A stretch of DNA of 62,454 bases, from positions 1 to 62,454 of the forward strand of contig SKSF01000081.1 of assembly GCA_007118095.1 (NCBI GenBank). The letters are read 5' to 3'. The stretch comes from Dehalococcoidia bacterium (lineage in GTDB: Bacteria > Chloroflexota > Dehalococcoidia > Tepidiformales > Tepidiformaceae). Numbering within the stretch: position 1 is the stretch's first letter; each line of letters opens with the position of its first letter. Of this stretch, positions 1 through 62,454 are shown piece after piece. The notes below the pieces were generated by a model that was not told the origin of the DNA, ran no database searches, and saw only the letters and a program-made list of their open reading frames with translations. A program made the position numbers and the translations under genes.

Positions 1-929
1 GGCTCCACTGTTTGCTGCACTGTCGCGTGGTCGAGAACGGCACGCAGGGTCGCCTCGGGGAGCGTATTCACCGTCTGCGGAGCAACCAGCTCTTCCACGT
101 AGAGCACATCCGAATAGTCCGCGTTTTTCGTCCCGGTCGATGCCCAGAGCGGCCGCTGTACCCGCGCGCCCGCCGCTGCGAGGGCCTCCCACCGCTCCCC
201 GGAGAAGATGTTTCCGAAGCGCCGGTACGCGTCCCGCGCATTGGCGATGGCAGCGGTCCCCCGCAATGGCGACCCCTCGGGCAGCAGCGGGTCAATCGCT
301 GTGTCCAGCCGCGAGACGAAGAATGACGCCACGCTCGCCGGCCCGTCGACTGGCAGCCCGGCTTCCCGCCGCTGTTCGAGTCCGCGGACATAGGCTTCCG
401 CGGACTGCTCGTAGACACCGGTGTCGAAGAGGAGCGTCTGGTTCACGTTAATACCGGCGGCGATGAGGGCTTCGAGCGCCTGCACGCCAGCCTGTGTCCC
501 CGGCACCTTCACCATGAGGTTCGGACGGCCAAGGAGTGCGGAAAGGCGCTGCGCCTCCGCGACGGTCGCATCAATATCGTTTTCGATGCCGGGCGGCACT
601 TCGAGCGAAACGAATCCGTCGGCGCCGCCGGTTGCCTCGTACACGGGCAACAGCACATCGCACGCGTCCCCGATGTCACGGGCAGCGATGCGCACGAACA
701 CCTCGTACGGGTCGGTCACGCCCTCGCGCGCGGCAGCCGCGATATCGGCGTCGTACGCGTCCGAACTCGAGAGCGCTTTCTCGAAGATGGTCGGGTTTGA
801 AGTCACGCCCGTGATCTCGCGGTCACGAACCATGCGCGCCAGCTCGCCCGAAGCAATCAGGTCGCGGCTGATGTAGTCGAGCCACGGGCTCTGTCCCGCA
901 TCGATGAGCGCCTGTGTCGCGGTGGTCAT
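1..929 (-). CDS. tal: transaldolase, 3' end cut by window edge
   Basis: Non-oxidative pentose phosphate pathway enzyme that moves a dihydroxyacetone unit between sugar phosphates through a Schiff-base lysine; cytoplasmic. The reverse frame from ATG 929 is open to base 1 (309 codons) and reads MTTATQALIDAGQSPWLDYI, then the family hallmark GVTSNPTIFEKAL near residue 42, a VKVPGT segment carrying the likely Schiff-base lysine, and GINVNQTLLF. The start overlaps the rpiB stop as ATGA, so it is translated with rpiB and tkt. The C-terminus lies outside the window, so it cannot be told whether this is a stand-alone transaldolase (about 370 residues in the high-GC type) or one fused to glucose-6-phosphate isomerase, a fusion known in other bacteria. 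Confidence 0.93.
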   Translation of the reverse strand, partial: MTTATQALIDAGQSPWLDYISRDLIASGELARMVRDREITGVTSNPTIFEKALSSSDAYDADIAAAAREGVTDPYEVFVRIAARDIGDACDVLLPVYEATGGADGFVSLEVPPGIENDIDATVAEAQRLSALLGRPNLMVKVPGTQAGVQALEALIAAGINVNQTLLFDTGVYEQSAEAYVRGLEQRREAGLPVDGPASVASFFVSRLDTAIDPLLPEGSPLRGTAAIANARDAYRRFGNIFSGERWEALAAAGARVQRPLWASTGTKNADYSDVLYVEELVAPQTVNTLPEATLRAVLDHATVQQTVE

Positions 930-1393
930 CTGCACTGTCCCTCGCCCGCAGTGTCGGCCTCGATCGCGAGGACCTTGTCGAGCCTCCGCTGATGCCGGTC
1001 GAGCCCGGAGAACCGGGCGCTGGCGAACGCGCGCAGCGATTCTTTGGCCAGCTCTGGCCCGATGATACGCGCTCCAAGGCACAGGACGTTCATATCATCG
1101 TCCTCCACGCCCTGCCGCGCCGAGAAGGTATCGTGACACAGCGCCGCCCGGATGCCCTTTACCTTGTTCGCCGCAACCCCGGCACCCACCCCGCTGCCGC
1201 AGATAAGCACGCCGCGCTCCGCCTGTCCGCCCGCCACCGCATGGGCGAGCGCTTCGGCGAAGTCCGGGTAGTCGCTCGGCGATTCATCGTGTGCGCCCAG
1301 GTCCACCACGTCGTGGCCAAGGGCGTGCAGTTCCTCCACAACGGTGGCCTTGAGCGGAAACCCCGCGTGGTCACACGCAACCGCGATCCGCAT
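926..1393 (-). CDS. rpiB: ribose-5-phosphate isomerase B
   Basis: Interconverts ribose 5-phosphate and ribulose 5-phosphate, feeding the neighbouring transketolase and transaldolase. The 155-residue protein has the LacA/RpiB fold signatures: CDHAG near residue 7, the phosphate/active-site loop CGSGVGAGVAANK starting at Cys65, and NVLCLGARI near residue 102. Length is normal for RpiB. The start ATG shares one base with the tkt stop (TGATG) and its stop overlaps the tal start (ATGA), so the three genes form one translationally coupled operon, tkt-rpiB-tal. The family also contains allose-6-phosphate isomerases, but the pentose-phosphate neighbours make RpiB the clear reading. Confidence 0.95.
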   Translation of the reverse strand: MRIAVACDHAGFPLKATVVEELHALGHDVVDLGAHDESPSDYPDFAEALAHAVAGGQAERGVLICGSGVGAGVAANKVKGIRAALCHDTFSARQGVEDDDMNVLCLGARIIGPELAKESLRAFASARFSGLDRHQRRLDKVLAIEADTAGEGQCR

Positions 1394-3405
1394 CAGGATG
1401 CCTCTTCCACGCGGACGAGCACCGAACGAGCCGCCGCCGCCACAGCCTTCGGGGTGATACCCAGTTCTTCGTAGATGACTTTGAACGGAGCGGATGCCCC
1501 GAAGCGGTCGATACCAACCACTTCGCCATCGCTCCCGACCCAGCGGTGCCAGCCAAACGTGGCCCCGGCTTCCACAGCGACACGCGCCTTCACGCCCGGC
1601 GGCAGCACCTGGTCCTGGTAGTCGCGCGGCTGCGCTTCGAACCGGTCCCAGGCGGGCATGCTCACGACGCGCGCTTCGATACCCTCGTCCGCCAAGACAT
1701 CACGAGCTTCGAGCGCGATCGCGACTTCGGACCCGGTGGCAATGAGTATGACATCGGGCTCCCCGTCAGCATCGGCGACGATGTACGCGCCGCGCGTGAC
1801 CCCTTCCATCGCCGTCTCGGGGTCGACGATGACCGGTACCTTCTGCCGGGTGAGCGCGAGCGCCGTGGGGCCCTGGCTATCGAACGCAAGCGCCCAGGAA
1901 GCGGTCGTCTCGTTCGCATCCGCTGGCCGGAACAGGTTGAGCCCGGGCATGGCACGGAGTGACGCAAGCTGCTCAATGGGCTGGTGCGTCGGGCCGTCTT
2001 CACCAAGGCCGATGCTGTCATGGGTGAATACGAACGTCGTCTTCGCCTGCATGATCGCAGCGAGCCGGATTGCCGGCCGCATGTAGTCGGAGAAGGTAAG
2101 AAAGGTCCCGCAGTAGGGCAGGATGCCGCCGTGCCGGGCGAGCCCGTTCATGATCCCGCCCATGGCATGCTCTCGCACCCCGAAATGGATGTTGCGCCCG
2201 CCCGGCTCCGTCGCGCCCATCGTGGCTTCGTCCTTAAGGAGCGTGTTGTTCGAGCCGGCAAGGTCCGCCGAACCCCCGATAAGGTTCGGGATGATTGGTG
2301 CGAGCGCGTTCAGCGCCTTGCCAGAAGCAACGCGAGTCTCGACCTGTTCTCCGATTTCGAACCGCGGCAGTGCGCCAGCCCAGCCCTCCGGGAGGATACC
2401 TTTGTGGCTTCGCCGGAATTCGTCCGCGAGCTCCGGGTGGTCGGCGGCGAAGGCGTCGAACCGCTCCTGCCACTCCGCCTCGGCGCGCGCACCCTCGTCC
2501 AGCGCCTGCCGGAACCGTTCCTGGACGGACGGCGGAATGTGGAATGCCGGTTCCTGCGGCCAGTCGAGGGCGTCCTTGGTGAGCTGCACTTCGTCTTCGC
2601 CCAGGGCTGTGCCGTGAGCGGCCGCGGTGCCCGCCTTGTTCGGACTCCCCTCACCAATCCGTGTCCCGGCGATGATTAACGACGGCCGGAGCGAGTCCTC
2701 ACGCGCCGCATCGACGGCGCGCGTCACCATCTCGACGTCACCCCCGTCGACCTCTTCTACATGCCACCCGTACGCCCGGAACCGCATCCCGACGTCTTCT
2801 TTGAACGCCAGGTCAGTGCCGCCGTCGATCGTTATCCCGTTGTCGTCATAGAGGAAGATGAGCTTCCCGAGCCCCAGCGTGCCGGCGAGCGAGGCCGCCT
2901 CGGACGCGACGCCCTCCATGAGGTCACCGTCGCTGCAGATCCCGTAGGTGTAGTGGTCCACTACCGTGTGCCCGTTCGTGTTGTACCGGGCCGCCTGCCA
3001 GCGCTCGGCAATTGCCAGCCCCACGGCCATCGAGAATCCAGCCCCGAGCGGCCCCGTTGTCACTTCAACGCCGGGCGTGTGCCCCGACTCCGGGTGGCCC
3101 GGTGTCTTGCTTTCCCACTGCCGGAAGCGCCGGATTTCGTCCATGTCGAGGTCGTATCCCGAGAGGTGCAGGAGCGAATAGAGCAACATCGACGCGTGCC
3201 CCGCGGACAGGACGAAGCGGTCCCGGTCGGGCCAGTCGGGGTTGGCGGGATTGTGCTTGAGGAAGCGCGTCCACAGCGCATAGGCCATCGGCGCGGCGCC
3301 CATGGGCGCGCCGGGGTGGCCGCTCTTCGCCGCCTCGACGGCGTCGATGGAGAGGGTTCGTATCGTATTGATACAAAGCTGGTCTATCTCGGGTGTTGTG
3401 CTCAC
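1393..3405 (-). CDS. tkt: transketolase
   Basis: Thiamine-diphosphate enzyme that transfers two-carbon ketol units between sugar phosphates in the non-oxidative pentose phosphate pathway. At 670 residues it has normal full length. Visible are the N-terminal [16 protein letters not shown] region, the ThDP/metal motif CSDGDLMEG followed by the Asn of YDDNGIT (residues about 150-190), the pyrimidine-domain REHAMGG with the catalytic Glu near residue 410, and the [17 protein letters not shown] stretch. It is the first gene of the tkt-rpiB-tal operon on the minus strand. The long CDS shows no frameshift. No clear Shine-Dalgarno was seen before the ATG. Confidence 0.97.
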
Positions 3406-3665
3406 AAGCTGGCCTCGTGCCCCGCGTGTCCCGTCATATACGCCGGCGTGGCGGGGCTCGTCTGGTGGAAGTCGAAACGCATGCTCATCGTACGCAAGGC
3501 CGGGCTATGCGTCGCTTTCTCCACGTTTTCTTCACGGATTCCGGGCTCGCGGCAACCCGGGATATGTGAAGTTCTTGCAATACTGGCGCTGCTTCCCCCA
3601 CCCGGATCTATTTTGCGATAGACTATGCCCATCGCCGCATGGGGTGGATCACACAGGAGCGGGTA

Positions 3666-3914
3666 ATGAATCACGAGCAGGTCGCAATGCAGGTTGCGGA
3701 CGTAATCGCTGCCGAGCCAGCGGGCACGAAGGTCGTCGTCTGGGCTGACGGCAGCGTCACGCGCTCCTGCTCGGCCGCGAACCCGACGGTCATGCCCGGT
3801 ACCTCGTGCCGCCCGATCGCGTTCTTCGTCGCCGGCATCGACCGCCCGCACGTACCGGACATCGCGATCCGCGTGCGCCGCGCTCACCGCGACGAGCTCC
3901 GCCCCGCTTCCTGA
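3666..3914 (+). CDS. small hypothetical protein
   Basis: 82 residues starting MNHEQVAMQVADVIAAEPAG. I do not recognise the family. The start is chosen because AGGAG at 3654-3658 sits 7 nt before ATG 3666; an in-frame ATG at 3639 has no such site. A candidate -10, TAGACT, lies at 3619-3624. The protein has two Cys (SCSA and TSCRP) and no membrane segment or signal peptide. The C-terminal part is Arg-rich. It runs convergent to the NYN gene, with only 4 nt between their stops. It might be nucleic-acid binding, but nothing proves that. Confidence 0.55.
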   Translation: MNHEQVAMQVADVIAAEPAGTKVVVWADGSVTRSCSAANPTVMPGTSCRPIAFFVAGIDRPHVPDIAIRVRRAHRDELRPAS

Positions 3915-3918
3915 CACA

Positions 3919-5175
3919 TCATCCAAGCCCCAGGGTCCTCCGCACATCCGGGTGTTGATAGTCCAGAGTGAAAGTGTAGTAGGTGAACTGCTCGCCGGTG
4001 TCTGGTTTCCGGCCCGTGCGCGTCTGGTCGCGTGCGATGACGCCCATGCTCACCATGCTGTTAATCAGATTTTTCAGGTCCCCATCTTCCCGGTCCACCA
4101 CCGTCCGCACTGCCTGCATCATGCGGTTGAACGTGAGCCAATCGCTGCCGGGCTTGTTCCGTTCGTCGCTTAGCGCCTTGATGACCGCTTCGCGCTTGGC
4201 GACGTCCAGGTCTTCGTACACGAAGCCGGCGTAGTCATATGACGCACGCTGCTGCTGTGGCTCCGGGGCCGGGGCGGCAAGCTCAGTCGGCTCGCCCGGC
4301 AGATAGAGGTGATCGACGAAGTCGTGCGTCACGATCTTCACCTTGCCCGCCTTCTCCAGCGCGCGAGCATAGGCGAGCGCTTTTCCCTTGCCAGCCTGCT
4401 GGAAATCAGTCGCGCGCATCCGCTTCTGCAGCTCCTGGCCCAGCAGCGAAACGGTGAACTGCTTCCCGGCCTCGCGGTGCTCGCGCGTGATCTGCAGCGC
4501 CAGGCCGATGGCATCGGCAGTCTTGCGACGGTCCACGCCGGCGCCGTTGTCCTTGCTCTGGCTGATCGCCTCGTCCGTGGCGGCGGCAACAGCCGGCTCC
4601 AGCTTCTGGACCGGCGGTGGCGCTTCCTTGCGCTCGCGCGCAGCCGCCTGTTCGCCAAACGGTTCGATATCGAGGTCGTAGTAGAGGACGACGTCGGCCT
4701 GTTCCGTGAGATGGGCGGCAGTGGTCCAGCTCACGCCGATGATAACGACGCGCTTCCCGCGCGGACGCAGGGTGTTCACGATGTGCACGAAGTCGTTATC
4801 GCCGGAGACGATGATGTAGGTCCCGACATTCGGGAACTGGTGGCTCGCCTCGATGCAGTCGGCGACCAGTTTCACGTCGACCGAGTTCTTCATACGGACG
4901 TTTCCGGTCTCGTCCGTATAGCGCTTCGCGAGGACATAGACAGGCTCGAGGCCGGCGACATAGAGCTTGCTGGGGTCTCCGGCGTGCGCGCCGTCTTCCC
5001 AGTCCGCATAGGCTCGCGCATAAACGACGCGGCCGAACTCCTCGGCCGCCTGGCGGAGTGCCGTCACACTGGGGTGGCGACCGCGCTGGCCGAGGCTGAA
5101 CTTGAGGTTTTCCCAGTCAACGAGCATTGCGACATCGTCGCCGCCCTCGCCTCGCCCGTTGCGGTGCTGTGTCAT
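3919..5175 (-). CDS. NYN-domain (LabA/DUF88-like) putative RNase
   Basis: Residues about 14-150 match the NYN/PIN-like nuclease fold: the first acidic strand MLVDWENL (Asp20), then SVDVKLVADC (Asp100) and VSGDNDFVHIV (Asp126/Asp128), i.e. the conserved acidic cluster that binds metal in this family. The C-terminal half carries two helical segments (about residues 215-300 and 325-415) that resemble OST-HTH/LOTUS-type winged helices, an arrangement known for LabA-like proteins and thought to bind RNA. Substrate is unknown. Transcription is probably leaderless: TACGAT (5187-5182) lies 6 nt before the ATG and there is no Shine-Dalgarno. Soluble; 418 residues. Confidence 0.8.
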   Translation of the reverse strand: MTQHRNGRGEGGDDVAMLVDWENLKFSLGQRGRHPSVTALRQAAEEFGRVVYARAYADWEDGAHAGDPSKLYVAGLEPVYVLAKRYTDETGNVRMKNSVDVKLVADCIEASHQFPNVGTYIIVSGDNDFVHIVNTLRPRGKRVVIIGVSWTTAAHLTEQADVVLYYDLDIEPFGEQAAARERKEAPPPVQKLEPAVAAATDEAISQSKDNGAGVDRRKTADAIGLALQITREHREAGKQFTVSLLGQELQKRMRATDFQQAGKGKALAYARALEKAGKVKIVTHDFVDHLYLPGEPTELAAPAPEPQQQRASYDYAGFVYEDLDVAKREAVIKALSDERNKPGSDWLTFNRMMQAVRTVVDREDGDLKNLINSMVSMGVIARDQTRTGRKPDTGEQFTYYTFTLDYQHPDVRRTLGLG

Positions 5176-5296
5176 GTACCGATCGTAGCACCAATCGGGC
5201 GGGGGCTCAGGCTACCCTGACGTAGCCCGAAACGCCCCATGATGTACGATCGCGGCGGTCGTGCCCGGCACGCCGTTAAGAGAGAGGGTAGTCACA

Positions 5297-5497
5297 ATGG
5301 AGTTTTATAGCGTCAAGCATCGCAAAAAGGTCGAAGTCGACGAGTCCGACATCTCGAAGCGCGTCGTAGAGCGCACCACCAAGGATGGAAGCATCCAGAA
5401 ACGGTACATGCTCGTGGCCGAGACGACCGTTGACGGCGACAAGGTCAAGATGACCAAGTTCGTCAACCAGGCCACCTTCGACGGGATCAAAGACTAG
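5297..5497 (+). CDS. small conserved-looking protein, unknown function
   Basis: 66 residues, MEFYSVKHRKKVEVDESDIS onward, rich in Lys and acidic residues and ending in FVNQATFDGIKD. The start is fixed by AGAGAGGG (5279-5286) before ATG 5297. An upstream in-frame start at 5261 lacks a site. The alternating charged/hydrophobic pattern suggests a small beta-rich soluble protein, but I cannot name a function. A strong terminator follows at 5543-5578, so this is a single-gene transcription unit, which argues that it is real. A TACGAT -10 candidate lies at 5245-5250. It is divergent from the NYN gene. Confidence 0.65.
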   Translation: MEFYSVKHRKKVEVDESDISKRVVERTTKDGSIQKRYMLVAETTVDGDKVKMTKFVNQATFDGIKD

Positions 5498-5542
5498 CGG
5501 CCACCGCCATCGCGGCACCCCCCGCCGCAGCCACACTCTTCC

Positions 5543-5578
5543 CGGGGAGCGCCATCAGCCGAGGCGCTTCCCGTTTTT
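5543..5578 (+). terminator. rho-independent terminator after the 66-residue gene
   Basis: CGGGGAGCGCC (5543-5553) pairs with GGCGCTTCCCG (5563-5573) with one G-T pair, followed by TTTTT. Confidence 0.85.
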
Positions 5579-5599
5579 GTGCGCCGCCTTGCCACTACC

Positions 5600-7390
5600 T
5601 CAGGGCACCTCCGCCGGGATGCGCGCCGCCGCGCTGTAGACATCGTTGAGGATTTTCAGCCGCGTCTGGTCGTCGACGAACAGCGGCCGGTGCATATCCT
5701 CGATCTGGCACGGGATCAGCTTCACGGCCGCGAGGCGGTCCTCCCAGAAGCTGGCCTCGACCAGATAGCACTGGTAGTGCTCCGGCGTGTGGCGCTGGTC
5801 GTAAACGAAGTTCCCCAGCGCATAGGCGATGAACGTATCGTCCCACGCCTCAGCGGCCTGCACATGATGCGCCTGGTTCGCCGCGACCACATCGGCGCCC
5901 ACATCCGCGACCGCACGGTGGGCTTTCACGCTCCGCAGTGCGGCGTCATGAGTATCTTCGGTGCCGGATTGCGGCAGAGTGATGACGAAATCGACCTCCT
6001 CCTTGAGGGCAGCCACGCGTTCCGTAATCCGGTCCGTCCCCAGCGTTTCGACCGGCGCGTCGAAGGCCATCGATGAGTAGCCCTCGGCCAGCTCGGCCGA
6101 GTAGTCGTCGTCCATGGGTGCGGTGCCCGGCTCGTCTTCCGTCGCGCCCAGGTGCATCGCCTGGATGTCGTCATAGCCGAGAAACCCGAAGGTCAGCCCG
6201 TTCCGCTCAAAGATGAGCGGTTCGAAGGCCTCTTCCAGGTTGCGCCCGCCGCCGACCGTCGGGATGCCCGCCTCCTCGAAGTGGTCGAGCGTGGCGAGGA
6301 ACGTCTCCTCGCACCAGAGCCCCCCGGTCCCACAGTCGAACACGTGGTTGGAAGCGATGGTCACCCCGTCGAATCCCGCATGGTGGATCATTTCGAGCGC
6401 TTCAGGAGGCGTGCTGAGATTGACGTGCTCGTGGCATCGGTGGTGGTCGTAGATGTCGTGCACGCCCGCATCCCATGACCCTATAGCAAGGTCGGCCGAT
6501 CCAATGTAGTCGGCCATCTCGCCCCGGAACGGCGACGCCCAGTCACCGCTTTGCTCGATCCGTTGCAGCGAACAGCGCACCGGCAGGATATCGCCCGTCA
6601 GGACGACGCTCGTGACCTCCGGCGCTTCCGGGCCGTTCGCATCGAGCATTGCCAGCGCCTCCTCCCCCCGGTCGGTCAGCGGCTCCACCGAGACACGCTC
6701 CACAAGGGGCCAGCCGGCCGGGTCGCCATAGCCACGCGCCAGGTCGACGCCGTCAACGGTCACCGCGCTAACGGACACGTGAAGCTCCTCGAGGGGGATG
6801 AGAGCAACCGCCCCGGAATCGGGCTCGAGCGCGCCCACGAGTTCTTCGTAATCCTGGAACGTCTGGTCCGGCGTGACGCCGCCGGCGAATTCGCCCGCGA
6901 TTTCGAGCCCGGCGCTGTCCTCCACGGCATAGACGTTGATGGGGCCATCGAGCCCGCCGAGCTCGGACCAGTTCGTCGCACCACCTGAGAGCGCGGCAGC
7001 GAGCTGGTCGCTCGTGAGCTCGTCGATGGCGGTCCATTGCGCGACAACCGGCACGTAATAGCCGGTCGCGAGACCGTCGTCGCCCCCGGTCCGCGCGAAC
7101 CGGAGGTCGGCCGACTCATCGTCAGCAGCCTGGCGCATGTTGGGCAGATTCAATGATTCGGGGACTTCACCTTCGAAGAGGACTTCCTCGCCGCCAGGCG
7201 TATCACCGTTCTCCTCACCGGGAGTTGGCGACGGCTCGCCGCTATCGCCGCCGCCACCGGGGAGCGGCACGTCGTTACTCCCGCCGCCGGTTACATCGGC
7301 AATAACGAAGACGAGGTAGACGAGGGCGGCGAGGACAGCGACCGCGGCGCCAATGAAGCCGACGGTCCAGGGGGCAATGGGAGACCGCAT
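5600..7390 (-). CDS. membrane-anchored CapA-family protein with N-terminal binding-protein-like region
   Basis: 596 residues. One N-terminal membrane segment (about 9-31) is followed by a Gly/Pro/Glu-rich linker (35-70). Residues about 75-260 look like a periplasmic phosphate-binding-type domain (TSDQLAAALSGGATNWSELGG, VALIPLEEL). From about 265 the CapA/poly-gamma-glutamate metallophosphatase-like fold begins: VVLTGDILPV, TIASNHVFDCG, FGFLGYDDI and NQAHHVQ supply the metal-ligand positions. Known CapA members act in surface poly-gamma-glutamate synthesis or are uncharacterised surface proteins. No capB/capC genes are near, so a capsule role is not supported. Divergent from the VWA gene across a 328-bp gap. 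The substrate is unknown. Confidence 0.8.
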   Translation of the reverse strand: MRSPIAPWTVGFIGAAVAVLAALVYLVFVIADVTGGGSNDVPLPGGGGDSGEPSPTPGEENGDTPGGEEVLFEGEVPESLNLPNMRQAADDESADLRFARTGGDDGLATGYYVPVVAQWTAIDELTSDQLAAALSGGATNWSELGGLDGPINVYAVEDSAGLEIAGEFAGGVTPDQTFQDYEELVGALEPDSGAVALIPLEELHVSVSAVTVDGVDLARGYGDPAGWPLVERVSVEPLTDRGEEALAMLDANGPEAPEVTSVVLTGDILPVRCSLQRIEQSGDWASPFRGEMADYIGSADLAIGSWDAGVHDIYDHHRCHEHVNLSTPPEALEMIHHAGFDGVTIASNHVFDCGTGGLWCEETFLATLDHFEEAGIPTVGGGRNLEEAFEPLIFERNGLTFGFLGYDDIQAMHLGATEDEPGTAPMDDDYSAELAEGYSSMAFDAPVETLGTDRITERVAALKEEVDFVITLPQSGTEDTHDAALRSVKAHRAVADVGADVVAANQAHHVQAAEAWDDTFIAYALGNFVYDQRHTPEHYQCYLVEASFWEDRLAAVKLIPCQIEDMHRPLFVDDQTRLKILNDVYSAAARIPAEVP

Positions 7391-7718
7391 GAACGAATGG
7401 TCGGGCTGTTATGTGGGCGCGTCAATGATTCAGGGGAATGACGCATTTTCGATGGTGCTCGCGGAAAGCAGGTTGCCAGCCGAGGAGCCACCGACCATTC
7501 ACCGCTCATCACATCGCCCTGGCGCCAGGCATCGGCGGCACTTGAGTAAGGGGAGACTCGCCATGCAGGCCGCCCGCCTCATTCCCGGGATAAGCGAACA
7601 CGCTTCACTACGCCCGCCACCCCCGACTGACAACCCTTCCCGATTCCGTTACTGTGAACCCAAGACCGGCCCCGGCATACCTATCTACCGGGCCGATTAC
7701 CGACCGGGGGGCTGCCTC
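7391..7718. other. 328-bp divergent intergenic region
   Basis: Lies between the divergent CapA-like and VWA genes. The reading frame is open back into it from the VWA gene, and ATG 7563 has a good AAGGGGAG site, so a 52-residue longer VWA protein is possible. Otherwise it holds only promoter candidates. Confidence 0.5.
7627..7655 (+). promoter_or_regulatory. candidate sigma-70-type promoter for the VWA gene
   Basis: CTGACA (7627-7632), a 17-bp spacer, then TACTGT (7650-7655), about 65 bp before the preferred VWA start. Proposed by eye only. Confidence 0.35.
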
Positions 7719-9992
7719 ATGCCGTACCGCTATCGCTACACCGTCTGGGACGGCACACAGGATGTCCCGGATCTCGACGCTGACGACATCCTCGATAACC
7801 TCACCGATGACCTCATGAACTTCGGTGACCTCCAGCACGCGCTCCGCAACCTCATGCAGCGCGGCATGCGCGACCAGGACGGCGACCGCACGCAGGGCCT
7901 CCGTGACCTGCTCCAGCAGCTTCGCCAGCAGCGGCGCGACCAGCTCGACCGCTTCAATATGTCGTCCGTCTTCGACGACCTCCGGCAGAAGCTCGACGAG
8001 ATCCTCGATATGGAGCAGAACACGCTCAACCGGCGTCTCGACGAGGCCGGTCAGCAGGGTCAACAGCAGGATGGTCAGCAGCAGGGCGGTGACGGCGAGC
8101 AATCGCCCGAAGGCGGCCAGGAGTCGCCATCCGGCGAACAGTCGGGAGACCAGTCCGGCCAGCAGGGCCAACAGGGTCAGCAACAGCGCGGCCAGCAATC
8201 CCCCTCGGGCCAGCAGTCCGGTGGGCAGCGCGGCCAGCAAGGCCAGCAATCGCCCGGTCAGCAGCAGCCCGGTCAACCCGGACAGCAGGACCAGGAAGGC
8301 CAGGAGGGCGGCGCCCCGCAGGACGGCAACGAATTCGCCGATATGCTCCGCAACATCGCGCAGCGGAAGCAGGACTTCCTCGAAAACCTGCCTGAAGACG
8401 TCCCCGGCCAGGTGAAGGAGCTGCAGAACTACGAGTTCATGGAGCCCGAAGCGCAGGAACGCTTCAACGAGCTGCTCGAATCGCTGAAGAAGGCCATGAC
8501 CGAGACCTTCTTCAAGGACATGTACGACCAGATCGCCAACATGTCGCCCGAAGACATGCAGCGCATGAAGGACATGGTCAACGACCTCAACCAGATGCTG
8601 CAGGACCGCATGAACGGCCAGGAGCCCAACTTCGACGAGTTCATGCAGAAATACGGCGACCTGTTCGGTGACAACCCGCCGCAATCACTCGATGAGCTCG
8701 TCGCCCAGATGCAGCACCAGATGGGCCAGATGCAGAGCCTGCTCGATTCCATGCCGGGCGATATGCGCCAGCAGCTCCAGGAACTGCTCTCAGACAAGAT
8801 CGGCGACCCGGAGATGCAGCAGGGGCTCAATCAGCTCGCGCAGAACCTGGAGTACATGTACCCCATGCGCGACCTGCGCAACCAGTACCCGTTCCGCGGC
8901 GATGAGCAGCTCGACCTTCAGGGCGCGATGCAGCTCATGGAGCAGATGCAGTCGATCGACGAAGTCGAGCGGCAGCTCGAGCGCACGCAGTACGGCGGCG
9001 AGATCGACGACATCGACCTCGACAAGCTCGAACAACTCCTGGGCGAAGAAGCCCGAGAGACCATCGATCAGCTCCGCGAATTCCTCGAGATTCTTGAAGA
9101 AGCCGGCTACATCCGGAAGAAGGGCAACTCCTGGGAGCTCACCCCCCGCGGCACCCGGAAGATCGGCCAGCGGGCACTTGCCGAGATCTATGCGCAGCTC
9201 AAGAAGGGCGCCTTCGGCAAGCACGAGATCGAATACGCGGGCCACGGGTCCGAGCGGACCGACACCACGAAGATCTACGAATACGGCGACCCGCTGTACC
9301 TCGACATCCAGAAGACGATGATGAACTCGATGTACCGCGAAGGCCCGGGCACGCCCCTCCGGCTCCAGCCCGATGACTTCGAGGTCAATCGCACCGAGTT
9401 CCAGACCCAGACGGCCACCGTCATCATGCTCGACCTGTCATGGTCGATGGCGCTTCGCGGGTCGTTCCAGTCGGCCAAGAAGGTGGCGCTGGCGCTCAAC
9501 AACCTCATCTCATCGCAGTACGCGCGCGACAGCCTTTACATCATCGGCTTCAGCGCCTACGCGCGGGAGCTGAAAGCGGACGAGCTGCCCTACGTACGCT
9601 GGGACGAGTCCGTGCTGGGCACCAACATGCACCACGCCCTGATGATCGCGCAGAAACTGCTCGCGAAGCACACCCAGGGCACGCGCCAGATCATCATGAT
9701 CTCCGACGGTGAGCCGACGGCGCACCTCGAACGCGGCCGCAGCTACTTCGCCTACCCGCCGAGCCCCGTCACCATCCGGGAGACGCTCAAAGAGGTGAAG
9801 CGCTGCACGCAGAAGGACATCACCATCAACACCTTCATGCTCGACCGCAACTACTACCTCAAGGAGTTCGTGAACCAGGTCGCGCGGATCAACAAGGGCC
9901 GCGTCTTCTACACAACGCCCGACAAGCTCGGTGAGTACATCCTCGTCGACTACGTCGCCAGTAAGAAGAAGAAGGTCGGCGGCGCCGCCTGA
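7719..9992 (+). CDS. von Willebrand factor A domain protein
   Basis: 757 residues from ATG 7719 (MPYRYRYTVWDGTQDVPDLD), the start that I recall homologs using; a leading GGGGGG lies 8 nt upstream. Residues about 113-198 are an extreme Gln/Gly/Ser low-complexity tract. A long Met/Gln-rich helical region follows (about 205-440). The C-terminal VWA domain has the MIDAS motif DLSWS (Asp571), a later Thr and MISDGEPT. VWA proteins of this type usually act with a MoxR-family AAA+ ATPase as a chaperone or metal-insertion pair, but no MoxR gene is nearby. No signal peptide, so probably cytoplasmic. A terminator follows directly. Confidence 0.85.
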   Translation: MPYRYRYTVWDGTQDVPDLDADDILDNLTDDLMNFGDLQHALRNLMQRGMRDQDGDRTQGLRDLLQQLRQQRRDQLDRFNMSSVFDDLRQKLDEILDMEQNTLNRRLDEAGQQGQQQDGQQQGGDGEQSPEGGQESPSGEQSGDQSGQQGQQGQQQRGQQSPSGQQSGGQRGQQGQQSPGQQQPGQPGQQDQEGQEGGAPQDGNEFADMLRNIAQRKQDFLENLPEDVPGQVKELQNYEFMEPEAQERFNELLESLKKAMTETFFKDMYDQIANMSPEDMQRMKDMVNDLNQMLQDRMNGQEPNFDEFMQKYGDLFGDNPPQSLDELVAQMQHQMGQMQSLLDSMPGDMRQQLQELLSDKIGDPEMQQGLNQLAQNLEYMYPMRDLRNQYPFRGDEQLDLQGAMQLMEQMQSIDEVERQLERTQYGGEIDDIDLDKLEQLLGEEARETIDQLREFLEILEEAGYIRKKGNSWELTPRGTRKIGQRALAEIYAQLKKGAFGKHEIEYAGHGSERTDTTKIYEYGDPLYLDIQKTMMNSMYREGPGTPLRLQPDDFEVNRTEFQTQTATVIMLDLSWSMALRGSFQSAKKVALALNNLISSQYARDSLYIIGFSAYARELKADELPYVRWDESVLGTNMHHALMIAQKLLAKHTQGTRQIIMISDGEPTAHLERGRSYFAYPPSPVTIRETLKEVKRCTQKDITINTFMLDRNYYLKEFVNQVARINKGRVFYTTPDKLGEYILVDYVASKKKKVGGAA
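8055..8312 (+). repeat. imperfect CAG/GGC-rich repeats coding a Gln/Gly/Ser tract
   Basis: Inside the VWA gene. Units such as CAGCAGGGCCAGCAG recur about every 15-30 bp and encode QQGQQ-type repeats. Such tracts often vary in length between strains. Confidence 0.75.
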
Positions 9993-10027
9993 CGGCGCAT
10001 CGAACGCCTTCGCACGATACACTCGGA

Positions 10028-10055
10028 ACGGCCCCTGCAATGCAGGGGCCGTTTT
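10028..10055 (+). terminator. rho-independent terminator after the VWA gene
   Basis: ACGGCCCCTGCA (10028-10039) and TGCAGGGGCCGT (10041-10052) are perfect complements, followed by a T tract. Confidence 0.9.
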
Positions 10056-10073
10056 CATCCGCGGGGGCTGGGT

Positions 10074-10322
10074 GTGGAGCGTCCGGTTATCTGGTTTATC
10101 CCCTTTGTGCTCGTGGTGTGTATCCTCACCTTCCCGTACGCACTCTACGACCCCATTATCGGACTGCCGCCGATGGTCGTCGCCGCCGGGTTCGGAGTGT
10201 ACCTGCTCATCCGCGACCGGCAGCCGGGCGACCTGCCCAACCCGTTCCTCACCGCCGCCATGGCGCTCATCGTGCTCATCGTCGGGGGAATCGCCGTGCT
10301 CACCGCGCTCCGGTTCGTGTAG
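10074..10322 (+). CDS. small two-helix membrane protein
   Basis: 82 residues from a GTG start, MERPVIWFIPFVLVVCILTF. Hydrophobic segments at about 5-45 (probably two close helices) and 60-80 flank a basic loop, LLIRDRQPGDLPNP. No enzymatic motif and no recognised family. GGGGG at 10063-10067 upstream could serve as ribosome site. It follows the VWA terminator closely and converges with the GntR-like gene, whose stop is 11 nt away. Function unknown; the membrane prediction is clear from composition. Confidence 0.6.
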   Translation: MERPVIWFIPFVLVVCILTFPYALYDPIIGLPPMVVAAGFGVYLLIRDRQPGDLPNPFLTAAMALIVLIVGGIAVLTALRFV

Positions 10323-10332
10323 GCGAGCGCCG

Positions 10333-10662
10333 TCAGGGCCAGTCGCTGCCTGGCACCGAATCCGGGTCCTCGACCAGCTCCGCCCAGCGCTGCGCCAGCA
10401 CTGTCAGTGGCGGCGGGGGCGGCGTCCATGGAACCCCGCGGACCAGCACGCCGCGGTTCGGAGCGTGCTCGACGAGCCCTTCGGCTTCGAGCCGCCGGAA
10501 GGCTTCGCGCACCGGGGTTTGCGAAACATGGAAGCGCTCGGCCACTTCTTCCTGGCGCAGGTGGGCACCATCTTCCAGCACCCCGGACATGATCGCGTTC
10601 TGGAGCGCTTCATAGACAATATCGGCCTTCGTTCGCCGCGGAGATCGTCGCTCTGTTGCCAC
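10333..10662 (-). CDS. GntR-type winged-helix regulator without effector domain
   Basis: 109 residues from GTG 10662 (MATERRSPRRTKADIVYEAL). Residues about 12-78 are a classic GntR DNA-binding domain: IMSGVLEDGAHLRQEEVAERF, the recognition-helix segment VSQTPVREAFRRLEAEGLV and the wing NRGVLVRGV. FadR-type members normally carry a further 120-150-residue ligand-binding domain. Here only about 30 residues follow (Pro-rich, then VLAQRWAELVEDPDS), so this is a DNA-binding domain alone or a C-terminally truncated gene. The start is uncertain; an in-frame GTG lies 7 codons upstream and no clear ribosome site exists. Target genes are unknown. Confidence 0.72.
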   Translation of the reverse strand: MATERRSPRRTKADIVYEALQNAIMSGVLEDGAHLRQEEVAERFHVSQTPVREAFRRLEAEGLVEHAPNRGVLVRGVPWTPPPPPLTVLAQRWAELVEDPDSVPGSDWP

Positions 10663-12458
<1,796 letters not shown>

Positions 12459-12499
12459 GAGCGGCAGGCGACCTCCCCGGGCGTGCTACACTGGATACC

Positions 12500-12667
12500 A
12501 TGATCCCCGGCCACACGCCCCAGCAGTTGGAAGCCCGGCGCAGAATCCGCGAACTCGATGAAAAGCTGCGCCGGAGTGGTCGGCAGCCAGAGTTCCCCGG
12601 CGCCCGCCGCCTCCGGCGCTGGCGCTCCCGTCTCTGGCGGGGACTGAAAGCCCGCTTCTCTCGGTAA
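12500..12667 (+). CDS. tiny Arg-rich protein, probable leaderless gene
   Basis: 55 residues, MIPGHTPQQLEARRRIRELD and on to WRGLKARFSR; about one residue in four is Arg, with an amphipathic helix in the N-terminal half. No family recognised. The case for a real gene is its promoter geometry: TACACT (12487-12492) ends 7 nt before the ATG with no Shine-Dalgarno, the same layout as several other genes here. It lies 41 bp after gdhA and ends before the cupredoxin gene. Possible roles (nucleic acid or membrane binding) are guesses. Confidence 0.45.
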   Translation: MIPGHTPQQLEARRRIRELDEKLRRSGRQPEFPGARRLRRWRSRLWRGLKARFSR

Positions 12668-12740
12668 ATTCCCCGGCCCGCGGTGATCCGCTCGCGAGAC
12701 CACGGCGAACAACCTGTGAAACACATGCAGGGGGTTCACC

Positions 12741-13343
12741 GTGTCTGCAATCCGCCCGTTCGCGGCCCTGGGGGTCGCATTTGCCGCGCTGGCCGCAATG
12801 GCGTTCTTCGCCTTGCCAGCACACGCCGACGACGAAACCGTCACGCTCTCCGGCACCGCCTTCAACCCGTCCGACGTCACCGTCCAGGAGGGCGACACCG
12901 TCACCTGGGTTCACGAGGATCCAGGCATGCCGCACAATGTCATCTCCACCGACGGCGGCCCGCTCGATTCAGGCAACTTCGATGAGGGCGAAAGCTTCGC
13001 GTTCACCTTCGAGAGCGCCGGCACCTACGAGTACGAATGCACCATCCATCCCGGTATGACCGGCAGCGTCACCGTCGAAGCGGCCGCCGAACCGTCCGAC
13101 GACGCCGCCGTGGACGACACCAACGACGCAGATGACACCAATGGCATGGATGACGCCAACGGCGTGGATGACGACGCCGTCGACGACCGGTACGCGGGCG
13201 AAGCCACGCCCGAAAGCCCGACGACCGGTACCGGGCTCGCCGGCGACGGCGGTTCCAGCGCAGCCTGGATGCTGCTCGCAGCCGGCGCCGCCGCGGCCGC
13301 TATCGGCGGCGGTGCAGCTTTCGCTACTGCCCGCCGGCGGTAA
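12741..13343 (+). CDS. secreted, membrane-anchored cupredoxin (plastocyanin-like)
   Basis: 200 residues from GTG 12741, preceded by AGGGGG. A signal peptide spans about residues 1-29 (AMAFFALPAHA|DD). Residues 30-112 form a type-1 copper domain: FNPSDVTVQEGDTVTWVHED, the His ligand in MPHNVI, and the C-terminal ligand loop CTIHPGM (Cys, His, Met). A long Asp/Asn-rich linker (about 115-175) leads to a C-terminal helix with a basic tail, so the protein is tethered to the outer face of the membrane. It probably carries electrons, though the partner is not in the window. A terminator follows. Confidence 0.88.
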   Translation: MSAIRPFAALGVAFAALAAMAFFALPAHADDETVTLSGTAFNPSDVTVQEGDTVTWVHEDPGMPHNVISTDGGPLDSGNFDEGESFAFTFESAGTYEYECTIHPGMTGSVTVEAAAEPSDDAAVDDTNDADDTNGMDDANGVDDDAVDDRYAGEATPESPTTGTGLAGDGGSSAAWMLLAAGAAAAAIGGGAAFATARRR

Positions 13344-13366
13344 CAGCAGATCGCTCTGACTACCCG

Positions 13367-13398
13367 AGGGCCCTGGCAACGTTGCCAGGGCCCTTTCG
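13367..13398 (+). terminator. terminator-like hairpin after the cupredoxin gene
   Basis: AGGGCCCTGGCAAC (13367-13380) is directly followed by its perfect complement (13381-13394), then TTTCG. The short T-run is weak. Confidence 0.75.
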
Positions 13399-13451
13399 CG
13401 TGTGCGGCTCCGTTTCGATGCGGGCGCCCGTCTCCTCCGATCCTGAGCATA

Positions 13452-13493
13452 TTGACTGGTGCTATATGGATACTGATACTATCCACTATCCAT
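13452..13493 (+). promoter_or_regulatory. promoter with an inverted repeat over its -10 box
   Basis: TTGACT (13452-13457), a 17-bp spacer and GATACT (13475-13480) make a good promoter for the gene at 13510. ATGGATA (13466-13472) and TATCCAT (13487-13493) flank the -10 as an inverted repeat, with an extra TATCCA at 13480-13485. This layout suits a repressor operator; the regulator is unknown. Confidence 0.5.
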
Positions 13494-13509
13494 CCAACAG
13501 GACAGGCTC

Positions 13510-13917
13510 ATGCATCCCCACTCACGCCGCCTCGCCGCCATCCTCCTCATCCTGCTGCCCACCGTCGCCTTCGGCGGTACCAGCCTGCTCTCACTGCTCA
13601 TCAACGACCCCGACTACGCGGAAAACGCCCTCCGCCAGGACCTCTGGCGCGCGGGGCACGCCCATGCTGGCGTCCTGCTCATCCTGTCCCTGGTTATCCT
13701 GCGCTACGTCGACGAAGCCCGCCTTGGCGATACCGCGCGTGCGATCGCCCGCTACTCCGTCCCGGTCAGCGCGATCCTGCTGCCGGTCGCGTTCTTCCTC
13801 TCCGTCCTCTCACCGGGCGCGACCGAACCGAACGCGCTCATCAACCTCGCGTACGCCGGATTCGCCGTGCTTGCTGCCGGGCTTCTCACGCTCGGCGTTG
13901 GCCTGCTGCGCCGCTGA
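13510..13917 (+). CDS. four-helix membrane protein, unknown
   Basis: 135 residues, start supported by AGGACAGG at 13499-13506. Four hydrophobic helices are apparent (about 8-30, 50-65, 80-100, 112-133). The second begins with RAGHAHAGVL, a His-x-His pair at a membrane edge that could bind metal or heme, though nothing shows that it does. I do not recognise the family. The gene has its own promoter with an operator-like inverted repeat and sits just before pdxA, which has a separate leaderless promoter, so the two need not be co-regulated. Confidence 0.7.
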   Translation: MHPHSRRLAAILLILLPTVAFGGTSLLSLLINDPDYAENALRQDLWRAGHAHAGVLLILSLVILRYVDEARLGDTARAIARYSVPVSAILLPVAFFLSVLSPGATEPNALINLAYAGFAVLAAGLLTLGVGLLRR

Positions 13918-13942
13918 GCCCCCGCTTTGCTATCCTTGCCCC

Positions 13943-14944
13943 ATGTCGACCCCCCGCATCGCCGTCACCATGGGTGACCCCGCTGGAATCGGGCCCGAAG
14001 TCGTGGCCAGGGCACTTGCATCGGACGAGCTCCCCGGAACGGCGGACCTCTTCGTCATCGGCAATGCCCGCCTGCTGCATTACTGGGTCGAACGGTTCGA
14101 ACTGCCCCTGGCGGTCGAACGGGTTACGGCGCCACCCGAGAGTGATGCGGCGGACGGATTGGTACGGGTGCTCGACGTGGACGGACAGGACGACGCCGAC
14201 TTCCCGATGGGCGAGGTCTCGGCACATGCGGCACGCGCCGCCCACGCCTGGATCGAGCGCGCGGCGGGACTCTGCCTCGATGGTGGCATCGACGCGATGG
14301 TCACGGCTCCGATTAACAAAGATGCGTTCCACTCCGCCGGCATCACGGATACGGGCCACCAGGAGATCTTCCAGCGCCTCAGCGGCTCGCCCTATGTCGC
14401 CACGATGCTCGTGTCGGGCCAGCTTCGCTGCATGCACCTTTCGACGCACAAGCCGCTCAAAGACGCCTGCGCATTTGTGACACACGACAACGTCCTCCAG
14501 GCCATCGAGCTCACCCACGACCACTTCGTACGGTGGGGATTCGACGCCCCCCGGGTCGCCGTCGCGGCGCTCAACCCGCACGCGTCAGACAACGGCCTCA
14601 TCGGCACCGAGGAGCACGATGAAATTGCCCCGGCCATCGCCAGCGCCCGGGACAAAGGCATCAACGCTTCGGGACCGCACCCGGCCGACTCAGTGTTCAA
14701 CGACGCCATCGCGGGCCGGTATGACGTCGTGGTGGTGATGTACCACGACCAGGGCCACATTGCGATCAAGGTGCACGGGTTTGAGCACAGCGTCTCGGTC
14801 AACCTCGGCCTGCCGTTCATCCGGACTTCCGTAGACCACGGGACAGCGTTCGACATTGCCGGGAAAGGGATCGCGGACGCGACCTCGATGATCGAAGCGG
14901 TCAAGCTTGCGGTGGCGCTCTCGTCCGGCCACCGGCTGGGGTAG
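13943..14944 (+). CDS. pdxA: 4-hydroxythreonine-4-phosphate dehydrogenase
   Basis: Makes the 3-carbon precursor that PdxJ condenses with deoxyxylulose phosphate in vitamin B6 synthesis. 333 residues, normal for PdxA. N-terminal ITMGDPAGIGPEV-type motif (here VTMGDPAGIGPEVVARAL), TAPINKDAFHSAG near 121, and metal-ligand histidines in DTGHQEIF, THDN/ELTHDHF and MYHDQGHIAIK. The frame is open far upstream, but the true start is ATG 13943: TATCCT (13931-13936) lies 6 nt before it and no Shine-Dalgarno exists, indicating a leaderless message. PdxA paralogs also act on other hydroxy-acid phosphates; without pdxJ nearby, B6 synthesis is likely but not certain. Confidence 0.92.
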   Translation: MSTPRIAVTMGDPAGIGPEVVARALASDELPGTADLFVIGNARLLHYWVERFELPLAVERVTAPPESDAADGLVRVLDVDGQDDADFPMGEVSAHAARAAHAWIERAAGLCLDGGIDAMVTAPINKDAFHSAGITDTGHQEIFQRLSGSPYVATMLVSGQLRCMHLSTHKPLKDACAFVTHDNVLQAIELTHDHFVRWGFDAPRVAVAALNPHASDNGLIGTEEHDEIAPAIASARDKGINASGPHPADSVFNDAIAGRYDVVVVMYHDQGHIAIKVHGFEHSVSVNLGLPFIRTSVDHGTAFDIAGKGIADATSMIEAVKLAVALSSGHRLG

Positions 14945-14955
14945 ATTGCGCCCGG

Positions 14956-15079
14956 CTGCGTAAAGGCGGCCTTCACCTTTGGTGTCCCGGCGGGGCCAAT
15001 TCACCGGAATTCCCCCGGCAGCATCGGAAATCGTGTGGCAGGCTGACGGTCACGGCCCTTATGCAAACCGCCTACGCAG
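14956..15079 (+). ncRNA. possible structured 5' leader of the M23 peptidase gene
   Basis: CTGCGTA-AA-GGCGG (14956-14969) can pair with CCGCC-TACGCAG (15068-15079), closing about 98 nt. Inside, CACC/GGTG (14974-14984) and GGGG-AATT/AATT-CCCC (about 14992-15014) form further hairpins. The shape resembles a riboswitch-type leader, but it matches no class I can name. Confidence 0.3.
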
Positions 15080-15100
15080 TCGATACACCCCGTGAGGAAC

Positions 15101-16447
15101 ATGTCCCGCTTACCACAATTTCCCCGCCGCTGGATAAAAATCCCCCACGCCGCCCGCACGTTGCTGGCGGCAGCATGGCTTGCGGGCGCTTTCGCGTTCG
15201 TCTTCGCCTGGAACGCTGCCAGCGATGAGGGTTCCAGCGTGCAGCAGCCCGGCAATGATCAGCGCCCCGGCGCACAGGCGGCGATGGCCGGCGCCACCGG
15301 GGACAACACACAGCGCGAGGGCCTCCAGCGCGAAGACCCGGGCGACCTCGCGGCCATCACGCCCGGGGCGGCGGCCACACCCTTCGACATCGACGAACCG
15401 CTGCTCATCCCCGACGTGACCGATTCGGAAGAGGCTGGCGAAGGCGCCGTCCCGGAACCCGAGACGACAGACGAGCGCGTGGTTTCCGACCGCGCGAATC
15501 GCTTCGAGCTGCCGCTCGAGGACTGGTCATACGTGACCGACCGCTTCGGTGCGCCCCGCGGCGGGGGCTTCGTCCACGGGGGAATCGACCTCGCCGTCAA
15601 TGGAACGCTCTCGGGTTCGCCCATCTACGCAAGCTGCGATGGGACCGTTTCGGTGAGCGAATACTCGCGGATCTATGGCTACTACATCGTGGTGGATTGC
15701 GGCGGTGGCTGGGCAACGCTGTACGCCCACATGAGCCAGATCTACGCGGACCGTGGCCAGCAGGTCACCCAGATCACAGCACTCGGGCGGACTGGGAACA
15801 CCGGTTTCTCCACCGGCGAGCACCTCCACTTCGAAATCATCCACCAGGGGGTCCGCGTCAACCCCGAGCACTACCTCGACTTCAATATCCCGGCCGGCAC
15901 GCCGCTGTCCCGCAACCGCATCCTGTCACCTGACCCCGGCGCTCCACGCCAGACCGATGGCGCCAATACGTGGCCCGGTGGAGGTGGCAGCGGAAGCGAC
16001 AGCAGCGGAACGAGCGGTTCCGGTGGCTCCGGTGGTTCGGGCAGCAGCGGCGGTTCTGGCGGATCCGGCACCGGCGGAAGCGGCACTTCCGGCGGATCAG
16101 GCAGCAGTGGTGGTGGCTCGGGTGGGTCCGGCTCGAGCGGCAGTGGCGGATCCGGCGGTTCATCCGGCTCAGGCGAATCTGGCGGTGGTTCCGGCGGGTC
16201 CGGTAACTCCGGCGGATCGGGGGACACGTCGCCCACGACGCCACCGACCGAACCGCCACCCCCGACCGCCACCCCGACGCCTGCTCCGACGGCAACGCCG
16301 ACTGCAACGCCGACGCCCATCATTCCGCCGACGGCTACACCGGTGCCCCCAACACCGACGCCGACGCCCATACCCACCGCGACCCCCACACCGACGCCGG
16401 AGCCACCCACGCCAACTCCAACGCCGAGCCAGCCGCGCGTCTTTTAG
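15101..16447 (+). CDS. secreted M23-family peptidoglycan peptidase with Gly/Ser and Thr/Pro tails
   Basis: Peptidoglycan endopeptidase or its regulatory relative. About 448 residues; an N-terminal membrane segment (about 20-40) anchors or exports it. The LytM domain (about 135-265) has the zinc ligands HGGIDLAV (His, Asp) and the C-terminal GEHLHFEII (His-x-His), plus YAHM, so it looks catalytically complete. Then follow about 85 residues of Gly/Ser repeats and about 60 residues of Thr/Pro repeats, a wall-spanning stalk. The start is either ATG 15101 (GAGG 3 nt before it) or GTG 15092. A possible structured leader precedes it. Converges with the SDR gene. Confidence 0.87.
   Translation: MSRLPQFPRRWIKIPHAARTLLAAAWLAGAFAFVFAWNAASDEGSSVQQPGNDQRPGAQAAMAGATGDNTQREGLQREDPGDLAAITPGAAATPFDIDEPLLIPDVTDSEEAGEGAVPEPETTDERVVSDRANRFELPLEDWSYVTDRFGAPRGGGFVHGGIDLAVNGTLSGSPIYASCDGTVSVSEYSRIYGYYIVVDCGGGWATLYAHMSQIYADRGQQVTQITALGRTGNTGFSTGEHLHFEIIHQGVRVNPEHYLDFNIPAGTPLSRNRILSPDPGAPRQTDGANTWPGGGGSGSDSSGTSGSGGSGGSGSSGGSGGSGTGGSGTSGGSGSSGGGSGGSGSSGSGGSGGSSGSGESGGGSGGSGNSGGSGDTSPTTPPTEPPPPTATPTPAPTATPTATPTPIIPPTATPVPPTPTPTPIPTATPTPTPEPPTPTPTPSQPRVF
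15976..16228 (+). repeat. degenerate GGCGGxTCCGG-type repeats coding a Gly/Ser stalk
   Basis: Inside the M23 gene; SGGSGGSG-like units encoded by near-identical short repeats, directly followed by ACGCCGAC-type repeats encoding TPTPTP (about 16230-16440). Prone to length change. Confidence 0.75.
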
Positions 16448-16474
16448 CCGGGCACGCCCCGGCCAGGACGGCCG

Positions 16475-17290
16475 CTACGTCGATGTCGCCCGCACGGAGG
16501 GCTGCTGCTGGGCAAGGGGCTGCCGTGCCGAGGCCATCCAGCCGCCATCGACCACGATGGATTGCCCCGTCACAAACGATGACTCATCGCTGGCGAGCCA
16601 GAGTGCCGCGTTCGCGATGTCGCCCGGCAGACCGGCACGCGGGATAGGCTGCGCATACTTCAACCGCTCTCCCACTTCCTCCGGGCTCACCGCGCGCGGG
16701 GCAGCGGGATTCGCGTACAAAATCGGCGTCAGCGTGCCACCCGGGCAGATGCAGTTCGCGCGCACGCCCTGGCTGGCATATTCGATCGCGCACACCCGCG
16801 TAAGCTGCACCACCCCGCCCTTCGCTGCGCCATAGGCGCCCTGGCCCATCATCCCCATGAAGGCCGAAACCGACGCCGTAGTGATGATGGAGCCGCCCCC
16901 GTTCCGCACCAGGTGCGGCAGAGCATGCTTCATGCCAAGCCAGGCAGCTTTCAGGTCGACAGCGATGATGCGGTCGAAAGTCTCCTCGCTGCAGTCGACG
17001 ATAGAACCTTCGCCACCGCCGATGCCCGCGTTGTTGTACATCACGTCGAGCCGCCCCCACGCGTGAACAGCGTCCGCAATCATGCCCTGGACGTCCTCCG
17101 AATTCGCCACGTCCGTGTAGACAAAGCGACACGCATCGCCAAGCGATGCCGCCACTTCGCGCCCCTTTTCCTCCTGCACATCGCCGATGACCACCCGAGC
17201 GCCTTCTTCCACAAAAAGCCGCGCGGTGGACTCACCCATCCCCGAGGCCCCGCCGGTGATCACGGCTACCTTTCCTTCCAGTCGTGTCAT
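16475..17290 (-). CDS. short-chain dehydrogenase/reductase (classical SDR)
   Basis: NAD(P)-dependent oxidoreductase of 271 residues. ATG 17290 is chosen over upstream starts because AAAGGG lies 6-7 nt before it and the protein then begins canonically, MTRLEGKVAVITGGASGMGE. Rossmann motif GGASGMGE at 13-20, acidic residue IGDV after the second strand (NAD preference likely), NNAG near 92, catalytic Ser in ITTASVSA and Tyr/Lys in YGAAKGG, and PGGTLTP. All catalytic residues are present. The substrate is unknown. It stands alone between convergent M23 and divergent secreted-protein genes. Confidence 0.88.
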   Translation of the reverse strand: MTRLEGKVAVITGGASGMGESTARLFVEEGARVVIGDVQEEKGREVAASLGDACRFVYTDVANSEDVQGMIADAVHAWGRLDVMYNNAGIGGGEGSIVDCSEETFDRIIAVDLKAAWLGMKHALPHLVRNGGGSIITTASVSAFMGMMGQGAYGAAKGGVVQLTRVCAIEYASQGVRANCICPGGTLTPILYANPAAPRAVSPEEVGERLKYAQPIPRAGLPGDIANAALWLASDESSFVTGQSIVVDGGWMASARQPLAQQQPSVRATST

Positions 17291-17549
17291 GTCAGGTCCC
17301 TTTCGCCAGTCAGTGGTGATGCCGCGGGATTCTACCCGGTCTTTCGCCTCAAGCGAACGAATAGCGCCCCGGTGCGCCCGGGTAAAGGAACGGCCTACAC
17401 TTGCGTACACACCTTCGGTTTACGTACGTTTTACGGACAGACAGTGTCACATACGCAGTGACTGCCCGTATTGTGAGTGCGCGTAGCGCCCCATCCTGTT
17501 AGTTTGGCGTGGACGGCCAGTGGCCCGATCCGTTGGAGGCAAAGAGGTT

Positions 17550-17942
17550 ATGAGCCTGATCCGAAACCCTGCAACCGCGCTCGCCGCGGGCGTCCTTGGC
17601 CTCGCAGCACTGCTGGGCGGATCACTCGGCCTGGCGACGGCTGCGACACAGCTCAACTCTGGCTTCAACCTCATCGGCGGCCCCATGAGCGATGTCGAGC
17701 CGGACCATTTCATCGAATGCATACCCGAAGATAGCTGGAAGGCCGTCTACATCTGGGAATCGGACGAGCAGGAATGGCGTCACTACTTCAACACAGATTT
17801 CGGTGACGGGGTCCCCGGGTTCGTCAACAGCGTCAACGCTGGCGGGATCGAAGTTGTCCCGGGCGGCGGGGGCGTCATCCTCTACATGGACCGCGAGGTC
17901 GCCGACGCCAATTTCCCCAGGCACGCAAGCGACACCTGCTAA
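17550..17942 (+). CDS. small secreted protein with a 'GFNLIGGP' module
   Basis: 130 residues from ATG 17550; an AAAGAGG site precedes it, whereas an in-frame GTG at 17520 has none. A signal peptide covers about residues 1-31 (ALLGGSLGLATA|AT). The mature part LNSGFNLIGGP...WKAVYIWESDEQEWRHYF...VPGGGGVILYM resembles the 'GWNLVGW...VYSWD...W' beta-rich module that I recall from secreted Chloroflexota proteins, usually as part of longer proteins; here it stands alone. Two Cys (IECIP and the C-terminal Cys) could form a disulfide. Function unknown. A strong terminator follows. Confidence 0.7.
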   Translation: MSLIRNPATALAAGVLGLAALLGGSLGLATAATQLNSGFNLIGGPMSDVEPDHFIECIPEDSWKAVYIWESDEQEWRHYFNTDFGDGVPGFVNSVNAGGIEVVPGGGGVILYMDREVADANFPRHASDTC

Positions 17943-17969
17943 ACGCAGAACGACACCTGGCCCACCTGG

Positions 17970-17997
17970 AGCCCTCGCCCACGGCGGGGGCTTTTTC
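17970..17997 (+). terminator. rho-independent terminator after the secreted protein
   Basis: AGCCCTCGCC (17970-17979) pairs with GGCGGGGGCT (17983-17992) with one wobble, then TTTT. Confidence 0.88.
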
Positions 17998-18050
17998 GTG
18001 CGCAGGACGGCGCGCGCATACAATCAGAGCAAGAGAACGAGGGAGGATGC

Positions 18051-18470
18051 ATGGCTGTCATCGCCCGCCTCAAGGGCTCACTCATCGATGAAATGATTCA
18101 GCACGCGCGCGAGGAAGCGCCGAACGAGTGCTGCGGGCTCCTCGCCAGCAAGGACGGCGACATCATCGCCATCCACCGCGCCAAAAACGCCGAGGCCAGC
18201 CCCTACCGCTTCAGCATCGACGCGAAGGAACAGCTCCGGATCCAGGATGAAATGGATGAGGCAGGGACCGACTGGGCCGGGTTCTATCACTCGCACACTG
18301 GGAGCCCCGCTGTCCCGAGTCCGACCGATATCCGGCAGATGAGCACGTTTTTCGGGCCCCCTTATGTACACTTCGTGATCGGCATCAAAGATCCCGAAAA
18401 CCCCGAAGTCCGCGTCTGGTACATCGAGGACGGGGACAAGATCGAACACGAATACGAAACCATTGACTGA
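18051..18470 (+). CDS. JAMM/Mov34 (Mec-like) metalloprotease
   Basis: 139 residues with the full JAMM zinc motif: Glu in APNECCGLLA (about 26), then YHSHTGSPAVPSPTD, which fits H-x-H-(x7)-S-x2-D. Bacterial members cleave after C-terminal glycines of ubiquitin-like sulfur carriers; the best-known is Mec, which releases cysteine from CysO in Mycobacterium. No ubiquitin-like carrier gene is adjacent, so the substrate is inferred only by family. The promoter has TACAAT (18019-18024), and GAGGGAGG precedes ATG 18051. It overlaps the start of the next gene, folP, so the two are probably co-transcribed. Confidence 0.87.
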   Translation: MAVIARLKGSLIDEMIQHAREEAPNECCGLLASKDGDIIAIHRAKNAEASPYRFSIDAKEQLRIQDEMDEAGTDWAGFYHSHTGSPAVPSPTDIRQMSTFFGPPYVHFVIGIKDPENPEVRVWYIEDGDKIEHEYETID

Positions 18471-19344
18471 GAAGCACACCTCCCTTTCTTGGCCCCACCA
18501 CCGGGCCTACCGGGAGCCGCAGCTCACCCTGCGGGACATGACCCTGACCTGGGGCGAACGCACCCACATCATGGGCATCATCAACGTCACCCCCGATTCC
18601 TTCAGTGGTGACGGGACGGGCGGTGACATCGCAGCCGCCGTCGAGCTGGCGCGGGCGGCCGAGCACGCCGGGGCAGACCTGCTCGACATCGGTGCGGAAT
18701 CATCACGGCCCGGCTCAGAGCCACTTGCCGCGGCAGAGGAGATCGAGCGGCTGATGCCATCGCTTCGCGCCATCCGCAAAGCGACGCACCTGCCCATCTC
18801 GGTCGATACCTACCATGCGTCCGTGGCTGATGCCGCGCTCACCGAAGGCGCCGACCTGGTCAACGACATCCATGGCCTCCGGACCGACCCGGGAATGGCG
18901 CCGACAATTGCCCGGCACGGCGCGGCGCTCATTGCGATGCATAATCAGCGCGGGCGTCAGACACGCGACGTCGCCGCCGATATCCGCGCCGGGTTCGAAG
19001 AAAGCATCCGCATCGCCCTGGCTGCTGGCATCCCGCCGGGGAAGATCGTCCTCGACCCCGGATTCGGGTTCGGGTGGACCGAAGAGCATAACCTGGAGAT
19101 GATCCGCCGCCTCCCTGAACTCTGGGATTTGGAGCTTCCGCTGCTCCTCGGCACGTCCCGCAAGTCCACGATCGGCGCCGTGCTGGACACACCCGTCACG
19201 GAGCGGTTCGAAGGTACCGCGGCGAGTGTGGCGATAAGTGCCGCGGCGGGCGCCGACATTGTCCGCGTCCACGACGTCGCCGGCATGGCGCGCGTCGTGC
19301 GCGTGGCGGACGCCATCGTGCGCGCAAACTGGAGAAGCACATGA
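18463..19344 (+). CDS. folP: dihydropteroate synthase
   Basis: Joins p-aminobenzoate to hydroxymethyl-dihydropterin diphosphate in folate synthesis; the target of sulfonamides. 293 residues with all hallmarks: GIINVTPDSFSGDG (about 38-51), DIGAESSRPGS, the ISVDTYH and VNDIHG strands, DPGFGFG and GTSRKS. The start is uncertain. TTG 18463 is taken because upstream residues (PQLTLRDMTLTWGERTHIMG) look like genuine protein that precedes the core; ATG 18538 would be the alternative. With TTG it overlaps the JAMM gene by 8 nt. The stop overlaps folK as ATGA. Confidence 0.93.
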   Translation: MTEKHTSLSWPHHRAYREPQLTLRDMTLTWGERTHIMGIINVTPDSFSGDGTGGDIAAAVELARAAEHAGADLLDIGAESSRPGSEPLAAAEEIERLMPSLRAIRKATHLPISVDTYHASVADAALTEGADLVNDIHGLRTDPGMAPTIARHGAALIAMHNQRGRQTRDVAADIRAGFEESIRIALAAGIPPGKIVLDPGFGFGWTEEHNLEMIRRLPELWDLELPLLLGTSRKSTIGAVLDTPVTERFEGTAASVAISAAAGADIVRVHDVAGMARVVRVADAIVRANWRST

Positions 19345-19829
19345 CCACAGCCATCATCGCGCTCGGAACAAACATCGGTGACCGGCGAGAGAACCTTCGC
19401 GCAGCCCTGCGGCTCCTCGCCGAGCGCGGCGCCCGGCCGGTCCGGGTCTCCAGCGCCTGGGAGACGCCGCCCATGCCGGCCGGCCAGCCCGAATTCCTGA
19501 ACGCCGCCGTCGTCGTGGAAACGGACCTCGATGCGGCGAGCCTGCTGGACGCGACGAAGGCCGTCGAGCGCAGCCTGGGCCGGCGGCCCGGTGAGCACTG
19601 GGGGCCGCGGCCGATCGACGTCGACATCCTTTTCTACGACGAGGAACGCATCAGCGAGCCCGGCCTGGCAGTACCGCACCCCGGTGTCGCAGACCGGGCA
19701 TTCGTCCTGGCGCCACTGTCTGAAGCGTGGCGCGGTCCGCTCCCGGTGCTCGGGACACCTGCCGTTGAGCTCCTCAAGGAGACGGACCGCTCGGGCCTAC
19801 GCCGTGCGTGCTCGCTGCCGCTGCCGTGA
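19341..19829 (+). CDS. folK: hydroxymethyl-dihydropterin pyrophosphokinase
   Basis: Transfers diphosphate from ATP to 6-hydroxymethyl-dihydropterin, making the substrate of FolP. 162 residues; signatures ALGTNIGDRRENL (7-19), SSAWETPPM, QPEFLNAAV and the hallmark GPRPIDVDILFY. It overlaps folP by 4 nt, so the two steps are translationally coupled. folB (aldolase), often placed between them, is absent here. Its last 33 bp overlap the convergent holA gene, leaving no room for a simple intergenic terminator. Confidence 0.94.
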   Translation: MTTAIIALGTNIGDRRENLRAALRLLAERGARPVRVSSAWETPPMPAGQPEFLNAAVVVETDLDAASLLDATKAVERSLGRRPGEHWGPRPIDVDILFYDEERISEPGLAVPHPGVADRAFVLAPLSEAWRGPLPVLGTPAVELLKETDRSGLRRACSLPLP

Positions 19830-20906
19830 CCGGGCCGGCGCGATGTTGCTGAGCCTGGCGATGAGCACCTCGAGCGCCAGGCCCTGGTCCATCTCCCCGC
19901 TCTTCACCATGCGGTCAGCCTCGACAATCGCTTCATAGCCCGCGATGAGCCCCGGGAAGCCATGTCGCACCGCTCGGTCCTTCGCCCGTTTGAACAGGTT
20001 CGGATATTTCCCGCCCGGGATGGCGTTTGCAAGCGCGTCGTCGTCAGCCCCCTGCGCCAGCAGCTCCACAGCGGGCGCCATCCGCCGGTATCCACCGGCG
20101 AGCATCGCAATGAGCCCCTGCTCGCTCTCACCTTCCTCCAGCAGTGCAATGCACGCCTTGCGCGCGAGCTCATAGTCGCCGTCCAGCACCGCATCGGTGA
20201 AATTGAAGATGTTATAGGCACGTTGGCCAGCACAGACGAGCGCAACGTCATCGACCGTGGCCTCGCGCCCGCGGGTATAGAGCGCGAGCTTGTCCAGCTC
20301 GTTGGCCAGCGAAAGCGTGTCGCCAGGATGCAGCGCGGCGAGCAGTGCCGCCGGGTCGGTCTCGTTTGGGCGGCGCCATTCTTCGCCCTCAGCATATTGG
20401 TGGGTTGAAGGGCCCTGGCGCAGCTTGATGCCACGCACGTTCGCTTCCTCCCGGATATGCCGCTCCAGTGCCTGGCCCTTGAGCTCCGGGTATTCGGCCA
20501 CTTCGCAGCCGTCCAGCTTCTTGAGCTTCGCGAGCAGGGGATTCTCGCGGCGTTTGTCCTTGCTCACCGCGCCCCCGGTGACGACAAGCACCGTCGTCGG
20601 CGGCAGGCCAGCGCCAATTTCGTCCACGAACCCGCCGAACGGCCCCAGGCTCCGCGAACCACGTCCCCCCGGCCCCTGTTCGAACCGGTCGAGCAGCCTT
20701 TCAACGATCACGAGCCGCTGCGCAGCCAGGAAGGGCGGCACCATCGCAGCGCCGAGGATCTCCTGCGGTTTCACATCCTTCCCGTCGAAGACCGCCGTGT
20801 TGGTCTCGATCTCTTCGCGCGTCGCGCCCACCTGGGCCTTGAGCCTGGCGATGTGGCGCTGCATACCCAGCGCATCGGCCCCATGCAACACGACGATCAC
20901 TGGCAT
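19797..20906 (-). CDS. holA: DNA polymerase III, delta subunit
   Basis: Clamp-loader subunit that opens the beta sliding clamp. 369 residues; the N-terminal PVIVVLHGADALGMQRHIARLK replaces the usual 'YLLYGEE' start, followed by VFDGKDV...ILGAAMVPPFLAAQRLVIVE, which is typical of HolA. The C-terminal part has NIFNFTDAVLDGDYELARKACIALLEEGE and the closing helix region. The overall domain order fits, although the family is poorly conserved, so the call rests on several weak motifs together. GGGGG lies just before ATG 20906. Its 3' end overlaps convergent folK by 33 bp. Confidence 0.87.
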   Translation of the reverse strand: MPVIVVLHGADALGMQRHIARLKAQVGATREEIETNTAVFDGKDVKPQEILGAAMVPPFLAAQRLVIVERLLDRFEQGPGGRGSRSLGPFGGFVDEIGAGLPPTTVLVVTGGAVSKDKRRENPLLAKLKKLDGCEVAEYPELKGQALERHIREEANVRGIKLRQGPSTHQYAEGEEWRRPNETDPAALLAALHPGDTLSLANELDKLALYTRGREATVDDVALVCAGQRAYNIFNFTDAVLDGDYELARKACIALLEEGESEQGLIAMLAGGYRRMAPAVELLAQGADDDALANAIPGGKYPNLFKRAKDRAVRHGFPGLIAGYEAIVEADRMVKSGEMDQGLALEVLIARLSNIAPARSRQRQRARTA

Positions 20907-21252
20907 CCCCCATGAGTGGCAGGCGCCATGATATGCCTGCCGGGGCGCAGCGTCGTGCCCGGTCTCACGAACTCACTGAACAGCCAAAAGGGCCTCAACC
21001 AGGGGGCGAATGGCACTGTGGACGACGTCATCTTCACAAGATAGTACGCATAGACGAGAGCGCTGTCATAACTCCATCTCGTATCCGGGAAACGCGCTGA
21101 AAGCGGCAAATCAGCACCCGAAAACTGGATGGAACCGCTCCCGTACACGATGCCGCCACGACAACATGGATGACTGTTACGCCGCTGTAGCGCCCATGCG
21201 GATAAAAAGGACACTGATCATGAACGTGACTGACCACAGGCCGCATATCGGA
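20907..21252. other. 346-bp intergenic region between holA and the HxlR gene
   Basis: Upstream of holA and downstream of the minus-strand HxlR gene. I see no supported gene. One ATG (21221) has an AAAAAGG site but leads into a frame antisense to the regulator, so it is judged accidental. Confidence 0.45.
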
Positions 21253-21933
21253 CTACCAGGAATTGAAGCACGCCTGGATCGCCTCGGCTCGCGAAACGTC
21301 ACCGATTATGTCACCGCATTCGGTGGGCGGGCACTGGCACCGCAGATACCGAAAAAAACCCTCCACGGTAGTCCGGAGGGTCACATCAGGGGTCGCGCAT
21401 ATGTCACGGCGGGGAAGCAATCGCCCGTTCGCCACGGTGAACGTCCAGCGGTTGCACTCGTCGCAATCGGTAATCTCGACGAGCATCGTGGCCTCCAGGT
21501 CGCCGGCCTTCAGCGGGTCGAAGTAGAAGGCGGGCAGCACCCGGGCCGCGAAGTCCGGGGAGACCTGGCTGCCAACGAGCTCCGGGGTGATGCCGTCGAG
21601 ATAGGTCCCGGACCATTCCATGAGCGAAACCAGGATCGGACGCGCGGCCCATCCTTTCTCAGTCAGCGTGTATTCGACGCGCGGAGGGAGACCACGATGA
21701 TAGTGCCGTTCAACGAGCCCTTCCTGTTCCAGCCGCTTCAGCCGGGTGGACAGGACATTGGGAGAAAGGCCGTCGGAGTTATCGAGGATGTCACCGAAGT
21801 GTTGGAGGCCCGACATCAGGTCCCGGAGGATGATGAGGGTCCAGCGATCCCCCAGGATGTTGAGGGCCTGGGCGATAAGGCACGGATCCCGGTACGCCCG
21901 TTTGGAGGGCATCAGCTCGGCACGTTGCGTCAT
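21253..21933 (-). CDS. HxlR-family regulator fused to an SCP2-like domain
   Basis: 226 residues. Residues about 12-110 are an HxlR/DUF24 winged helix: CLIAQALNILGDRWTLIILRD, LSPNVLSTRLKRLEQEGLV and the wing YTLTEKGWAARP. Stand-alone HxlR proteins are about 110-120 residues. Here a C-terminal 110-residue domain of SCP2/sterol-carrier type follows (FDPLKAGDLEATMLVEITDCDECNRWTFTV, DVTLRTTVEGFF), suggesting that it senses a hydrophobic ligand. Cys residues are present in DCDECNR and RCQCPP; some HxlR proteins sense electrophiles by Cys. Divergent from the 64-residue gene at 22119 across two CTAT-N7-ATAG operators, which probably regulate both. Confidence 0.88.
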   Translation of the reverse strand: MTQRAELMPSKRAYRDPCLIAQALNILGDRWTLIILRDLMSGLQHFGDILDNSDGLSPNVLSTRLKRLEQEGLVERHYHRGLPPRVEYTLTEKGWAARPILVSLMEWSGTYLDGITPELVGSQVSPDFAARVLPAFYFDPLKAGDLEATMLVEITDCDECNRWTFTVANGRLLPRRDICATPDVTLRTTVEGFFRYLRCQCPPTECGDIIGDVSRAEAIQACFNSW

Positions 21934-21984
21934 TCCCGTTCCACCTCGGCCTCCACAGGTAAAGACAGTCTTGTAACGGTAGCA

Positions 21985-22052
21985 CCGGCACTATTGACTT
22001 GATAGTGCCGGGTGGTACACTTGCCCTTAATCCGGTGCTATCGAATCGATAG
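21985..22052. promoter_or_regulatory. two matching operators, CTAT-N7-ATAG, in a divergent promoter
   Basis: Site 1: CCGGCACTAT (21985-21994) and ATAGTGCCGG (22002-22011), a perfect 10-bp inverted repeat. Site 2: CTATCGA-A-TCGATAG (22038-22052). Both have CTAT-7 nt-ATAG, centred 47 bp apart. Site 1 covers a -35, TTGACT (21994-21999), whose -10 would be TACACT (22016-22021). Likely bound by the adjacent HxlR-SCP2 protein. Confidence 0.7.
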
Positions 22053-22118
22053 TTCCAGCACTAGCTAAGAAGAGCGTATCCGAGCCCATGAGGCCGGGTC
22101 AACTAAAGGAGAACCAAC

Positions 22119-22313
22119 ATGGCGAAGACCGCAACAGCGCCAAAGAACACCGAAGAACAGAAGACCGATCACTTCCATCACTGGAGGATCGAGGAGCCAA
22201 ACGGCCTCGTGAGCCGCGGCGTCTGCAAGCACTGCGGCGCCACGAAGGAGTTCAAGAACTGGCTCCAGGACGGTGACTTCATCACGAACGAAGAGCACCG
22301 CAACGCCGCATAA
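22119..22313 (+). CDS. small zinc-ribbon-like protein under HxlR control
   Basis: 64 residues, MAKTATAPKNTEEQKTDHFH and onward. One CKHC pair, flanked by His residues (HFHHW), suggests a small metal-binding knuckle; the motif 'GVCKHCGATKEFKN' resembles the CxxCGxxKxF core of tiny zinc-ribbon proteins common in Chloroflexota and Actinobacteria. AAAGGAG lies 8 nt before the ATG. Its promoter carries the two operators shared with the HxlR-SCP2 gene, making it a likely target. A strong terminator follows, so it is transcribed alone. Function unknown. Confidence 0.72.
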   Translation: MAKTATAPKNTEEQKTDHFHHWRIEEPNGLVSRGVCKHCGATKEFKNWLQDGDFITNEEHRNAA

Positions 22314-22374
22314 CGCAAAATTCCCGGGTTTAGCGCGCGCCGCTCTCTCCTCTCCGGCGGCGCGCGCCGGGCAA

Positions 22375-22418
22375 GCGCCACCAGCGCCGAGGCGGTTCCC
22401 CGCTGGTGGCGCATTTTT
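22375..22418 (+). terminator. rho-independent terminator after the zinc-ribbon gene
   Basis: GCGCCACCAGCG (22375-22386) is perfectly complementary to CGCTGGTGGCGC (22401-22412), followed by ATTTTT. A second GC-rich hairpin lies just upstream (about 22333-22370). Confidence 0.92.
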
Positions 22419-22431
22419 GTGCCCTGCGTGC

Positions 22432-23199
22432 TCAGAGCCGGACGAGCAACCCTCCATCCACGGGCATCAGGACGCCGGTAACATACGACGCTTCATCGCT
22501 CGCGAGGAACGCCGCCACGCTCGCGATCTCCCACGCCGTGCCGAACCGCCGCATCGGAACCTGGCGCAGATTTGCCTCCCGCACCTGTTCGTTCTCCCAC
22601 ACGGGAGCAACGAGTGGCGTATCGATATACCCCGGCAAAATCGCGTTCACCCGGATGTTGTTTCGCGCCAGGCGCCCCGCGAGGTTCGTGGTAAACGAGT
22701 TCACCGCCCCCTTGGTTGTACCGTATGCCAGTCCCGGGAATGAGCGCTGCGAGGCGATGGTCGAAATATTGATGATGCTGCCGCCTCCCGCCTCGGTCAT
22801 GCCGGGGACGGCCGCCTGGCACATGTAAAGCATGCTGTCCACGTTCACGGCGAACGCACGCTTCCACGTCTCTTCGTCGATGTCGGTCACTTCGCCCGGG
22901 ACACCGATACCGACGTTGTTGTGAAGGATCGTTGGCGGCCCGAAGGCGAAATTCGCCTCGGAGACGAGCCGGTCGCATTCGGCTTTCGAAGAGACATCGC
23001 CGACACCTGTCACCACTTCGCCGCCCTCATCCCGGATCATCCGCGCCGTTTCCGCGACGGCGTCCGGGTCACGGTCGATGGCGAATACTCTTGCACCTTC
23101 GCGCGCGAAACGGACCGCAACCGCCTTGCCATTGCCGACCCCCTCGCGGATCGACCCGGCCCCGGTAACGATTGCCACCTTTCCTTCGAGCATGGCCAT
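22432..23199 (-). CDS. short-chain dehydrogenase/reductase (classical SDR)
   Basis: 255 residues, start ATG 23199 supported by GGAGGGAG. MLEGKVAIVTGAGSIREGVG gives a Rossmann glycine motif slightly longer than the usual GxxxGIG. FAIDRD supplies an acidic residue for NAD. HNNVG replaces the common NNAG; ISTIAS and YGTTKGA supply Ser, Tyr and Lys; PGYIDTPLV follows. Catalytically complete; substrate unknown. It points toward the terminator of the small zinc-ribbon gene and is divergent from the EthD gene. Confidence 0.87.
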   Translation of the reverse strand: MAMLEGKVAIVTGAGSIREGVGNGKAVAVRFAREGARVFAIDRDPDAVAETARMIRDEGGEVVTGVGDVSSKAECDRLVSEANFAFGPPTILHNNVGIGVPGEVTDIDEETWKRAFAVNVDSMLYMCQAAVPGMTEAGGGSIINISTIASQRSFPGLAYGTTKGAVNSFTTNLAGRLARNNIRVNAILPGYIDTPLVAPVWENEQVREANLRQVPMRRFGTAWEIASVAAFLASDEASYVTGVLMPVDGGLLVRL

Positions 23200-23324
23200 G
23201 CTGCCGTCTCCCTCCGTTTTACGGCGCGAGTATACGGCGAGCCCGGCCGCGCGCCACGCAAGGATTGTCCAAACCCTGCTCGTGCGGGCATGATGCGCAC
23301 ATCATTCCCAGGAGAGAGCAGAAT

Positions 23325-23639
23325 ATGATTCGTGTTTCCGTGATGTACCCGAACCAGGACGGCGCAACCTTCGACCACGATTACTATCGCGACAAGCACA
23401 TGGCGATCGTCCGCCGCACCATGGGCGACGCCGTGAAGCGCATCGAAGTCGACCAGGGTCTCGCCGGCGGTGGCGATGGGCAGCCCGCACCGTACGTGGC
23501 GATTGGCCACATCTACTTCGATTCAATGGAATCCATGCAGGGCGCAATGGCGCAGGGCGGCGGCGAAGCAATGGCCGACCTCCCGAACTTCACCAACGTC
23601 CAGCCCCAGTTGCTCATTTCCGAGACAAACGAAGCCTGA
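23325..23639 (+). CDS. EthD-family protein
   Basis: 104 residues; start ATG 23325 with AGGAGAG upstream. IRVSVMYPNQDGATFDHDYYRDKHMAIVRR is the EthD ferredoxin-like fold signature (Tyr...H in 'YYRDKHM'), and PYVAIGHIYFDSMESMQGAM completes it. EthD was first seen with a P450 system degrading ether fuels; members are small dimeric alpha/beta-barrel proteins whose exact role is often unknown. A P450 gene lies about 2 kb away, but a CoA transferase on the other strand separates them, so no functional link is claimed. Confidence 0.85.
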   Translation: MIRVSVMYPNQDGATFDHDYYRDKHMAIVRRTMGDAVKRIEVDQGLAGGGDGQPAPYVAIGHIYFDSMESMQGAMAQGGGEAMADLPNFTNVQPQLLISETNEA

Positions 23640-23681
23640 GGCCAGCCGGACAGGCCCCGGGAAACCAGGTGTGGCTTCCCG

Positions 23682-24860
23682 TTAGATGACGCCCTCTTCG
23701 CGGAGGGCGTCATATTCGTCTTTGGGCACACCCAGCGTGTTGAGGTACACCTCGTCGTTGTGTTCGCCCAGCCGGGGCGCCCGGTGCGCGATACGGCCCG
23801 GGGTGCCGGTCAGTCTGGGGACAATCCCGGGCTGCAACATGGGGCCGATGCCGTCGGCCTCCACCTCGACCACCTGCTCACGGGCAGCGTAGTGCGGGTC
23901 TTCGACGATGTCGGCGGTCGAATAGACCTTCGTCGCCGGGACACCGGCCTTGTCGAGCCGCGCCTGGCATTCTTCAAGCGGGAGCGACGCGACCCACTCG
24001 CCGACGATTTCGTGGATGGCGGCGTGGTTCTCTCGCAACACGTCGCGGGCGTTAAACCGGGGGTCGTCCGACAGTTCGGGTTTACCCATCGCCATGCAAA
24101 GCCGGTCGAAGACCCGTTGCGTCGTCGCGTTGATGATGAGGAAGTGCCCATCGGCCGTCTCGAACTGTTCGGCGGGCACGACGCCGGGGAAGTAATTCGC
24201 CGAGCGTTCGCGGTTGTTGCCGCTCCGCCCGTAGCCTGCGACGTGGGCGCCGCTCTGGCGCCACACCGCCTCATAGAGCGCAACATCCACGTCCTGCCCC
24301 TGCCCCGTGTGCCGGCGCGCTTCGAGCGCTGCCATTGCCCCGAAGGCCCCGAAGATGCCGGCTCCGTAGTCAGCGACAAAGTAACCAGGGCGGACGGGCG
24401 GACGGTCGGGATAGCCGGTCACATAGGTGATGCCGGAGAACCCGAGCGCGACCCGGTCGAAGCCCGCCTTGTCCTTGTAGGGGCCCGTCTGCCCGTAGCC
24501 GCTCACGCGCACAGCAACGAGCCCGGGGTTCGTTTCCCGCAGGCTGTCCGGGGCCACTCCGAGTTTTTCGAGCGTGCCCGGCCGGAAGTTCTCCACCAGG
24601 ATGTCGGCGGTGTCGGTGAGTCGCCGGAAGAGGTCGCGCCCCTTGTCGGTTTGCAGATTGAGGGTAACGGACTTCTGCCCCCGGTTGTCCTGGTGAAACG
24701 AGAGGTTCGAGCGGTTCGGGTCACCGCCATCAGGGTTCTCGACTTTGATAACCTCGGCGCCGAACTCGGCAAGCACCGACGAACAGAATGGTGCAGCCAG
24801 GATCTGGCCGGCGTTGATGACACGGATACCCGACAGCGCGGAGGGGAGTGGATCGCTCAT
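23682..24860 (-). CDS. CaiB/BaiF (type III) CoA transferase
   Basis: Moves CoA between carboxylic acids by an Asp-linked anhydride mechanism; cytoplasmic. 392 residues, typical length. Motifs: GIRVINAGQILAAPFCSSVLAEFGAEVIKVENP (9-41), NRGQKSVTLNL, DILVENFRPGTLEKLG, SGYGQTGPYKDKAGFD, and the catalytic Asp in FVADYGAGIFGAFGAM (about 167). The acid substrate cannot be read from sequence; formyl-CoA, succinyl-CoA or carnitine-type substrates all occur in the family. Minus strand, divergent from the alkyltransferase-like gene, with only 41 bp between starts. Confidence 0.92.
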   Translation of the reverse strand: MSDPLPSALSGIRVINAGQILAAPFCSSVLAEFGAEVIKVENPDGGDPNRSNLSFHQDNRGQKSVTLNLQTDKGRDLFRRLTDTADILVENFRPGTLEKLGVAPDSLRETNPGLVAVRVSGYGQTGPYKDKAGFDRVALGFSGITYVTGYPDRPPVRPGYFVADYGAGIFGAFGAMAALEARRHTGQGQDVDVALYEAVWRQSGAHVAGYGRSGNNRERSANYFPGVVPAEQFETADGHFLIINATTQRVFDRLCMAMGKPELSDDPRFNARDVLRENHAAIHEIVGEWVASLPLEECQARLDKAGVPATKVYSTADIVEDPHYAAREQVVEVEADGIGPMLQPGIVPRLTGTPGRIAHRAPRLGEHNDEVYLNTLGVPKDEYDALREEGVI

Positions 24861-24901
24861 GGTGCTGCGGAATAATACGCGCTGTGGCGGGTGCTGACAC
24901 T

Positions 24902-25213
24902 ATGACCTTCTATGAACGCGTCTATGAGTTCGTCCGCGAGGTCCCGCCAGGGCACGTCGTCACCTATGGCCAGGTCGCGCTCCACCTGGGAGCGCCGGCC
25001 GCAGCGCGCGCGGTGGGCTACGCACTCTCGTCGCTGCGACCCGGGAACGACGTCCCGTGGTGGCGTGTGATCAACGCGCAGGGCGGCATCAGCCTGAAGA
25101 ACCGCGGGCCGCAGGCGGACCTGCAGCGCGAGCTGCTCGAGAACGAAGGCGTCTCCTTCAACGGCGAAGGTCGCACCGACCTTTCGGTGTTCCGCTGGTG
25201 GCCGCGCGAGTGA
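24902..25213 (+). CDS. alkyltransferase-like (ATL) DNA repair protein
   Basis: 103 residues, MTFYERVYEFVREVPPGHVV onward, the size of a bare MGMT C-terminal domain. The helix-turn-helix YGQVALHLGAPAAARAVGYAL is present. The active-site motif, PCHRV in O6-methylguanine methyltransferase, reads PWWRV, so the acceptor Cys is replaced by Trp as in ATL proteins. By family knowledge ATLs flip O6-alkylguanine out of DNA and pass it to nucleotide excision repair. The second Trp (usual PWHRV) is less common. Start ATG 24902 fits the family; no clear ribosome site was found. Confidence 0.88.
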   Translation: MTFYERVYEFVREVPPGHVVTYGQVALHLGAPAAARAVGYALSSLRPGNDVPWWRVINAQGGISLKNRGPQADLQRELLENEGVSFNGEGRTDLSVFRWWPRE

Positions 25214-25309
25214 GGCACACAGCCGCCCGGCCACACAGAGAGCTGGCCGCGCAATCCATAACGACATCCTGTAGGATCGTGGTGCGAATCCAATTCGGAC
25301 GGTGCGGGA

Positions 25310-26548
25310 ATGACCGATAACCAGGAACAAAAAGACCCACTGCCTACGGGACTGCAGCTCACTGCGCTGGACCCGTCCTTCCGTGAGAACCCCCATCCCA
25401 TCCTCAGGCGCCTGCGTGAAGAGGCGCCAGTCTACGGCGACCCCACGATGGGCCGTTATATCGTGACGAAGGAAGCCCTCGTCGACGAGCTCCTCCGGGA
25501 CCGCTCGATGTCGGTCGAACAGCAGAACGCGAAACCCAGCCCGCTCAACGATGCGCTCGTCCGGCGCCAGCAGCTCCAGGAGGGCCGCCGCCCGAGCATG
25601 CTCTTCCTGGACGACCCCGAACACCAGCGGCTCCGCAAGCTCGTCAACAAGGCGTTCACGCCCCGGGCGGTGGAACGGATGCGGCCGCGGACAGAGGAGA
25701 TCGCGGAGTCCCTGCTCGACGACATCGGCGACGCCGAGACCTTCGACATCATCAACGACTTCTCCGGGCCGCTGCCCACCGTCGTCATCGCCGAAATGCT
25801 GGGCGTGGACCCGGCGCGCCGCAGCGACTTCAAGCGCTGGTCCGATACGACGGTGCTGAGCTTCGTCCCCATGCCAACCGAGGAGCAGGTGCAGCAGATC
25901 ATCGAAGCGCGGGGCAACCTCGATGCCGTCTTCCAGGAGGAGATTACGAAGCGCCGCCAGGAGCCCCGCGAAGACCTCATCGGCGGCATGGTCGCCGCGG
26001 AGGATGCTGGCGACCAGCTCTCCGACGACGAAATCGTCACCATGTGCGGGCTGCTCCTCATTGCCGGGAACGTGACCACCACCGACCTCATCGGCAACGG
26101 CGTTTACACGCTGCTCCAGCATCCCGAGCAGCTCGACCTCCTCCGGCGCGAACCCGGGCGCATAGGGCAGGCTGTGGAAGAGATGCTGCGTTTCGATGGC
26201 CCGGTCACCAACACGGGCCGCATCGCCATGCGCGATATGGAGGTCGGCGGCTGCCCCATCGAAAAGGGCGACAGTACAATGCTCAGCCTCGCGGCCGCCA
26301 ACCGTGACCCCGAGTTCATCGACCGGCCGAACGAGTTCGACATCACCCGCGAGGAAATCGAACACCATGCCTTCGGCGGGGGCGTCCACTATTGCCTCGG
26401 GGCGCAGCTCGCGCGGATGGAAGCGCAGGTCGGGATAAACGCCCTCTTGCGGCGCTTCCCGAACCTGCAACTCGCCGCCGAAAAGCCGGTGCGCCGCAGC
26501 ATCCCCGTCTTCCGCGGGTTCGAACGGCTGCCCGTGAAGGCGCGGTAG
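25310..26548 (+). CDS. cytochrome P450
   Basis: Heme monooxygenase, soluble class I type, 412 residues. Heme-ligand motif FGGGVHYCLGAQLARME near 354; ExxR in the K-helix is EEMLRFDGP; the I-helix reads LLLIAGNVTTTDLIGNG, so the usual acid of AG(D/E)TT is Val-Thr here, with Asn before it. Bacterial CYP family unknown; no ferredoxin or reductase gene is adjacent. TAGGAT (25272-25277) is a likely -10, and the Shine-Dalgarno (GCGGGA) is weak. Substrate unknown. Confidence 0.93.
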   Translation: MTDNQEQKDPLPTGLQLTALDPSFRENPHPILRRLREEAPVYGDPTMGRYIVTKEALVDELLRDRSMSVEQQNAKPSPLNDALVRRQQLQEGRRPSMLFLDDPEHQRLRKLVNKAFTPRAVERMRPRTEEIAESLLDDIGDAETFDIINDFSGPLPTVVIAEMLGVDPARRSDFKRWSDTTVLSFVPMPTEEQVQQIIEARGNLDAVFQEEITKRRQEPREDLIGGMVAAEDAGDQLSDDEIVTMCGLLLIAGNVTTTDLIGNGVYTLLQHPEQLDLLRREPGRIGQAVEEMLRFDGPVTNTGRIAMRDMEVGGCPIEKGDSTMLSLAAANRDPEFIDRPNEFDITREEIEHHAFGGGVHYCLGAQLARMEAQVGINALLRRFPNLQLAAEKPVRRSIPVFRGFERLPVKAR

Positions 26549-26730
26549 AAAAGTCATGGCCCCGGTGATCCGTTCCCCGGGCCACAGCGAAATACCCGGT
26601 AGACACCCCGGGATGTGTCGCCATGTCACCCACAGGGCGGAGGGAAGGGCCCTCCATCAGCACAGGACCGGGCTGCGCCCCCCGTGGCGCGGTCGCAGCG
26701 CTATCACACCGGCCGCCTCCGTGATGCGCT

Positions 26731-27381
26731 GTGAATACCGCGCCACACCGCGGGGCGCCATCCGCACTTCCGGGCTCGCCACCCGGCCAGGGGAGTGACG
26801 CCATCACAGCGCCAGGCGCCGGCGACGCGGATACACGACGCGCAACGACCGACGCGATTGCGCGCGGCGACCCGCGTGCGCTGGCTCAACTCTATGACGA
26901 ATATGCCGCCCGCGCCTTTGGCCTCGCCCTGCGCGTGGTTGGCGACCGCGCCGCAGCGGAGGATGTCGTGCACGATGCGTTCCTCTGGTTCTGGGAAAAC
27001 GCCCACCGGGTCGACGGCGCGCGGGGAAATGCCGGCGCCCTGCTCCTCACCATCACGCACCGGCGCTCGATCGACCATATCCGCCGCCGGTCGCGCACGG
27101 ATGGGCGCACCGGCAGCCTCGACGGGCTGGATCCGGGCGACGAGGAAGCGGTCCACATGCTGACAGGCGTCGAAGAGGCCGCGCTCATCGAACAGGTGCG
27201 GGACTGCATGGAGGCGCTCAACCCGGACCAGCGCGAGGTCATCGAGCTCGCCTACTTTGGCGGCCTGACGCATGCGGAGATTGCCGAGCGGCAGCAGCTC
27301 CCGGGTGGCACCGTGAAGAGCCGCCTGCGCCTTGGGCTCGAAAAACTCCGGTCCATCCTCCAGGTGGAGAAGACAGAATGA
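26731..27381 (+). CDS. ECF-type RNA polymerase sigma factor
   Basis: 216 residues from GTG 26731 (start uncertain, no good ribosome site). The first about 40 residues are disordered. Sigma region 2: ALAQLYDEYAARAFGLALRVVGDRAAAEDVVHDAFLWFW (about 50-90); region 4: LNPDQREVIELAYFGGLTHAEIAERQQLPGGTVKSRL (about 165-205). This organisation fits group 4 (SigK-like) sigma factors. It is followed, with a 4-nt overlap, by a gene for a membrane anti-sigma factor, so its activity is probably held back until the anti-sigma factor is inactivated. The stress signal and target promoters are unknown. Confidence 0.94.
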   Translation: MNTAPHRGAPSALPGSPPGQGSDAITAPGAGDADTRRATTDAIARGDPRALAQLYDEYAARAFGLALRVVGDRAAAEDVVHDAFLWFWENAHRVDGARGNAGALLLTITHRRSIDHIRRRSRTDGRTGSLDGLDPGDEEAVHMLTGVEEAALIEQVRDCMEALNPDQREVIELAYFGGLTHAEIAERQQLPGGTVKSRLRLGLEKLRSILQVEKTE

Positions 27382-28025
27382 CCTGCGAACAGGTCCGAGA
27401 ACTGGAAGCCGCCTTCGTGCTCGGCGCCCTGGACCCGGGCGAGGAGGCCGCCGTGCGCGACCACATCGCGGACTGCAACGCACACGGGGAACTCGCCAGC
27501 AATCGCGCCGCCGCGCTGGTAATCGCCTATACGACGGAGCCGGAGGAACCGCCACACGGCCTCCGCGACCGTATCCTCGCCGACGCAACGGCATCCCCGG
27601 CGAACGAAACGCGCGGCCGCCGGTCCTCTTCGCGGGTACTGGCGGCGGCAGCGGCCGTCGTGGTGCTCCTGGGGGTGAGCGCAGGCGTCGTCGTGCTGAC
27701 GACAGGCTCGGACGGGCCACACACGAACACGTTCACGACCGGCGACGGCATCGAAGTGCACGTGGAGACCGAGTTCGAGCGCGAGGGCGCTTTTCTCGCA
27801 TTCGCGGGGCTCGAACCACCACCGGCCGGGGAACAGTACGTCGCCTGGGTCATCAGGAACGGCGACTGGGTGCGCATCGGCGAATTTCGTCCCGGTGAGG
27901 ACGGCGCCTGGGCCGGCGAGTTCGATTTCGCGTTCGAAGAAGGCGATGCGCTATGCCTGACGCTTTCGGGCACCGAAAGCCCGGCCGACCCGTTCGGCGA
28001 ACCGTTGTTCATCGAGCCGGTATAG
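27378..28025 (+). CDS. RskA-type membrane anti-sigma factor
   Basis: 215 residues, start ATGA-overlapped with the sigma gene. N-terminal cytoplasmic anti-sigma domain: MTCEQVRELEAAFVLGALDPGEEAAVRDHIADCNAH, whose HIADCNAH is an H-x3-C-x2-H version of the zinc-binding HxxxCxxC motif. One membrane helix (about 85-108), then an extracytoplasmic beta-rich domain with YVAWVIRNGDWVRIGEF, typical of RskA/DUF-type sensor domains. It should sequester the upstream sigma factor at the membrane and release it after proteolysis. The stop lies 6 nt from the convergent GH36-like gene. Confidence 0.9.
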   Translation: MTCEQVRELEAAFVLGALDPGEEAAVRDHIADCNAHGELASNRAAALVIAYTTEPEEPPHGLRDRILADATASPANETRGRRSSSRVLAAAAAVVVLLGVSAGVVVLTTGSDGPHTNTFTTGDGIEVHVETEFEREGAFLAFAGLEPPPAGEQYVAWVIRNGDWVRIGEFRPGEDGAWAGEFDFAFEEGDALCLTLSGTESPADPFGEPLFIEPV

Positions 28026-28031
28026 CAGCCG

Positions 28032-29957
28032 TCAGTCGAACCAGCGGCGTTCGCCCGGCTGCAGCACCACCGGGTGCGCGCGTCCACGCACGTCCACCGC
28101 GACCACTCGCGGCCGATGGAGGTCGTTGCCGACCTGGATGCGCCCGCTCACAGGGCGCTGGTAGAGCCGCGCGAACTGAATATGCCCGGTATCGCCAAAC
28201 ACGTGCGGTTCTGGCCCCGGGGCGCTGACCTGCCAGAGCGTCGCATCGAACGGGCCGAGGTGCAGGTCACCCTTACCCAGCACTTCGCCGCGGAAAACGT
28301 CGAATGCCAGTTCGCCCGCATCGAGATGCTCGTCCGCGTGGACCCACTCGTCCTCGTCGCTCCAGTTCAGCACGCCAACGAGCGCCCGCCCGTCGCCAAG
28401 CGGCGCGCGGAAGGCGAACGGCACGGGCCCGTCTCCCGGGTCCTCGGGCTCTGCGGCGACGCGTGCGGGAGGGAGCACAACCTCGGCAATAGCGCGCCGC
28501 CCGGTGCTCATGCGGCGCAGGTCATCGCCGACGAACACCATGCCGCCAGAGAGCGCGGCAGCAGCGAGCATGAACCGAATTTCCGCCAGCGAAAGCCCCG
28601 AGTCCTCGCCCACCAGCAGGCCACCAGCGTCATTTGCCCACCACCGCATATGCATGAAGTTTCGCTGCAGCGTGAGCTCCATGGCGAGGCGCATCGCCTC
28701 GCCCGCCTCTTCGCCCGCAGCGATGTCGGGCCCGGTCCGCATGCCTTCAACTGTCCCAACGGCCGGTAGGAAGAGGCTATCGCCGCCCTGCAGAAAGACC
28801 TGCCGGCCGGCCGCTTCGCGGATGATTTCCAGGCCGCGCCGCAGGTTTGCCGGGGCCGTGAAGGAAGGATCGTGGTACACGACCTCGACGGACGACTGTG
28901 CGGCGTGTCGCAGGCTGTCGAGCTCCAGGTACTGGTATCCCCACTCGGCGGTGATCGTGGTCACCACCTCGCTGAGCCACCCCTGTGCGCCGGGATGCGA
29001 GCAGTCCAGCACTGCGCTCGGGCCGCGGCCAGTCTCCACCATGACGCGGTCGCCGCTGTGGGTGGTCAGTGCCATCTCGGGGTGATCCCGCAACGCCTGT
29101 GAGTCCTCGTGCAGGAGAAACGGTTCGATGCACAGCCCGGGGCGATAGCCAGCGTCGCCGATCTGCGCCGCCAACGCCGCCATCCCCGATGGAAATCGGC
29201 TTGCGGCCTGCAACCAGTCGCCAGGACGGTCGGCGTACGTGCCCGCATCGACGTATTCGACCGGCAACCCCGAGACCTGCAACTCGTGCAGGTTGGCGAC
29301 GACATCCGCCTCGGTCACGCGGTCTCCAAAGACGTACCGGGACGACCAGCCCGTCGGGATGTGCGCGGGGACGCGCGCGTGCATCCCGGGAGCGACGGCG
29401 CCGGCATACCCGGCCGCCAGGGCATTCAGGTCCGCGCCCTCGCGGATCCACAGTGACGGCAGGGTGAGGGCCCCACCCGGCTCAATCGTCGTCGCTTCAA
29501 AGTCGACCGTCACCCGCAGGGCAGTGAGCTCGATCTCGCCCTCGCCCAGGTCCAGGGTGAAATCGACCAGGAACCGGTCGCCCTGCAGCGCACCGATGAA
29601 CAGCGCCGGGGGTTGCCGCACCGGGATGACGAAGCCCAGGTAATCCTCGCCCTGGTAGCGTTGCGTGCCGTCGTCGAGCGCCTCGTACCGGCCCGGGCCA
29701 TCGTATTCCGGGGGCTCATCGCCGAAGGCATGCACAAGCGCATCGCTGCCGCTGCTGCGCCCGTGCAGCCACGCATAGCCGGACACCGCGGGCGCATCAA
29801 GGCCGGCGCGCAGGTGTACCCGCCCCGGCGTCACCGGTTCACTGCCGTTGTTGATGACCGTGAAGTCGAGCCGGTGCGCCGCGCGGTCATACATTGAAGC
29901 GAGGTCGAGGCCGCAGGGCTCCAGCTCAAACTCGAGGTCCCAGGGCAAGCCTGTCAT
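28032..29957 (-). CDS. GH36/alpha-galactosidase-like glycoside hydrolase
   Basis: 641 residues: an N-terminal beta-sandwich (about 1-195), a TIM-barrel (about 200-520) and a C-terminal beta domain. PTGWSSRYVFGDRVTEADVV opens the barrel; LELDSLRHAA carries the likely nucleophile Asp, and GMRTGPDIA the likely acid/base Asp, matching the positions of GH36/GH27-type retaining enzymes. No signal peptide, so it acts inside the cell on imported oligosaccharides. It is the third gene of a tightly overlapping operon with galK and a sugar-phosphate nucleotidyltransferase, which supports an alpha-galactoside substrate; the exact linkage is inference. Confidence 0.82.
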   Translation of the reverse strand: MTGLPWDLEFELEPCGLDLASMYDRAAHRLDFTVINNGSEPVTPGRVHLRAGLDAPAVSGYAWLHGRSSGSDALVHAFGDEPPEYDGPGRYEALDDGTQRYQGEDYLGFVIPVRQPPALFIGALQGDRFLVDFTLDLGEGEIELTALRVTVDFEATTIEPGGALTLPSLWIREGADLNALAAGYAGAVAPGMHARVPAHIPTGWSSRYVFGDRVTEADVVANLHELQVSGLPVEYVDAGTYADRPGDWLQAASRFPSGMAALAAQIGDAGYRPGLCIEPFLLHEDSQALRDHPEMALTTHSGDRVMVETGRGPSAVLDCSHPGAQGWLSEVVTTITAEWGYQYLELDSLRHAAQSSVEVVYHDPSFTAPANLRRGLEIIREAAGRQVFLQGGDSLFLPAVGTVEGMRTGPDIAAGEEAGEAMRLAMELTLQRNFMHMRWWANDAGGLLVGEDSGLSLAEIRFMLAAAALSGGMVFVGDDLRRMSTGRRAIAEVVLPPARVAAEPEDPGDGPVPFAFRAPLGDGRALVGVLNWSDEDEWVHADEHLDAGELAFDVFRGEVLGKGDLHLGPFDATLWQVSAPGPEPHVFGDTGHIQFARLYQRPVSGRIQVGNDLHRPRVVAVDVRGRAHPVVLQPGERRWFD

Positions 29958-30688
29958 GGGCGGCCTCCGAACGTCCGCCGGGCCTCTTTGAGGTTCTCCG
30001 GCGTTCCAATATCAAACCAGGGGCCCTCGACAGGGACGGCGCGGACACGCCGGCCATTCTTGACCAGCGTTGCAATGGCGTCGGTCAGATCGTATTCCCC
30101 GCGTTCCGAGGGCTCCAGCTTTTCGATGATGGGCCAGATTGCCGGTGGCAGGACGCCGAGGCCGGCATTGTTCCACGGGGTTTCTGAGGTGCCAGGCGCT
30201 GGCTTCTCCACAATGTTCGTCACGTCCCCATCACCGGAAGGGTCGTCGACGTACACGGCTGCCCCCTCGGCAGGGTCATCGACGGGGTTCACGGCAATGG
30301 CCGCGCCCGTGAAACGCGAAGCCTGCACCACGCGCTGGTAGTTCGCCGGTTCGACCAGGATATCGCCCCAGCTAAAGATGAACGGCTCGTTGTCGGCAAA
30401 CTCGCGTGCCAGCTCAAGCGCTTTTGCACTGCCGTTCAGCTCCTCCTGCCGGAAATAGGTAATGGTAGCCGCGGCGACTGAACCGTTGCCCAGTTCCGTC
30501 TCTATCTCGTGGCCCAGGTAGCCGGTGACGATGGCCACGCTGCGAATGCCCGCCTGCAGGAGCCCGTCGAGCTGGTGGACGATGATCGGCCGGCCGGCGA
30601 CCGGGATGAGCGGCTTTGGCGTGCGCCCGGTTACCTCGCCCAGTCGGCTGCCACGGCCGGCGGCCAGGATGATCGCCTGGGTCGTCAT
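29954..30688 (-). CDS. sugar-1-phosphate nucleotidyltransferase
   Basis: 244 residues, NTP_transferase family: AIILAAGRGSRLGEVTGRTPKPLIPVAGRPII (5-36) binds the NTP; FSWGDILVEP replaces the more common 'GD' metal site; NNAGLGVL and the C-terminal EGPWFDIGTPENL are family hallmarks. No C-terminal acyltransferase domain, so it is like RmlA/MurU-type monofunctional enzymes. It overlaps galK and the GH36-like gene by 4 nt at either end, so it very probably works on their product, galactose 1-phosphate. Base specificity (UTP or dTTP) cannot be read off. Its place is where galT would stand in a Leloir operon. Confidence 0.88.
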   Translation of the reverse strand: MTTQAIILAAGRGSRLGEVTGRTPKPLIPVAGRPIIVHQLDGLLQAGIRSVAIVTGYLGHEIETELGNGSVAAATITYFRQEELNGSAKALELAREFADNEPFIFSWGDILVEPANYQRVVQASRFTGAAIAVNPVDDPAEGAAVYVDDPSGDGDVTNIVEKPAPGTSETPWNNAGLGVLPPAIWPIIEKLEPSERGEYDLTDAIATLVKNGRRVRAVPVEGPWFDIGTPENLKEARRTFGGRP

Positions 30689-31932
30689 ACCACTTCGTAC
30701 CCCCCGGATGCTTCGACCGGGAAGGCTGGCGCGCCGCCGGTTACGCCCTGCGCCGCCTCGATCACCCCATCAACCGCACCCGGCGGGCAGGCCGCCAGCG
30801 CATGCCCGCCAAAACCGGCGCCCGTGAGGCGCGCCCCGAATGCGCCAGCTCGCCGCATGGCCGCGCAAAGCTTGTCGAGCCGGCCGGTACTGCACTCCAT
30901 GTGCTCGCGCAGACTCTGGTGCGAACCGTTCAGTGTCTCACCGAAGGCCTTCAGGTCGCCTGCTTCGAGGGCGGCGACAGCCGCATTGACCCGCTCAGCT
31001 TCCGAAAGGATATGGAGCGCAACGCCCCGGACGGGCGCCGGTCGATCGATTTCCCACGAGCCCACGCTGAAGCGGGCGAGCTTCGAGATCGGGATGCGCG
31101 CCTGGTCCCCGATCTCCTTCACTGTCCCGTGCGGCTGGAGCTCCTCGGCAAGCAGGTCCACGACATCAATCTCGGCAATGTCCCCCAGGCGCAAAGGAAA
31201 GGACGGTTCCACGCCCAACTTTTCCGCCAGGACGGCGGTCGCAAGGCGCATCCCGATAACCCGCCCGTTGTAGGCGTCCCGCGCGGCGCCGCCCTTTGGC
31301 GCGTCTTCGCCAGACGAGGCGACCACGAACGCCAGTCCTGCCGGCAAGGGGACCGGGCGGTGCTGGAACGGGTAGAAATCGATACGCAGCGCATGGCCCG
31401 CCAAAGCGTGCGCGATGACCTGCTGGTCCATGCCACCAGTTTCGACACCCGCCGTGCGCTCTGCCTCCGCCGCGCGCTTCGCGATAGTGTCGCGGTCGAG
31501 CCCGCCATCCCAGGCTGCGTCCAGCGCGGCCATCAGCCCCACGCTGAACGCCGACGACGAGCTCAACCCGCCCCCGTGCGGCAAATCACCAGCCACAGCG
31601 ACGACCGCACCGCAGCCCGGCGCGACGTCGTTCATCCGCTGGACGACGCCGGCTGCGTAGGCTTGCCATCCACGTGCCGCCGCCGAACCGCCATCCCGCG
31701 GCAGCTCGGCGATGCCATCAAATCCCGCCGAGACCACCCGGACCGCAGGATCATCGGTCGGGGCAATCGCAACCTGGAGTGCCCGGTCGATAGCCATCGG
31801 GAGTACCGGGAGGTGCGCGTAGTCCGTATGCTCGCCAACCAGGTTGACGCGGCCTGGGGCGCGCACGGTCACCGCCGGGCTCATACCGAATGTCTCCTGG
31901 AGCAACGCCTGCGCGTCGTGGGCCGTTGTCAT
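30685..31932 (-). CDS. galK: galactokinase (GHMP family)
   Basis: Phosphorylates galactose at C1. 415 residues with the galactokinase signature GRVNLVGEHTDYAHLPVLPMAI (about 27-48), the GHMP phosphate loop HGGGLSSSSAFSVG (about 124) and the C-terminal GAFGARLTGAGFGGHALA. Some GHMP kinases with this signature accept other sugars, such as GalNAc or arabinose. First gene of a minus-strand operon with the nucleotidyltransferase and the GH36-like hydrolase, each overlapping by 4 nt. Probably leaderless: TAGATT (31944-31939) is 6 nt before the ATG with no Shine-Dalgarno. Confidence 0.93.
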   Translation of the reverse strand: MTTAHDAQALLQETFGMSPAVTVRAPGRVNLVGEHTDYAHLPVLPMAIDRALQVAIAPTDDPAVRVVSAGFDGIAELPRDGGSAAARGWQAYAAGVVQRMNDVAPGCGAVVAVAGDLPHGGGLSSSSAFSVGLMAALDAAWDGGLDRDTIAKRAAEAERTAGVETGGMDQQVIAHALAGHALRIDFYPFQHRPVPLPAGLAFVVASSGEDAPKGGAARDAYNGRVIGMRLATAVLAEKLGVEPSFPLRLGDIAEIDVVDLLAEELQPHGTVKEIGDQARIPISKLARFSVGSWEIDRPAPVRGVALHILSEAERVNAAVAALEAGDLKAFGETLNGSHQSLREHMECSTGRLDKLCAAMRRAGAFGARLTGAGFGGHALAACPPGAVDGVIEAAQGVTGGAPAFPVEASGGYEVV

Positions 31933-31966
31933 GGTTCGAATCTACCACTGCGCCCGTCTGCAGGCT

Positions 31967-33388
31967 TCAGCGCGCCACTGGCGGGTGCTGTTTCCACCAC
32001 GGCCGTACCTGCTCCATCGCGTGCGCGAGCTGCAACACGCCGAACTCATCGCGATACCGCCCAACCACCTGCAGGCCGACCGGCAGGCCATCGCGGGTGA
32101 AACCGGCTGGCACGGACGCGGCCGGGTGCGCCGTCGCGCTGATGTACCACGCCGACCGCATCCAATCGATGTAGTTCGCCATCGGTACCCCGTTGATGGA
32201 TTCCGGGTACTCGACGGAGATATCGAACGGCGGGACCTGGGCGACCGGGCACAGGAAGAACTCGAATTCCCCCATGAACGCGGCGAAACGCTCGAACAGC
32301 TCGGTCCGGGCACGCTCGGCGGCGGCAATCTCCGGCCCGGTAAGCTTCCGCCCCTGTTCGATGTTCCAGGCGACGGTGCTCTTCACCTGGTCACGGTGCG
32401 CATCGAGCACTGGCCCCAGGGACGCTTCCATGTTGAGCGCACGGGACACGAGAAACGCCTCTTCGGCGCCGGCAAACGCGGGCGTCACATCGAATACCTC
32501 GCAGCCCAGCTCGTCCAGCACCTGCCGCTGCGCTTTCAGGGCCTCCGAAACGCGGGCGTCCACGGGTAGCCCGCCCAGGTCCGCCGACCACGCCACGCGC
32601 ACGCGGGCGAAGTCACGTTCGAGCGGCGCGAGAAACGCCTCGCCCGGTTCCGTGATGGAGAGGGGAACCCGCGGGTCGGGGCCGGCAATCGCCGCGAGCA
32701 TCAGCGCGGCGTCTGCCGCCGTCCGTGCCATTGGTCCCTGCACGTTCAGTGGAGACCAGCCGGTAGCTGATGGCCAGCCTGGCACACGGCCCGGCGAGGT
32801 GCGCAGGCCAAAGACGTTGCAATAGGAGGCGGGGTTGCGCAGCGAACCGCCGACGTCGCTGCCGTCGGCCAGGGGCGCCATGCCACACGCGAGCGCGACC
32901 GCGGCGCCGCCAGAGCTCCCCCCACAGGTTTTCGAAAGGTCGTACGGGTTGCTGGTCGCGCCAAACACCTCGTTAAACGTCTGGGAGCCGGCGCCGAACT
33001 CGGGCGTGTTGGTCTTGCCCAGCGTGATCGCGCCAGCAGCCCGGAACCGTTCAACAATGAGCGCATCGCGGTCGGGCACAAAGTCCGCGAAGATCGGCGA
33101 GCCCTGCGTCGTCCGGATGCCGCGCGTCGGGAAGAGGTCCTTGTGGAGCACCGGGAGCCCGTGGAGGATGCCGGCGAACTCCCCCCGCGCGATGCGCCGG
33201 TCGGCCATCGCAGCAACATCGAGCGCCTGTTCGCCGACCAGTGTGACCACGGCGTTCACCTTCGGGTTGACCCGCTCAATCTGCGCAAGGTGCGCTTCCA
33301 CCACCTCGCGCGCGGAGAGTTCTTTGGTGCGGAGGCGCTTCGCGAGTTCCGTCGCTGGCTGAAAGCACAGTTCCTCGGTTGTTTTCAT
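31967..33388 (-). CDS. amidase-signature (GatA-like) amidohydrolase
   Basis: 473 residues from ATG 33388 (MKTTEELCFQPATELAKRLR). The Ser-cisSer-Lys triad is visible: Lys in HGLPVLHKDLF (about 80), cis-Ser in GGSSGGAAVALA and nucleophile Ser in SDVGGSLRNPASY. The reading frame runs on upstream, but TACGCT (33402-33397) 8 nt before this ATG and no Shine-Dalgarno suggest a leaderless start here. No gatB or gatC nearby, so it is a metabolic amidase, not the tRNA amidotransferase; substrate unknown. Between galK and a divergent PECR-like SDR. Confidence 0.9.
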   Translation of the reverse strand: MKTTEELCFQPATELAKRLRTKELSAREVVEAHLAQIERVNPKVNAVVTLVGEQALDVAAMADRRIARGEFAGILHGLPVLHKDLFPTRGIRTTQGSPIFADFVPDRDALIVERFRAAGAITLGKTNTPEFGAGSQTFNEVFGATSNPYDLSKTCGGSSGGAAVALACGMAPLADGSDVGGSLRNPASYCNVFGLRTSPGRVPGWPSATGWSPLNVQGPMARTAADAALMLAAIAGPDPRVPLSITEPGEAFLAPLERDFARVRVAWSADLGGLPVDARVSEALKAQRQVLDELGCEVFDVTPAFAGAEEAFLVSRALNMEASLGPVLDAHRDQVKSTVAWNIEQGRKLTGPEIAAAERARTELFERFAAFMGEFEFFLCPVAQVPPFDISVEYPESINGVPMANYIDWMRSAWYISATAHPAASVPAGFTRDGLPVGLQVVGRYRDEFGVLQLAHAMEQVRPWWKQHPPVAR

Positions 33389-33500
33389 GGCGCGACAGCG
33401 TACACCAGCCGGGAGCAGTGAGCCCTCCTCGCGTAGACTGCGCCGCAAGCTAAGCACCGGTGCCGCCTCATGGAGGCGCCGACAGGATTGAGGAGCCCGT

Positions 33501-34340
33501 ATGAGTGACCACACCACCGACCCCATGGGCGTTTTTGCCCCCGGCATCTTTGAAGGAAAGACCGCCGTGGTGACAGGCGGCGGGCGCGGTATCGGAAAGG
33601 CCATCGCGCTTGGCTTCGCGCGGCTCGGCGCCGACGTCGTCATCGCCAGCCGCAAGCCGGAGAACCTGGAACCAACCGCCGGGGAGATACGCGCGGCGGG
33701 TGTGAAGTGCCTGCCGGTGACCATGTCCATTCGCGAACCGGACCAGGTGGACCACCTGGTCGAAGAGACGCTTGGGAACTTCGGGAAGATCGACTTCCTC
33801 GTCAACAACGCTGGCGGCCAGTTCCCGGCAAAGCCCTGGGACATCTCGGATTCTGGCTGGCGCGCAGTCGTCGACCTCAACCTGAACGGCACATGGAACA
33901 TGTGTAACCGAGTGGGAAAGCACATGCTCGGACGGCGCGAGGGGGCCATCGTCAATATCGTGCATGTCTACTCGTTTGACCGGGGTGCGCCGGCGTTCAT
34001 CCACTCGGGCGCCGCGCGGGCAGGCGTGGTCAACATGACGCGCACGCTCGCGTACTACTACGCCCGACACGGCGTCCGAGTGAACGCCCTCGCACCCGGC
34101 AGCGTCGGCACGGAAGGGCTGCGCGAAGAGGAATACGCGAAGGCCGACGACGACGATTACGAAGCGACGCAGGTACGCGACATCCCATCGCACCGGCTCG
34201 GCCGCCCTGAAGAGGTTGCAGCCACGGCCGCCTTCCTCTGTTCGCCCGCAGGCGCCTACGTCAACGGCGCGGCAATCATGGCCGACGGGGGCCAGTACCT
34301 GGGGCCGTGGACGGACATGTGGGATGTCGAAACGATATGA
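33501..34340 (+). CDS. PECR-like SDR (putative trans-2-enoyl-CoA reductase)
   Basis: 279 residues, start supported by GAGGAG. Rossmann motif GGGRGIGKAIA (about 26-36), NNAGGQFPAKPWDIS. The usual Tyr-x3-Lys is replaced by HSGAARAG, i.e. His and Arg; this is exactly the form found in peroxisomal trans-2-enoyl-CoA reductase (PECR) and related 2,4-dienoyl-CoA reductase-type SDRs, which reduce C=C bonds of acyl-CoA. So this is a subfamily trait, not decay. It fits the other acyl-CoA genes of the window. A TAGACT -10 lies at 33436-33441. Converges with the TAP-family gene 9 nt away. Confidence 0.85.
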   Translation: MSDHTTDPMGVFAPGIFEGKTAVVTGGGRGIGKAIALGFARLGADVVIASRKPENLEPTAGEIRAAGVKCLPVTMSIREPDQVDHLVEETLGNFGKIDFLVNNAGGQFPAKPWDISDSGWRAVVDLNLNGTWNMCNRVGKHMLGRREGAIVNIVHVYSFDRGAPAFIHSGAARAGVVNMTRTLAYYYARHGVRVNALAPGSVGTEGLREEEYAKADDDDYEATQVRDIPSHRLGRPEEVAATAAFLCSPAGAYVNGAAIMADGGQYLGPWTDMWDVETI

Positions 34341-34349
34341 GAGCGCTGC

Positions 34350-36002
34350 TCACGCGCGGCGCCACAGCACGACCCCGGTGACCGCAATGGCGCCCGCGGC
34401 GCCCGTGACAGCGATCACCGCAACGATGGCAACCCACCCGGGACCGGCCCTGCCCTCCTCCCCGGTCGCCAGGGCGGACTCATCATCGGCGGCGGCGCCG
34501 TTGGCAGCCGCACTTTCGGGTGATACCGGGTCGTTGCCACCCGCGCACGTGACTCCATCGTCGGGGACAGCCAGTTCGAGAAGGTAGTCGTTCACGACGC
34601 TGTTCACACAGCGGCTGCTGCCGACCCCATAGACGGTGTGTCCTTCTCCCTCGTGCCGCAACAGGACACCCGGCTCAAGGTGTTCCGCCATCGCCTCGGC
34701 CCATTCGTAGGGCGTCGCGGGGTCCCCGGTGGTGCCAATCACCACGATGGGCGGTGCCTCCGCCGCCTCCGGCACACCGACGGGTTCGGACCCCGTGGGC
34801 CACCCGATGCACTGGTCCACAATGAACGCGCCTCCCAGCAGGGGCGAAGCCTCGCGGAATACCGGGAGGACGTCACGATACCGGTCGTACGTATCCACCC
34901 GTTCGCCCCCGGGCCGGTCCGCACAGTTGATGGCAATGTTTGCCTCGTAGCGGTTGGTGTAGGAGTCGTTGTCGCGCCCCAGGTAGAGGTCCGCCAGGTA
35001 CACCAGCAGCGAACCATCGCCGTCTATCGCATCGCGGATCGCGCTTTCCAGCATCCCCCAGCTCATCTGGTTGTAGAGCGGCATCACCATCCCGAGGAAT
35101 ACATCGCCGGGGCGCGCATCCCTGCTGGCGCCCGGTGCCGGAATGGGGTCAAGCCGTGACCGTTCGAAGACCCGCTGGATAGCGCGGTAGATGTCATCCT
35201 CATCGGCCAGCGCGCAGTCACGCTCCTCGCAATCCTCGATGAAGTTCCGCAAAGCGCGCTCAAAGCCCCGTGCCTGCCCCAGGGCCGATTCTTGAGGGGA
35301 AAGGGACAGGTCCACCGCCCCGTCGAGCACGAAGGCGCGCACACGCTCCGGGAACAGGTCCGCATAGACGGCCCCCAGGCGCGTGCCGTAGGAATAGCCG
35401 ACGTAGTTCAGCTCATCCTCGCCCAGCGCTTCGCGGATGCGGTCCATGTCCCGCGCGGCGTTCTTCGTCCCCAGGTGCGGGATAAGGTCGGCGTGCCGAT
35501 CCATGCAGTCGTCCGCGAACTGCTCCGCCGCATCGACATAGGCGTGGAAGTCGGTGAGCGTCTGCGGCGCCGGGTCCATCCCGGTGTAGTCGAGGATGGT
35601 GTCGTGGCAAACGATGGGCGTGCTTCGTGACACTCCACGCGGGTCGAACCCCACGATATCGAACCGCTGCGTTATCGAAGTCCCAAGCAGCCGTGACCAG
35701 TCGCGTGCGAAGTCGATGCCCTCGCCCCCGGGACCGCCGGGATTCGCAAGCAACACCCCGATGCGGTTGTCAGGGTCGCCGGCGGGCCGGCGCGTAACCG
35801 CGATCTCGATGGTTTCGCCGGCGGGCTGGTCGTAGTCGAGCGGCACCTCGAGCAACGCACAGTCCCAGCCGCCTCCGCACGGCTCCCAGTCGAGCGCGCT
35901 GTCGGCGCGAGCGGTTGCGTCGTCCTGGGCGCCTGCGAAGGCCCAGAGTGCAAGCCCAATCGCGACGAGTACGAGCCGTCCCGGGTCAGCCTTGGTCACC
36001 AT
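34350..36002 (-). CDS. secreted alpha/beta-hydrolase, TAP/S33 exopeptidase family
   Basis: 550 residues from ATG 36002. Signal peptide about 1-27 (LALWAFAGAQ). Alpha/beta-hydrolase fold: NPGGPGGEGIDFARDW (oxyanion region), nucleophile in YVGYSYGTRLGAVYA, then the C-terminal TAP-like part with the catalytic His in EGEGHTVYG followed by Cys-containing SSRCVNSVVNDYL. The family removes peptides or tripeptides from N-termini and includes Streptomyces tripeptidyl aminopeptidase and SlpD/E. A C-terminal helix with WRRA tail anchors it outside the cell. Starts GTG 36014 and GTG 35999 are alternatives; the latter is 6 nt after TACCCT, so could be leaderless. Confidence 0.87.
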   Translation of the reverse strand: MVTKADPGRLVLVAIGLALWAFAGAQDDATARADSALDWEPCGGGWDCALLEVPLDYDQPAGETIEIAVTRRPAGDPDNRIGVLLANPGGPGGEGIDFARDWSRLLGTSITQRFDIVGFDPRGVSRSTPIVCHDTILDYTGMDPAPQTLTDFHAYVDAAEQFADDCMDRHADLIPHLGTKNAARDMDRIREALGEDELNYVGYSYGTRLGAVYADLFPERVRAFVLDGAVDLSLSPQESALGQARGFERALRNFIEDCEERDCALADEDDIYRAIQRVFERSRLDPIPAPGASRDARPGDVFLGMVMPLYNQMSWGMLESAIRDAIDGDGSLLVYLADLYLGRDNDSYTNRYEANIAINCADRPGGERVDTYDRYRDVLPVFREASPLLGGAFIVDQCIGWPTGSEPVGVPEAAEAPPIVVIGTTGDPATPYEWAEAMAEHLEPGVLLRHEGEGHTVYGVGSSRCVNSVVNDYLLELAVPDDGVTCAGGNDPVSPESAAANGAAADDESALATGEEGRAGPGWVAIVAVIAVTGAAGAIAVTGVVLWRRA

Positions 36003-36071
36003 GTGAGGGTACACGGGCGGGTCATGGCCGGGTATCGGTTGGAAGGCGGTCGGACACCATTGCGCGCCAGC

Positions 36072-36500
36072 TTACCCTTCGCGGGAATAATCCCACGAGA
36101 TGATCTTGCGCGGCTTCACGCCGATATAGGCTGCGCCCGGGCGCGGCTCCGAGGGAAGCTGGTCTTCGGGCACACCCCGCAGCCGCGCCGCCTCTTGCGC
36201 CAGCCGCAGCAGGTTGTCGAGGTCCGTGTAGACAGTCGCATCACCCTGGATGAGCACCCCCTTGATGTCGCCCATCGTCCGACCGGCTTCGAGCGACAGG
36301 CTGACCCGGTGGTCGCGCTCGATGTTCTTGATCTTCTGCGTCCCGGCGCGGCAGCCCAGGTAGATCTCCTCGCCCAAGCGGAAATAGCCGATGGGCACCG
36401 AATGGGGATAACCATCCTTGCCCAGGGTGCTGAGCGTGATCCAGCCGGGCTTCTCATCCAGAAAGGCGTTCACTTCTTCGGTCGTCATCTTCACGGGCAT
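36072..36500 (-). CDS. PPOX/FDOR split-barrel flavin- or F420-binding protein
   Basis: 142 residues from ATG 36500. MPVKMTTEEVNAFLDEKPGWITLSTLGKDGYPHSVPIGYF is the typical start of pyridoxamine-5'-phosphate-oxidase-like split barrels; IYLGCRAGTQKIKNIERDHRVSLSLEAG and GVLIQGDATVY complete the dimer fold. Members use FMN, F420 or heme; which one is not clear here. The ATG is 6 nt after TATCCT (36512-36507), with no Shine-Dalgarno: leaderless. Reductase of an unknown small molecule; divergent from the FAA hydrolase gene. Confidence 0.85.
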   Translation of the reverse strand: MPVKMTTEEVNAFLDEKPGWITLSTLGKDGYPHSVPIGYFRLGEEIYLGCRAGTQKIKNIERDHRVSLSLEAGRTMGDIKGVLIQGDATVYTDLDNLLRLAQEAARLRGVPEDQLPSEPRPGAAYIGVKPRKIISWDYSREG

Positions 36501-36624
36501 GCTCACAGGATAGGCCAAAGCTCGAGCCCGCGTGAGCCGTGCGACAGGCACGCTGCTGAGCTCACCTTGCGCCGCCCCCGGCGAAGCCCATAATGTCCCG
36601 GCAATCCGGAGGTGGAGGGACCCC

Positions 36625-37398
36625 TTGGCAAGCTACGTACGCTTCGAGCAAAAGGACGGCAGCCGCGGCGCTGGCGTCATCGAAAAAGACACGATCCGCG
36701 TCATCGAGGAGCCGTTCTGGGAAAGTATTCAGACCACAGGCGAGCGGATCGCAATGAGCGCCGTCACACTGCTTCCGCCGTGCGAGCCGCGTTCCATCAT
36801 CTGCGTAGGGCTGAACTACGCCAGCCATCTCCAGGGACGCCCTGCCCCGGACCCGCCAACACTGTTCTTCAAGCCACTTTCGAGCATCGCGGGGCCTGAC
36901 GAACCCATCGTGCTCCCTTCCAACGCTGGCCGCGTCGACCCGGAGGGCGAGATTGTCATCGTCATCGGCGCGACGCTGCGAAATGCGACTCGCGAGGAAG
37001 CGGAAGCGGGCATCTTCGGCTACACGTGTGGAAACGATGTCTCCGCACGCGAGTGGCAACGGGGCGACGGCCAGTGGTGGCGCGCGAAGGGCGCCGACAC
37101 CTTCGGCCCGTTCGGCCCCGACATCGTCACAGGCCTCGACCACACGGCGATCGAGCTCAAGACGCGCGTGAATGGAAACGAAGTCCAGTCCGCGGTATCA
37201 GACGAGCTCATCCTCGACATCCCGGAAATCGTCCGGTACGTGAGCAGCGCAATGACCCTGGCGCCAGGCGACATCATCTTCTCGGGGACGCCCGGCACGC
37301 CCCCGGAGATCCACGCTGGCGACGTGGTCGAGGTCGAGATCAGTGGTTCGATGGTGCTCCGTAACCCCGTCAAAGCAGCGCGGGAGGTCCCGGCCTAG
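36625..37398 (+). CDS. fumarylacetoacetate hydrolase (FAH) family protein
   Basis: 257 residues. Cleaves C-C bonds of diketo or oxo acids in aromatic degradation, or acts as a hydratase/decarboxylase. Motifs: SIICVGLNYASHLQG (about 60), metal Glu pair and Asp in DPEGEIVIVIG, GYTCGNDVSAREWQR, SGTPGTPPEIHAGDVVEVEI. The start is TTG 36625, because GGAGGTGGAGGGA (36608-36620), an unusually long Shine-Dalgarno, stands just before it; upstream in-frame ATG 36532 has none. Substrate unknown. The stop overlaps the convergent lipoprotein gene by 4 nt. Confidence 0.88.
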   Translation: MASYVRFEQKDGSRGAGVIEKDTIRVIEEPFWESIQTTGERIAMSAVTLLPPCEPRSIICVGLNYASHLQGRPAPDPPTLFFKPLSSIAGPDEPIVLPSNAGRVDPEGEIVIVIGATLRNATREEAEAGIFGYTCGNDVSAREWQRGDGQWWRAKGADTFGPFGPDIVTGLDHTAIELKTRVNGNEVQSAVSDELILDIPEIVRYVSSAMTLAPGDIIFSGTPGTPPEIHAGDVVEVEISGSMVLRNPVKAAREVPA

Positions 37399-38246
37399 CC
37401 CACGGCGCTCGGGCGCCCCTCCATCTCATCACGGAGCGTGCAGTCGCCCAGCGCCGCATTCGACGTTTGGTCAGCCGGCACCCAGCCGTCGCCGGCGCCA
37501 GTCACCTGGTACCAGCCCGTCCCGTGGTTATCGAGCGTGCCGGGCTGAGTGAGCACGAACCCCCTTGCTGTCACGACCTCGCCGCGTGCGATTTCACCGG
37601 CAGACCCGGCGCCGCTGGCAGGGCTTTCCCGCACAGTCGTCGCCTCACCGTCGCTGCAAATGCGCAGGTCACCAGGGACATCGAGCAGCTCGTAAGGGTC
37701 CATCTGGGTGATGGTCCAGAACTGCCAAACACCAGCACCGTCACGCGCCATCACAACCAGCGCACCCCCACCACCAGCACCCTGGTATGCGAGCCGGGTA
37801 ATCGGGCCGGAGACGTCGGTCGTACCGTCCGGCATCTCGGATACGCAGTCATCGCCTTCGTCGCAAGCGTCGCCGGTCGGGACCCCCAGGGCGTCCGAGG
37901 CTGACTGGAGTGCCCCGGCGAGGTCGTTGGCGTCATCGCCGTCGCCACCGTTGCCCCCGTTCCCCGCATTGTCACCGTTGTCGGCGTTGTCGCCGCTATT
38001 GGGAGTTCCATCCCCGGGGGCGGCGTCATCCCCGGGTCCGTTCGCACCATCGTCGCCGGGGGACGGCGGAGTTGGCGTTTCCGGCGCTGGCGTGGGTGCG
38101 ATACCGACATCCTCCGCGGGTGTTGGCGTGGCGGTCTCATCACCCCGGAGCCCGTCCTCTTCGATGGGGCTACAGGCAGCAAGTGCGACCAACACGACGC
38201 CCAGGGATAATGACGTGAACCGCACTATTGTTTTGGTGTGACCCAT
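37395..38246 (-). CDS. lipoprotein with SH3-like C-terminal domain
   Basis: 283 residues from ATG 38246 (GAGG 9 nt before it). Lipobox LVALAAC with Cys near residue 24, so it is lipidated and held on the outer face of the membrane. A long Thr/Pro then Gly/Asn/Asp-rich spacer (about 30-120) is followed by a compact domain with two Cys (GDACDEGDDCVSE). The C-terminal SH3-like part (ICSDGEATTVRESPASGAGSAGEIARGEVVTARGF...GWYQVTGAGDGWVPADQTS) resembles bacterial SH3b modules that bind cell wall. First downstream neighbour of the CHAP/SH3 gene; a hairpin separates the two. Confidence 0.8.
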   Translation of the reverse strand: MGHTKTIVRFTSLSLGVVLVALAACSPIEEDGLRGDETATPTPAEDVGIAPTPAPETPTPPSPGDDGANGPGDDAAPGDGTPNSGDNADNGDNAGNGGNGGDGDDANDLAGALQSASDALGVPTGDACDEGDDCVSEMPDGTTDVSGPITRLAYQGAGGGGALVVMARDGAGVWQFWTITQMDPYELLDVPGDLRICSDGEATTVRESPASGAGSAGEIARGEVVTARGFVLTQPGTLDNHGTGWYQVTGAGDGWVPADQTSNAALGDCTLRDEMEGRPSAVG

Positions 38247-38275
38247 CGAAACAAACCTCATCCAGGCACTGAACG

Positions 38276-38306
38276 ACCGTGCCCCCACCAGGGGCGGGGG
38301 CACGGT
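38276..38306 (-). terminator. hairpin between the CHAP and lipoprotein genes
   Basis: ACCGTGCCCCC (38276-38286) and GGGGGCACGGT (38296-38306) are perfect complements. On the minus strand no long T-run follows, so it may be a weak terminator or an attenuator that lowers lipoprotein expression. Confidence 0.55.
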
Positions 38307-38339
38307 AATGACTGTCGACCGGTTGTAGTGGTGCGTTAC

Positions 38340-39527
38340 TTAGTTGGCGGTCAGGAACTCCCTGGCTGACCAGCCCTGGACACCATTTGCCCGCTCAACC
38401 TTGAGCCACGTGTAGCCATCGCCAGTGACGGGCCCGTCCAGGATTGTCACCTTGGTGCCATCGAACATGCAATCGAGGATCTCAGCGCTGAGGCTCGTAT
38501 CTTCACGATGGTAGAGGCAGGAACCGTCCGTATCGACGGCAACCGTTGCACCGATGTCGAAGCCGGCCGCGTCATCTGCATCTTCAGTCGAACCTTCGGC
38601 TGCATCAGCGGATTCCACGGGCTCCTCGGCTTCCTCCGTGCCCTCGTCAGTACTCTCGTCAGCGCTCTCCTCGCTCGCATCGTCCGCCGAAGCAGCGGCC
38701 GCGCTCGAGGTCTTCTCCAGGAACTCGGCTGCAACCCAGCCTTCCTGCCCGGCACTCGTAGTGACCTTAACCCAGGTGTACCCATCGGCACTGGTTGCCG
38801 ACTCACTGGTGACCGTCACATCCGTCGCCGCCGAGAGGCAGGTGAGGACGCCACTGCTGGTGGTCGCGTTGGAGCGGAGGTTGAGGCAGGAGTCGCCAGC
38901 ATCGACCCGGGCGCCGTCACCGGCACCGAGGTCCGGGGCGGTCGGGAGATCCGCCGAAGGCGAGGAGCTGCTGCTCGAACCACTGCTGCTGGATGAACCA
39001 CTGCTGCTCGACGATGAGCTGCTCGATGAGGAGCTGCCGCTCGACGCATCAAAGCGGTAACCGTAGAGCTGGAGGCCGTTCCGGAGGCGCGGTGTCCAGT
39101 CATGCACACGGACACGCTCGTCCCACTGCCAGTTCGAATCGATAACCTTGTACGACCCGTTGCCGTAGTTCTCGATCACGATGACGGTATGCATGCCGGG
39201 GTAGTACTGTTCGCCGTTGTTCGGGTGGGCGATCTGGAGCACGTCCCCAGCCTGGGCGTTTGCCGGGTTAATCTCGGTGCCGGCATTCAGGTACGCCTGG
39301 CGGTAGCCGGAACCGATCCAGATGCCGGTGGCATCGTGGACAGCCCACTGGGCGAAGGGCTTGCACTGCCCACCATGACCGCCCAGCTTCTTCAAGCCTG
39401 ACTGGACGATCGGATGGTTCATGCCATCGCTTTGCTGGGCCGACGAACCTTGCGGTTGGACGGCCACAACGGCAAGGAGGGCAAGGACGAGTGCGACGGG
39501 TAGGAATCGCGGAAAAGAAGTCTTCAT
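38340..39527 (-). CDS. secreted CHAP-domain hydrolase with two SH3b domains
   Basis: 395 residues from ATG 39527, AGGTGG 4 nt upstream. Signal peptide about 1-31 (VVAVQPQGSSAQ). CHAP-type Cys/His amidase or peptidase domain: GGQCKPFAQWAVHDATG carries the Cys, and YYPGMHTVIVIENYGNGSYKVIDSNW the His and polar residue. A poly-Ser tract (about 165-195) leads to SH3b number 1 (CLNLRSNATTSSGVLTCLSAATDVTV...GWVAAEFLEK), a Glu/Asp/Ser linker, and SH3b number 2 (CLYHREDTSLSAEILDCMFDGTKVTI...GWSAREFL). A peptidoglycan hydrolase is likely. Each SH3b has a Cys pair that may form a disulfide. Neighbours are two other SH3-like proteins. Confidence 0.87.
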   Translation of the reverse strand: MKTSFPRFLPVALVLALLAVVAVQPQGSSAQQSDGMNHPIVQSGLKKLGGHGGQCKPFAQWAVHDATGIWIGSGYRQAYLNAGTEINPANAQAGDVLQIAHPNNGEQYYPGMHTVIVIENYGNGSYKVIDSNWQWDERVRVHDWTPRLRNGLQLYGYRFDASSGSSSSSSSSSSSSGSSSSSGSSSSSSPSADLPTAPDLGAGDGARVDAGDSCLNLRSNATTSSGVLTCLSAATDVTVTSESATSADGYTWVKVTTSAGQEGWVAAEFLEKTSSAAAASADDASEESADESTDEGTEEAEEPVESADAAEGSTEDADDAAGFDIGATVAVDTDGSCLYHREDTSLSAEILDCMFDGTKVTILDGPVTGDGYTWLKVERANGVQGWSAREFLTAN

Positions 39528-39863
39528 ATAACCACCTGTTTGCGGGGGCAACTAGCTGAGGCCAAGTGGGAACCTAACCGCCCCTGTGATAGGCCTGCAA
39601 CGTAAGGTAAGGGCGTCGTTACGTGCGGTAGATACCTCGTGGCGGTATTTTGCGGAAAGTTTACCGGTACCTTTCGCCAGCTTTGCGCAGCATACTCGCA
39701 GAAACTGGCGGGGAAAAGCTCGCGTGGTGACATGCCTGTTGCGCGCCTGTCACCTGCTTTCTCCCCGGCACCTACCTTTCCATCACGGGATCCACGATGA
39801 CACGCACGTCTGCCGCACCCGCCACATGGTGGCGTGCGGTCCATCGGCATCCCTGCCCGCTGC
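39528..39863. other. 336-bp intergenic region before the CHAP gene
   Basis: No supported gene. It holds an inverted repeat GGTGACA (39726-39732)/TGTCACC (39748-39754) and AAAGTTTACCGGTACCTTT at 39656-39674, a near-palindrome. CHAP genes in other bacteria often have long leaders or riboswitches; I could not match this one to a class. Confidence 0.4.
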
Positions 39864-42113
39864 CTATGCCCAGTCGAGGTGTTGGATGGCGAGCCAGCCC
39901 ATCGGCCCGGTTTCACTCTGAACGTGTACGTAAACCTGCCCCGACCGGGGGCTGCCCTCGCCGGCGGCGATTGCGCTGGGACCACCACTTCCAGTCGGGT
40001 TCCCACCCGGCGGGTTGGCCGGGTCCACAACCGTCACAACGGTCCCTTCGAGCAGACATTCCAGGATAACCGCGTCGCTGCCAGCCTCTTCGCGGAGGTC
40101 GAGGCAGTCATCGACACGGGCAACCGCCAGGGTAACCGTGTCCCGGTATGGCGGAGACTCAACAACCGGCGGGAGCAGCGTCCCGGGAGCGGGCTGCGCC
40201 GGCGCCGGGAACATGGTGCTTGTCCCGATCCCCACGCCGCTACCCGCTGTCGCAAAGCCTTCGCTCTCACCAGTACGGACGAACGCGAACCGCATTTCGT
40301 CTTCGCGTTCGCCCCACGGATCGAGGGCCTGCAGCAGCGGCACGTCCGCCGGGCCCAGGAGAATGTCTGACGCGCGGTCCCACGCCAGCGCCCCTCCAAT
40401 TGAAAACAGGCCCGGGTCGAACGGCGATGGCTGCGGACCTGCCCGCCATCCCAGCGTTATCGCTTCACCCGGCAGCGGGAATGGTTCCAGCTCGACGCCC
40501 TCGTCCGCGGGGCGCACCAGGTAGTACTCGCGGCTCTGCCGCCACTCAAGGTAGCTCCGGACGGAGGGTTCCACCGCCTGCGCTTCCACAATGAATCCGC
40601 TCGAGTCGGCCAGCCACCGCCGGTCGAATACGGGGTGATACTGGAGCTGGCCCGAGAGGATGCGCCCCAACGACGTCCCCTCGTCCGTCTCAATAACCTC
40701 GGTGTAGACCCAGTCTTCGGAATCGGGCATTTCGCCCGGTACGCGGCTCCGGAGGCTCCCCTGGGTCACGCGGTATCGGCCATCGGGCGAAGTACTCTTC
40801 GTGTCCCCGGGGTTTTGCCGGCCACGGCTCTCCACCGACGCGACCCGCCCCCGGTAACCGAGCTGAACCTCGAACAACTCGGGCGTCGCTCCGGGGGTAT
40901 CGCCGGCGCCAATCGCGTACGCCTCGAGCCGGAATGTACCCGCCTCATGACCCGGGGCAACGGAGCCCACCTGCAAGGGCGGTTCGCCGCCGTCGCCATT
41001 GTCCTCCGGGTGAGGGATCTCGACCCGTGCCACCGCCCCCGTGGACACCTCGACCACATACACCTGGGCCCCGGTGTTAATGGCGAGCCATTCGTGGTCC
41101 GGTGATGCGGCGATGTGGGCGAACCCGTGGCGCGCAGAGACAATATCGAAGGTAGAGACCGCGGCGAGGTCCGCATCCAGGATATCGAAGCGTCCGGTGA
41201 GCTCTGACCGGGACTGCTCCCCGGTTCTGAGCCCGGCAAACACGAAGATCTCGTCGTCGAAGTAACTCAGCTTGAGCACCGACGCGGGCCACTGGTATCC
41301 ACGTCCCGCTGGCCGGTGGTAGAGGTGCGAGGTCTCGGCCAGCGAGCCTGGCAGCCCTTCGACCAGGATGAATTCGTTCCGGGGGCTCACACGGTACCGG
41401 TAGAGAGGATGGGCGCCGGGCTCGCCGGGCGCCTGCAGCACGTCGGTATCGCCGGTTTCCAGGCTGACGAAGCCAGCGCCGTGCTCCAGTCCGAGCGGCG
41501 CGCCGTTCGCAACGGTGGTGCGCACCCAGGAGTCACCAGCGTCCTCGATGACGCTGGTGCCGGGATGCGGCTCCGGCGCCGGGGGCGTCGTTGGCTCCGG
41601 TTCAGGGGTGTCCGGGGTAAACGGACCAGAGGGGGCCGCTGGCGTGGTTCCATCGGCAGATTCGAGGATGAAATAGCCAGCGACGCCCGCCATGGTGGCA
41701 CCGCCCACCAGCACGGTCCCGAGCATCGCGCGGCGCGAATAGACGGGCTCCAGCGGGTCATCATCACCCGGCTCAGCAGGCGACCCGGGTCCGCCAGGGC
41801 CCCTGGCATCTTCAACAGGGTCGCGTGAGGGGTGGTCTTCCTCGTCAGGGAAGAGGTCCGGGCCAGTTGGCCGGGAGGTGGCGGGTACCGAAGCGGCCAG
41901 CGTAGAGACTTCGACGTTCGAAAGGTCAACCTCTACCAGCGATGCGCGGTCAGGCACGCCAAATCGCTGCTGAAGGCGCTCGATGCGCTCTTTGACTTCC
42001 CGAATTGAAAGACCGACACGGGCAGCGATCTCCGCATCCGGCGCGCCACGCCGAATCGATTCAATGATCGCGTGATCCGTGGGCATGAGCGGCGTTTCGC
42101 CTGGATCGGTCAC
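39864..42113 (-). CDS. HTH-transmembrane-beta-propeller-SH3 protein (putative membrane-tethered regulator)
   Basis: 749 residues from GTG 42113 (GGGGG upstream). Residues about 10-60 look like a LuxR/GerE-type helix-turn-helix: AIIESIRRGAPDAEIAARVGLSIREVKERIERLQQRF. An acidic/Pro linker follows, then one membrane helix (about 128-150, preceded by SRR). The large outer part (about 190-640) has repeated beta-blade-like strands (YVVEVSTGAVARVEIP, SFDGRYRVT-type blades) as in beta-propellers. The end (about 675-749) is SH3-like, CLDLREEAGSDAVILECLLEGTVVTVV...GWLAIQHLDW. Topology: DNA-binding head inside, sensor outside. Function inferred only from this order of parts. Confidence 0.72.
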   Translation of the reverse strand: MTDPGETPLMPTDHAIIESIRRGAPDAEIAARVGLSIREVKERIERLQQRFGVPDRASLVEVDLSNVEVSTLAASVPATSRPTGPDLFPDEEDHPSRDPVEDARGPGGPGSPAEPGDDDPLEPVYSRRAMLGTVLVGGATMAGVAGYFILESADGTTPAAPSGPFTPDTPEPEPTTPPAPEPHPGTSVIEDAGDSWVRTTVANGAPLGLEHGAGFVSLETGDTDVLQAPGEPGAHPLYRYRVSPRNEFILVEGLPGSLAETSHLYHRPAGRGYQWPASVLKLSYFDDEIFVFAGLRTGEQSRSELTGRFDILDADLAAVSTFDIVSARHGFAHIAASPDHEWLAINTGAQVYVVEVSTGAVARVEIPHPEDNGDGGEPPLQVGSVAPGHEAGTFRLEAYAIGAGDTPGATPELFEVQLGYRGRVASVESRGRQNPGDTKSTSPDGRYRVTQGSLRSRVPGEMPDSEDWVYTEVIETDEGTSLGRILSGQLQYHPVFDRRWLADSSGFIVEAQAVEPSVRSYLEWRQSREYYLVRPADEGVELEPFPLPGEAITLGWRAGPQPSPFDPGLFSIGGALAWDRASDILLGPADVPLLQALDPWGEREDEMRFAFVRTGESEGFATAGSGVGIGTSTMFPAPAQPAPGTLLPPVVESPPYRDTVTLAVARVDDCLDLREEAGSDAVILECLLEGTVVTVVDPANPPGGNPTGSGGPSAIAAGEGSPRSGQVYVHVQSETGPMGWLAIQHLDWA

Positions 42114-42242
42114 GTGACTGCCCCCGCAAATGAGCCTAGCAACCGGTGGGTGGCTTTACTACCGGGCGGGAACCATCATCGCGCGGTTTGCTCAAGGGCA
42201 CGTAAACGTCCCCGGGCGACACCTCTCGATAGTGCGGCGGCC

Positions 42243-42476
42243 TTATGCGCCGTGCTCGAACTCGGGAGGGCGGTGGCCGCAGCGGCCGGTAACCGTATCA
42301 ATGCACCCATCGGAGCCGGCGTATCGCCCGAGCAGCGGCCGGCCTGCGATATCGTACGCGTCCAGGAGCTTCCGGAACGCAGCCGCTTCCATTTCCGTGA
42401 GTGGCTGTCCGTCCGCAATCTTGCGGGTGCATTCGCGCCCGAAGCGCTGAAGCATCTCAGCGTCCACGGGCGCCAT
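42243..42476 (-). CDS. small hypothetical protein downstream of the helicase
   Basis: 77 residues from ATG 42476, preceded by GGAG 8 nt upstream; a GTG start inside the helicase stop region is also possible. MAPVDAEMLQRFGRECTRKI, then an amphipathic helix and a C-terminal part with three Cys (GRECT, DGCID, GRCGH) and a final HRPPEFEHGA. A metal site is possible but unproved. I do not recognise it. It follows the DEAD-box gene by 26 nt, so it is probably co-transcribed. Confidence 0.5.
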   Translation of the reverse strand: MAPVDAEMLQRFGRECTRKIADGQPLTEMEAAAFRKLLDAYDIAGRPLLGRYAGSDGCIDTVTGRCGHRPPEFEHGA

Positions 42477-42502
42477 TCTACCTGCTCCGGTGGGCAGCTC
42501 GC

Positions 42503-43963
42503 CTAGTCCCACTGAGACGGGAGCGGCATGTACTCGGGCCCTTCGCCCTCCAGGCTCGCGGTCACCCGATCCCAGTCATCCAGTTCCCATTCGCTGACGA
42601 ATGTCACCGAGGTACCGGTCTTCCCGGCGCGTGCGGTGCGGCCAACGCGATGGATGTACTCTTCGGCGTTCTGCGGGACGTCGTAGTTGATGACGTGGTC
42701 GATGTCCGGGATGTCCAGCCCGCGCGACGCGACGTTCGTGGCAACGAGGAATTCCAGGTTACCGCTACGGAAGTCCGCCATCACACGGTCGCGCTCACCC
42801 TGGGGAAGGTCGCCGTGGATAGCACGAGCCGGGACGCCAGCGCGCTTCAGATTTTCCGCGAGCCTGTCAACGCCTGCGCGTGTGCGCCGGAAGATAAGCG
42901 ACCGGCCGAGGCCCTTCTCTTCAAAGAGGTACCGCAGGGCGAAAAACTTGTCGCGTTCTGCGACCTCGCAGTAGTACTGCTCGACGCCCGCAGCCGGGGA
43001 CTGGCCCGCCGTCACCGACACTTCGGCCGGTTCGCTGAGATGCCGGTACACGAGCCTGCGAATCTCGGGGGGCATCGTGGCGCTAAAGAGCGCACCCTGC
43101 CGCTCACGGGGCAGTTTCCGGAGGATGAAGTTGATATCCCGCGCGAACCCGATATCGAACATCTGGTCCGCTTCGTCGAGCACGACATAGTGGACCCGGC
43201 CGAGGTCGAGCGTCTTGCGGTTGATATGGTCGATTACCCGCCCGGGCGTGCCGACGATGACATGCGGATTCTGCTCGAGGCGCTGGAAGTCACCATTGAT
43301 GCGGCGCCCGCCAACCAGCCCGGTCGAGCGGAAGCCGTAGAACTTGCCCAGGTGTTCGAACGTCTCCAGCACCTGGTTCGCGAGTTCGCGGGTGGGCACC
43401 AGTATGAGCGCCTGCACATGCTGCTTCGCAGGGTTGATGCTGCGGGCCAGCGGTATGCCGAACGCCAGCGTTTTCCCGGTGCCCGTCTGCGCCAGTCCGA
43501 CCACATCCTGGCCGCCAAGCAACAACGGAATGGCTTCCTCCTGGATGGGAGTGGGCTGATCAAAGCCAAGCGCGGCGACGGCCTGCAGAGCAGTATCGTC
43601 GATGCCAAGTGCCCGGAACGCTTCCGGGGCTGCCAGGTCTGTCGCGCCGGGTTCGTCCTTCGATGCCCCGCGGGGCTCGCCCGCCTGCTGTTCCGTGGCC
43701 TTTGCGCCACCGCCACCCTTCCGGCTACCGCGCGAACGGCGGCGGCGCGGGCGCCCTTCGGGTTCGCCCTGGTGCCGGGAAGATTCGTGGTCCGAGGAAG
43801 AAGAAGGGGGGTCGGCGACTGCGACTGCGCCGGGGGAGGTAGTGTCTTCGGTCGAATTGGTCGGGGTGGAGTCGGTCGTCTCGGGGGGCGCGGATGTGGA
43901 CCCGGCATGGGCCCTCTTTCGCCCGAGTAGTCTATCGAGTAACAGGTTCAACATTCCTTTCAT
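42503..43963 (-). CDS. DEAD-box ATP-dependent RNA helicase
   Basis: 486 residues. Helicase core from about 112: Q motif (FDQPTPIQEEAIP), AQTGTGKT (motif I), PTRELA (Ia), TPGR (Ib), VLDEADQM (II, DEAD), FSATMP (III, SAT), then SLIFRRT (IV), TNVASRGLDI (V) and HRVGRTARAGKTG (VI). Unlike E. coli RhlE/CsdA, where the basic tail is C-terminal, here the disordered Arg/Ser/Gly-rich extension is N-terminal (about 15-110) and the C-terminus is short. RNA remodelling, ribosome assembly or cold adaptation are the family roles. A long leader of roughly 125 nt from a TATCCT box is likely. Confidence 0.94.
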   Translation of the reverse strand: MKGMLNLLLDRLLGRKRAHAGSTSAPPETTDSTPTNSTEDTTSPGAVAVADPPSSSSDHESSRHQGEPEGRPRRRRSRGSRKGGGGAKATEQQAGEPRGASKDEPGATDLAAPEAFRALGIDDTALQAVAALGFDQPTPIQEEAIPLLLGGQDVVGLAQTGTGKTLAFGIPLARSINPAKQHVQALILVPTRELANQVLETFEHLGKFYGFRSTGLVGGRRINGDFQRLEQNPHVIVGTPGRVIDHINRKTLDLGRVHYVVLDEADQMFDIGFARDINFILRKLPRERQGALFSATMPPEIRRLVYRHLSEPAEVSVTAGQSPAAGVEQYYCEVAERDKFFALRYLFEEKGLGRSLIFRRTRAGVDRLAENLKRAGVPARAIHGDLPQGERDRVMADFRSGNLEFLVATNVASRGLDIPDIDHVINYDVPQNAEEYIHRVGRTARAGKTGTSVTFVSEWELDDWDRVTASLEGEGPEYMPLPSQWD

Positions 43964-44079
43964 CTACACGTTGCACCTCTGCAGCGGCTCTGCGGGTGGC
44001 GGCGAAATGGAGCAGGAGGAAAGAGGTAATGCCACCGCGTGCAAGCGGCCTTCCGTGATTCATGCGCCGCGCTTGATTC

Positions 44080-44113
44080 GTGCAACTTGTGCTGAGGATA
44101 GCACAACTTGCAC
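44080..44113 (-). promoter_or_regulatory. inverted repeat centred on a -10 box, upstream of the helicase
   Basis: GTGCAACTTGTGCT (44080-44093) and AGCACAACTTGCAC (44100-44113) form a 14-bp inverted repeat with one mismatch. Its centre on the minus strand is TGC-TATCCT, an extended -10 (TATCCT at 44100-44095). It is either an operator for the helicase promoter or the end hairpin of the toxin-antitoxin transcript. Confidence 0.55.
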
Positions 44114-44136
44114 TTATGGGTGATGACACATCTCAC

Positions 44137-44435
44137 TCAGTCATCGAGGCTGCGGGCGCCGTGAGTGACCATCACCACTTCGACGCCGTCGAAGCGGACC
44201 GCATAGATGATGCGATTGGGGCCTTCAAATACCTCGCGAACATGTCCGTCGCCGTATTCAGGAACTGACCTTCAGGAACTGACCGCCCTGAGTGGGGAAA
44301 CCAGCCAATCTGTTCGGACCGGTCAAACAGGCGCGCGACGACCCGATTTGCGACCTCGGCGCCGCCTCCTTCAGCGACGTAAGCTTCGATCTCCGCCACG
44401 GCATCGAGCGCCGGGTCGAGCCACCAAACCTGCAC
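44137..44435 (-). pseudogene. ParE/RelE-like toxin, frameshifted by a 14-bp tandem duplication
   Basis: The start GTG 44435 shares one base with the antitoxin stop (TAGTG), the layout of an intact operon. It reads MQVWWLDPALDAVAEIEAYV and on to FPHSGRSVPE, a typical RelE/ParE fold. There the unit GGTCAGTTCCTGAA (minus strand) occurs twice in a row (44257-44284). With both copies the frame shifts and ends at 44172 with an unrelated tail. Removing one copy restores YGDGH, then VREVFEGPNRIIYAVRFDG and the end VVMVTHGARSLDD, which is the conserved toxin C-terminus, with stop at 44137 (94 residues). So the toxin is broken, or the assembly has an error here. Confidence 0.88.
44257..44284 (-). repeat. 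exact 14-bp tandem duplication in the toxin gene
   Basis: TTCAGGAACTGACC at 44257-44270 is repeated without a change at 44271-44284 (plus strand). 14 is not a multiple of 3, so it shifts the frame of the toxin. Confidence 0.97.
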
Positions 44436-44647
44436 TATGCGAGCCCGAACCGCCGGCGGGCTTCTTCGAGTGACACGCGCCGGCCCTCGGCCGAAGCCTC
44501 TAGCCCTCGGTCCACGGCGGCCTTCTCTTCCGCCGTCAACGGCGGCCGTGGATACATTTCCTCGCACTGGATGCGCTGCCACAGCGACCGCACTTCGTCC
44601 TCGGACAGGCGGTCAATATAGGCGTGCAGCGCGTCGCGGTCGCTCAT
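44435..44647 (-). CDS. antitoxin partner of the broken ParE/RelE-like toxin
   Basis: 70 residues from ATG 44647 (MSDRDALHAYIDRLSEDEVR). Charged helical protein with the sequence EEKAAVDRGLEASAEGRRVSLEEARRRFGLA, the kind of C-terminus that wraps a RelE/ParE toxin; no N-terminal DNA-binding fold is obvious. An in-frame ATG two codons earlier (44653) is the alternative. TAGGCT (44659-44654) lies 6 nt before ATG 44647, again a leaderless layout. It has no frameshift, so the antitoxin remains intact while the toxin is broken. Confidence 0.82.
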   Translation of the reverse strand: MSDRDALHAYIDRLSEDEVRSLWQRIQCEEMYPRPPLTAEEKAAVDRGLEASAEGRRVSLEEARRRFGLA

Positions 44648-44716
44648 ATCCATAGCCTACATGGGTACCCGCCGCCCGGCAGCGCGTAGAATGCGCCTCC
44701 ACCACGGAGGTGCGAC

Positions 44717-45610
44717 ATGGACTATCAGCATATCGAGTACGAAGTCGAGAACGGCCGGGCCCGCATAACGCTCAACCGGCCCGAAAAGCTCAATGCCCTC
44801 TCGCTGGAACTCCAGCAGGAACTCAATAACGCGCTCTGGGACGCGGACAACGACACCGAAGTCCACGCGGTCATCCTGCGCGGCGCGGGCCGTGCCTTCA
44901 GCGCCGGCTACGACCTCTCGCCAATGGCACGCAACCGCGGCGGCGACGACAGCTATACGAAGGTCTACCGCGGCGGGGCCACTTTCGACGACGACGCCTG
45001 GCAGCTCGAGCGTGCCCAGCGGCTCCGCATGGCCATCTTCGACATGCACAAGCCGGTCATCGCCCAGGTCCACGGCTATTGCCTTGCCGGCGGGACCGAC
45101 CTCGCGCTGCTCTGCGACATCATCATCGCTGCCGACGATGCCACCATCGGCTTTCCGCCAGCGCGCGCGATGGGCTCCCTTCCCAACCAGATGTGGCTGT
45201 ACCACGTCGGCCCGCAGTGGGCGAAGCGGCTCTTCCTGACAGGCGACACCATCACTGGCGCGGAAGCGGCAAAAATCGGCGCAGTCCTGAAGTCCGTCCC
45301 GCCGGACATGCTCGAACACGAAGTCGAGGGGCTCGTCGACCGGATGGCGATGATCGACCCGGAGCTCCTCTCGGCGAACAAGCGGATCGTGAATGTCGGC
45401 CTCGAGCTCATGGGTGCGCGCACGATGCAACGCATGGGCGCGGAAAACGATGCGCGGGCGCATCTGGCACCGGCCGTCCGCGAATTCGGCCGCATCGCCC
45501 GCGAACAGGGACTGAAAGCCGCACTCCACTGGCGCGACGGCAAGTTTGGCGACGGCCGCGCCCGCGTCGAAGGGCCGGAGACCCGCGACGAGAACGGCTA
45601 TCTCACGTGA
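44717..45610 (+). CDS. enoyl-CoA hydratase/isomerase (crotonase) family protein
   Basis: 297 residues; GGAGG at 44706-44710 before ATG 44717 and TAGAAT (44687-44692) as likely -10. Crotonase motifs: ARITLNRPEKLNALS, the first oxyanion site FSAGYDLSPM, and CLAGGTDLALLCDIIIAADDATIGFPPARAMG. The catalytic Glu pair of hydratases is not obvious; the second site is a Pro/Ala-rich stretch (FPPARAMGSLPNQMW), so it may be an isomerase, hydrolase or other activity of the superfamily. Fits the acyl-CoA theme of the window. Confidence 0.9.
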   Translation: MDYQHIEYEVENGRARITLNRPEKLNALSLELQQELNNALWDADNDTEVHAVILRGAGRAFSAGYDLSPMARNRGGDDSYTKVYRGGATFDDDAWQLERAQRLRMAIFDMHKPVIAQVHGYCLAGGTDLALLCDIIIAADDATIGFPPARAMGSLPNQMWLYHVGPQWAKRLFLTGDTITGAEAAKIGAVLKSVPPDMLEHEVEGLVDRMAMIDPELLSANKRIVNVGLELMGARTMQRMGAENDARAHLAPAVREFGRIAREQGLKAALHWRDGKFGDGRARVEGPETRDENGYLT

Positions 45611-45648
45611 TGGAGCACCGGGGAAGCCGCGTGCGGTAAGATCAGGAC

Positions 45649-45891
45649 GTGCATCCGCCAGACGACGACGATGTAGTCACGCTGGACCCGGACGACGATG
45701 AGGAGTTCGAAGAAGAGGACTTCGCGCCCGGGCCAGATGAACGCGACATGGACCTGCTCGACGGGAGCTGGGAAGACCGGTACTACTCCGGCCAGACCAG
45801 CCGCATCGACTGGGGCACTGTAGCGCTCGCGATCGCGCTCATTGCGGCCATCTCGCTCGTACTGCCCGGGTTGCTCGTCATGATTAGCTGA
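45649..45891 (+). CDS. acidic, single-span membrane protein, leaderless gene
   Basis: 80 residues from GTG 45649. The first 50 residues are extremely acidic (runs such as DDDD and EEFEEED), then one hydrophobic helix (about 56-78) ending VLPGLLVMIS. No family recognised. TAAGAT (45637-45642) lies exactly 6 nt before the GTG and there is no Shine-Dalgarno. An acidic cytoplasmic head on a C-terminal anchor could dock to a basic partner, but this is speculation. Confidence 0.6.
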   Translation: MHPPDDDDVVTLDPDDDEEFEEEDFAPGPDERDMDLLDGSWEDRYYSGQTSRIDWGTVALAIALIAAISLVLPGLLVMIS

Positions 45892-45911
45892 CGTCCCAGG
45901 CGTGCCACGCT

Positions 45912-45942
45912 GCCCCCTGCGGGTGCAGCGGCCGCAGGGGGT
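45912..45942. terminator. GC-rich hairpin between two plus-strand genes
   Basis: CCCCCTGCGG (about 45913-45922) pairs with CCGCAGGGGG (45932-45941). No T-run follows, so a weak terminator or simple hairpin. Confidence 0.4.
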
Positions 45943-45961
45943 CCGCCAGGAGGGGTGTGGT

Positions 45962-46564
45962 ATGGGCGACCTCGCGGGGAAGGTCTTGGCCGTCGTTGGG
46001 CGCGGCGACGAAGGTCATCGCGCCATTGCCGTCGCCTGCGCCGAAGCCGGTGCGACGATCGCACTGGGCAGCCTCGACCGGTCGACCGAACAGGAATACG
46101 CGGTCAATTCGATTGGCAACGAGATCTGGTCCATTGGCGAGAAGTTCCTCGTACGCGTCATGGATGCCGCCGATCCGACAGCGGCGCCGGCGTTCGCCGA
46201 CGAGTGCTGGGATACGTTCGGACGCTGCGACACCCTTGTAGTCACGTCCGCACCCGGGTCCGAAGCGCCCATTGAGGCGCTCTCCTCCGACGAATGGGAC
46301 GTTGTCTTCCGCGACGGCGCGACCATCCCGTACCTGTTCCTCCAGGCATTCGGGCGGCTGATGGTCCGGCAAGGAGGCGGAACCCTGTTCGCCATTTTCC
46401 CCCGGCGAGACCAGGCTGATGCCGCCGAACGCGGAGCACGTGCAGCTTTGGACGAAGTCACAGGGGCCTTCGATGCCGCATGGCGTGGACGCCGCGTGAC
46501 ATGCTCGCTGCTTGAGACCCCGGACACCGCTGCGATCGTCCGGGCAACGGGCAATCCAGCGTAG
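45962..46564 (+). CDS. degenerate SDR-fold protein
   Basis: 200 residues from ATG 45962, with AGGAGGGG upstream. MGDLAGKVLAVVGRGDEGHRAIAVACAEAGA keeps the beta-alpha-beta of a Rossmann SDR, and WDTFGRCDTLVVTSAP is the NNAG region without that motif. Where Tyr-x3-Lys should stand there is only ERGARAALDEV, so the catalytic pair is missing and the C-terminal part is about 50 residues short. It could bind a nucleotide as a regulatory or structural subunit, or be decaying. No frameshift is visible. Confidence 0.7.
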   Translation: MGDLAGKVLAVVGRGDEGHRAIAVACAEAGATIALGSLDRSTEQEYAVNSIGNEIWSIGEKFLVRVMDAADPTAAPAFADECWDTFGRCDTLVVTSAPGSEAPIEALSSDEWDVVFRDGATIPYLFLQAFGRLMVRQGGGTLFAIFPRRDQADAAERGARAALDEVTGAFDAAWRGRRVTCSLLETPDTAAIVRATGNPA

Positions 46565-46672
46565 CAGCGCCAGTGTGACGATCGTGTTGCACAGTTGGAC
46601 GGGTTGGCGGTGTTGCGTACCATTACGGTCAACCATCGTGAAAGCCGCGTTCGGCTGCGAAAGGCAGAAACC

Positions 46673-47491
46673 ATGAGCACCACCTCCAACGGCGATCACA
46701 TCGCGGACGAAATCCGCGCGGCCTGGACGCACGGTGCCGAGGACTATGACCTCGACGCCGGGCATGGACTCCTGACCCCGGGAGTCGAAGATGCCTGGAT
46801 CTCGGTGCTGGCCGCCGCACTTGGCGAAGGTCCGAAGGACGTGCTCGATGTCGGCGCCGGGACTGGCTTCCTCAGCATCCCCGCCGCGAAGGCCGGCCAC
46901 CGCGTGACGGCGACCGACATCACGCCCGCGATGCTCGAGCGCGGACGCGAGCGCGCGGCCCACGCTGGAGTTGATATTACGTTCGTTGAAGCGGACGCGA
47001 TGGATCTGCCGTTCCCGGACGACAGCTTCGACGCGGTCATCAGCCGCCACGTGCTCTGGACCATGACCGACCCCCGGCGCGCGTTCAGCGAATGGGCCCG
47101 GGTGACCCGCACGGGAGGCGATGTCATCTGGTTCGATGGGCTCGCAAAGCCCGGCTCGCCGGTCAACCGCGCCCGCAACCTGCTCTCGCGCGCCGCGAAG
47201 CTGGTGACACGGCCCGAAGACCATGCGCATGCGCATCACTACGACGAAGAGCTCGTCGAACACCTGCCGTTTCGCGGCCTCCAGTCGACGCAGCCCATCC
47301 GCGACCTCCTCGCGGAACTGGGCGCTACCGATGTCTCCTGCCGCGCGGTCCCGCGCCTCCAGCACGCCGAAGAATCTGTCATGGACCTGCACAAGCGGCT
47401 TGCAGCGGGAAGTATCCGCTACATTGGAAGGTTCGAAGTCACACCGACAGTGAAGGCAACAATCGCTACCTCACGCGCCAGCGCGAAGTAG
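46673..47491 (+). CDS. class I SAM-dependent methyltransferase
   Basis: 272 residues from ATG 46673; AAAGG lies 8 nt upstream. SAM-binding motif I VLDVGAGTGFLSIPAA (about 60-75), motif II TATDITPAML, then VEADAMDLPFPDDSFDAVISRH typical of UbiE/COQ5- or Methyltransf_11-type enzymes. The C-terminal part has a His-rich loop (DHAHAHHYDEE) that could bind metal. Substrate unknown; UbiE itself is less likely because the C-terminal signature of quinone methyltransferases is absent. It is converging on the coiled-coil gene pair (8 nt apart). Confidence 0.88.
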   Translation: MSTTSNGDHIADEIRAAWTHGAEDYDLDAGHGLLTPGVEDAWISVLAAALGEGPKDVLDVGAGTGFLSIPAAKAGHRVTATDITPAMLERGRERAAHAGVDITFVEADAMDLPFPDDSFDAVISRHVLWTMTDPRRAFSEWARVTRTGGDVIWFDGLAKPGSPVNRARNLLSRAAKLVTRPEDHAHAHHYDEELVEHLPFRGLQSTQPIRDLLAELGATDVSCRAVPRLQHAEESVMDLHKRLAAGSIRYIGRFEVTPTVKATIATSRASAK

Positions 47492-47499
47492 CTGCGGCG

Positions 47500-47790
47500 C
47501 TAGCGGTCCGCCGGCCCCGGCCCGCGGACACCCTTGTGCCCCCGCAGGAACCATTCCGTACGCAAGAGGCTGGCCTCCTCCCGCGCCCGCTCGAGGTCGG
47601 CTCGTGTCCGATCGAGGTCGGCGAGCAGCCGGTCGCGCTCCATGCGCAGGTCGGCGATGTGCTCGTTGAGCGCGGACACGAGCAGGTCCATCTCCGTATG
47701 GCGCCGCTCGGCCTCCCGCCGCAGCCGCGCGAGCTCGTCCCGCAGGTCCTGCCGGTGCGGGGCTGGTACGCCCGGGCGAGATCCCGTCAC
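47500..47790 (-). CDS. short coiled-coil protein
   Basis: 96 residues. Residues about 14-75 are a continuous heptad coiled coil (DLRDELARLRREAERRHTEM...LRMERDRLLADLDRTRADLE); the end is GHKGVRGPGPADR. No catalytic motif. It overlaps the upstream coiled-coil gene by 4 nt, so the two are made together and may form a hetero-oligomer. No family recognised; sequence alone cannot tell a structural from a regulatory role. Start is the ATG-type start in the overlap. Confidence 0.6.
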   Translation of the reverse strand: MTGSRPGVPAPHRQDLRDELARLRREAERRHTEMDLLVSALNEHIADLRMERDRLLADLDRTRADLERAREEASLLRTEWFLRGHKGVRGPGPADR

Positions 47791-48386
47791 CCCTGGCGTT
47801 CTGGCGGCAGCGCGCGTCGTTCGTCGTGCGTGCCGCTGGCGCGCCCATCCCGGGCAGCGCGCAAGTCTTCCAGGTTCCCGTAGAGCGCGCCGATCACCTG
47901 CGAAAGCGTTTCATTTCGCGCTTCGAGCGCCGCCATCTGTCGCTCAAGCTCGTGGCGCTCGCCCCGGAGCGCCGCGAGCGTTTGCTCACGCTCGGCAGCC
48001 TGTTCTTCGAGTTCGTTAACCCGCCTGCTGAGCCGCGCCAGTTCTTTCACGAGCAGGCGGGGCGGCACCCCGGCGGCGGACCCTGGCGATTCGAGCAAGG
48101 CCGGGACGTCCACCTGGTAGACCCCGGGGGTTGCTGCCCGGATCCCCTTGAGCTCGTCCCGAAGCTGGTCCAGCTCACCGCGTAGGCCGCCCACGAGCCG
48201 CTCCGCCCGCGCATCTCGCGCGTTCGACTGTCCCTTCAATGAGGCGAGCCGCATGGTCCCGTTTGTCTGCTGCTGCGGTTCGTCCAAAGCCTGCACCTCG
48301 TGCTCCACCCGGGCATCGCCGGGCTGCGCGGCATCGCACGCCTCTCCCGCGTCACAGTCTCCGGATCGCCGCAATCGGAACAGCAC
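47787..48386 (-). CDS. coiled-coil protein, leaderless gene
   Basis: 199 residues from GTG 48386. Two coiled-coil blocks (about 50-80 and 110-185: LSRRVNELEEQAAEREQTLA, LERQMAALEARNETLSQVIG) separated by TPGVYQVDVPALLES. The last 15 residues are charged. The first 50 residues have several Cys. The start is set by TATACT (48398-48393), 6 nt before the GTG, with no Shine-Dalgarno, the clearest leaderless case in the window. Overlaps the next coiled-coil gene by 4 nt. Function unknown. Confidence 0.68.
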   Translation of the reverse strand: MLFRLRRSGDCDAGEACDAAQPGDARVEHEVQALDEPQQQTNGTMRLASLKGQSNARDARAERLVGGLRGELDQLRDELKGIRAATPGVYQVDVPALLESPGSAAGVPPRLLVKELARLSRRVNELEEQAAEREQTLAALRGERHELERQMAALEARNETLSQVIGALYGNLEDLRAARDGRASGTHDERRALPPERQG

Positions 48387-48493
48387 ACCGGGAGTATAGG
48401 GCGGCACCGTGGCGAATCCATCCCCTTGTGCGCCATTTTTCCCGGCACCTGCAGATCCTTCACGAACGTATCACGCGAGAATCAAGTTTCATA

Positions 48494-48522
48494 TTGACTT
48501 TCTTCACTTACGGTTCAATACT
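48494..48522 (+). promoter_or_regulatory. sigma-70-type promoter for the DUF2089-DUF4097 operon
   Basis: TTGACT (48494-48499), 17-bp spacer, AATACT (48517-48522); GGAGG follows at 48531-48535 before ATG 48541. Confidence 0.65.
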
Positions 48523-48540
48523 CACTGCAAGGAGGTCGCC

Positions 48541-48765
48541 ATGGAACCCGGGACACCTGTCTCCGCCTATATCGCAAGGGCCCGCCAGGCCGAACTGGCA
48601 CGGTCTGCCGGCGCCATTCGCAACGGACCGCCCGCCGGCCTCGTCGCCACCGCTGCATGGACTGCCGTTACACTGCGTGCAGTGGCAGAGCGTCTCGAAC
48701 GCTGGGCTTCGCGGCCCGCCGCCAGCCCGGGATCCCCTGCCTGCCACGAGGAGAAACGTATTTGA
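48541..48765 (+). CDS. small Ala/Arg-rich helical protein
   Basis: 74 residues from ATG 48541, perfect GGAGG site at 48531-48535. MEPGTPVSAYIARARQAELA and so on, then a membrane-like but short hydrophobic helix (LVATAAWTAVTLRAVAERLE). No recognised family. The stop overlaps the next start as TTGA, so it is coupled to the DUF2089 gene. It may be a small partner or membrane adaptor of that system. Confidence 0.6.
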   Translation: MEPGTPVSAYIARARQAELARSAGAIRNGPPAGLVATAAWTAVTLRAVAERLERWASRPAASPGSPACHEEKRI

Positions 48766-49163
48766 TCCAGGCACGGCTCGTCGGCTCCTGTCCCGCTTGC
48801 TCCGCCGCCATGCGGGTGCGGCGCCTCGAATGCCCCCGTTGCGGCGTGGCCGTCGAAGGCGTCTTCGACGCCGGGCCGCTCGCACGCCTCAATGCCGAGC
48901 AGCTCGCCTTCGTGGAAGCGTTCCTCCGTGCGCGCGGGAAGATCAAAGATGTGGAAGAAGACCTCGGTATCTCCTACCCAACGGTCGTGTCGCGGCTCAA
49001 CGACGTCGTCGACGCGATGGGGTTTGGCGGCGACGAGCCACCACACGAAGACGCCGCACACGCGCGCCAGCACATCCTCGACGACCTGGCCGCCGGGCGC
49101 ATCAGCGCCGACGAAGCGTCCAGGCAGATCCGTGCCCTCGCCACCGAAGACGATGACGAATAA
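48762..49163 (+). CDS. DUF2089 zinc-ribbon/HTH putative regulator
   Basis: 133 residues from TTG 48762; GAGGAG lies 8 nt before it and the start overlaps the previous stop (TTGA). N-terminal zinc ribbon CPACSAAMRVRRLECPRCG (four Cys), then the DUF2089 core LARLNAEQLAFVEAFLRARGKIKDVEEDLGISYPTVVSRLNDVVDAMG, a helix-turn-helix of the sigma-region-4 type. The C-terminus ILDDLAAGRISADEASRQIRAL is a SHOCT-like helix pair. Family context is transcription regulation of a downstream DUF4097/membrane stress gene. It overlaps the next gene by 11 nt. Confidence 0.88.
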   Translation: MIQARLVGSCPACSAAMRVRRLECPRCGVAVEGVFDAGPLARLNAEQLAFVEAFLRARGKIKDVEEDLGISYPTVVSRLNDVVDAMGFGGDEPPHEDAAHARQHILDDLAAGRISADEASRQIRALATEDDDE

Positions 49164-50154
49164 CACCGACCGGGAAGCCCGGCGCGCCGCGCGCGAACGC
49201 GCCCGGGTCGAACGAGCACAGGCATCCGCCGACCGCGCCACCGATGGCAAGCAGCAACCGCGCGGCGCCACGGTCGAAGACTCCTTCGATACCGCGGGGC
49301 TCGAGTCGATCGCCATCAACCACACCGCGGGCAAGCTCACCGTGCGCACAGCAGAAGAAGCCGGGGCCGGTCTCGTCAGCTCGCGCGGAAGCAAGGCCGC
49401 CCCGCGGCTCGAACTCAAGCGCAGCGGGACGCATCTCGAGATCAACGTGCAACTGAGCGCGGGACGCCTCTTTCGGCGGCGGCAGGGCGCCGACACATCC
49501 GTCACTGTCCCCCGCGGCCTCGCCGAACTGGTCATCGACCAGGGGGCCGGCCGCGTCGACATCGAGGGCATCGACGCACAAAAGCTTCGGCTCGACACAG
49601 GCGCCGGCGAAGTGCTCGTCCGGGATTCGGCCGCTGACCTTCGCGTAGACGTCGGCGCGGGCAAGGTCACCGTGACGGGGCACCGAGGCACCGCACGCCT
49701 CGAGACAGGTACCGGCGACGCAGTGCTCGAAGTGGCATCGGCGCCGCCAGGCGAGTACCGCGTTGGCGTCGGCATGGGTTCGGCCGAAGTCCGTCTCCCG
49801 CCCGGCCTCGAGGTGTCCGCGCGGCTGCATAGCGGCGTCGGGAAGACGCGGTCCGACTACCCCCTCGCGGCGGCGGGGGCGCCGATCAACGTGAGCGTGA
49901 ACACCGGCATCGGCCGCGCCATCCTGCGGCAGCTCGATGCCAGCCCGGCAGCATCCACCTCGCCGAAGCAGCGCAGCAGCGGCCAGCGGGGAAGCAGCCG
50001 CCCCCGTGCTGCCGCAACCGGGGAAACGGAGGAATACCGCGTGCTCCAACTGCTCGAACAGGGCAGGATCAGCCCGCGCGAGGCCGCCGACCTCATCGCA
50101 GCGCTCAAGGGTATGCCGCCACCCGGCGAAACGGACGACGAGGACCGGGACTAG
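49153..50154 (+). CDS. DUF4097 beta-repeat protein with SHOCT-like end
   Basis: 333 residues from ATG 49153. Residues about 45-260 are repeated short beta-strand units (LRLDTGAGEVLVRDSAADLRVDVGAGKVTVTGHRG...) of the DUF4097/LiaF-YvlB type right-handed helix. The end, LQLLEQGRISPREAADLIAALKG, is a SHOCT-like helix pair, similar to the end of the DUF2089 protein just before. No signal peptide or membrane helix, so it is cytoplasmic, as for B. subtilis YvlB, which is linked to envelope stress. The operon small gene-DUF2089-DUF4097 is thus a likely envelope-stress module. Confidence 0.85.
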   Translation: MTNNTDREARRAARERARVERAQASADRATDGKQQPRGATVEDSFDTAGLESIAINHTAGKLTVRTAEEAGAGLVSSRGSKAAPRLELKRSGTHLEINVQLSAGRLFRRRQGADTSVTVPRGLAELVIDQGAGRVDIEGIDAQKLRLDTGAGEVLVRDSAADLRVDVGAGKVTVTGHRGTARLETGTGDAVLEVASAPPGEYRVGVGMGSAEVRLPPGLEVSARLHSGVGKTRSDYPLAAAGAPINVSVNTGIGRAILRQLDASPAASTSPKQRSSGQRGSSRPRAAATGETEEYRVLQLLEQGRISPREAADLIAALKGMPPPGETDDEDRD

Positions 50155-51431
50155 CGGCGAAAGTAGCCCAGCCGGCCGGCTTCCTCCTCGAGCTTCGACT
50201 GGAAGTCGGGGTGGGCGATGTCGATGAGCATCTTTGCGCGCTCACGGATGGTTCTCCCGTGCAGGTTGACCGCGCCGTGTTCCGTCACGACCCAGTGCAC
50301 GTCGCCACGGGTCGTGACCACGCCCGAACCCTGGGCCAGCTCGCCTGTGATCCGGCTGATGCTCCCTCCACGCGCGGTCGACGGCAGCGCGATCACCGGG
50401 ACGCCACCCTTCGACCGTGCCGCCCCTCGGATGAAGTCGACCTGCCCGCCGATACCGGAGTAAAACGCCGGGCCAATGGAGTCGGCCGCAACCTGCCCCG
50501 TGAGGTCGACCGAAAGCGCCGAGTTAATGGCCGCCACCCGGTCGTGGGATGCGATGACATCGATCGCATTTGTGTAGTCGACCGGGTGCATTTCGACCGA
50601 GGGGTTGCTGTCCACGAAGTCGTAGAGCGCCTGTGAACCGACAACAAAGGAGCTCACGATCTGACCGGTATTCCGCGTCTTGGCGACCCCGTTGATGATG
50701 CCCCGTTCGATCAATGGCAACACGCCATCGCTGAACATTTCCGTGTGGATGCCCAGGTTCTTGTGGTCTTCGAGCGCCGCGAGCACCGCATTGGGGATGG
50801 CGCCGATCCCCATCTGGAGCGTCGCCCCGTTGGGGATCAGTTCAGCAACGTGCTGGCCGATGGCAGTGCTCGCCTCGGTTTGCTCGTGTTCGCGGCCGAG
50901 CGGCAGCGCAGTGTCCGTCTCCACGGCGTAGTCGATCTCGCTAAACGGCAACGCATGTCCCCCGGTTCGCGGCATGCGCGAGTTCACAAGCGCGACGACC
51001 GTCCGCGCATTCCTGCCCGCCGACAGCGCACAGTCCACCGATACCCCGAGCGAACAGTTCCCGGCGGCGTCGGGCGGGGTCACATGGAGGAAGGCAACGT
51101 CCAGCGGAAGGGGCCCGCCCGGCGCGAACAGCCCCGGGATCTGCGAAAGGAAGATCGGCGTGTAATCCGCCCGGCTCTCCTGCACCGCTTCGCGCACGTT
51201 CGGGCCGATGAACAGCGCATTGTGCCGGAAGTGGCCTTCCATCGCTTCCTCGGCGTAGATCGCCGGTCCTTCGGTATGCATGTGAACGATTTCGACGTCG
51301 CGCAGCTCTTCGTAACGAAGCACCAGCGCGTTGATGAGTTCGTGCGGTGTCGCCGCGCCCGCCTGGACGTACACCCGGTCGCCCGACTTCACACACTCGA
51401 CCGCCTGTTCGGCCGAAAGCCATTGCACCAT
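50151..51431 (-). CDS. acetyl-CoA hydrolase/4-hydroxybutyrate CoA-transferase family
   Basis: 426 residues from ATG 51431 (GGTGG upstream). Class I CoA transferase with the catalytic Glu in GIHTEMFSDG (about 235), and the CoA-binding segments GIGAIPNAVLAALEDHKNLG and GIGGQVDFIRGAARSKGG. It moves CoA between short acyl groups such as acetate, 4-hydroxybutyrate and propionate. Further upstream residues in frame are ignored because no start with a ribosome site is found. Runs convergent to the DUF4097 gene (4-nt overlap of stops) and divergent from the photolyase. Confidence 0.93.
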   Translation of the reverse strand: MVQWLSAEQAVECVKSGDRVYVQAGAATPHELINALVLRYEELRDVEIVHMHTEGPAIYAEEAMEGHFRHNALFIGPNVREAVQESRADYTPIFLSQIPGLFAPGGPLPLDVAFLHVTPPDAAGNCSLGVSVDCALSAGRNARTVVALVNSRMPRTGGHALPFSEIDYAVETDTALPLGREHEQTEASTAIGQHVAELIPNGATLQMGIGAIPNAVLAALEDHKNLGIHTEMFSDGVLPLIERGIINGVAKTRNTGQIVSSFVVGSQALYDFVDSNPSVEMHPVDYTNAIDVIASHDRVAAINSALSVDLTGQVAADSIGPAFYSGIGGQVDFIRGAARSKGGVPVIALPSTARGGSISRITGELAQGSGVVTTRGDVHWVVTEHGAVNLHGRTIRERAKMLIDIAHPDFQSKLEEEAGRLGYFRR

Positions 51432-51517
51432 TGGACTGCTTCCACCCCTCGCTTCGTGGGAATGGGCGAACCATACCAGCCCCGTGCGCCACGCTTCAGC
51501 GGCACAATGGAGGGGAT

Positions 51518-52924
51518 ATGACCGGGACCCGGCTCGCCTGGTTTCGCCGCGACCTGCGGATCCACGACAACCCGATGCTTGCGGAAGCAGCAAAGGGCGG
51601 GGCTGTCGCTGCCCTCTTCGTTTTCGATGCCAGGCTCCTGCGGGGCGCCCGGGCATCGGCAAACCGGAACGCGTTCCTCCTCGCATCGCTCAGCAAGCTT
51701 GCAGCAACGCTGGCAGAACGCGGCGTGCCGCTCCACGTCACCACCGGCGACCCCGCGGCCATCGTCCCGCACGTGGCAGCCGAAGCAGGCGCCGAAAGCG
51801 TGCATGTGAGCCGTGACTACTCGCCCTTCGCTCGCGCACGCGATGCAGCCGTGAGCGAAGCGCTGGCCGGGAACGGCATCACATTGACGAGCCACCCGGG
51901 GACGCTCATCTCCGAACCCGGGGACGTGACCAAACGCGACGGCGGACCCTACAGCGTCTTCACACCGTTCTACCGCAGATGGCAGGCCACAAACCGGCGC
52001 AAGCCCGTGGATCTCCTCGCACAACTCGACGGGCTTGCCATCCCGGGATACGAAACGGCCCTCCCGGACCCTGGCCAGCCCGGGTTTCAGCCCACAGCAG
52101 AGGCGCTACCCACGGCGGGCGAGACCGCGGCGCGGGGACGCCTCGACAGGTGGCTGGATGGTGGGATCGCACACTACGAAGACGAGCGAAACTTCCTCGC
52201 CGCCGGCGGGACGTCGCGGCTCAGCGCAGACCTCCACTTCGGGTTGCTCTCGCCGCTGGAAGTGGCCGCGCGCAGTGAGGCCACGACCGCCGCATCGGCC
52301 GGGTTCCTGGCGCAGCTCGCGTGGCGCGACTTCTATCACCACGTACTGTGGCACTTCTCCCACGTGGTCTCAGAACCCTTCAACCGCAAGTACGCGGCGC
52401 TGGAGTGGCGTGACGCCCCCGGCGACCTTGACGCGTGGAAGGCGGGGGAAACAGGCTACCCCATCGTGGACGCGGCCATGCGCGAACTGCTGGCGACCGG
52501 CTACATGCACAACCGTGCACGCATGATCACCGCGTCGTTTCTCACGAAGCACCTGCTGATCGACTGGCGGGAAGGTGAGGCGCATTTCCTCCGGCACCTC
52601 GTGGACGGCGACATCGCAAACAACAACGGCGGCTGGCAATGGGCCGCCTCAACCGGCACGGACGCGGCGCCATACTTCCGCGTGTTCAACCCGGTCCGCC
52701 AGGGGCAACGCTTCGATGCGGACGGTGATTATGTCCGAACCTGGCTGCCCGCGCTGGCGAATGTCCCGGCTCGGGCCATGCACTCACCATGGGAAATGAC
52801 CCCGGACGAACAGCAGGCAGCTCGCTGCATCATCGGTCGCGATTACCCGGCGCCGATGGTCGACCACGCCGAAGCGCGGCAGCGAGCGCTCGCGCACTAC
52901 GGGGACACACGCCCGGGCAGGTGA
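51518..52924 (+). CDS. phr: CPD photolyase (class I, PhrB type)
   Basis: Light-driven repair of cyclobutane pyrimidine dimers with FAD. 468 residues, GGAGGGG before ATG 51518. N-terminal antenna domain TRLAWFRRDLRIHDNPML; FAD/DNA-binding helical domain with SRLSADLHFGLLSPLEV, LAWRDFYHHVLWHFSHV, TGYPIVDAAMRELLATGYMHNRARMITASFLTKHLLIDWR, NNNGGWQWAASTGTDAAPYFRVFNP (the FAD signature) and a DYPAPMVDHAEAR end. The antenna chromophore cannot be assigned. Some relatives are cryptochromes, but the WQW/ASTGTD part favours photolyase. Confidence 0.95.
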   Translation: MTGTRLAWFRRDLRIHDNPMLAEAAKGGAVAALFVFDARLLRGARASANRNAFLLASLSKLAATLAERGVPLHVTTGDPAAIVPHVAAEAGAESVHVSRDYSPFARARDAAVSEALAGNGITLTSHPGTLISEPGDVTKRDGGPYSVFTPFYRRWQATNRRKPVDLLAQLDGLAIPGYETALPDPGQPGFQPTAEALPTAGETAARGRLDRWLDGGIAHYEDERNFLAAGGTSRLSADLHFGLLSPLEVAARSEATTAASAGFLAQLAWRDFYHHVLWHFSHVVSEPFNRKYAALEWRDAPGDLDAWKAGETGYPIVDAAMRELLATGYMHNRARMITASFLTKHLLIDWREGEAHFLRHLVDGDIANNNGGWQWAASTGTDAAPYFRVFNPVRQGQRFDADGDYVRTWLPALANVPARAMHSPWEMTPDEQQAARCIIGRDYPAPMVDHAEARQRALAHYGDTRPGR

Positions 52925-53050
52925 CGGACCACTCCCATTGGCACGCCACCCGCCCGGCGGGGCACAGGTGGTAAGCCCCTGCAAATGTGTCAAGGCACTT
53001 TAACAGATCTTGCGGATGGTCACAAAGAGCACGCCCTGGACGGACGCACG

Positions 53051-53081
53051 AAAAACGGGCTGGCGTGACGGCCAGCCCGTT
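53051..53081 (-). terminator. rho-independent terminator after tRNA-His
   Basis: AACGGGCTGGC (53054-53064) pairs with GCCAGCCCGTT (53071-53081); on the minus strand TTTTT follows. It ends the tRNA-His transcript. Confidence 0.9.
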
Positions 53082-53110
53082 ACGTTTCTGTCAGTAGGGG
53101 AGAAAGGAGG

Positions 53111-53187
53111 TGGGGTGGACGGAGGGATTTGAACCCTCGATCTTCAGAGCCACAATCTGACGCGTTAACCACTACGCTACGCCCACC
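53111..53187 (-). tRNA. tRNA-His (GTG)
   Basis: Minus strand. Acceptor stem GTGGGCG pairs with CGTCCAC (one G-T), and the extra 5' G (position -1) opposite the discriminator C is the mark of tRNA-His. Anticodon stem TCAGA/TCTGA holds the loop TTGTGGC with anticodon GTG. T loop GGTTCAAATCC is normal; CCA is encoded. Just upstream of phoU on the same strand and followed by a terminator. Confidence 0.97.
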
Positions 53188-53258
53188 GCGCAGGGCTTTA
53201 TCGTATCAAACTTGTGCTTTGGGGACAGGGGTGTGATGCTCCCGGCCCCTTCTCACCT

Positions 53259-53924
53259 TCAATACTTTGAGACGTTGATCTCTTGCATCCGGCCGGTCGC
53301 CGTGTAGATCACCCGTTCGCAGATGTTCGTGCACCGGTCGGCCACCCGCTCGATGTTGTGCGCCGTCCACAGCAAGTAGGTGTTCCGCTGGATCGTCGAG
53401 GGGTCGGCGATCATCGAACGGAAGCTCTCGTCGTAGACGGAGTCCTGAAGCCGGTCGACTTCGTCGTCCGCGTCACAGATGCGGCGGGCAGTATCAACAT
53501 CGCGCTCCAGGAACGCCTTGAGCGAACCGCGAAGCATCTCCGCGGCCCGGTCGGCCATGGAGGGGATGTAGCCGAGGCGGCGCGGCAGGGGCTCATCGCC
53601 CAGGAGGATATTGATCTTCGCGATGCCCTCCGCATGATCGGCAATGCGCTCCAGGTCTGTCGTGATATAGAGGATGCTCGCCAGGTGGCGCAGGTCCGAA
53701 GCGACGGGAGACTGGGACGCAATCACGAAGAGGCACCGGTCTTCGATTTCGAAGCGCTTGGCATTGATGTTTGTATCATCTTCGACGATCTTGCGTGACC
53801 AGTCGGCATCGCCATCGCGCAATGCCTCCATTGCGTCCAGGAACGCCTTTTCGGCCATGGACCCGAGCGCGAGAACGTTGTCCCGCAGCTCCAGGAGTTC
53901 CTGTTCATACAGTTGACGCGTCAT
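53259..53924 (-). CDS. phoU: phosphate-signalling protein PhoU
   Basis: Negative regulator of the phosphate response, linking the Pst transporter to PhoR. 221 residues, all-helical, with both PhoU repeats: MAEKAFLDAMEALRDGDADW ...IEDRCLFVIASQSPVASDLRHLASILYITTDLERIADHAEGIAKI, and the second repeat ending NTYLLWTAHNIERVADRCTNICERVIYTATG. The E-x3-D-x2-E metal-binding clusters (ERIADHAEG and ERVADRCTN) are both there. Start with AAAGG upstream. Divergent from the phoB/phoR-like pair; no pst genes in the window. Confidence 0.96.
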   Translation of the reverse strand: MTRQLYEQELLELRDNVLALGSMAEKAFLDAMEALRDGDADWSRKIVEDDTNINAKRFEIEDRCLFVIASQSPVASDLRHLASILYITTDLERIADHAEGIAKINILLGDEPLPRRLGYIPSMADRAAEMLRGSLKAFLERDVDTARRICDADDEVDRLQDSVYDESFRSMIADPSTIQRNTYLLWTAHNIERVADRCTNICERVIYTATGRMQEINVSKY

Positions 53925-54290
53925 CGTCGTTCACCCTTTCACACACCGTCGCCTTCCCGACAAGGGACCCGGCCCTTTACTCTAACAGGCCATTAGCACC
54001 CTTGTCGGTATACCATGCGCCCGTTAGCGAACCGTTATGGGATCGGAAAGCCTTGAGCGGATATTGGCAAGTTTACGGAAGTTTTGCACCCGGGGCATAC
54101 GCGGCTAACGCGAGCTCGCGACACTGTCCGTGGACGAGTTCGCAAGTTCGGCCCTTGCGACTGCCACCCCTCTGGTTGCTGAGGGCTCCAGGCCTGCCTC
54201 TCCGCTGCGGACAAAAGTCCGGTGGTAGGTCTGGAGCCCTCGGCGCATACTGAACCGAGCGCTTTGTGAGACCCGGAGGTACTGGCAGGC
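53925..54290. other. 366-bp divergent regulatory region phoU / phoBR-like
   Basis: No gene is seen. It holds the PHO-box-like repeat (54021-54038), the repeat AAGTTTACGG/AAGTTTTGCA (54069-54088; period 10) and a plausible hairpin GGGCTCCAGGCCTG/... before the response regulator. GGAGG lies before ATG 54291. Confidence 0.55.
54021..54038 (+). promoter_or_regulatory. PHO-box-like direct repeat
   Basis: CCGTTAG (54021-54027), 4 nt, CCGTTAT (54032-54038): two 7-bp half-sites at 11-bp spacing, the geometry of PhoB/PhoP boxes (E. coli CTGTCAT-4-CTGTCAT), though the letters differ. Confidence 0.5.
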
Positions 54291-54974
54291 ATGGCCTCGA
54301 AAATCCTCGTCGTCGACGACGAAGCAAACATTCGCGATCTCGCATCCCTCTACTTGCGCAAAGAAGGGTATGAGGTACTCGGCGCCAAGGACGGCACCGA
54401 AGCCCTGGTGCGCTTCAAAGAGCAGCCACCCGTCCTCGTCGTCCTCGATGTGATGATGCCCGGCATGGACGGGTTCGAAGTATGCCGCGAACTGCGCAAA
54501 GAGAGCGACGTCCCCATCCTGATGCTGACGGCACGCAACGAAGACGTCGACAAAATCGTCGGGCTGGAGATCGGCGCCGACGATTACATGACCAAGCCCT
54601 TCAACCCGCGCGAAATGGTCGCCCGCGTCAAGGCTATCCTGCGCCGCATCGAAAGCGGGCAGGTCCGCCAGAACGGCCCGATCACCGCCGCGAACCTCAC
54701 GGTCGACAAATCCCGCCGGGAAGTCCACGTGGACGGCGAAGAACGCATCCTCCGGACCAAGGAGTTCGACCTCCTGCTGGCGTTCATGGAGAACATCGGC
54801 TTCGCGCTCACGCGCGAGCAGCTCCTCGAAACCGTCTGGGGCTTCGACCATCCCGGAGCCACCCGGACGGTGGACGTCCATGTCCAGCATTTGCGGTCGA
54901 AGCTGGACGGGGCCAAAGTGCAAATCGAAACGTTGCGCGGCGTCGGATACAAGCTCGTCCCGCTCCCCGACTAA
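54291..54974 (+). CDS. OmpR/PhoB-family response regulator
   Basis: 227 residues, GGAGG before ATG 54291. Receiver domain: ILVVDDEANIR (acidic pair at 9-10), phospho-acceptor Asp in VVLDVMMPGMDGFEV (about 53), Thr in LMLTARNED, Lys in YMTKPFNPRE. C-terminal winged helix with RTKEFDLLLAFMENIG, TREQLLETVWGF, RTVDVHVQHLRSKLDG and TLRGVGYKL (RGxGY). Followed after 27 nt by the kinase gene. Divergent phoU and the PHO-box-like site make PhoB/RegX3 the best guess. Confidence 0.95.
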   Translation: MASKILVVDDEANIRDLASLYLRKEGYEVLGAKDGTEALVRFKEQPPVLVVLDVMMPGMDGFEVCRELRKESDVPILMLTARNEDVDKIVGLEIGADDYMTKPFNPREMVARVKAILRRIESGQVRQNGPITAANLTVDKSRREVHVDGEERILRTKEFDLLLAFMENIGFALTREQLLETVWGFDHPGATRTVDVHVQHLRSKLDGAKVQIETLRGVGYKLVPLPD

Positions 54975-55001
54975 CGCCCGCATCCCGGAGGTGGGCTCTC
55001 C

Positions 55002-56516
55002 ATGGGAAGCCTGCAGGTACGCCTGTTTCTTACGTACCTCTTTATCATCGCGGTCACCCTCGGGCTTGCCATGCTCAGCCTGTTCCTCATGCTGGGCGGC
55101 TACCGCGATTCCATCACCTACGGAAACCTCGAGACGCTCGGCCCTTTCGTGCGCACACAGGTGGGCATTTCCGCGCCGGACGTAATCGAATCGCGCGAAC
55201 CGGACGATACCGTGCCGCTCGGCGCGGACGTACTGCTCAATATCCTCGGCCTGCGCGAAGACGCCGAGGATGAGCGGCTCCGCACCGTCACCGCGCTTGC
55301 CGTCATCGATAGCAACGGCGAGGTCTTACCCGACGCCTGGGCGGGGCCGCTCCCCCTGGGCGAAGCAACGACCGTCGACATCACCGCCCCGGGGGACCTT
55401 GCCACCACCAGTGACATTAGCCCCCGCCGGTGCGAGCTCGACATTCCCGATGGCCCGGCGCTGCTCTGCGTCGCCATGCCCCTGCGTGGACTCGACGGCG
55501 AAGAAGCGTTCGGGCCCGACGCGGTTGGCCTGGTCGTTGCAACGCCCGCGGCCGGCATGGGCGAAGTCCTGGGGGAACTTACGCCCCGGCTCCTCTTCGC
55601 CGGGCTCATCGGCCTGGCGGCGGCGCTCATCCTCGGTTTCCTGCTGTCCCAGAGCGTTGCAGCACCGCTGCGCAATATCGCGCGCGCGGCCCGGAACGTC
55701 GGGCGGGGGAACTACCGGCAACGTGTGCCCGTCACCGGGCCGCGCGAAGTGCGCGAACTCGCAGCGAACTTCAACCGCATGACCGGCGAAGTCCAGAATT
55801 CGCAGCAAACCCTGCGCGACTTCCTGGCGAACATCTCCCACGAGCTCAAAACGCCACTGACCTCCATCCGCGGGTTCAGCGACGCGCTCATCGACGGGAC
55901 GATCGATGACCCGGACGGGATCCGGCAGTCCGCGCGCATCATCAATGACGAGTCCGGCCGTGTGCTGCGCCTTGTCGAAGAGCTGCTCGACCTGTCCCGC
56001 ATCGAAAGCGGACAGATCTCCATGCGCAGGGAAACGCTCCACCTCGACGAGATCTTCGAACACCTGAGCGCGCTCTTCTCCCTTCGCTGCGAGGAAGCCA
56101 ATGTTCGGTTCGAGGTGAGCAACACAACGGCCACACCCATCGAGGGTGACTTTGACCGGCTCGAACAGGTGCTCAACAACCTGCTCGACAACGCCTTCCG
56201 CCACACGCCAGAGGGCGGGCTCGTGCGCCTTACAGCCCGCGACCTGCACGACGGCGCCGTGCAAGTGATGGTTTCGGACAATGGTGTTGGTATCCCGCCC
56301 GAAGACTTGCCCCACCTGTTCGACCGCTTCTACCGCGCCTACAACAACCGGAACGGGTCACGCTCGGGCCACGGCCTGGGGCTGGCAATTTCGCGCGAGA
56401 TTGTCCGTGCCCACGGCGGCGAGATCTGGGCGACGAGCGAACCCAACCGGGGCACCACCTTCATCTTCACCCTGCCCATCGCGGACCGAGCAGGTGATCG
56501 AGCCTCCGTCCTATAG
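55002..56516 (+). CDS. membrane sensor histidine kinase, PhoR/SenX3-like
   Basis: 504 residues, GGAGG upstream. Membrane helix 1 (about 8-30), an extracytoplasmic loop of about 160 residues with two Cys pairs (RRCELDIP, ALLCVAM), membrane helix 2 (about 200-222), HAMP (SVAAPLRNIARAARNVGRGNY), HisKA phosphoacceptor His in FLANISHELKTPLTSIRGF (about 287), then N box (EQVLNNLLDNAFRHTPEGG), G1 VSDNGVGIP, F box and G2 SGHGLGLAIS. Large sensor loops are unusual for PhoR, so the signal may differ. The 3' end overlaps the convergent kinase gene by 50 bp. Confidence 0.94.
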   Translation: MGSLQVRLFLTYLFIIAVTLGLAMLSLFLMLGGYRDSITYGNLETLGPFVRTQVGISAPDVIESREPDDTVPLGADVLLNILGLREDAEDERLRTVTALAVIDSNGEVLPDAWAGPLPLGEATTVDITAPGDLATTSDISPRRCELDIPDGPALLCVAMPLRGLDGEEAFGPDAVGLVVATPAAGMGEVLGELTPRLLFAGLIGLAAALILGFLLSQSVAAPLRNIARAARNVGRGNYRQRVPVTGPREVRELAANFNRMTGEVQNSQQTLRDFLANISHELKTPLTSIRGFSDALIDGTIDDPDGIRQSARIINDESGRVLRLVEELLDLSRIESGQISMRRETLHLDEIFEHLSALFSLRCEEANVRFEVSNTTATPIEGDFDRLEQVLNNLLDNAFRHTPEGGLVRLTARDLHDGAVQVMVSDNGVGIPPEDLPHLFDRFYRAYNNRNGSRSGHGLGLAISREIVRAHGGEIWATSEPNRGTTFIFTLPIADRAGDRASVL

Positions 56517-57426
56517 CCTCCAGCGCGTAGCCAACGCCCGCCGGCCCGGACCACCCGGCAATCACCACAGCCATCCGGTACAGCCCCGCCGCTTCGTAGT
56601 ACGCGAGCGAGGTGAGCTCCTCACCCGTCACCGTCGCATAGGCATCGGAGAGCACCGAGCGCCCATCCTCCGAAGCAGCGCCCGCGAAGATGGTCATGAG
56701 GGCAGCATAGAACCCCAGGTCAGACCGCGGGTCGCCAATGGCAGCGAGCTCCCAGTCGAGGACTCCGACGACCGACTTTTCCCGCAACAGGTAATTGCCC
56801 GGGTTGGGGTCGCCGTGGAGCAGGGCAAACCGCGCGTCCGCCGGTTCGTTCTTCACGAGCCAGTGATAGAGGGCGTCCGAGATGGGATGGCCGTCCAGTC
56901 CATTTCGCCGGTGGCGCTCGCGCCAGGCCGCCAGCTCCGACTCAATCGAGGACGCCGGGCCAGGGCAGGGCATGAGGAAGTCGAGCCCCGCTGCTTCAAT
57001 GTCGACAGCGTGGATGGCTGCCAGCGCTTCGCCGATCGCGAGCAGCTCGTTCGTCATGCCGCCATGCCAGAAGAGCGGCGGCGTCACGCCCGCCACCCTG
57101 GACATCACGAAGAACGGCACCCCCAGCACTGCGGTGTCGGGCTCGTACCATGCCGTCGCGGGCACGGGGACGGCCGTTCGCTGCAGCGCGCGCATGACGC
57201 GGAACTGCCGCGAAACATCGTAGGGCGCAAGGATGCCGTCGCGCCGTTGCGGCCGCAACACCAGGGGAACGGTCATGCGCCGCTCGTCGCACGTCACCGC
57301 GAGGTCGATGCTGACCGTGTCGTTGCTCGCCCCGGCCGGCATTGCGCCGACCTGCTCGATCTCGACCGCCGACGCGGAGGGCAGCGTGTTGTGGAAATAG
57401 CGCGCAAGCCGGTCGCGCCAGTCCAT
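56467..57426 (-). CDS. aminoglycoside-phosphotransferase-like kinase (APH family) 2
   Basis: 319 residues from ATG 57426, which shares one base with the stop of the preceding gene (TGATG). Protein kinase-like fold: LLHGDPNPGNYLLREKS (catalytic loop, HGDxxxxN) and GVLDWELAAIGDPRSDLG (DxD metal site). Such APH-fold proteins phosphorylate small molecules (including choline, homoserine, sugars or drugs), so resistance should not be assumed. It is 37% or so alike by eye to the gene before it in motif order; the two look like a tandem duplication. Overlaps the histidine kinase end by 50 bp. Confidence 0.85.
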   Translation of the reverse strand: MDWRDRLARYFHNTLPSASAVEIEQVGAMPAGASNDTVSIDLAVTCDERRMTVPLVLRPQRRDGILAPYDVSRQFRVMRALQRTAVPVPATAWYEPDTAVLGVPFFVMSRVAGVTPPLFWHGGMTNELLAIGEALAAIHAVDIEAAGLDFLMPCPGPASSIESELAAWRERHRRNGLDGHPISDALYHWLVKNEPADARFALLHGDPNPGNYLLREKSVVGVLDWELAAIGDPRSDLGFYAALMTIFAGAASEDGRSVLSDAYATVTGEELTSLAYYEAAGLYRMAVVIAGWSGPAGVGYALEAIGRRLDHLLGPRWAG

Positions 57427-58361
57427 CAGTTCAGCTCGTCGAGCGCGGCTTCCAGCAGTTCCGTGAGCGCGGGCAACGTGAACCACGGTTCGGTCCCGTT
57501 CAGCTTCACAAACGCGTGATAGATGACCGTGAGCTGGAACAGCCAGAACGCCCGGAAGTATTCCATCTGCGTGAGCGCGCGCCCTGAAACCTCCTGGTAT
57601 GCCTGCACGAACGGCATCTCGCCCGCGGGCCCAAATGGCGCACCCTTGAGATGCGAAAGCGCGAGGAGCTGTCCGACATCCGACCTGGGATCGCCGATGC
57701 GCGCCTCCTCCCAGTCAACCACACCAACCACCGACCCGTTGCGGAAGAGGTAGTTGAAAACGTTGATGTCGCCCTGGCAGAGGGCGAGGGTACCCTCGGA
57801 AGGCCGGTGCCCGTGCAATGTAGATAGAGCACGGCGCAGCAGGGGATCGCCGTCGAAGCCGAACGCTTTCATGCGCCGCGCAACCGTCGCCAGCTCACCC
57901 ATCAGAGCGTTCTCCGGCGACGTCGGTACCCCCAGGAAGTCCAGCTTCAGCGCCTTCCAATCCAGCCCGTGGATCGTGGCGACCATCCGGGTAAACGCCC
58001 CGAAGTCCGCCTCCGGGCCGGCTTCGCCCATGTGCGGCGCGTCAATCCATTCGAGCACGACGAACCGGGCGCCGAGCACCTCCGGGTCCCACTCGCCCCC
58101 GAGCACCAGCGGTACAGGGACCGGCGAGACGGCCAGCCGGGTGAGCACTTCGGCTTCGCGGATCACGTTGTAGGGCTGAAAGATGCCTTCCTTCCGCTGC
58201 ATGCGCAGCGCAACGGCGTCCAGCGGCGCCCCTTGAAGTGCCGCACGATAGGTCAGGTTCGAAACGCCGCCGTCGACCGGCTGCAGCGTGGTGACGCGGC
58301 ATTCCTGGTAACCGGGCAGCCGGTGAAGCCAGTCTTCAAGACCGGCACGCAGATCATCCAT
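57426..58361 (-). CDS. aminoglycoside-phosphotransferase-like kinase (APH family) 1
   Basis: 311 residues from ATG 58361. PVDGGVSNLTYRAAL, ALRMQRKEGIFQPYNVIREAEVL (ATP Lys), VVLEWIDAP, catalytic loop LCQGDINVFNYLFRNGS (here Gln instead of His in HGD), then GVVDWEEARIGDPRSDVG. Similar lay-out to the next gene, so probably paralogous. Leaderless: GATAAT (58373-58368) 6 nt before the ATG. It may also be transcribed from the isocitrate-lyase-family gene, whose stop is 32 nt upstream. Substrate unknown; acyl-CoA dehydrogenase ACAD10-like kinases share this fold. Confidence 0.85.
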   Translation of the reverse strand: MDDLRAGLEDWLHRLPGYQECRVTTLQPVDGGVSNLTYRAALQGAPLDAVALRMQRKEGIFQPYNVIREAEVLTRLAVSPVPVPLVLGGEWDPEVLGARFVVLEWIDAPHMGEAGPEADFGAFTRMVATIHGLDWKALKLDFLGVPTSPENALMGELATVARRMKAFGFDGDPLLRRALSTLHGHRPSEGTLALCQGDINVFNYLFRNGSVVGVVDWEEARIGDPRSDVGQLLALSHLKGAPFGPAGEMPFVQAYQEVSGRALTQMEYFRAFWLFQLTVIYHAFVKLNGTEPWFTLPALTELLEAALDELN

Positions 58362-58393
58362 GTGTTCATTATCTGCGCGAAACCGGTGCGGGG

Positions 58394-59218
58394 TCACGAT
58401 GCCCCGTCTTCATATCCTTTCGACAGCAGGCGCGTCACCGGCTCAACGGACTCCGCGCCGGCGGGGAGCTCGACCGATCCCGTCACTTTGAGCTCTGCCA
58501 GGGCGTACCGGAAGTCGGCAAAGTGGCGCATCATGACGCCGAGGTGGATGTACAGGCGGAACCCCAGGTCTTCCGCTTCCTCCGGCGTCAGCAGCCAGGA
58601 GTTAAGGAGCTGCGGGATACCCTGCAGCTCAGTGGCAGCGCGTTCGATCGCTTCCCGTGTCTTCAGCCCGTCGACGAACACCAGGTCCGCGCCAGCATCG
58701 CGATAGGAGCGCGCCCGGGCCAGCGCCTCCCGCCAGCCGTGCGGCGCGAGCGCATCCGTCCGTGCGATGACGACGAGCGAGGGATCATTCCGGGCAGCGA
58801 CCGCAGCCTCCACCTTGAGGACCATCTCGTCCGCGGGGATGACTCGCTTGCCTTCGAGAAACCCGCATCGTTTCGGCCACTCCTGGTCTTCGATGTGCAG
58901 CGCCGCGACGCCCGCCCGTTCGTAAACCTCGACCGTCCTCGCGACGTTCGCTTCGTTGCCGTAGCCGGTGTCGGCGTCGGCGATCACGGGCACGTCGACC
59001 GCCGCGGCGAGGCGGCCCGCGTTCGCCGACATCTCGCCCAGTCCGATGAGCCCCATGTCGGGCAGGCCATGAGACGCGGCGGTGCCAAAGCCAGTCATAT
59101 AGACCGCATCGAACCCCGCGGCCTCGGCCATGCGCGCCTGCACGCCATCGAAGACGAACGGGGCAACGACGATGCCCTGCTCCATCAATGACCGTAGCCG
59201 TGCACCGGGAGTCTCCAT
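58394..59218 (-). CDS. isocitrate lyase/PEP mutase-family enzyme
   Basis: 274 residues from ATG 59218; TATCGT lies 7 nt and TAGTAT 10 nt before it, so possibly leaderless. Motifs: MTGFGTAAS, metal site DADTGYGNEANVARTVEVYE, GVAALHIEDQEWPKRCGFLEGKRVI (the KRCG catalytic Cys loop of lyases), and VVIARTDALAPHG. The Cys loop fits 2-methylisocitrate-lyase- or oxaloacetate-decarboxylase-like members rather than PEP mutase. It cleaves or forms a C-C bond next to a carboxylate; substrate unknown. First gene of a possible operon with two APH-like kinases. Confidence 0.9.
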   Translation of the reverse strand: METPGARLRSLMEQGIVVAPFVFDGVQARMAEAAGFDAVYMTGFGTAASHGLPDMGLIGLGEMSANAGRLAAAVDVPVIADADTGYGNEANVARTVEVYERAGVAALHIEDQEWPKRCGFLEGKRVIPADEMVLKVEAAVAARNDPSLVVIARTDALAPHGWREALARARSYRDAGADLVFVDGLKTREAIERAATELQGIPQLLNSWLLTPEEAEDLGFRLYIHLGVMMRHFADFRYALAELKVTGSVELPAGAESVEPVTRLLSKGYEDGAS

Positions 59219-59231
59219 GCCGCGGACGATA

Positions 59232-59675
59232 CTACGCCGGCGCGCCTTCGCCCGCATCATCCAGGTCCGCGACCCATCGGATATGCCCCTCGAAGTTGCC
59301 AGCCATGCCCTGCACGAAGCGCCGGTCCGCCGTCACCAGCGCACAATCCTGTTGCAGCGCAAGCGCCAGGCAGAGCGCATCGTAGACGGACCGGTCGTGT
59401 TCGAAGGCAAGCTGCAACGCATCCAAGAGCAACGCAGCATCGTCCGTGAACGCCACCGGTAACGCATCGAGGTGCTTCGGAAGCTCGTCCGCTGACGCGC
59501 GCGAGAACTGCCCCCGACGTACCTTCGACCGCGCAACGTTGACGAGCTCGATCTGCAAAAAGCGAGGAGCAATGAGCGTGTCATCACCCTCACGCAGGGC
59601 ATGTGCGGCGTCTGAGTACTCTTCGCTGAAGAACCACTTCGCGGCGACGCTTGCATCAACGACATACGTCGTCAC
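59232..59675 (-). CDS. vapC: VapC-like PIN-domain toxin
   Basis: 147 residues. PIN-domain ribonuclease: YVVDASVAAKWFF (Asp7 and the Ala-Lys-Trp-Phe helix), Glu in IELVNVARS, VYDALCLALALQQDCALVTADRRFV with the acidic cluster (YDA, TAD). All four acidic positions are present. Overlaps the antitoxin gene by 4 nt, the normal order antitoxin-toxin. Known VapC toxins cleave tRNA or rRNA; the target here is unknown. Unlike the ParE/RelE-like toxin at 44 kb this one is intact. Confidence 0.9.
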   Translation of the reverse strand: MTTYVVDASVAAKWFFSEEYSDAAHALREGDDTLIAPRFLQIELVNVARSKVRRGQFSRASADELPKHLDALPVAFTDDAALLLDALQLAFEHDRSVYDALCLALALQQDCALVTADRRFVQGMAGNFEGHIRWVADLDDAGEGAPA

Positions 59676-59926
59676 GCGTCACGCCCGTGATCTGTGTCAC
59701 GATCCTCCCGGATGAGCTCAGCGCTGTCGGTTTGAGGGATTTTGCTCGTTTCGCGACGGGTCCGCTCCGTAAACTCGATGAAGCGGTCCTTCTGCTCTTC
59801 GCGCTCCTCATGTTCCTTCAGAAGCAGGTCAAGCTCCGCCTGCAGCGAGCGGCCATGTGCCGCGGCGCGCCGCTTCCAGAACGCGAGTCGTTCGGGGCTG
59901 ATGTTACGGATGAGAATGTCGGGCAT
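59672..59926 (-). CDS. vapB: VapB/FitA-like ribbon-helix-helix antitoxin
   Basis: 84 residues. MPDILIRNISPERLAFWKRRAAAHGRSLQAELDLLLKEH is a ribbon-helix-helix DNA-binding domain of FitA type; the charged C-terminus (ETSKIPQTDSAELIREDRD) should block the toxin. Paired with VapC by a 4-nt overlap. Two TGCTAGCA palindromes lie just upstream (59943-59961) and are its likely autoregulatory operators. Confidence 0.88.
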   Translation of the reverse strand: MPDILIRNISPERLAFWKRRAAAHGRSLQAELDLLLKEHEEREEQKDRFIEFTERTRRETSKIPQTDSAELIREDRDTDHGRDA

Positions 59927-59941
59927 GGCCTGCCCCCCGGA

Positions 59942-59961
59942 GTGCTAGCACAATGCTAGCA
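59942..59961 (-). promoter_or_regulatory. double palindrome operator of the VapBC-like pair
   Basis: GTGCTAGCAC (59942-59951) and TGCTAGCA (59954-59961), two copies of the same palindrome with 11 bp between centres, about 16 bp upstream of the vapB start. TAGCAT inside could be the -10. Confidence 0.68.
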
Positions 59962-59979
59962 CCCCGGCGCCGGCCGCGG

Positions 59980-61089
59980 TCAGTAGAGCTGCCAGCCGAC
60001 GAAGCGGCCTTCCGGCTCAACATGCAGCGCCTTCGCGAACCCGCCAGTCATCCGGTAGAAGCCGATGACCAGCGTGAGGCCCACGATCGCATCCATCCCG
60101 TAGTAGCGCCGCAGGGTGTCCTGGATCCCGTTCGGCGGCTCGCGATCGCGGGCCACGGCGTCGACGTATGCAAGGACCGCGCGCTGCCGCTCATCGAAAC
60201 GCACCAGCTCGGTCGACTGCCAGTGCTCGAGCGAGCGGATGATGTCATCGCTCAACCCCAGTTCGCGCCCGATCTGTACGTGCTCGTGCCACACGTATTC
60301 GGCTCTTTGGAGCAACGCGACGCGCAGAATGACGAGCTCGCGCGTCTGGTCGTCGAGCCCGCTTTCGTTCCAGGTCGCGTTCAACATCTCCACGTAACCC
60401 TGGAGCAGGCTGCGGTTGTTCCCCATCACGCGGAAGAGGCTGGGCACGTCACGGCCTTCGACGAGACGGTCCCAGAGGTCCCGCTCCCCTTCCGGCAAGT
60501 CTTCACGGTCGATGTACGGGAGGTCGAGGTGGCCGAACTCGCGCTCGGTGACGGCCTCCCGTCCGTGCGGAGGCGGAGGCGGCGTTTCGGTCGCGGTAGC
60601 GCCATCGCCGCCTGGCGCCGCCGCCTCCGCGGGCCTGGCGTGGGCCGCGACGGGAGCTGCTTCTTCCTGTGGCGCGGGCCGGGCCGTGATGTGTGTGACC
60701 GGGAGCCGGGTACGCTTTTGTGCCTGTGTGATGAGGTCACGCTTCAGCCAGCGCGATACCCCGGGCGGGAAGGTGCAGACGATCACCTCGTCGTAGCCGG
60801 GATTCTCGCGCAGCTCATCCGTGATGGCATCCAGCGGAAACCGCGAGCCCACCACACTCCGCACGACGTCGCCGCCGGCCTCGCGTACGAGCGCCGCGGC
60901 GCGCTCCATGTTCCGCCGCGCGACGGCCATCGTCTCCTCTTCGCTCCAGGTGAAGAGGTGCGATACGGGCGTCGCGGGCACGACCAGGCCGAACTTCGCG
61001 TCGGAGTCCCCGCGGACAACATCTTCAATGTGCTCGCGCAGTTCGGGGCTGCCAGCGGTCTGATGAGCAACAACCAGGTACCGTGCCAT
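59980..61089 (-). CDS. universal-stress-protein-like / carboxymuconolactone-decarboxylase fusion
   Basis: 369 residues from ATG 61089, GAGGAGGTG upstream. Residues about 1-135 look like a USP-type alpha/beta domain (YLVVAHQTAGSPELREHIEDV, VVRSVVGSRFPLDAITDEL, YDEVIVCTFPPGVSRWLKRDLITQA). A Pro/Ala-rich linker (about 136-175) follows. Residues about 190-369 are an AhpD/carboxymuconolactone-decarboxylase helical domain: LVILRVALLQRAEYVWHEHVQIG. The CxxC of AhpD peroxidases is absent (ERAEYVWHEH in its place), so it is not a thiol peroxidase. The pairing of these two domains is unusual. Function unknown. Confidence 0.85.
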   Translation of the reverse strand: MARYLVVAHQTAGSPELREHIEDVVRGDSDAKFGLVVPATPVSHLFTWSEEETMAVARRNMERAAALVREAGGDVVRSVVGSRFPLDAITDELRENPGYDEVIVCTFPPGVSRWLKRDLITQAQKRTRLPVTHITARPAPQEEAAPVAAHARPAEAAAPGGDGATATETPPPPPHGREAVTEREFGHLDLPYIDREDLPEGERDLWDRLVEGRDVPSLFRVMGNNRSLLQGYVEMLNATWNESGLDDQTRELVILRVALLQRAEYVWHEHVQIGRELGLSDDIIRSLEHWQSTELVRFDERQRAVLAYVDAVARDREPPNGIQDTLRRYYGMDAIVGLTLVIGFYRMTGGFAKALHVEPEGRFVGWQLY

Positions 61090-61214
61090 CGCGTCACCTC
61101 CTCAAGCGACGAATCGTCTCAAGCCGATGTCGTTCATCTGTTTTCTCTATCGTACTACCGCAGGCAACGGCCAGTGCGTTGCTCCGTCGCGGCGGACCGG
61201 TCGAAAGCGGCGCA

Positions 61215-61249
61215 CGAAAACGGCCCGGCGGGAAACCCGCCGGGCCGTT
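61215..61249 (-). terminator. rho-independent terminator after the acyl-CoA ligase
   Basis: AACGGCCCGGCGGG (61219-61232) and CCCGCCGGGCCGTT (61236-61249) are perfect complements with an AAA loop; on the minus strand TTTT follows. Confidence 0.93.
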
Positions 61250-61270
61250 GAATAATGCCACCGGTAACGC

Positions 61271-62454
61271 TCAGTTCACGCGCCGCTCGACGCCCTTCCA
61301 GTACTCGTCGCGGATGATGAACTTCTGCAGCTTCCCGGTCGCGGTGCGCGGGAGGCTTTCGACGAAGTCCACGCTCGTCGGGCACTTGAAGTGCGCCAGG
61401 TTGTCGCGGCAGAAGCTGATGATTTCTTCTTCGGTCGCCTGGGAACCTTCCTTCAAGATGACGAGCGCCTTGGGCGTCTCCCCCCACTTCTCGCTCGGGA
61501 CGCCGATGACCGCGCATTCCATCACAGCCGGGTGCTTGTACAGCGCGTCTTCGATCTCGGGCGACGAGATGTTCTCTCCCCCGGAGATAATCACGTCCTT
61601 CTTCCGGTCAACGATGTGGACGGACCCGTGCTCGTCCCAGATGCCAAGGTCGCCGGTGTGGTACCAGCCGTCGTAGATAGCCTTCGCCGTCTCCTCCGGC
61701 TGCTCCCAGTAGCCCTTCAACACCACGTTCGAACGTGCGCACACTTCGCCGACCGTGTCGTTGTCCATCGGCACCGGGTTGCCGTGCTCATCCTGGACCT
61801 GGATCTCGACACCGATGGCCTCGACACCGGCCCGTGAGCGGCGCGCATAGTCCTTCCCGTCCGGGTTGTGGAAGTCCGGGTGCGACACCGTGAGAATGGG
61901 CGAGGTCTCCGTGAGGCCGTAGATCTGCAGGAACTCCCAGCCCATCTCTTCTTCCAGCTTCTGGATGAATGCGGCCGGGGGCGGCGCGCCAGCGACCGTG
62001 AAGCGCGGGCGCGTGGTGATGTTCCACTTGTCCTTGTCCGGGTAGTTGATGATCGTGCTCAGCACCGCCGGCGCCATGCAGCCAAAGGTCACCTTCTCGT
62101 CCTGGATCAGCCGGTAGATATCCTCGGCGACGACGGCGCGCAGCACCACATGCGTCGCGCCCATCGCCGTCAGCGCGAAGGGGCCGCCCCAGCCGTTCGC
62201 GTGGAACATCGGCAGCGTCCACAGCTCCACGTCGTCGTGGCTGATGCGCAGGTGCGCGATGAAGTTGTACGCATTGATATAGCAGTTCCGGTGCGTGAGC
62301 ATCACGCCCTTCGGCCGCGCCGTGGTGCCCGACGTGTAGTTGATCGAGGTGACGTCGTTTTCGCTCTGCTCCACGGGTGGCGTGGCCGTGGTCGGCTGGC
62401 TGCCCACGAGCGTGTCCCAATCGGTCCAGCCGTCCGGCGTCTGCGACGGCGTAC
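61271..62454 (-). CDS. acyl-CoA synthetase (AMP-binding family), 5' end cut by window edge
   Basis: Activates a carboxylic acid to acyl-AMP and then acyl-CoA. The frame is open to the window edge; the visible 394 residues hold the P-loop SINYTSGTTARPKGVMLTH, A5-type QIYGLTETSP, DNDTVGEVCARSNVVLKGYW, the hinge GWYHTGDLGIWDEHGSVHIVDRKKDVIISGGENISSPEIE (A8) and the C-terminal catalytic Lys in PRTATGKLQKF. The pattern fits medium/long-chain or 3-methylmercaptopropionyl-CoA-ligase-like members. The N-terminus (about 150 residues) lies outside. A strong terminator follows. Confidence 0.95.
   Translation of the reverse strand, partial: TPSQTPDGWTDWDTLVGSQPTTATPPVEQSENDVTSINYTSGTTARPKGVMLTHRNCYINAYNFIAHLRISHDDVELWTLPMFHANGWGGPFALTAMGATHVVLRAVVAEDIYRLIQDEKVTFGCMAPAVLSTIINYPDKDKWNITTRPRFTVAGAPPPAAFIQKLEEEMGWEFLQIYGLTETSPILTVSHPDFHNPDGKDYARRSRAGVEAIGVEIQVQDEHGNPVPMDNDTVGEVCARSNVVLKGYWEQPEETAKAIYDGWYHTGDLGIWDEHGSVHIVDRKKDVIISGGENISSPEIEDALYKHPAVMECAVIGVPSEKWGETPKALVILKEGSQATEEEIISFCRDNLAHFKCPTSVDFVESLPRTATGKLQKFIIRDEYWKGVERRVN

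Follow-up and report, generated by a model that had tools for sequence, protein, structure and literature searches.

Gene organisation of the locus

We analysed a window of 62,454 nucleotides (all coordinates refer to this stretch), which forms one contig of a 3.2-Mb Dehalococcoidia genome. The gene studied here, P0001, is an ORF of 749 codons on the minus strand which fills positions 39864-42113 exactly, with a GTG start at 42113 and the stop at 39864; the G-rich GGGGGC upstream of it is Shine-Dalgarno-like. An initial annotation, made from the sequence alone, had described a 749-residue chain at this position, to which we add the strand. An inverted-repeat operator was searched for just upstream of the gene and none was found, and a promoter scan found no promoter.

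Directly upstream of P0001 lies a conserved small ORF of 89 amino acids (42243-42512, minus strand) which has no Pfam family, followed by a conserved DEAD-box helicase gene (42503-43963, minus strand). The conserved convergent neighbour belongs to the fumarylacetoacetate hydrolase (FAA hydrolase) family (36532-37398, plus strand). The order helicase, small ORF, P0001 and FAA hydrolase is common to locus L066 and partial in L083, L085 and L088; the small ORF is 49% identical to the ORF in the equivalent position at L066 and is present in L026 too. Two inserted SH3 genes separate P0001 from the FAA hydrolase gene: one encodes a CHAP protein with two SH3 domains (38340-39551, minus strand) and the other an SH3 protein bearing a lipobox-like signal (37395-38303, minus strand). 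Both are missing at the equivalent spot in L066, L083 and L085. Elsewhere in the window, the gene at 5600-7390 (minus strand) contains a PGA_cap (capsule synthesis) domain with a weak phosphate-binding-protein-like region ahead of it, and the gene at 15092-16447 (plus strand) encodes an M23 peptidase with a long tail rich in Ser/Gly and Pro/Thr.

The helix-turn-helix head

The N-terminal domain of P0001 comprises residues 10-61 (41931-42086, minus strand). In the AlphaFold2 model, which was built with 11 family sequences, it consists of four helices (residues 11-21, 26-33, 37-51 and 56-61), and the pLDDT block means lie at 90-94 for residues 11-60. The initial annotation had proposed a helix-turn-helix (HTH) fold in residues 10-60, to be checked by structure prediction, and the model returns a confident four-helix HTH there (residues 11-61). 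Based on this model, the family profile and conservation, we assign the head to the LuxR/GerE class. Compared alone with Pfam, P0001 matches HTH_AsnC with 22 bits and GerE with 13.8 bits, both below their cut-offs (23.5 for GerE). The AsnC type, the best single-sequence match, was rejected because a profile of 29 family heads gives the LuxR/GerE class, matching LiaR, VraR, NarL and GerE chains. There was no Pfam match to Trans_reg_C (the OmpR-type winged HTH) in P0001 or its relatives, nor to HTH_25 (the RodZ type) in P0001. Many paralogous heads score above the GerE cut-off.

The net charge of the head is +1 in P0001; the mean is -0.1 in its subtype and +3.3 in the heads of soluble LuxR proteins from the same genus. 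Most heads retain the recognition-helix lysine, but L012, L017, L031, L066 and L035 have another residue there. A near-neutral head, the loss of this canonical lysine in part of the subtype and the existence of HTH-less versions would all fit an HTH which is kept for protein contacts and not for DNA, as in RodZ; P0001 would then be a scaffold or adhesin of the envelope, coupled to a partner in the cytoplasm. However, the head is of the LuxR/GerE and not the RodZ HTH_25 class, two separate HTH_25 proteins are encoded in the same genome, and the paralogous heads score as canonical GerE. We regard such a role as unlikely, though the charge and the lysine loss leave it with an appreciable minor share of the weight.

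Membrane segment and topology

Concerning the region between the head and the outer domain, an acidic, proline-rich cytoplasmic linker (residues 62-124; 41742-41930, minus strand), predicted to be disordered (pLDDT below 50 from residue 72), leads to a putative twin-arginine (Tat-type) signal anchor (residues 126-150; 41664-41738, minus strand), which is followed by an outer linker rich in proline and threonine (residues 151-189; 41547-41663, minus strand; low pLDDT to residue 179). The membrane helix falls at about residues 130-150 (hydropathy 1.7), with the Tat-like motif SRRAML directly before it. Residues 72-179, helix included, have a pLDDT below 50 and the model contains no confident helix there, so the membrane helix proposed in the initial annotation is placed by hydropathy and by the homologues, which both support it. 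The motif [S/T]RR-x-hydrophobic-hydrophobic ahead of a moderately hydrophobic stretch is found in 14 of the 16 informative propeller-family members (L013, which has another outer domain, and the truncated contigs L008 and L034 were left out of the count); one of the two exceptions has YSLRAIV and the other a lipobox. The other paralogues with an HTH and a transmembrane segment (HTH-TM) have ordinary membrane helices without the Tat motif. TatC is encoded in the same genome as P0001, and we infer that the Tat route is used, the segment apparently being an uncleaved signal anchor.

The membrane segment is flanked on either side by long disordered linkers, which would also suit cleavage in or near the membrane, by which the HTH would be freed as a soluble regulator and the head would become active only then. 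However, the alignment of the homologues contains no consistent cleavage motif or site past the hydrophobic stretch, and none of the genes in the conserved neighbourhood could be identified as encoding a membrane protease; we consider release of this kind improbable.

Of the homologues which lack the HTH, L009, L011, L014 and L082 have the same Tat segment at their start and L010 has a lipoprotein signal there. Since these are export signals, the outer domain is exported, and with a single helix this places the head in the cytoplasm. The opposite topology, an outside N-terminus, which the initial annotation had raised against itself, is contradicted by these signals; its reading of an inside HTH and an outside sensor is backed by them together with the model and the profile matches. 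The genome also encodes several peptidoglycan transpeptidases, so that a wall exists for the outer domain to face. Cultured Tepidiforma (Dehalococcoidia) have a peptidoglycan wall and are reported to be monoderm (PMC10284905).

The outer domains

The outer part is all-beta in the AlphaFold2 model. Residues 190-612 (40278-41546, minus strand) contain about 32 strands and form a predicted TolB-like beta-propeller of seven to eight blades, based on the model, the profile matches and an internal repeat: comparison of the outer profile with itself gives an offset of ~100 residues, which corresponds to two propeller blades. With the profile of the whole family, the matches come in the expected order: DevR/GerE for the head, TolB chains (E 6.5e-6 to 3.7e-5) for the outer domain and, weakly, SH3 chains for the end. 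A profile of the outer domain only (6 rows) had no match, so the link to TolB comes from the whole-family profile. PD40 (Pfam) is matched weakly in 2 of 19 relatives, and a search of solved structures with the single P0001 sequence gave nothing significant.

At the C-terminal end lies a bacterial SH3 domain that carries an insertion (residues 660-748; 39870-40136, minus strand), assigned from Pfam matches in relatives, the family alignments and the strands of the model. Pfam SH3_3 is found in 12 of the 19 relatives but not in P0001, whose SH3 domain has the insertion; its end aligns with those of the relatives in the family alignments A1 and A2. The fold model and the profile matches thus agree with the order HTH, membrane helix, propeller and SH3 first proposed for this chain.

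Distribution and conservation

A first search of the genome contigs with the P0001 sequence alone found no relatives; with an alignment as the query, nine loci were found. The same domain order recurs in homologues of many genomes, across genera, at 22-44% identity, which is more than would be expected by chance. The named relatives found via the homologues are mostly MAGs labelled Dehalococcoidia; an 'Anaerolinea sp.' and a 'Chloroflexi bacterium' are also among them, one of each.

There is also a difference in the conservation of the segments: between P0001 and a homologue of the same genus the head is the most conserved (63% identity vs 24% for the linker). For L083 and L085, the head has a dN/dS of 0.044 and the outer domain one of 0.29; judged by this ratio, the head is under strong purifying selection in this pair. 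In L066/L095 the tightest constraint is not on the head (0.22 vs 0.15), so the contrast is not universal. The outer domain also occurs without a head in several genomes. The outer-domain tree implies at least four head changes by parsimony; since its deep forks are weak, the number of gains and losses is only bounded, with at least two forced by well supported branches. By this count the same outer domain has repeatedly acquired or lost a head. A head which is repeatedly present and absent might suggest that the propeller and SH3 form an ordinary exported wall protein, to which a head without a regulatory role has been fused. The low head dN/dS in L083/L085 and the top rank of the head in conservation against the homologue of the same genus speak against this, and we consider it very improbable.

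Heads with the signature AEIAVRLG are found in genomes of the same family and of one other family of the class, where they are followed by a linker, one helix and RCC1 repeats, leucine-rich repeats, fn3 or SH3-ending domains. The RCC1 type, with GerE head, membrane helix and outer repeats in a single protein, is seen in L055, L059, L068, L057 and L061, and further such loci are L063, L052, L117, L131 and L140; leucine-rich repeats are found outside in L065 and fibronectin type III in L064. Further GerE-TM proteins, more distantly related, are encoded elsewhere in the class and also in P0001's own genome. One genome of another family of the class (G146) contains 16 GerE heads (E < 1e-12), and the heads read in L164 are mostly followed by a membrane helix. 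On one contig (G010:C176) two HTH-TM genes flank a propeller gene without an HTH, the three being closely spaced on the same strand. P0001 is thus a member of a large and as yet undescribed family of probable one-protein sensors, whose parts are mixed and matched.

Proposed function

We favour, with moderate confidence, the reading of P0001 as a single-pass transmembrane one-component transcription regulator which senses the cell envelope. The LuxR/GerE-type head would lie in the cytoplasm and the Tat-type, apparently uncleaved, anchor would span the membrane, having exported the already folded propeller and SH3 end into the wall space. There, a wall-associated or extracellular ligand would bind the outer part and change the oligomeric state, as a result of which two heads could pair on an operator. 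LuxR-type heads bind DNA as dimers.

Several lines of evidence argue for this function: the confident HTH model, the matches of the heads to LiaR, VraR, NarL and GerE, and the paralogous heads above the GerE cut-off; the profile matches in the order DevR/GerE, TolB and SH3, the same order across genera, and the export signals of the HTH-less homologues; the purifying selection on the head (one pair) and the presence of TatC and the transpeptidases; the exchange of the outer part in paralogues for other binding folds (RCC1, LRR and fn3), as expected of receptors; and the tandem, operon-like arrangement with other HTH-TM genes. Counted against it are the near-neutral head, the lysine loss in part of the subtype, the headless outer domains and the lack of an inverted-repeat operator in the upstream region searched.

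A more specific proposal, which we put forward tentatively and hold somewhat below even, is a Tat-dependent transmembrane regulator, in which a folded receptor is exported with the DNA-binding-type head left inside, as a branch within a family of modular Dehalococcoidia receptors that combines a single kind of LuxR head with propellers, RCC1, leucine-rich repeats or fibronectin. The findings point to direct membrane-to-gene sensors across a whole lineage, with interchangeable outer domains, in a poorly studied bacterial class, and raise the question of whether Tat can export a folded sensor yet leave a DNA-binding head in the cytoplasm.

Comparison with known systems

The openly accessible literature searched contained no description of the order HTH, transmembrane segment, propeller and SH3, and no NCBIfam model covers P0001. 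Within that literature and those models, the view of the initial annotation that no described protein has this exact order holds; transmembrane transcription regulators as such are well known, and P0001 is one of a large family. The four parts, their order and the topology read there are supported, and the one-component sensor proposed there is the probable function; the annotation had missed the Tat motif, the family, and the assignment of the HTH to the LuxR/GerE class.

RodZ resembles P0001 in having an HTH, one helix and an outer beta domain, but its HTH is of another family. Membership of P0001 in RodZ was rejected, since it has no HTH_25 match and its genome carries the RodZ-type genes separately. 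TolB, which belongs to the Tol-Pal system and is soluble in the periplasm, is alike in its propeller blades, which match by profile; unlike TolB, the P0001 propeller is tethered to a cytoplasmic HTH.

Other membrane regulators likewise have an outer propeller: CadC-like regulators with C-terminal PD40/TolB repeats, which differ from P0001 in HTH class, and the LuxR regulators of Bacteroidota with Reg_prop/Y_Y_Y sensors, in which the domain order is reversed. To our knowledge, neither has a Tat motif or SH3 domain. The heads of ToxR and CadC are OmpR-type winged HTHs.

Transmembrane transcription regulators are widespread (PMC10269533); the main text of that survey makes no mention of LuxR/GerE heads, WD40/PD40, propellers or Tat. 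P0001 has a DNA-binding-type domain (from fold and profile) and at least one transmembrane region (from hydropathy and homologues), as such regulators do. As the ToxR/CadC-type regulators are described there (PMC10269533), P0001 shares with them an N-terminal cytoplasmic DNA-binding-type head, one membrane helix and an outer sensor; unlike them, it combines a predicted LuxR/GerE-class head with a putative Tat-type anchor and a TolB-like propeller with an SH3 end.
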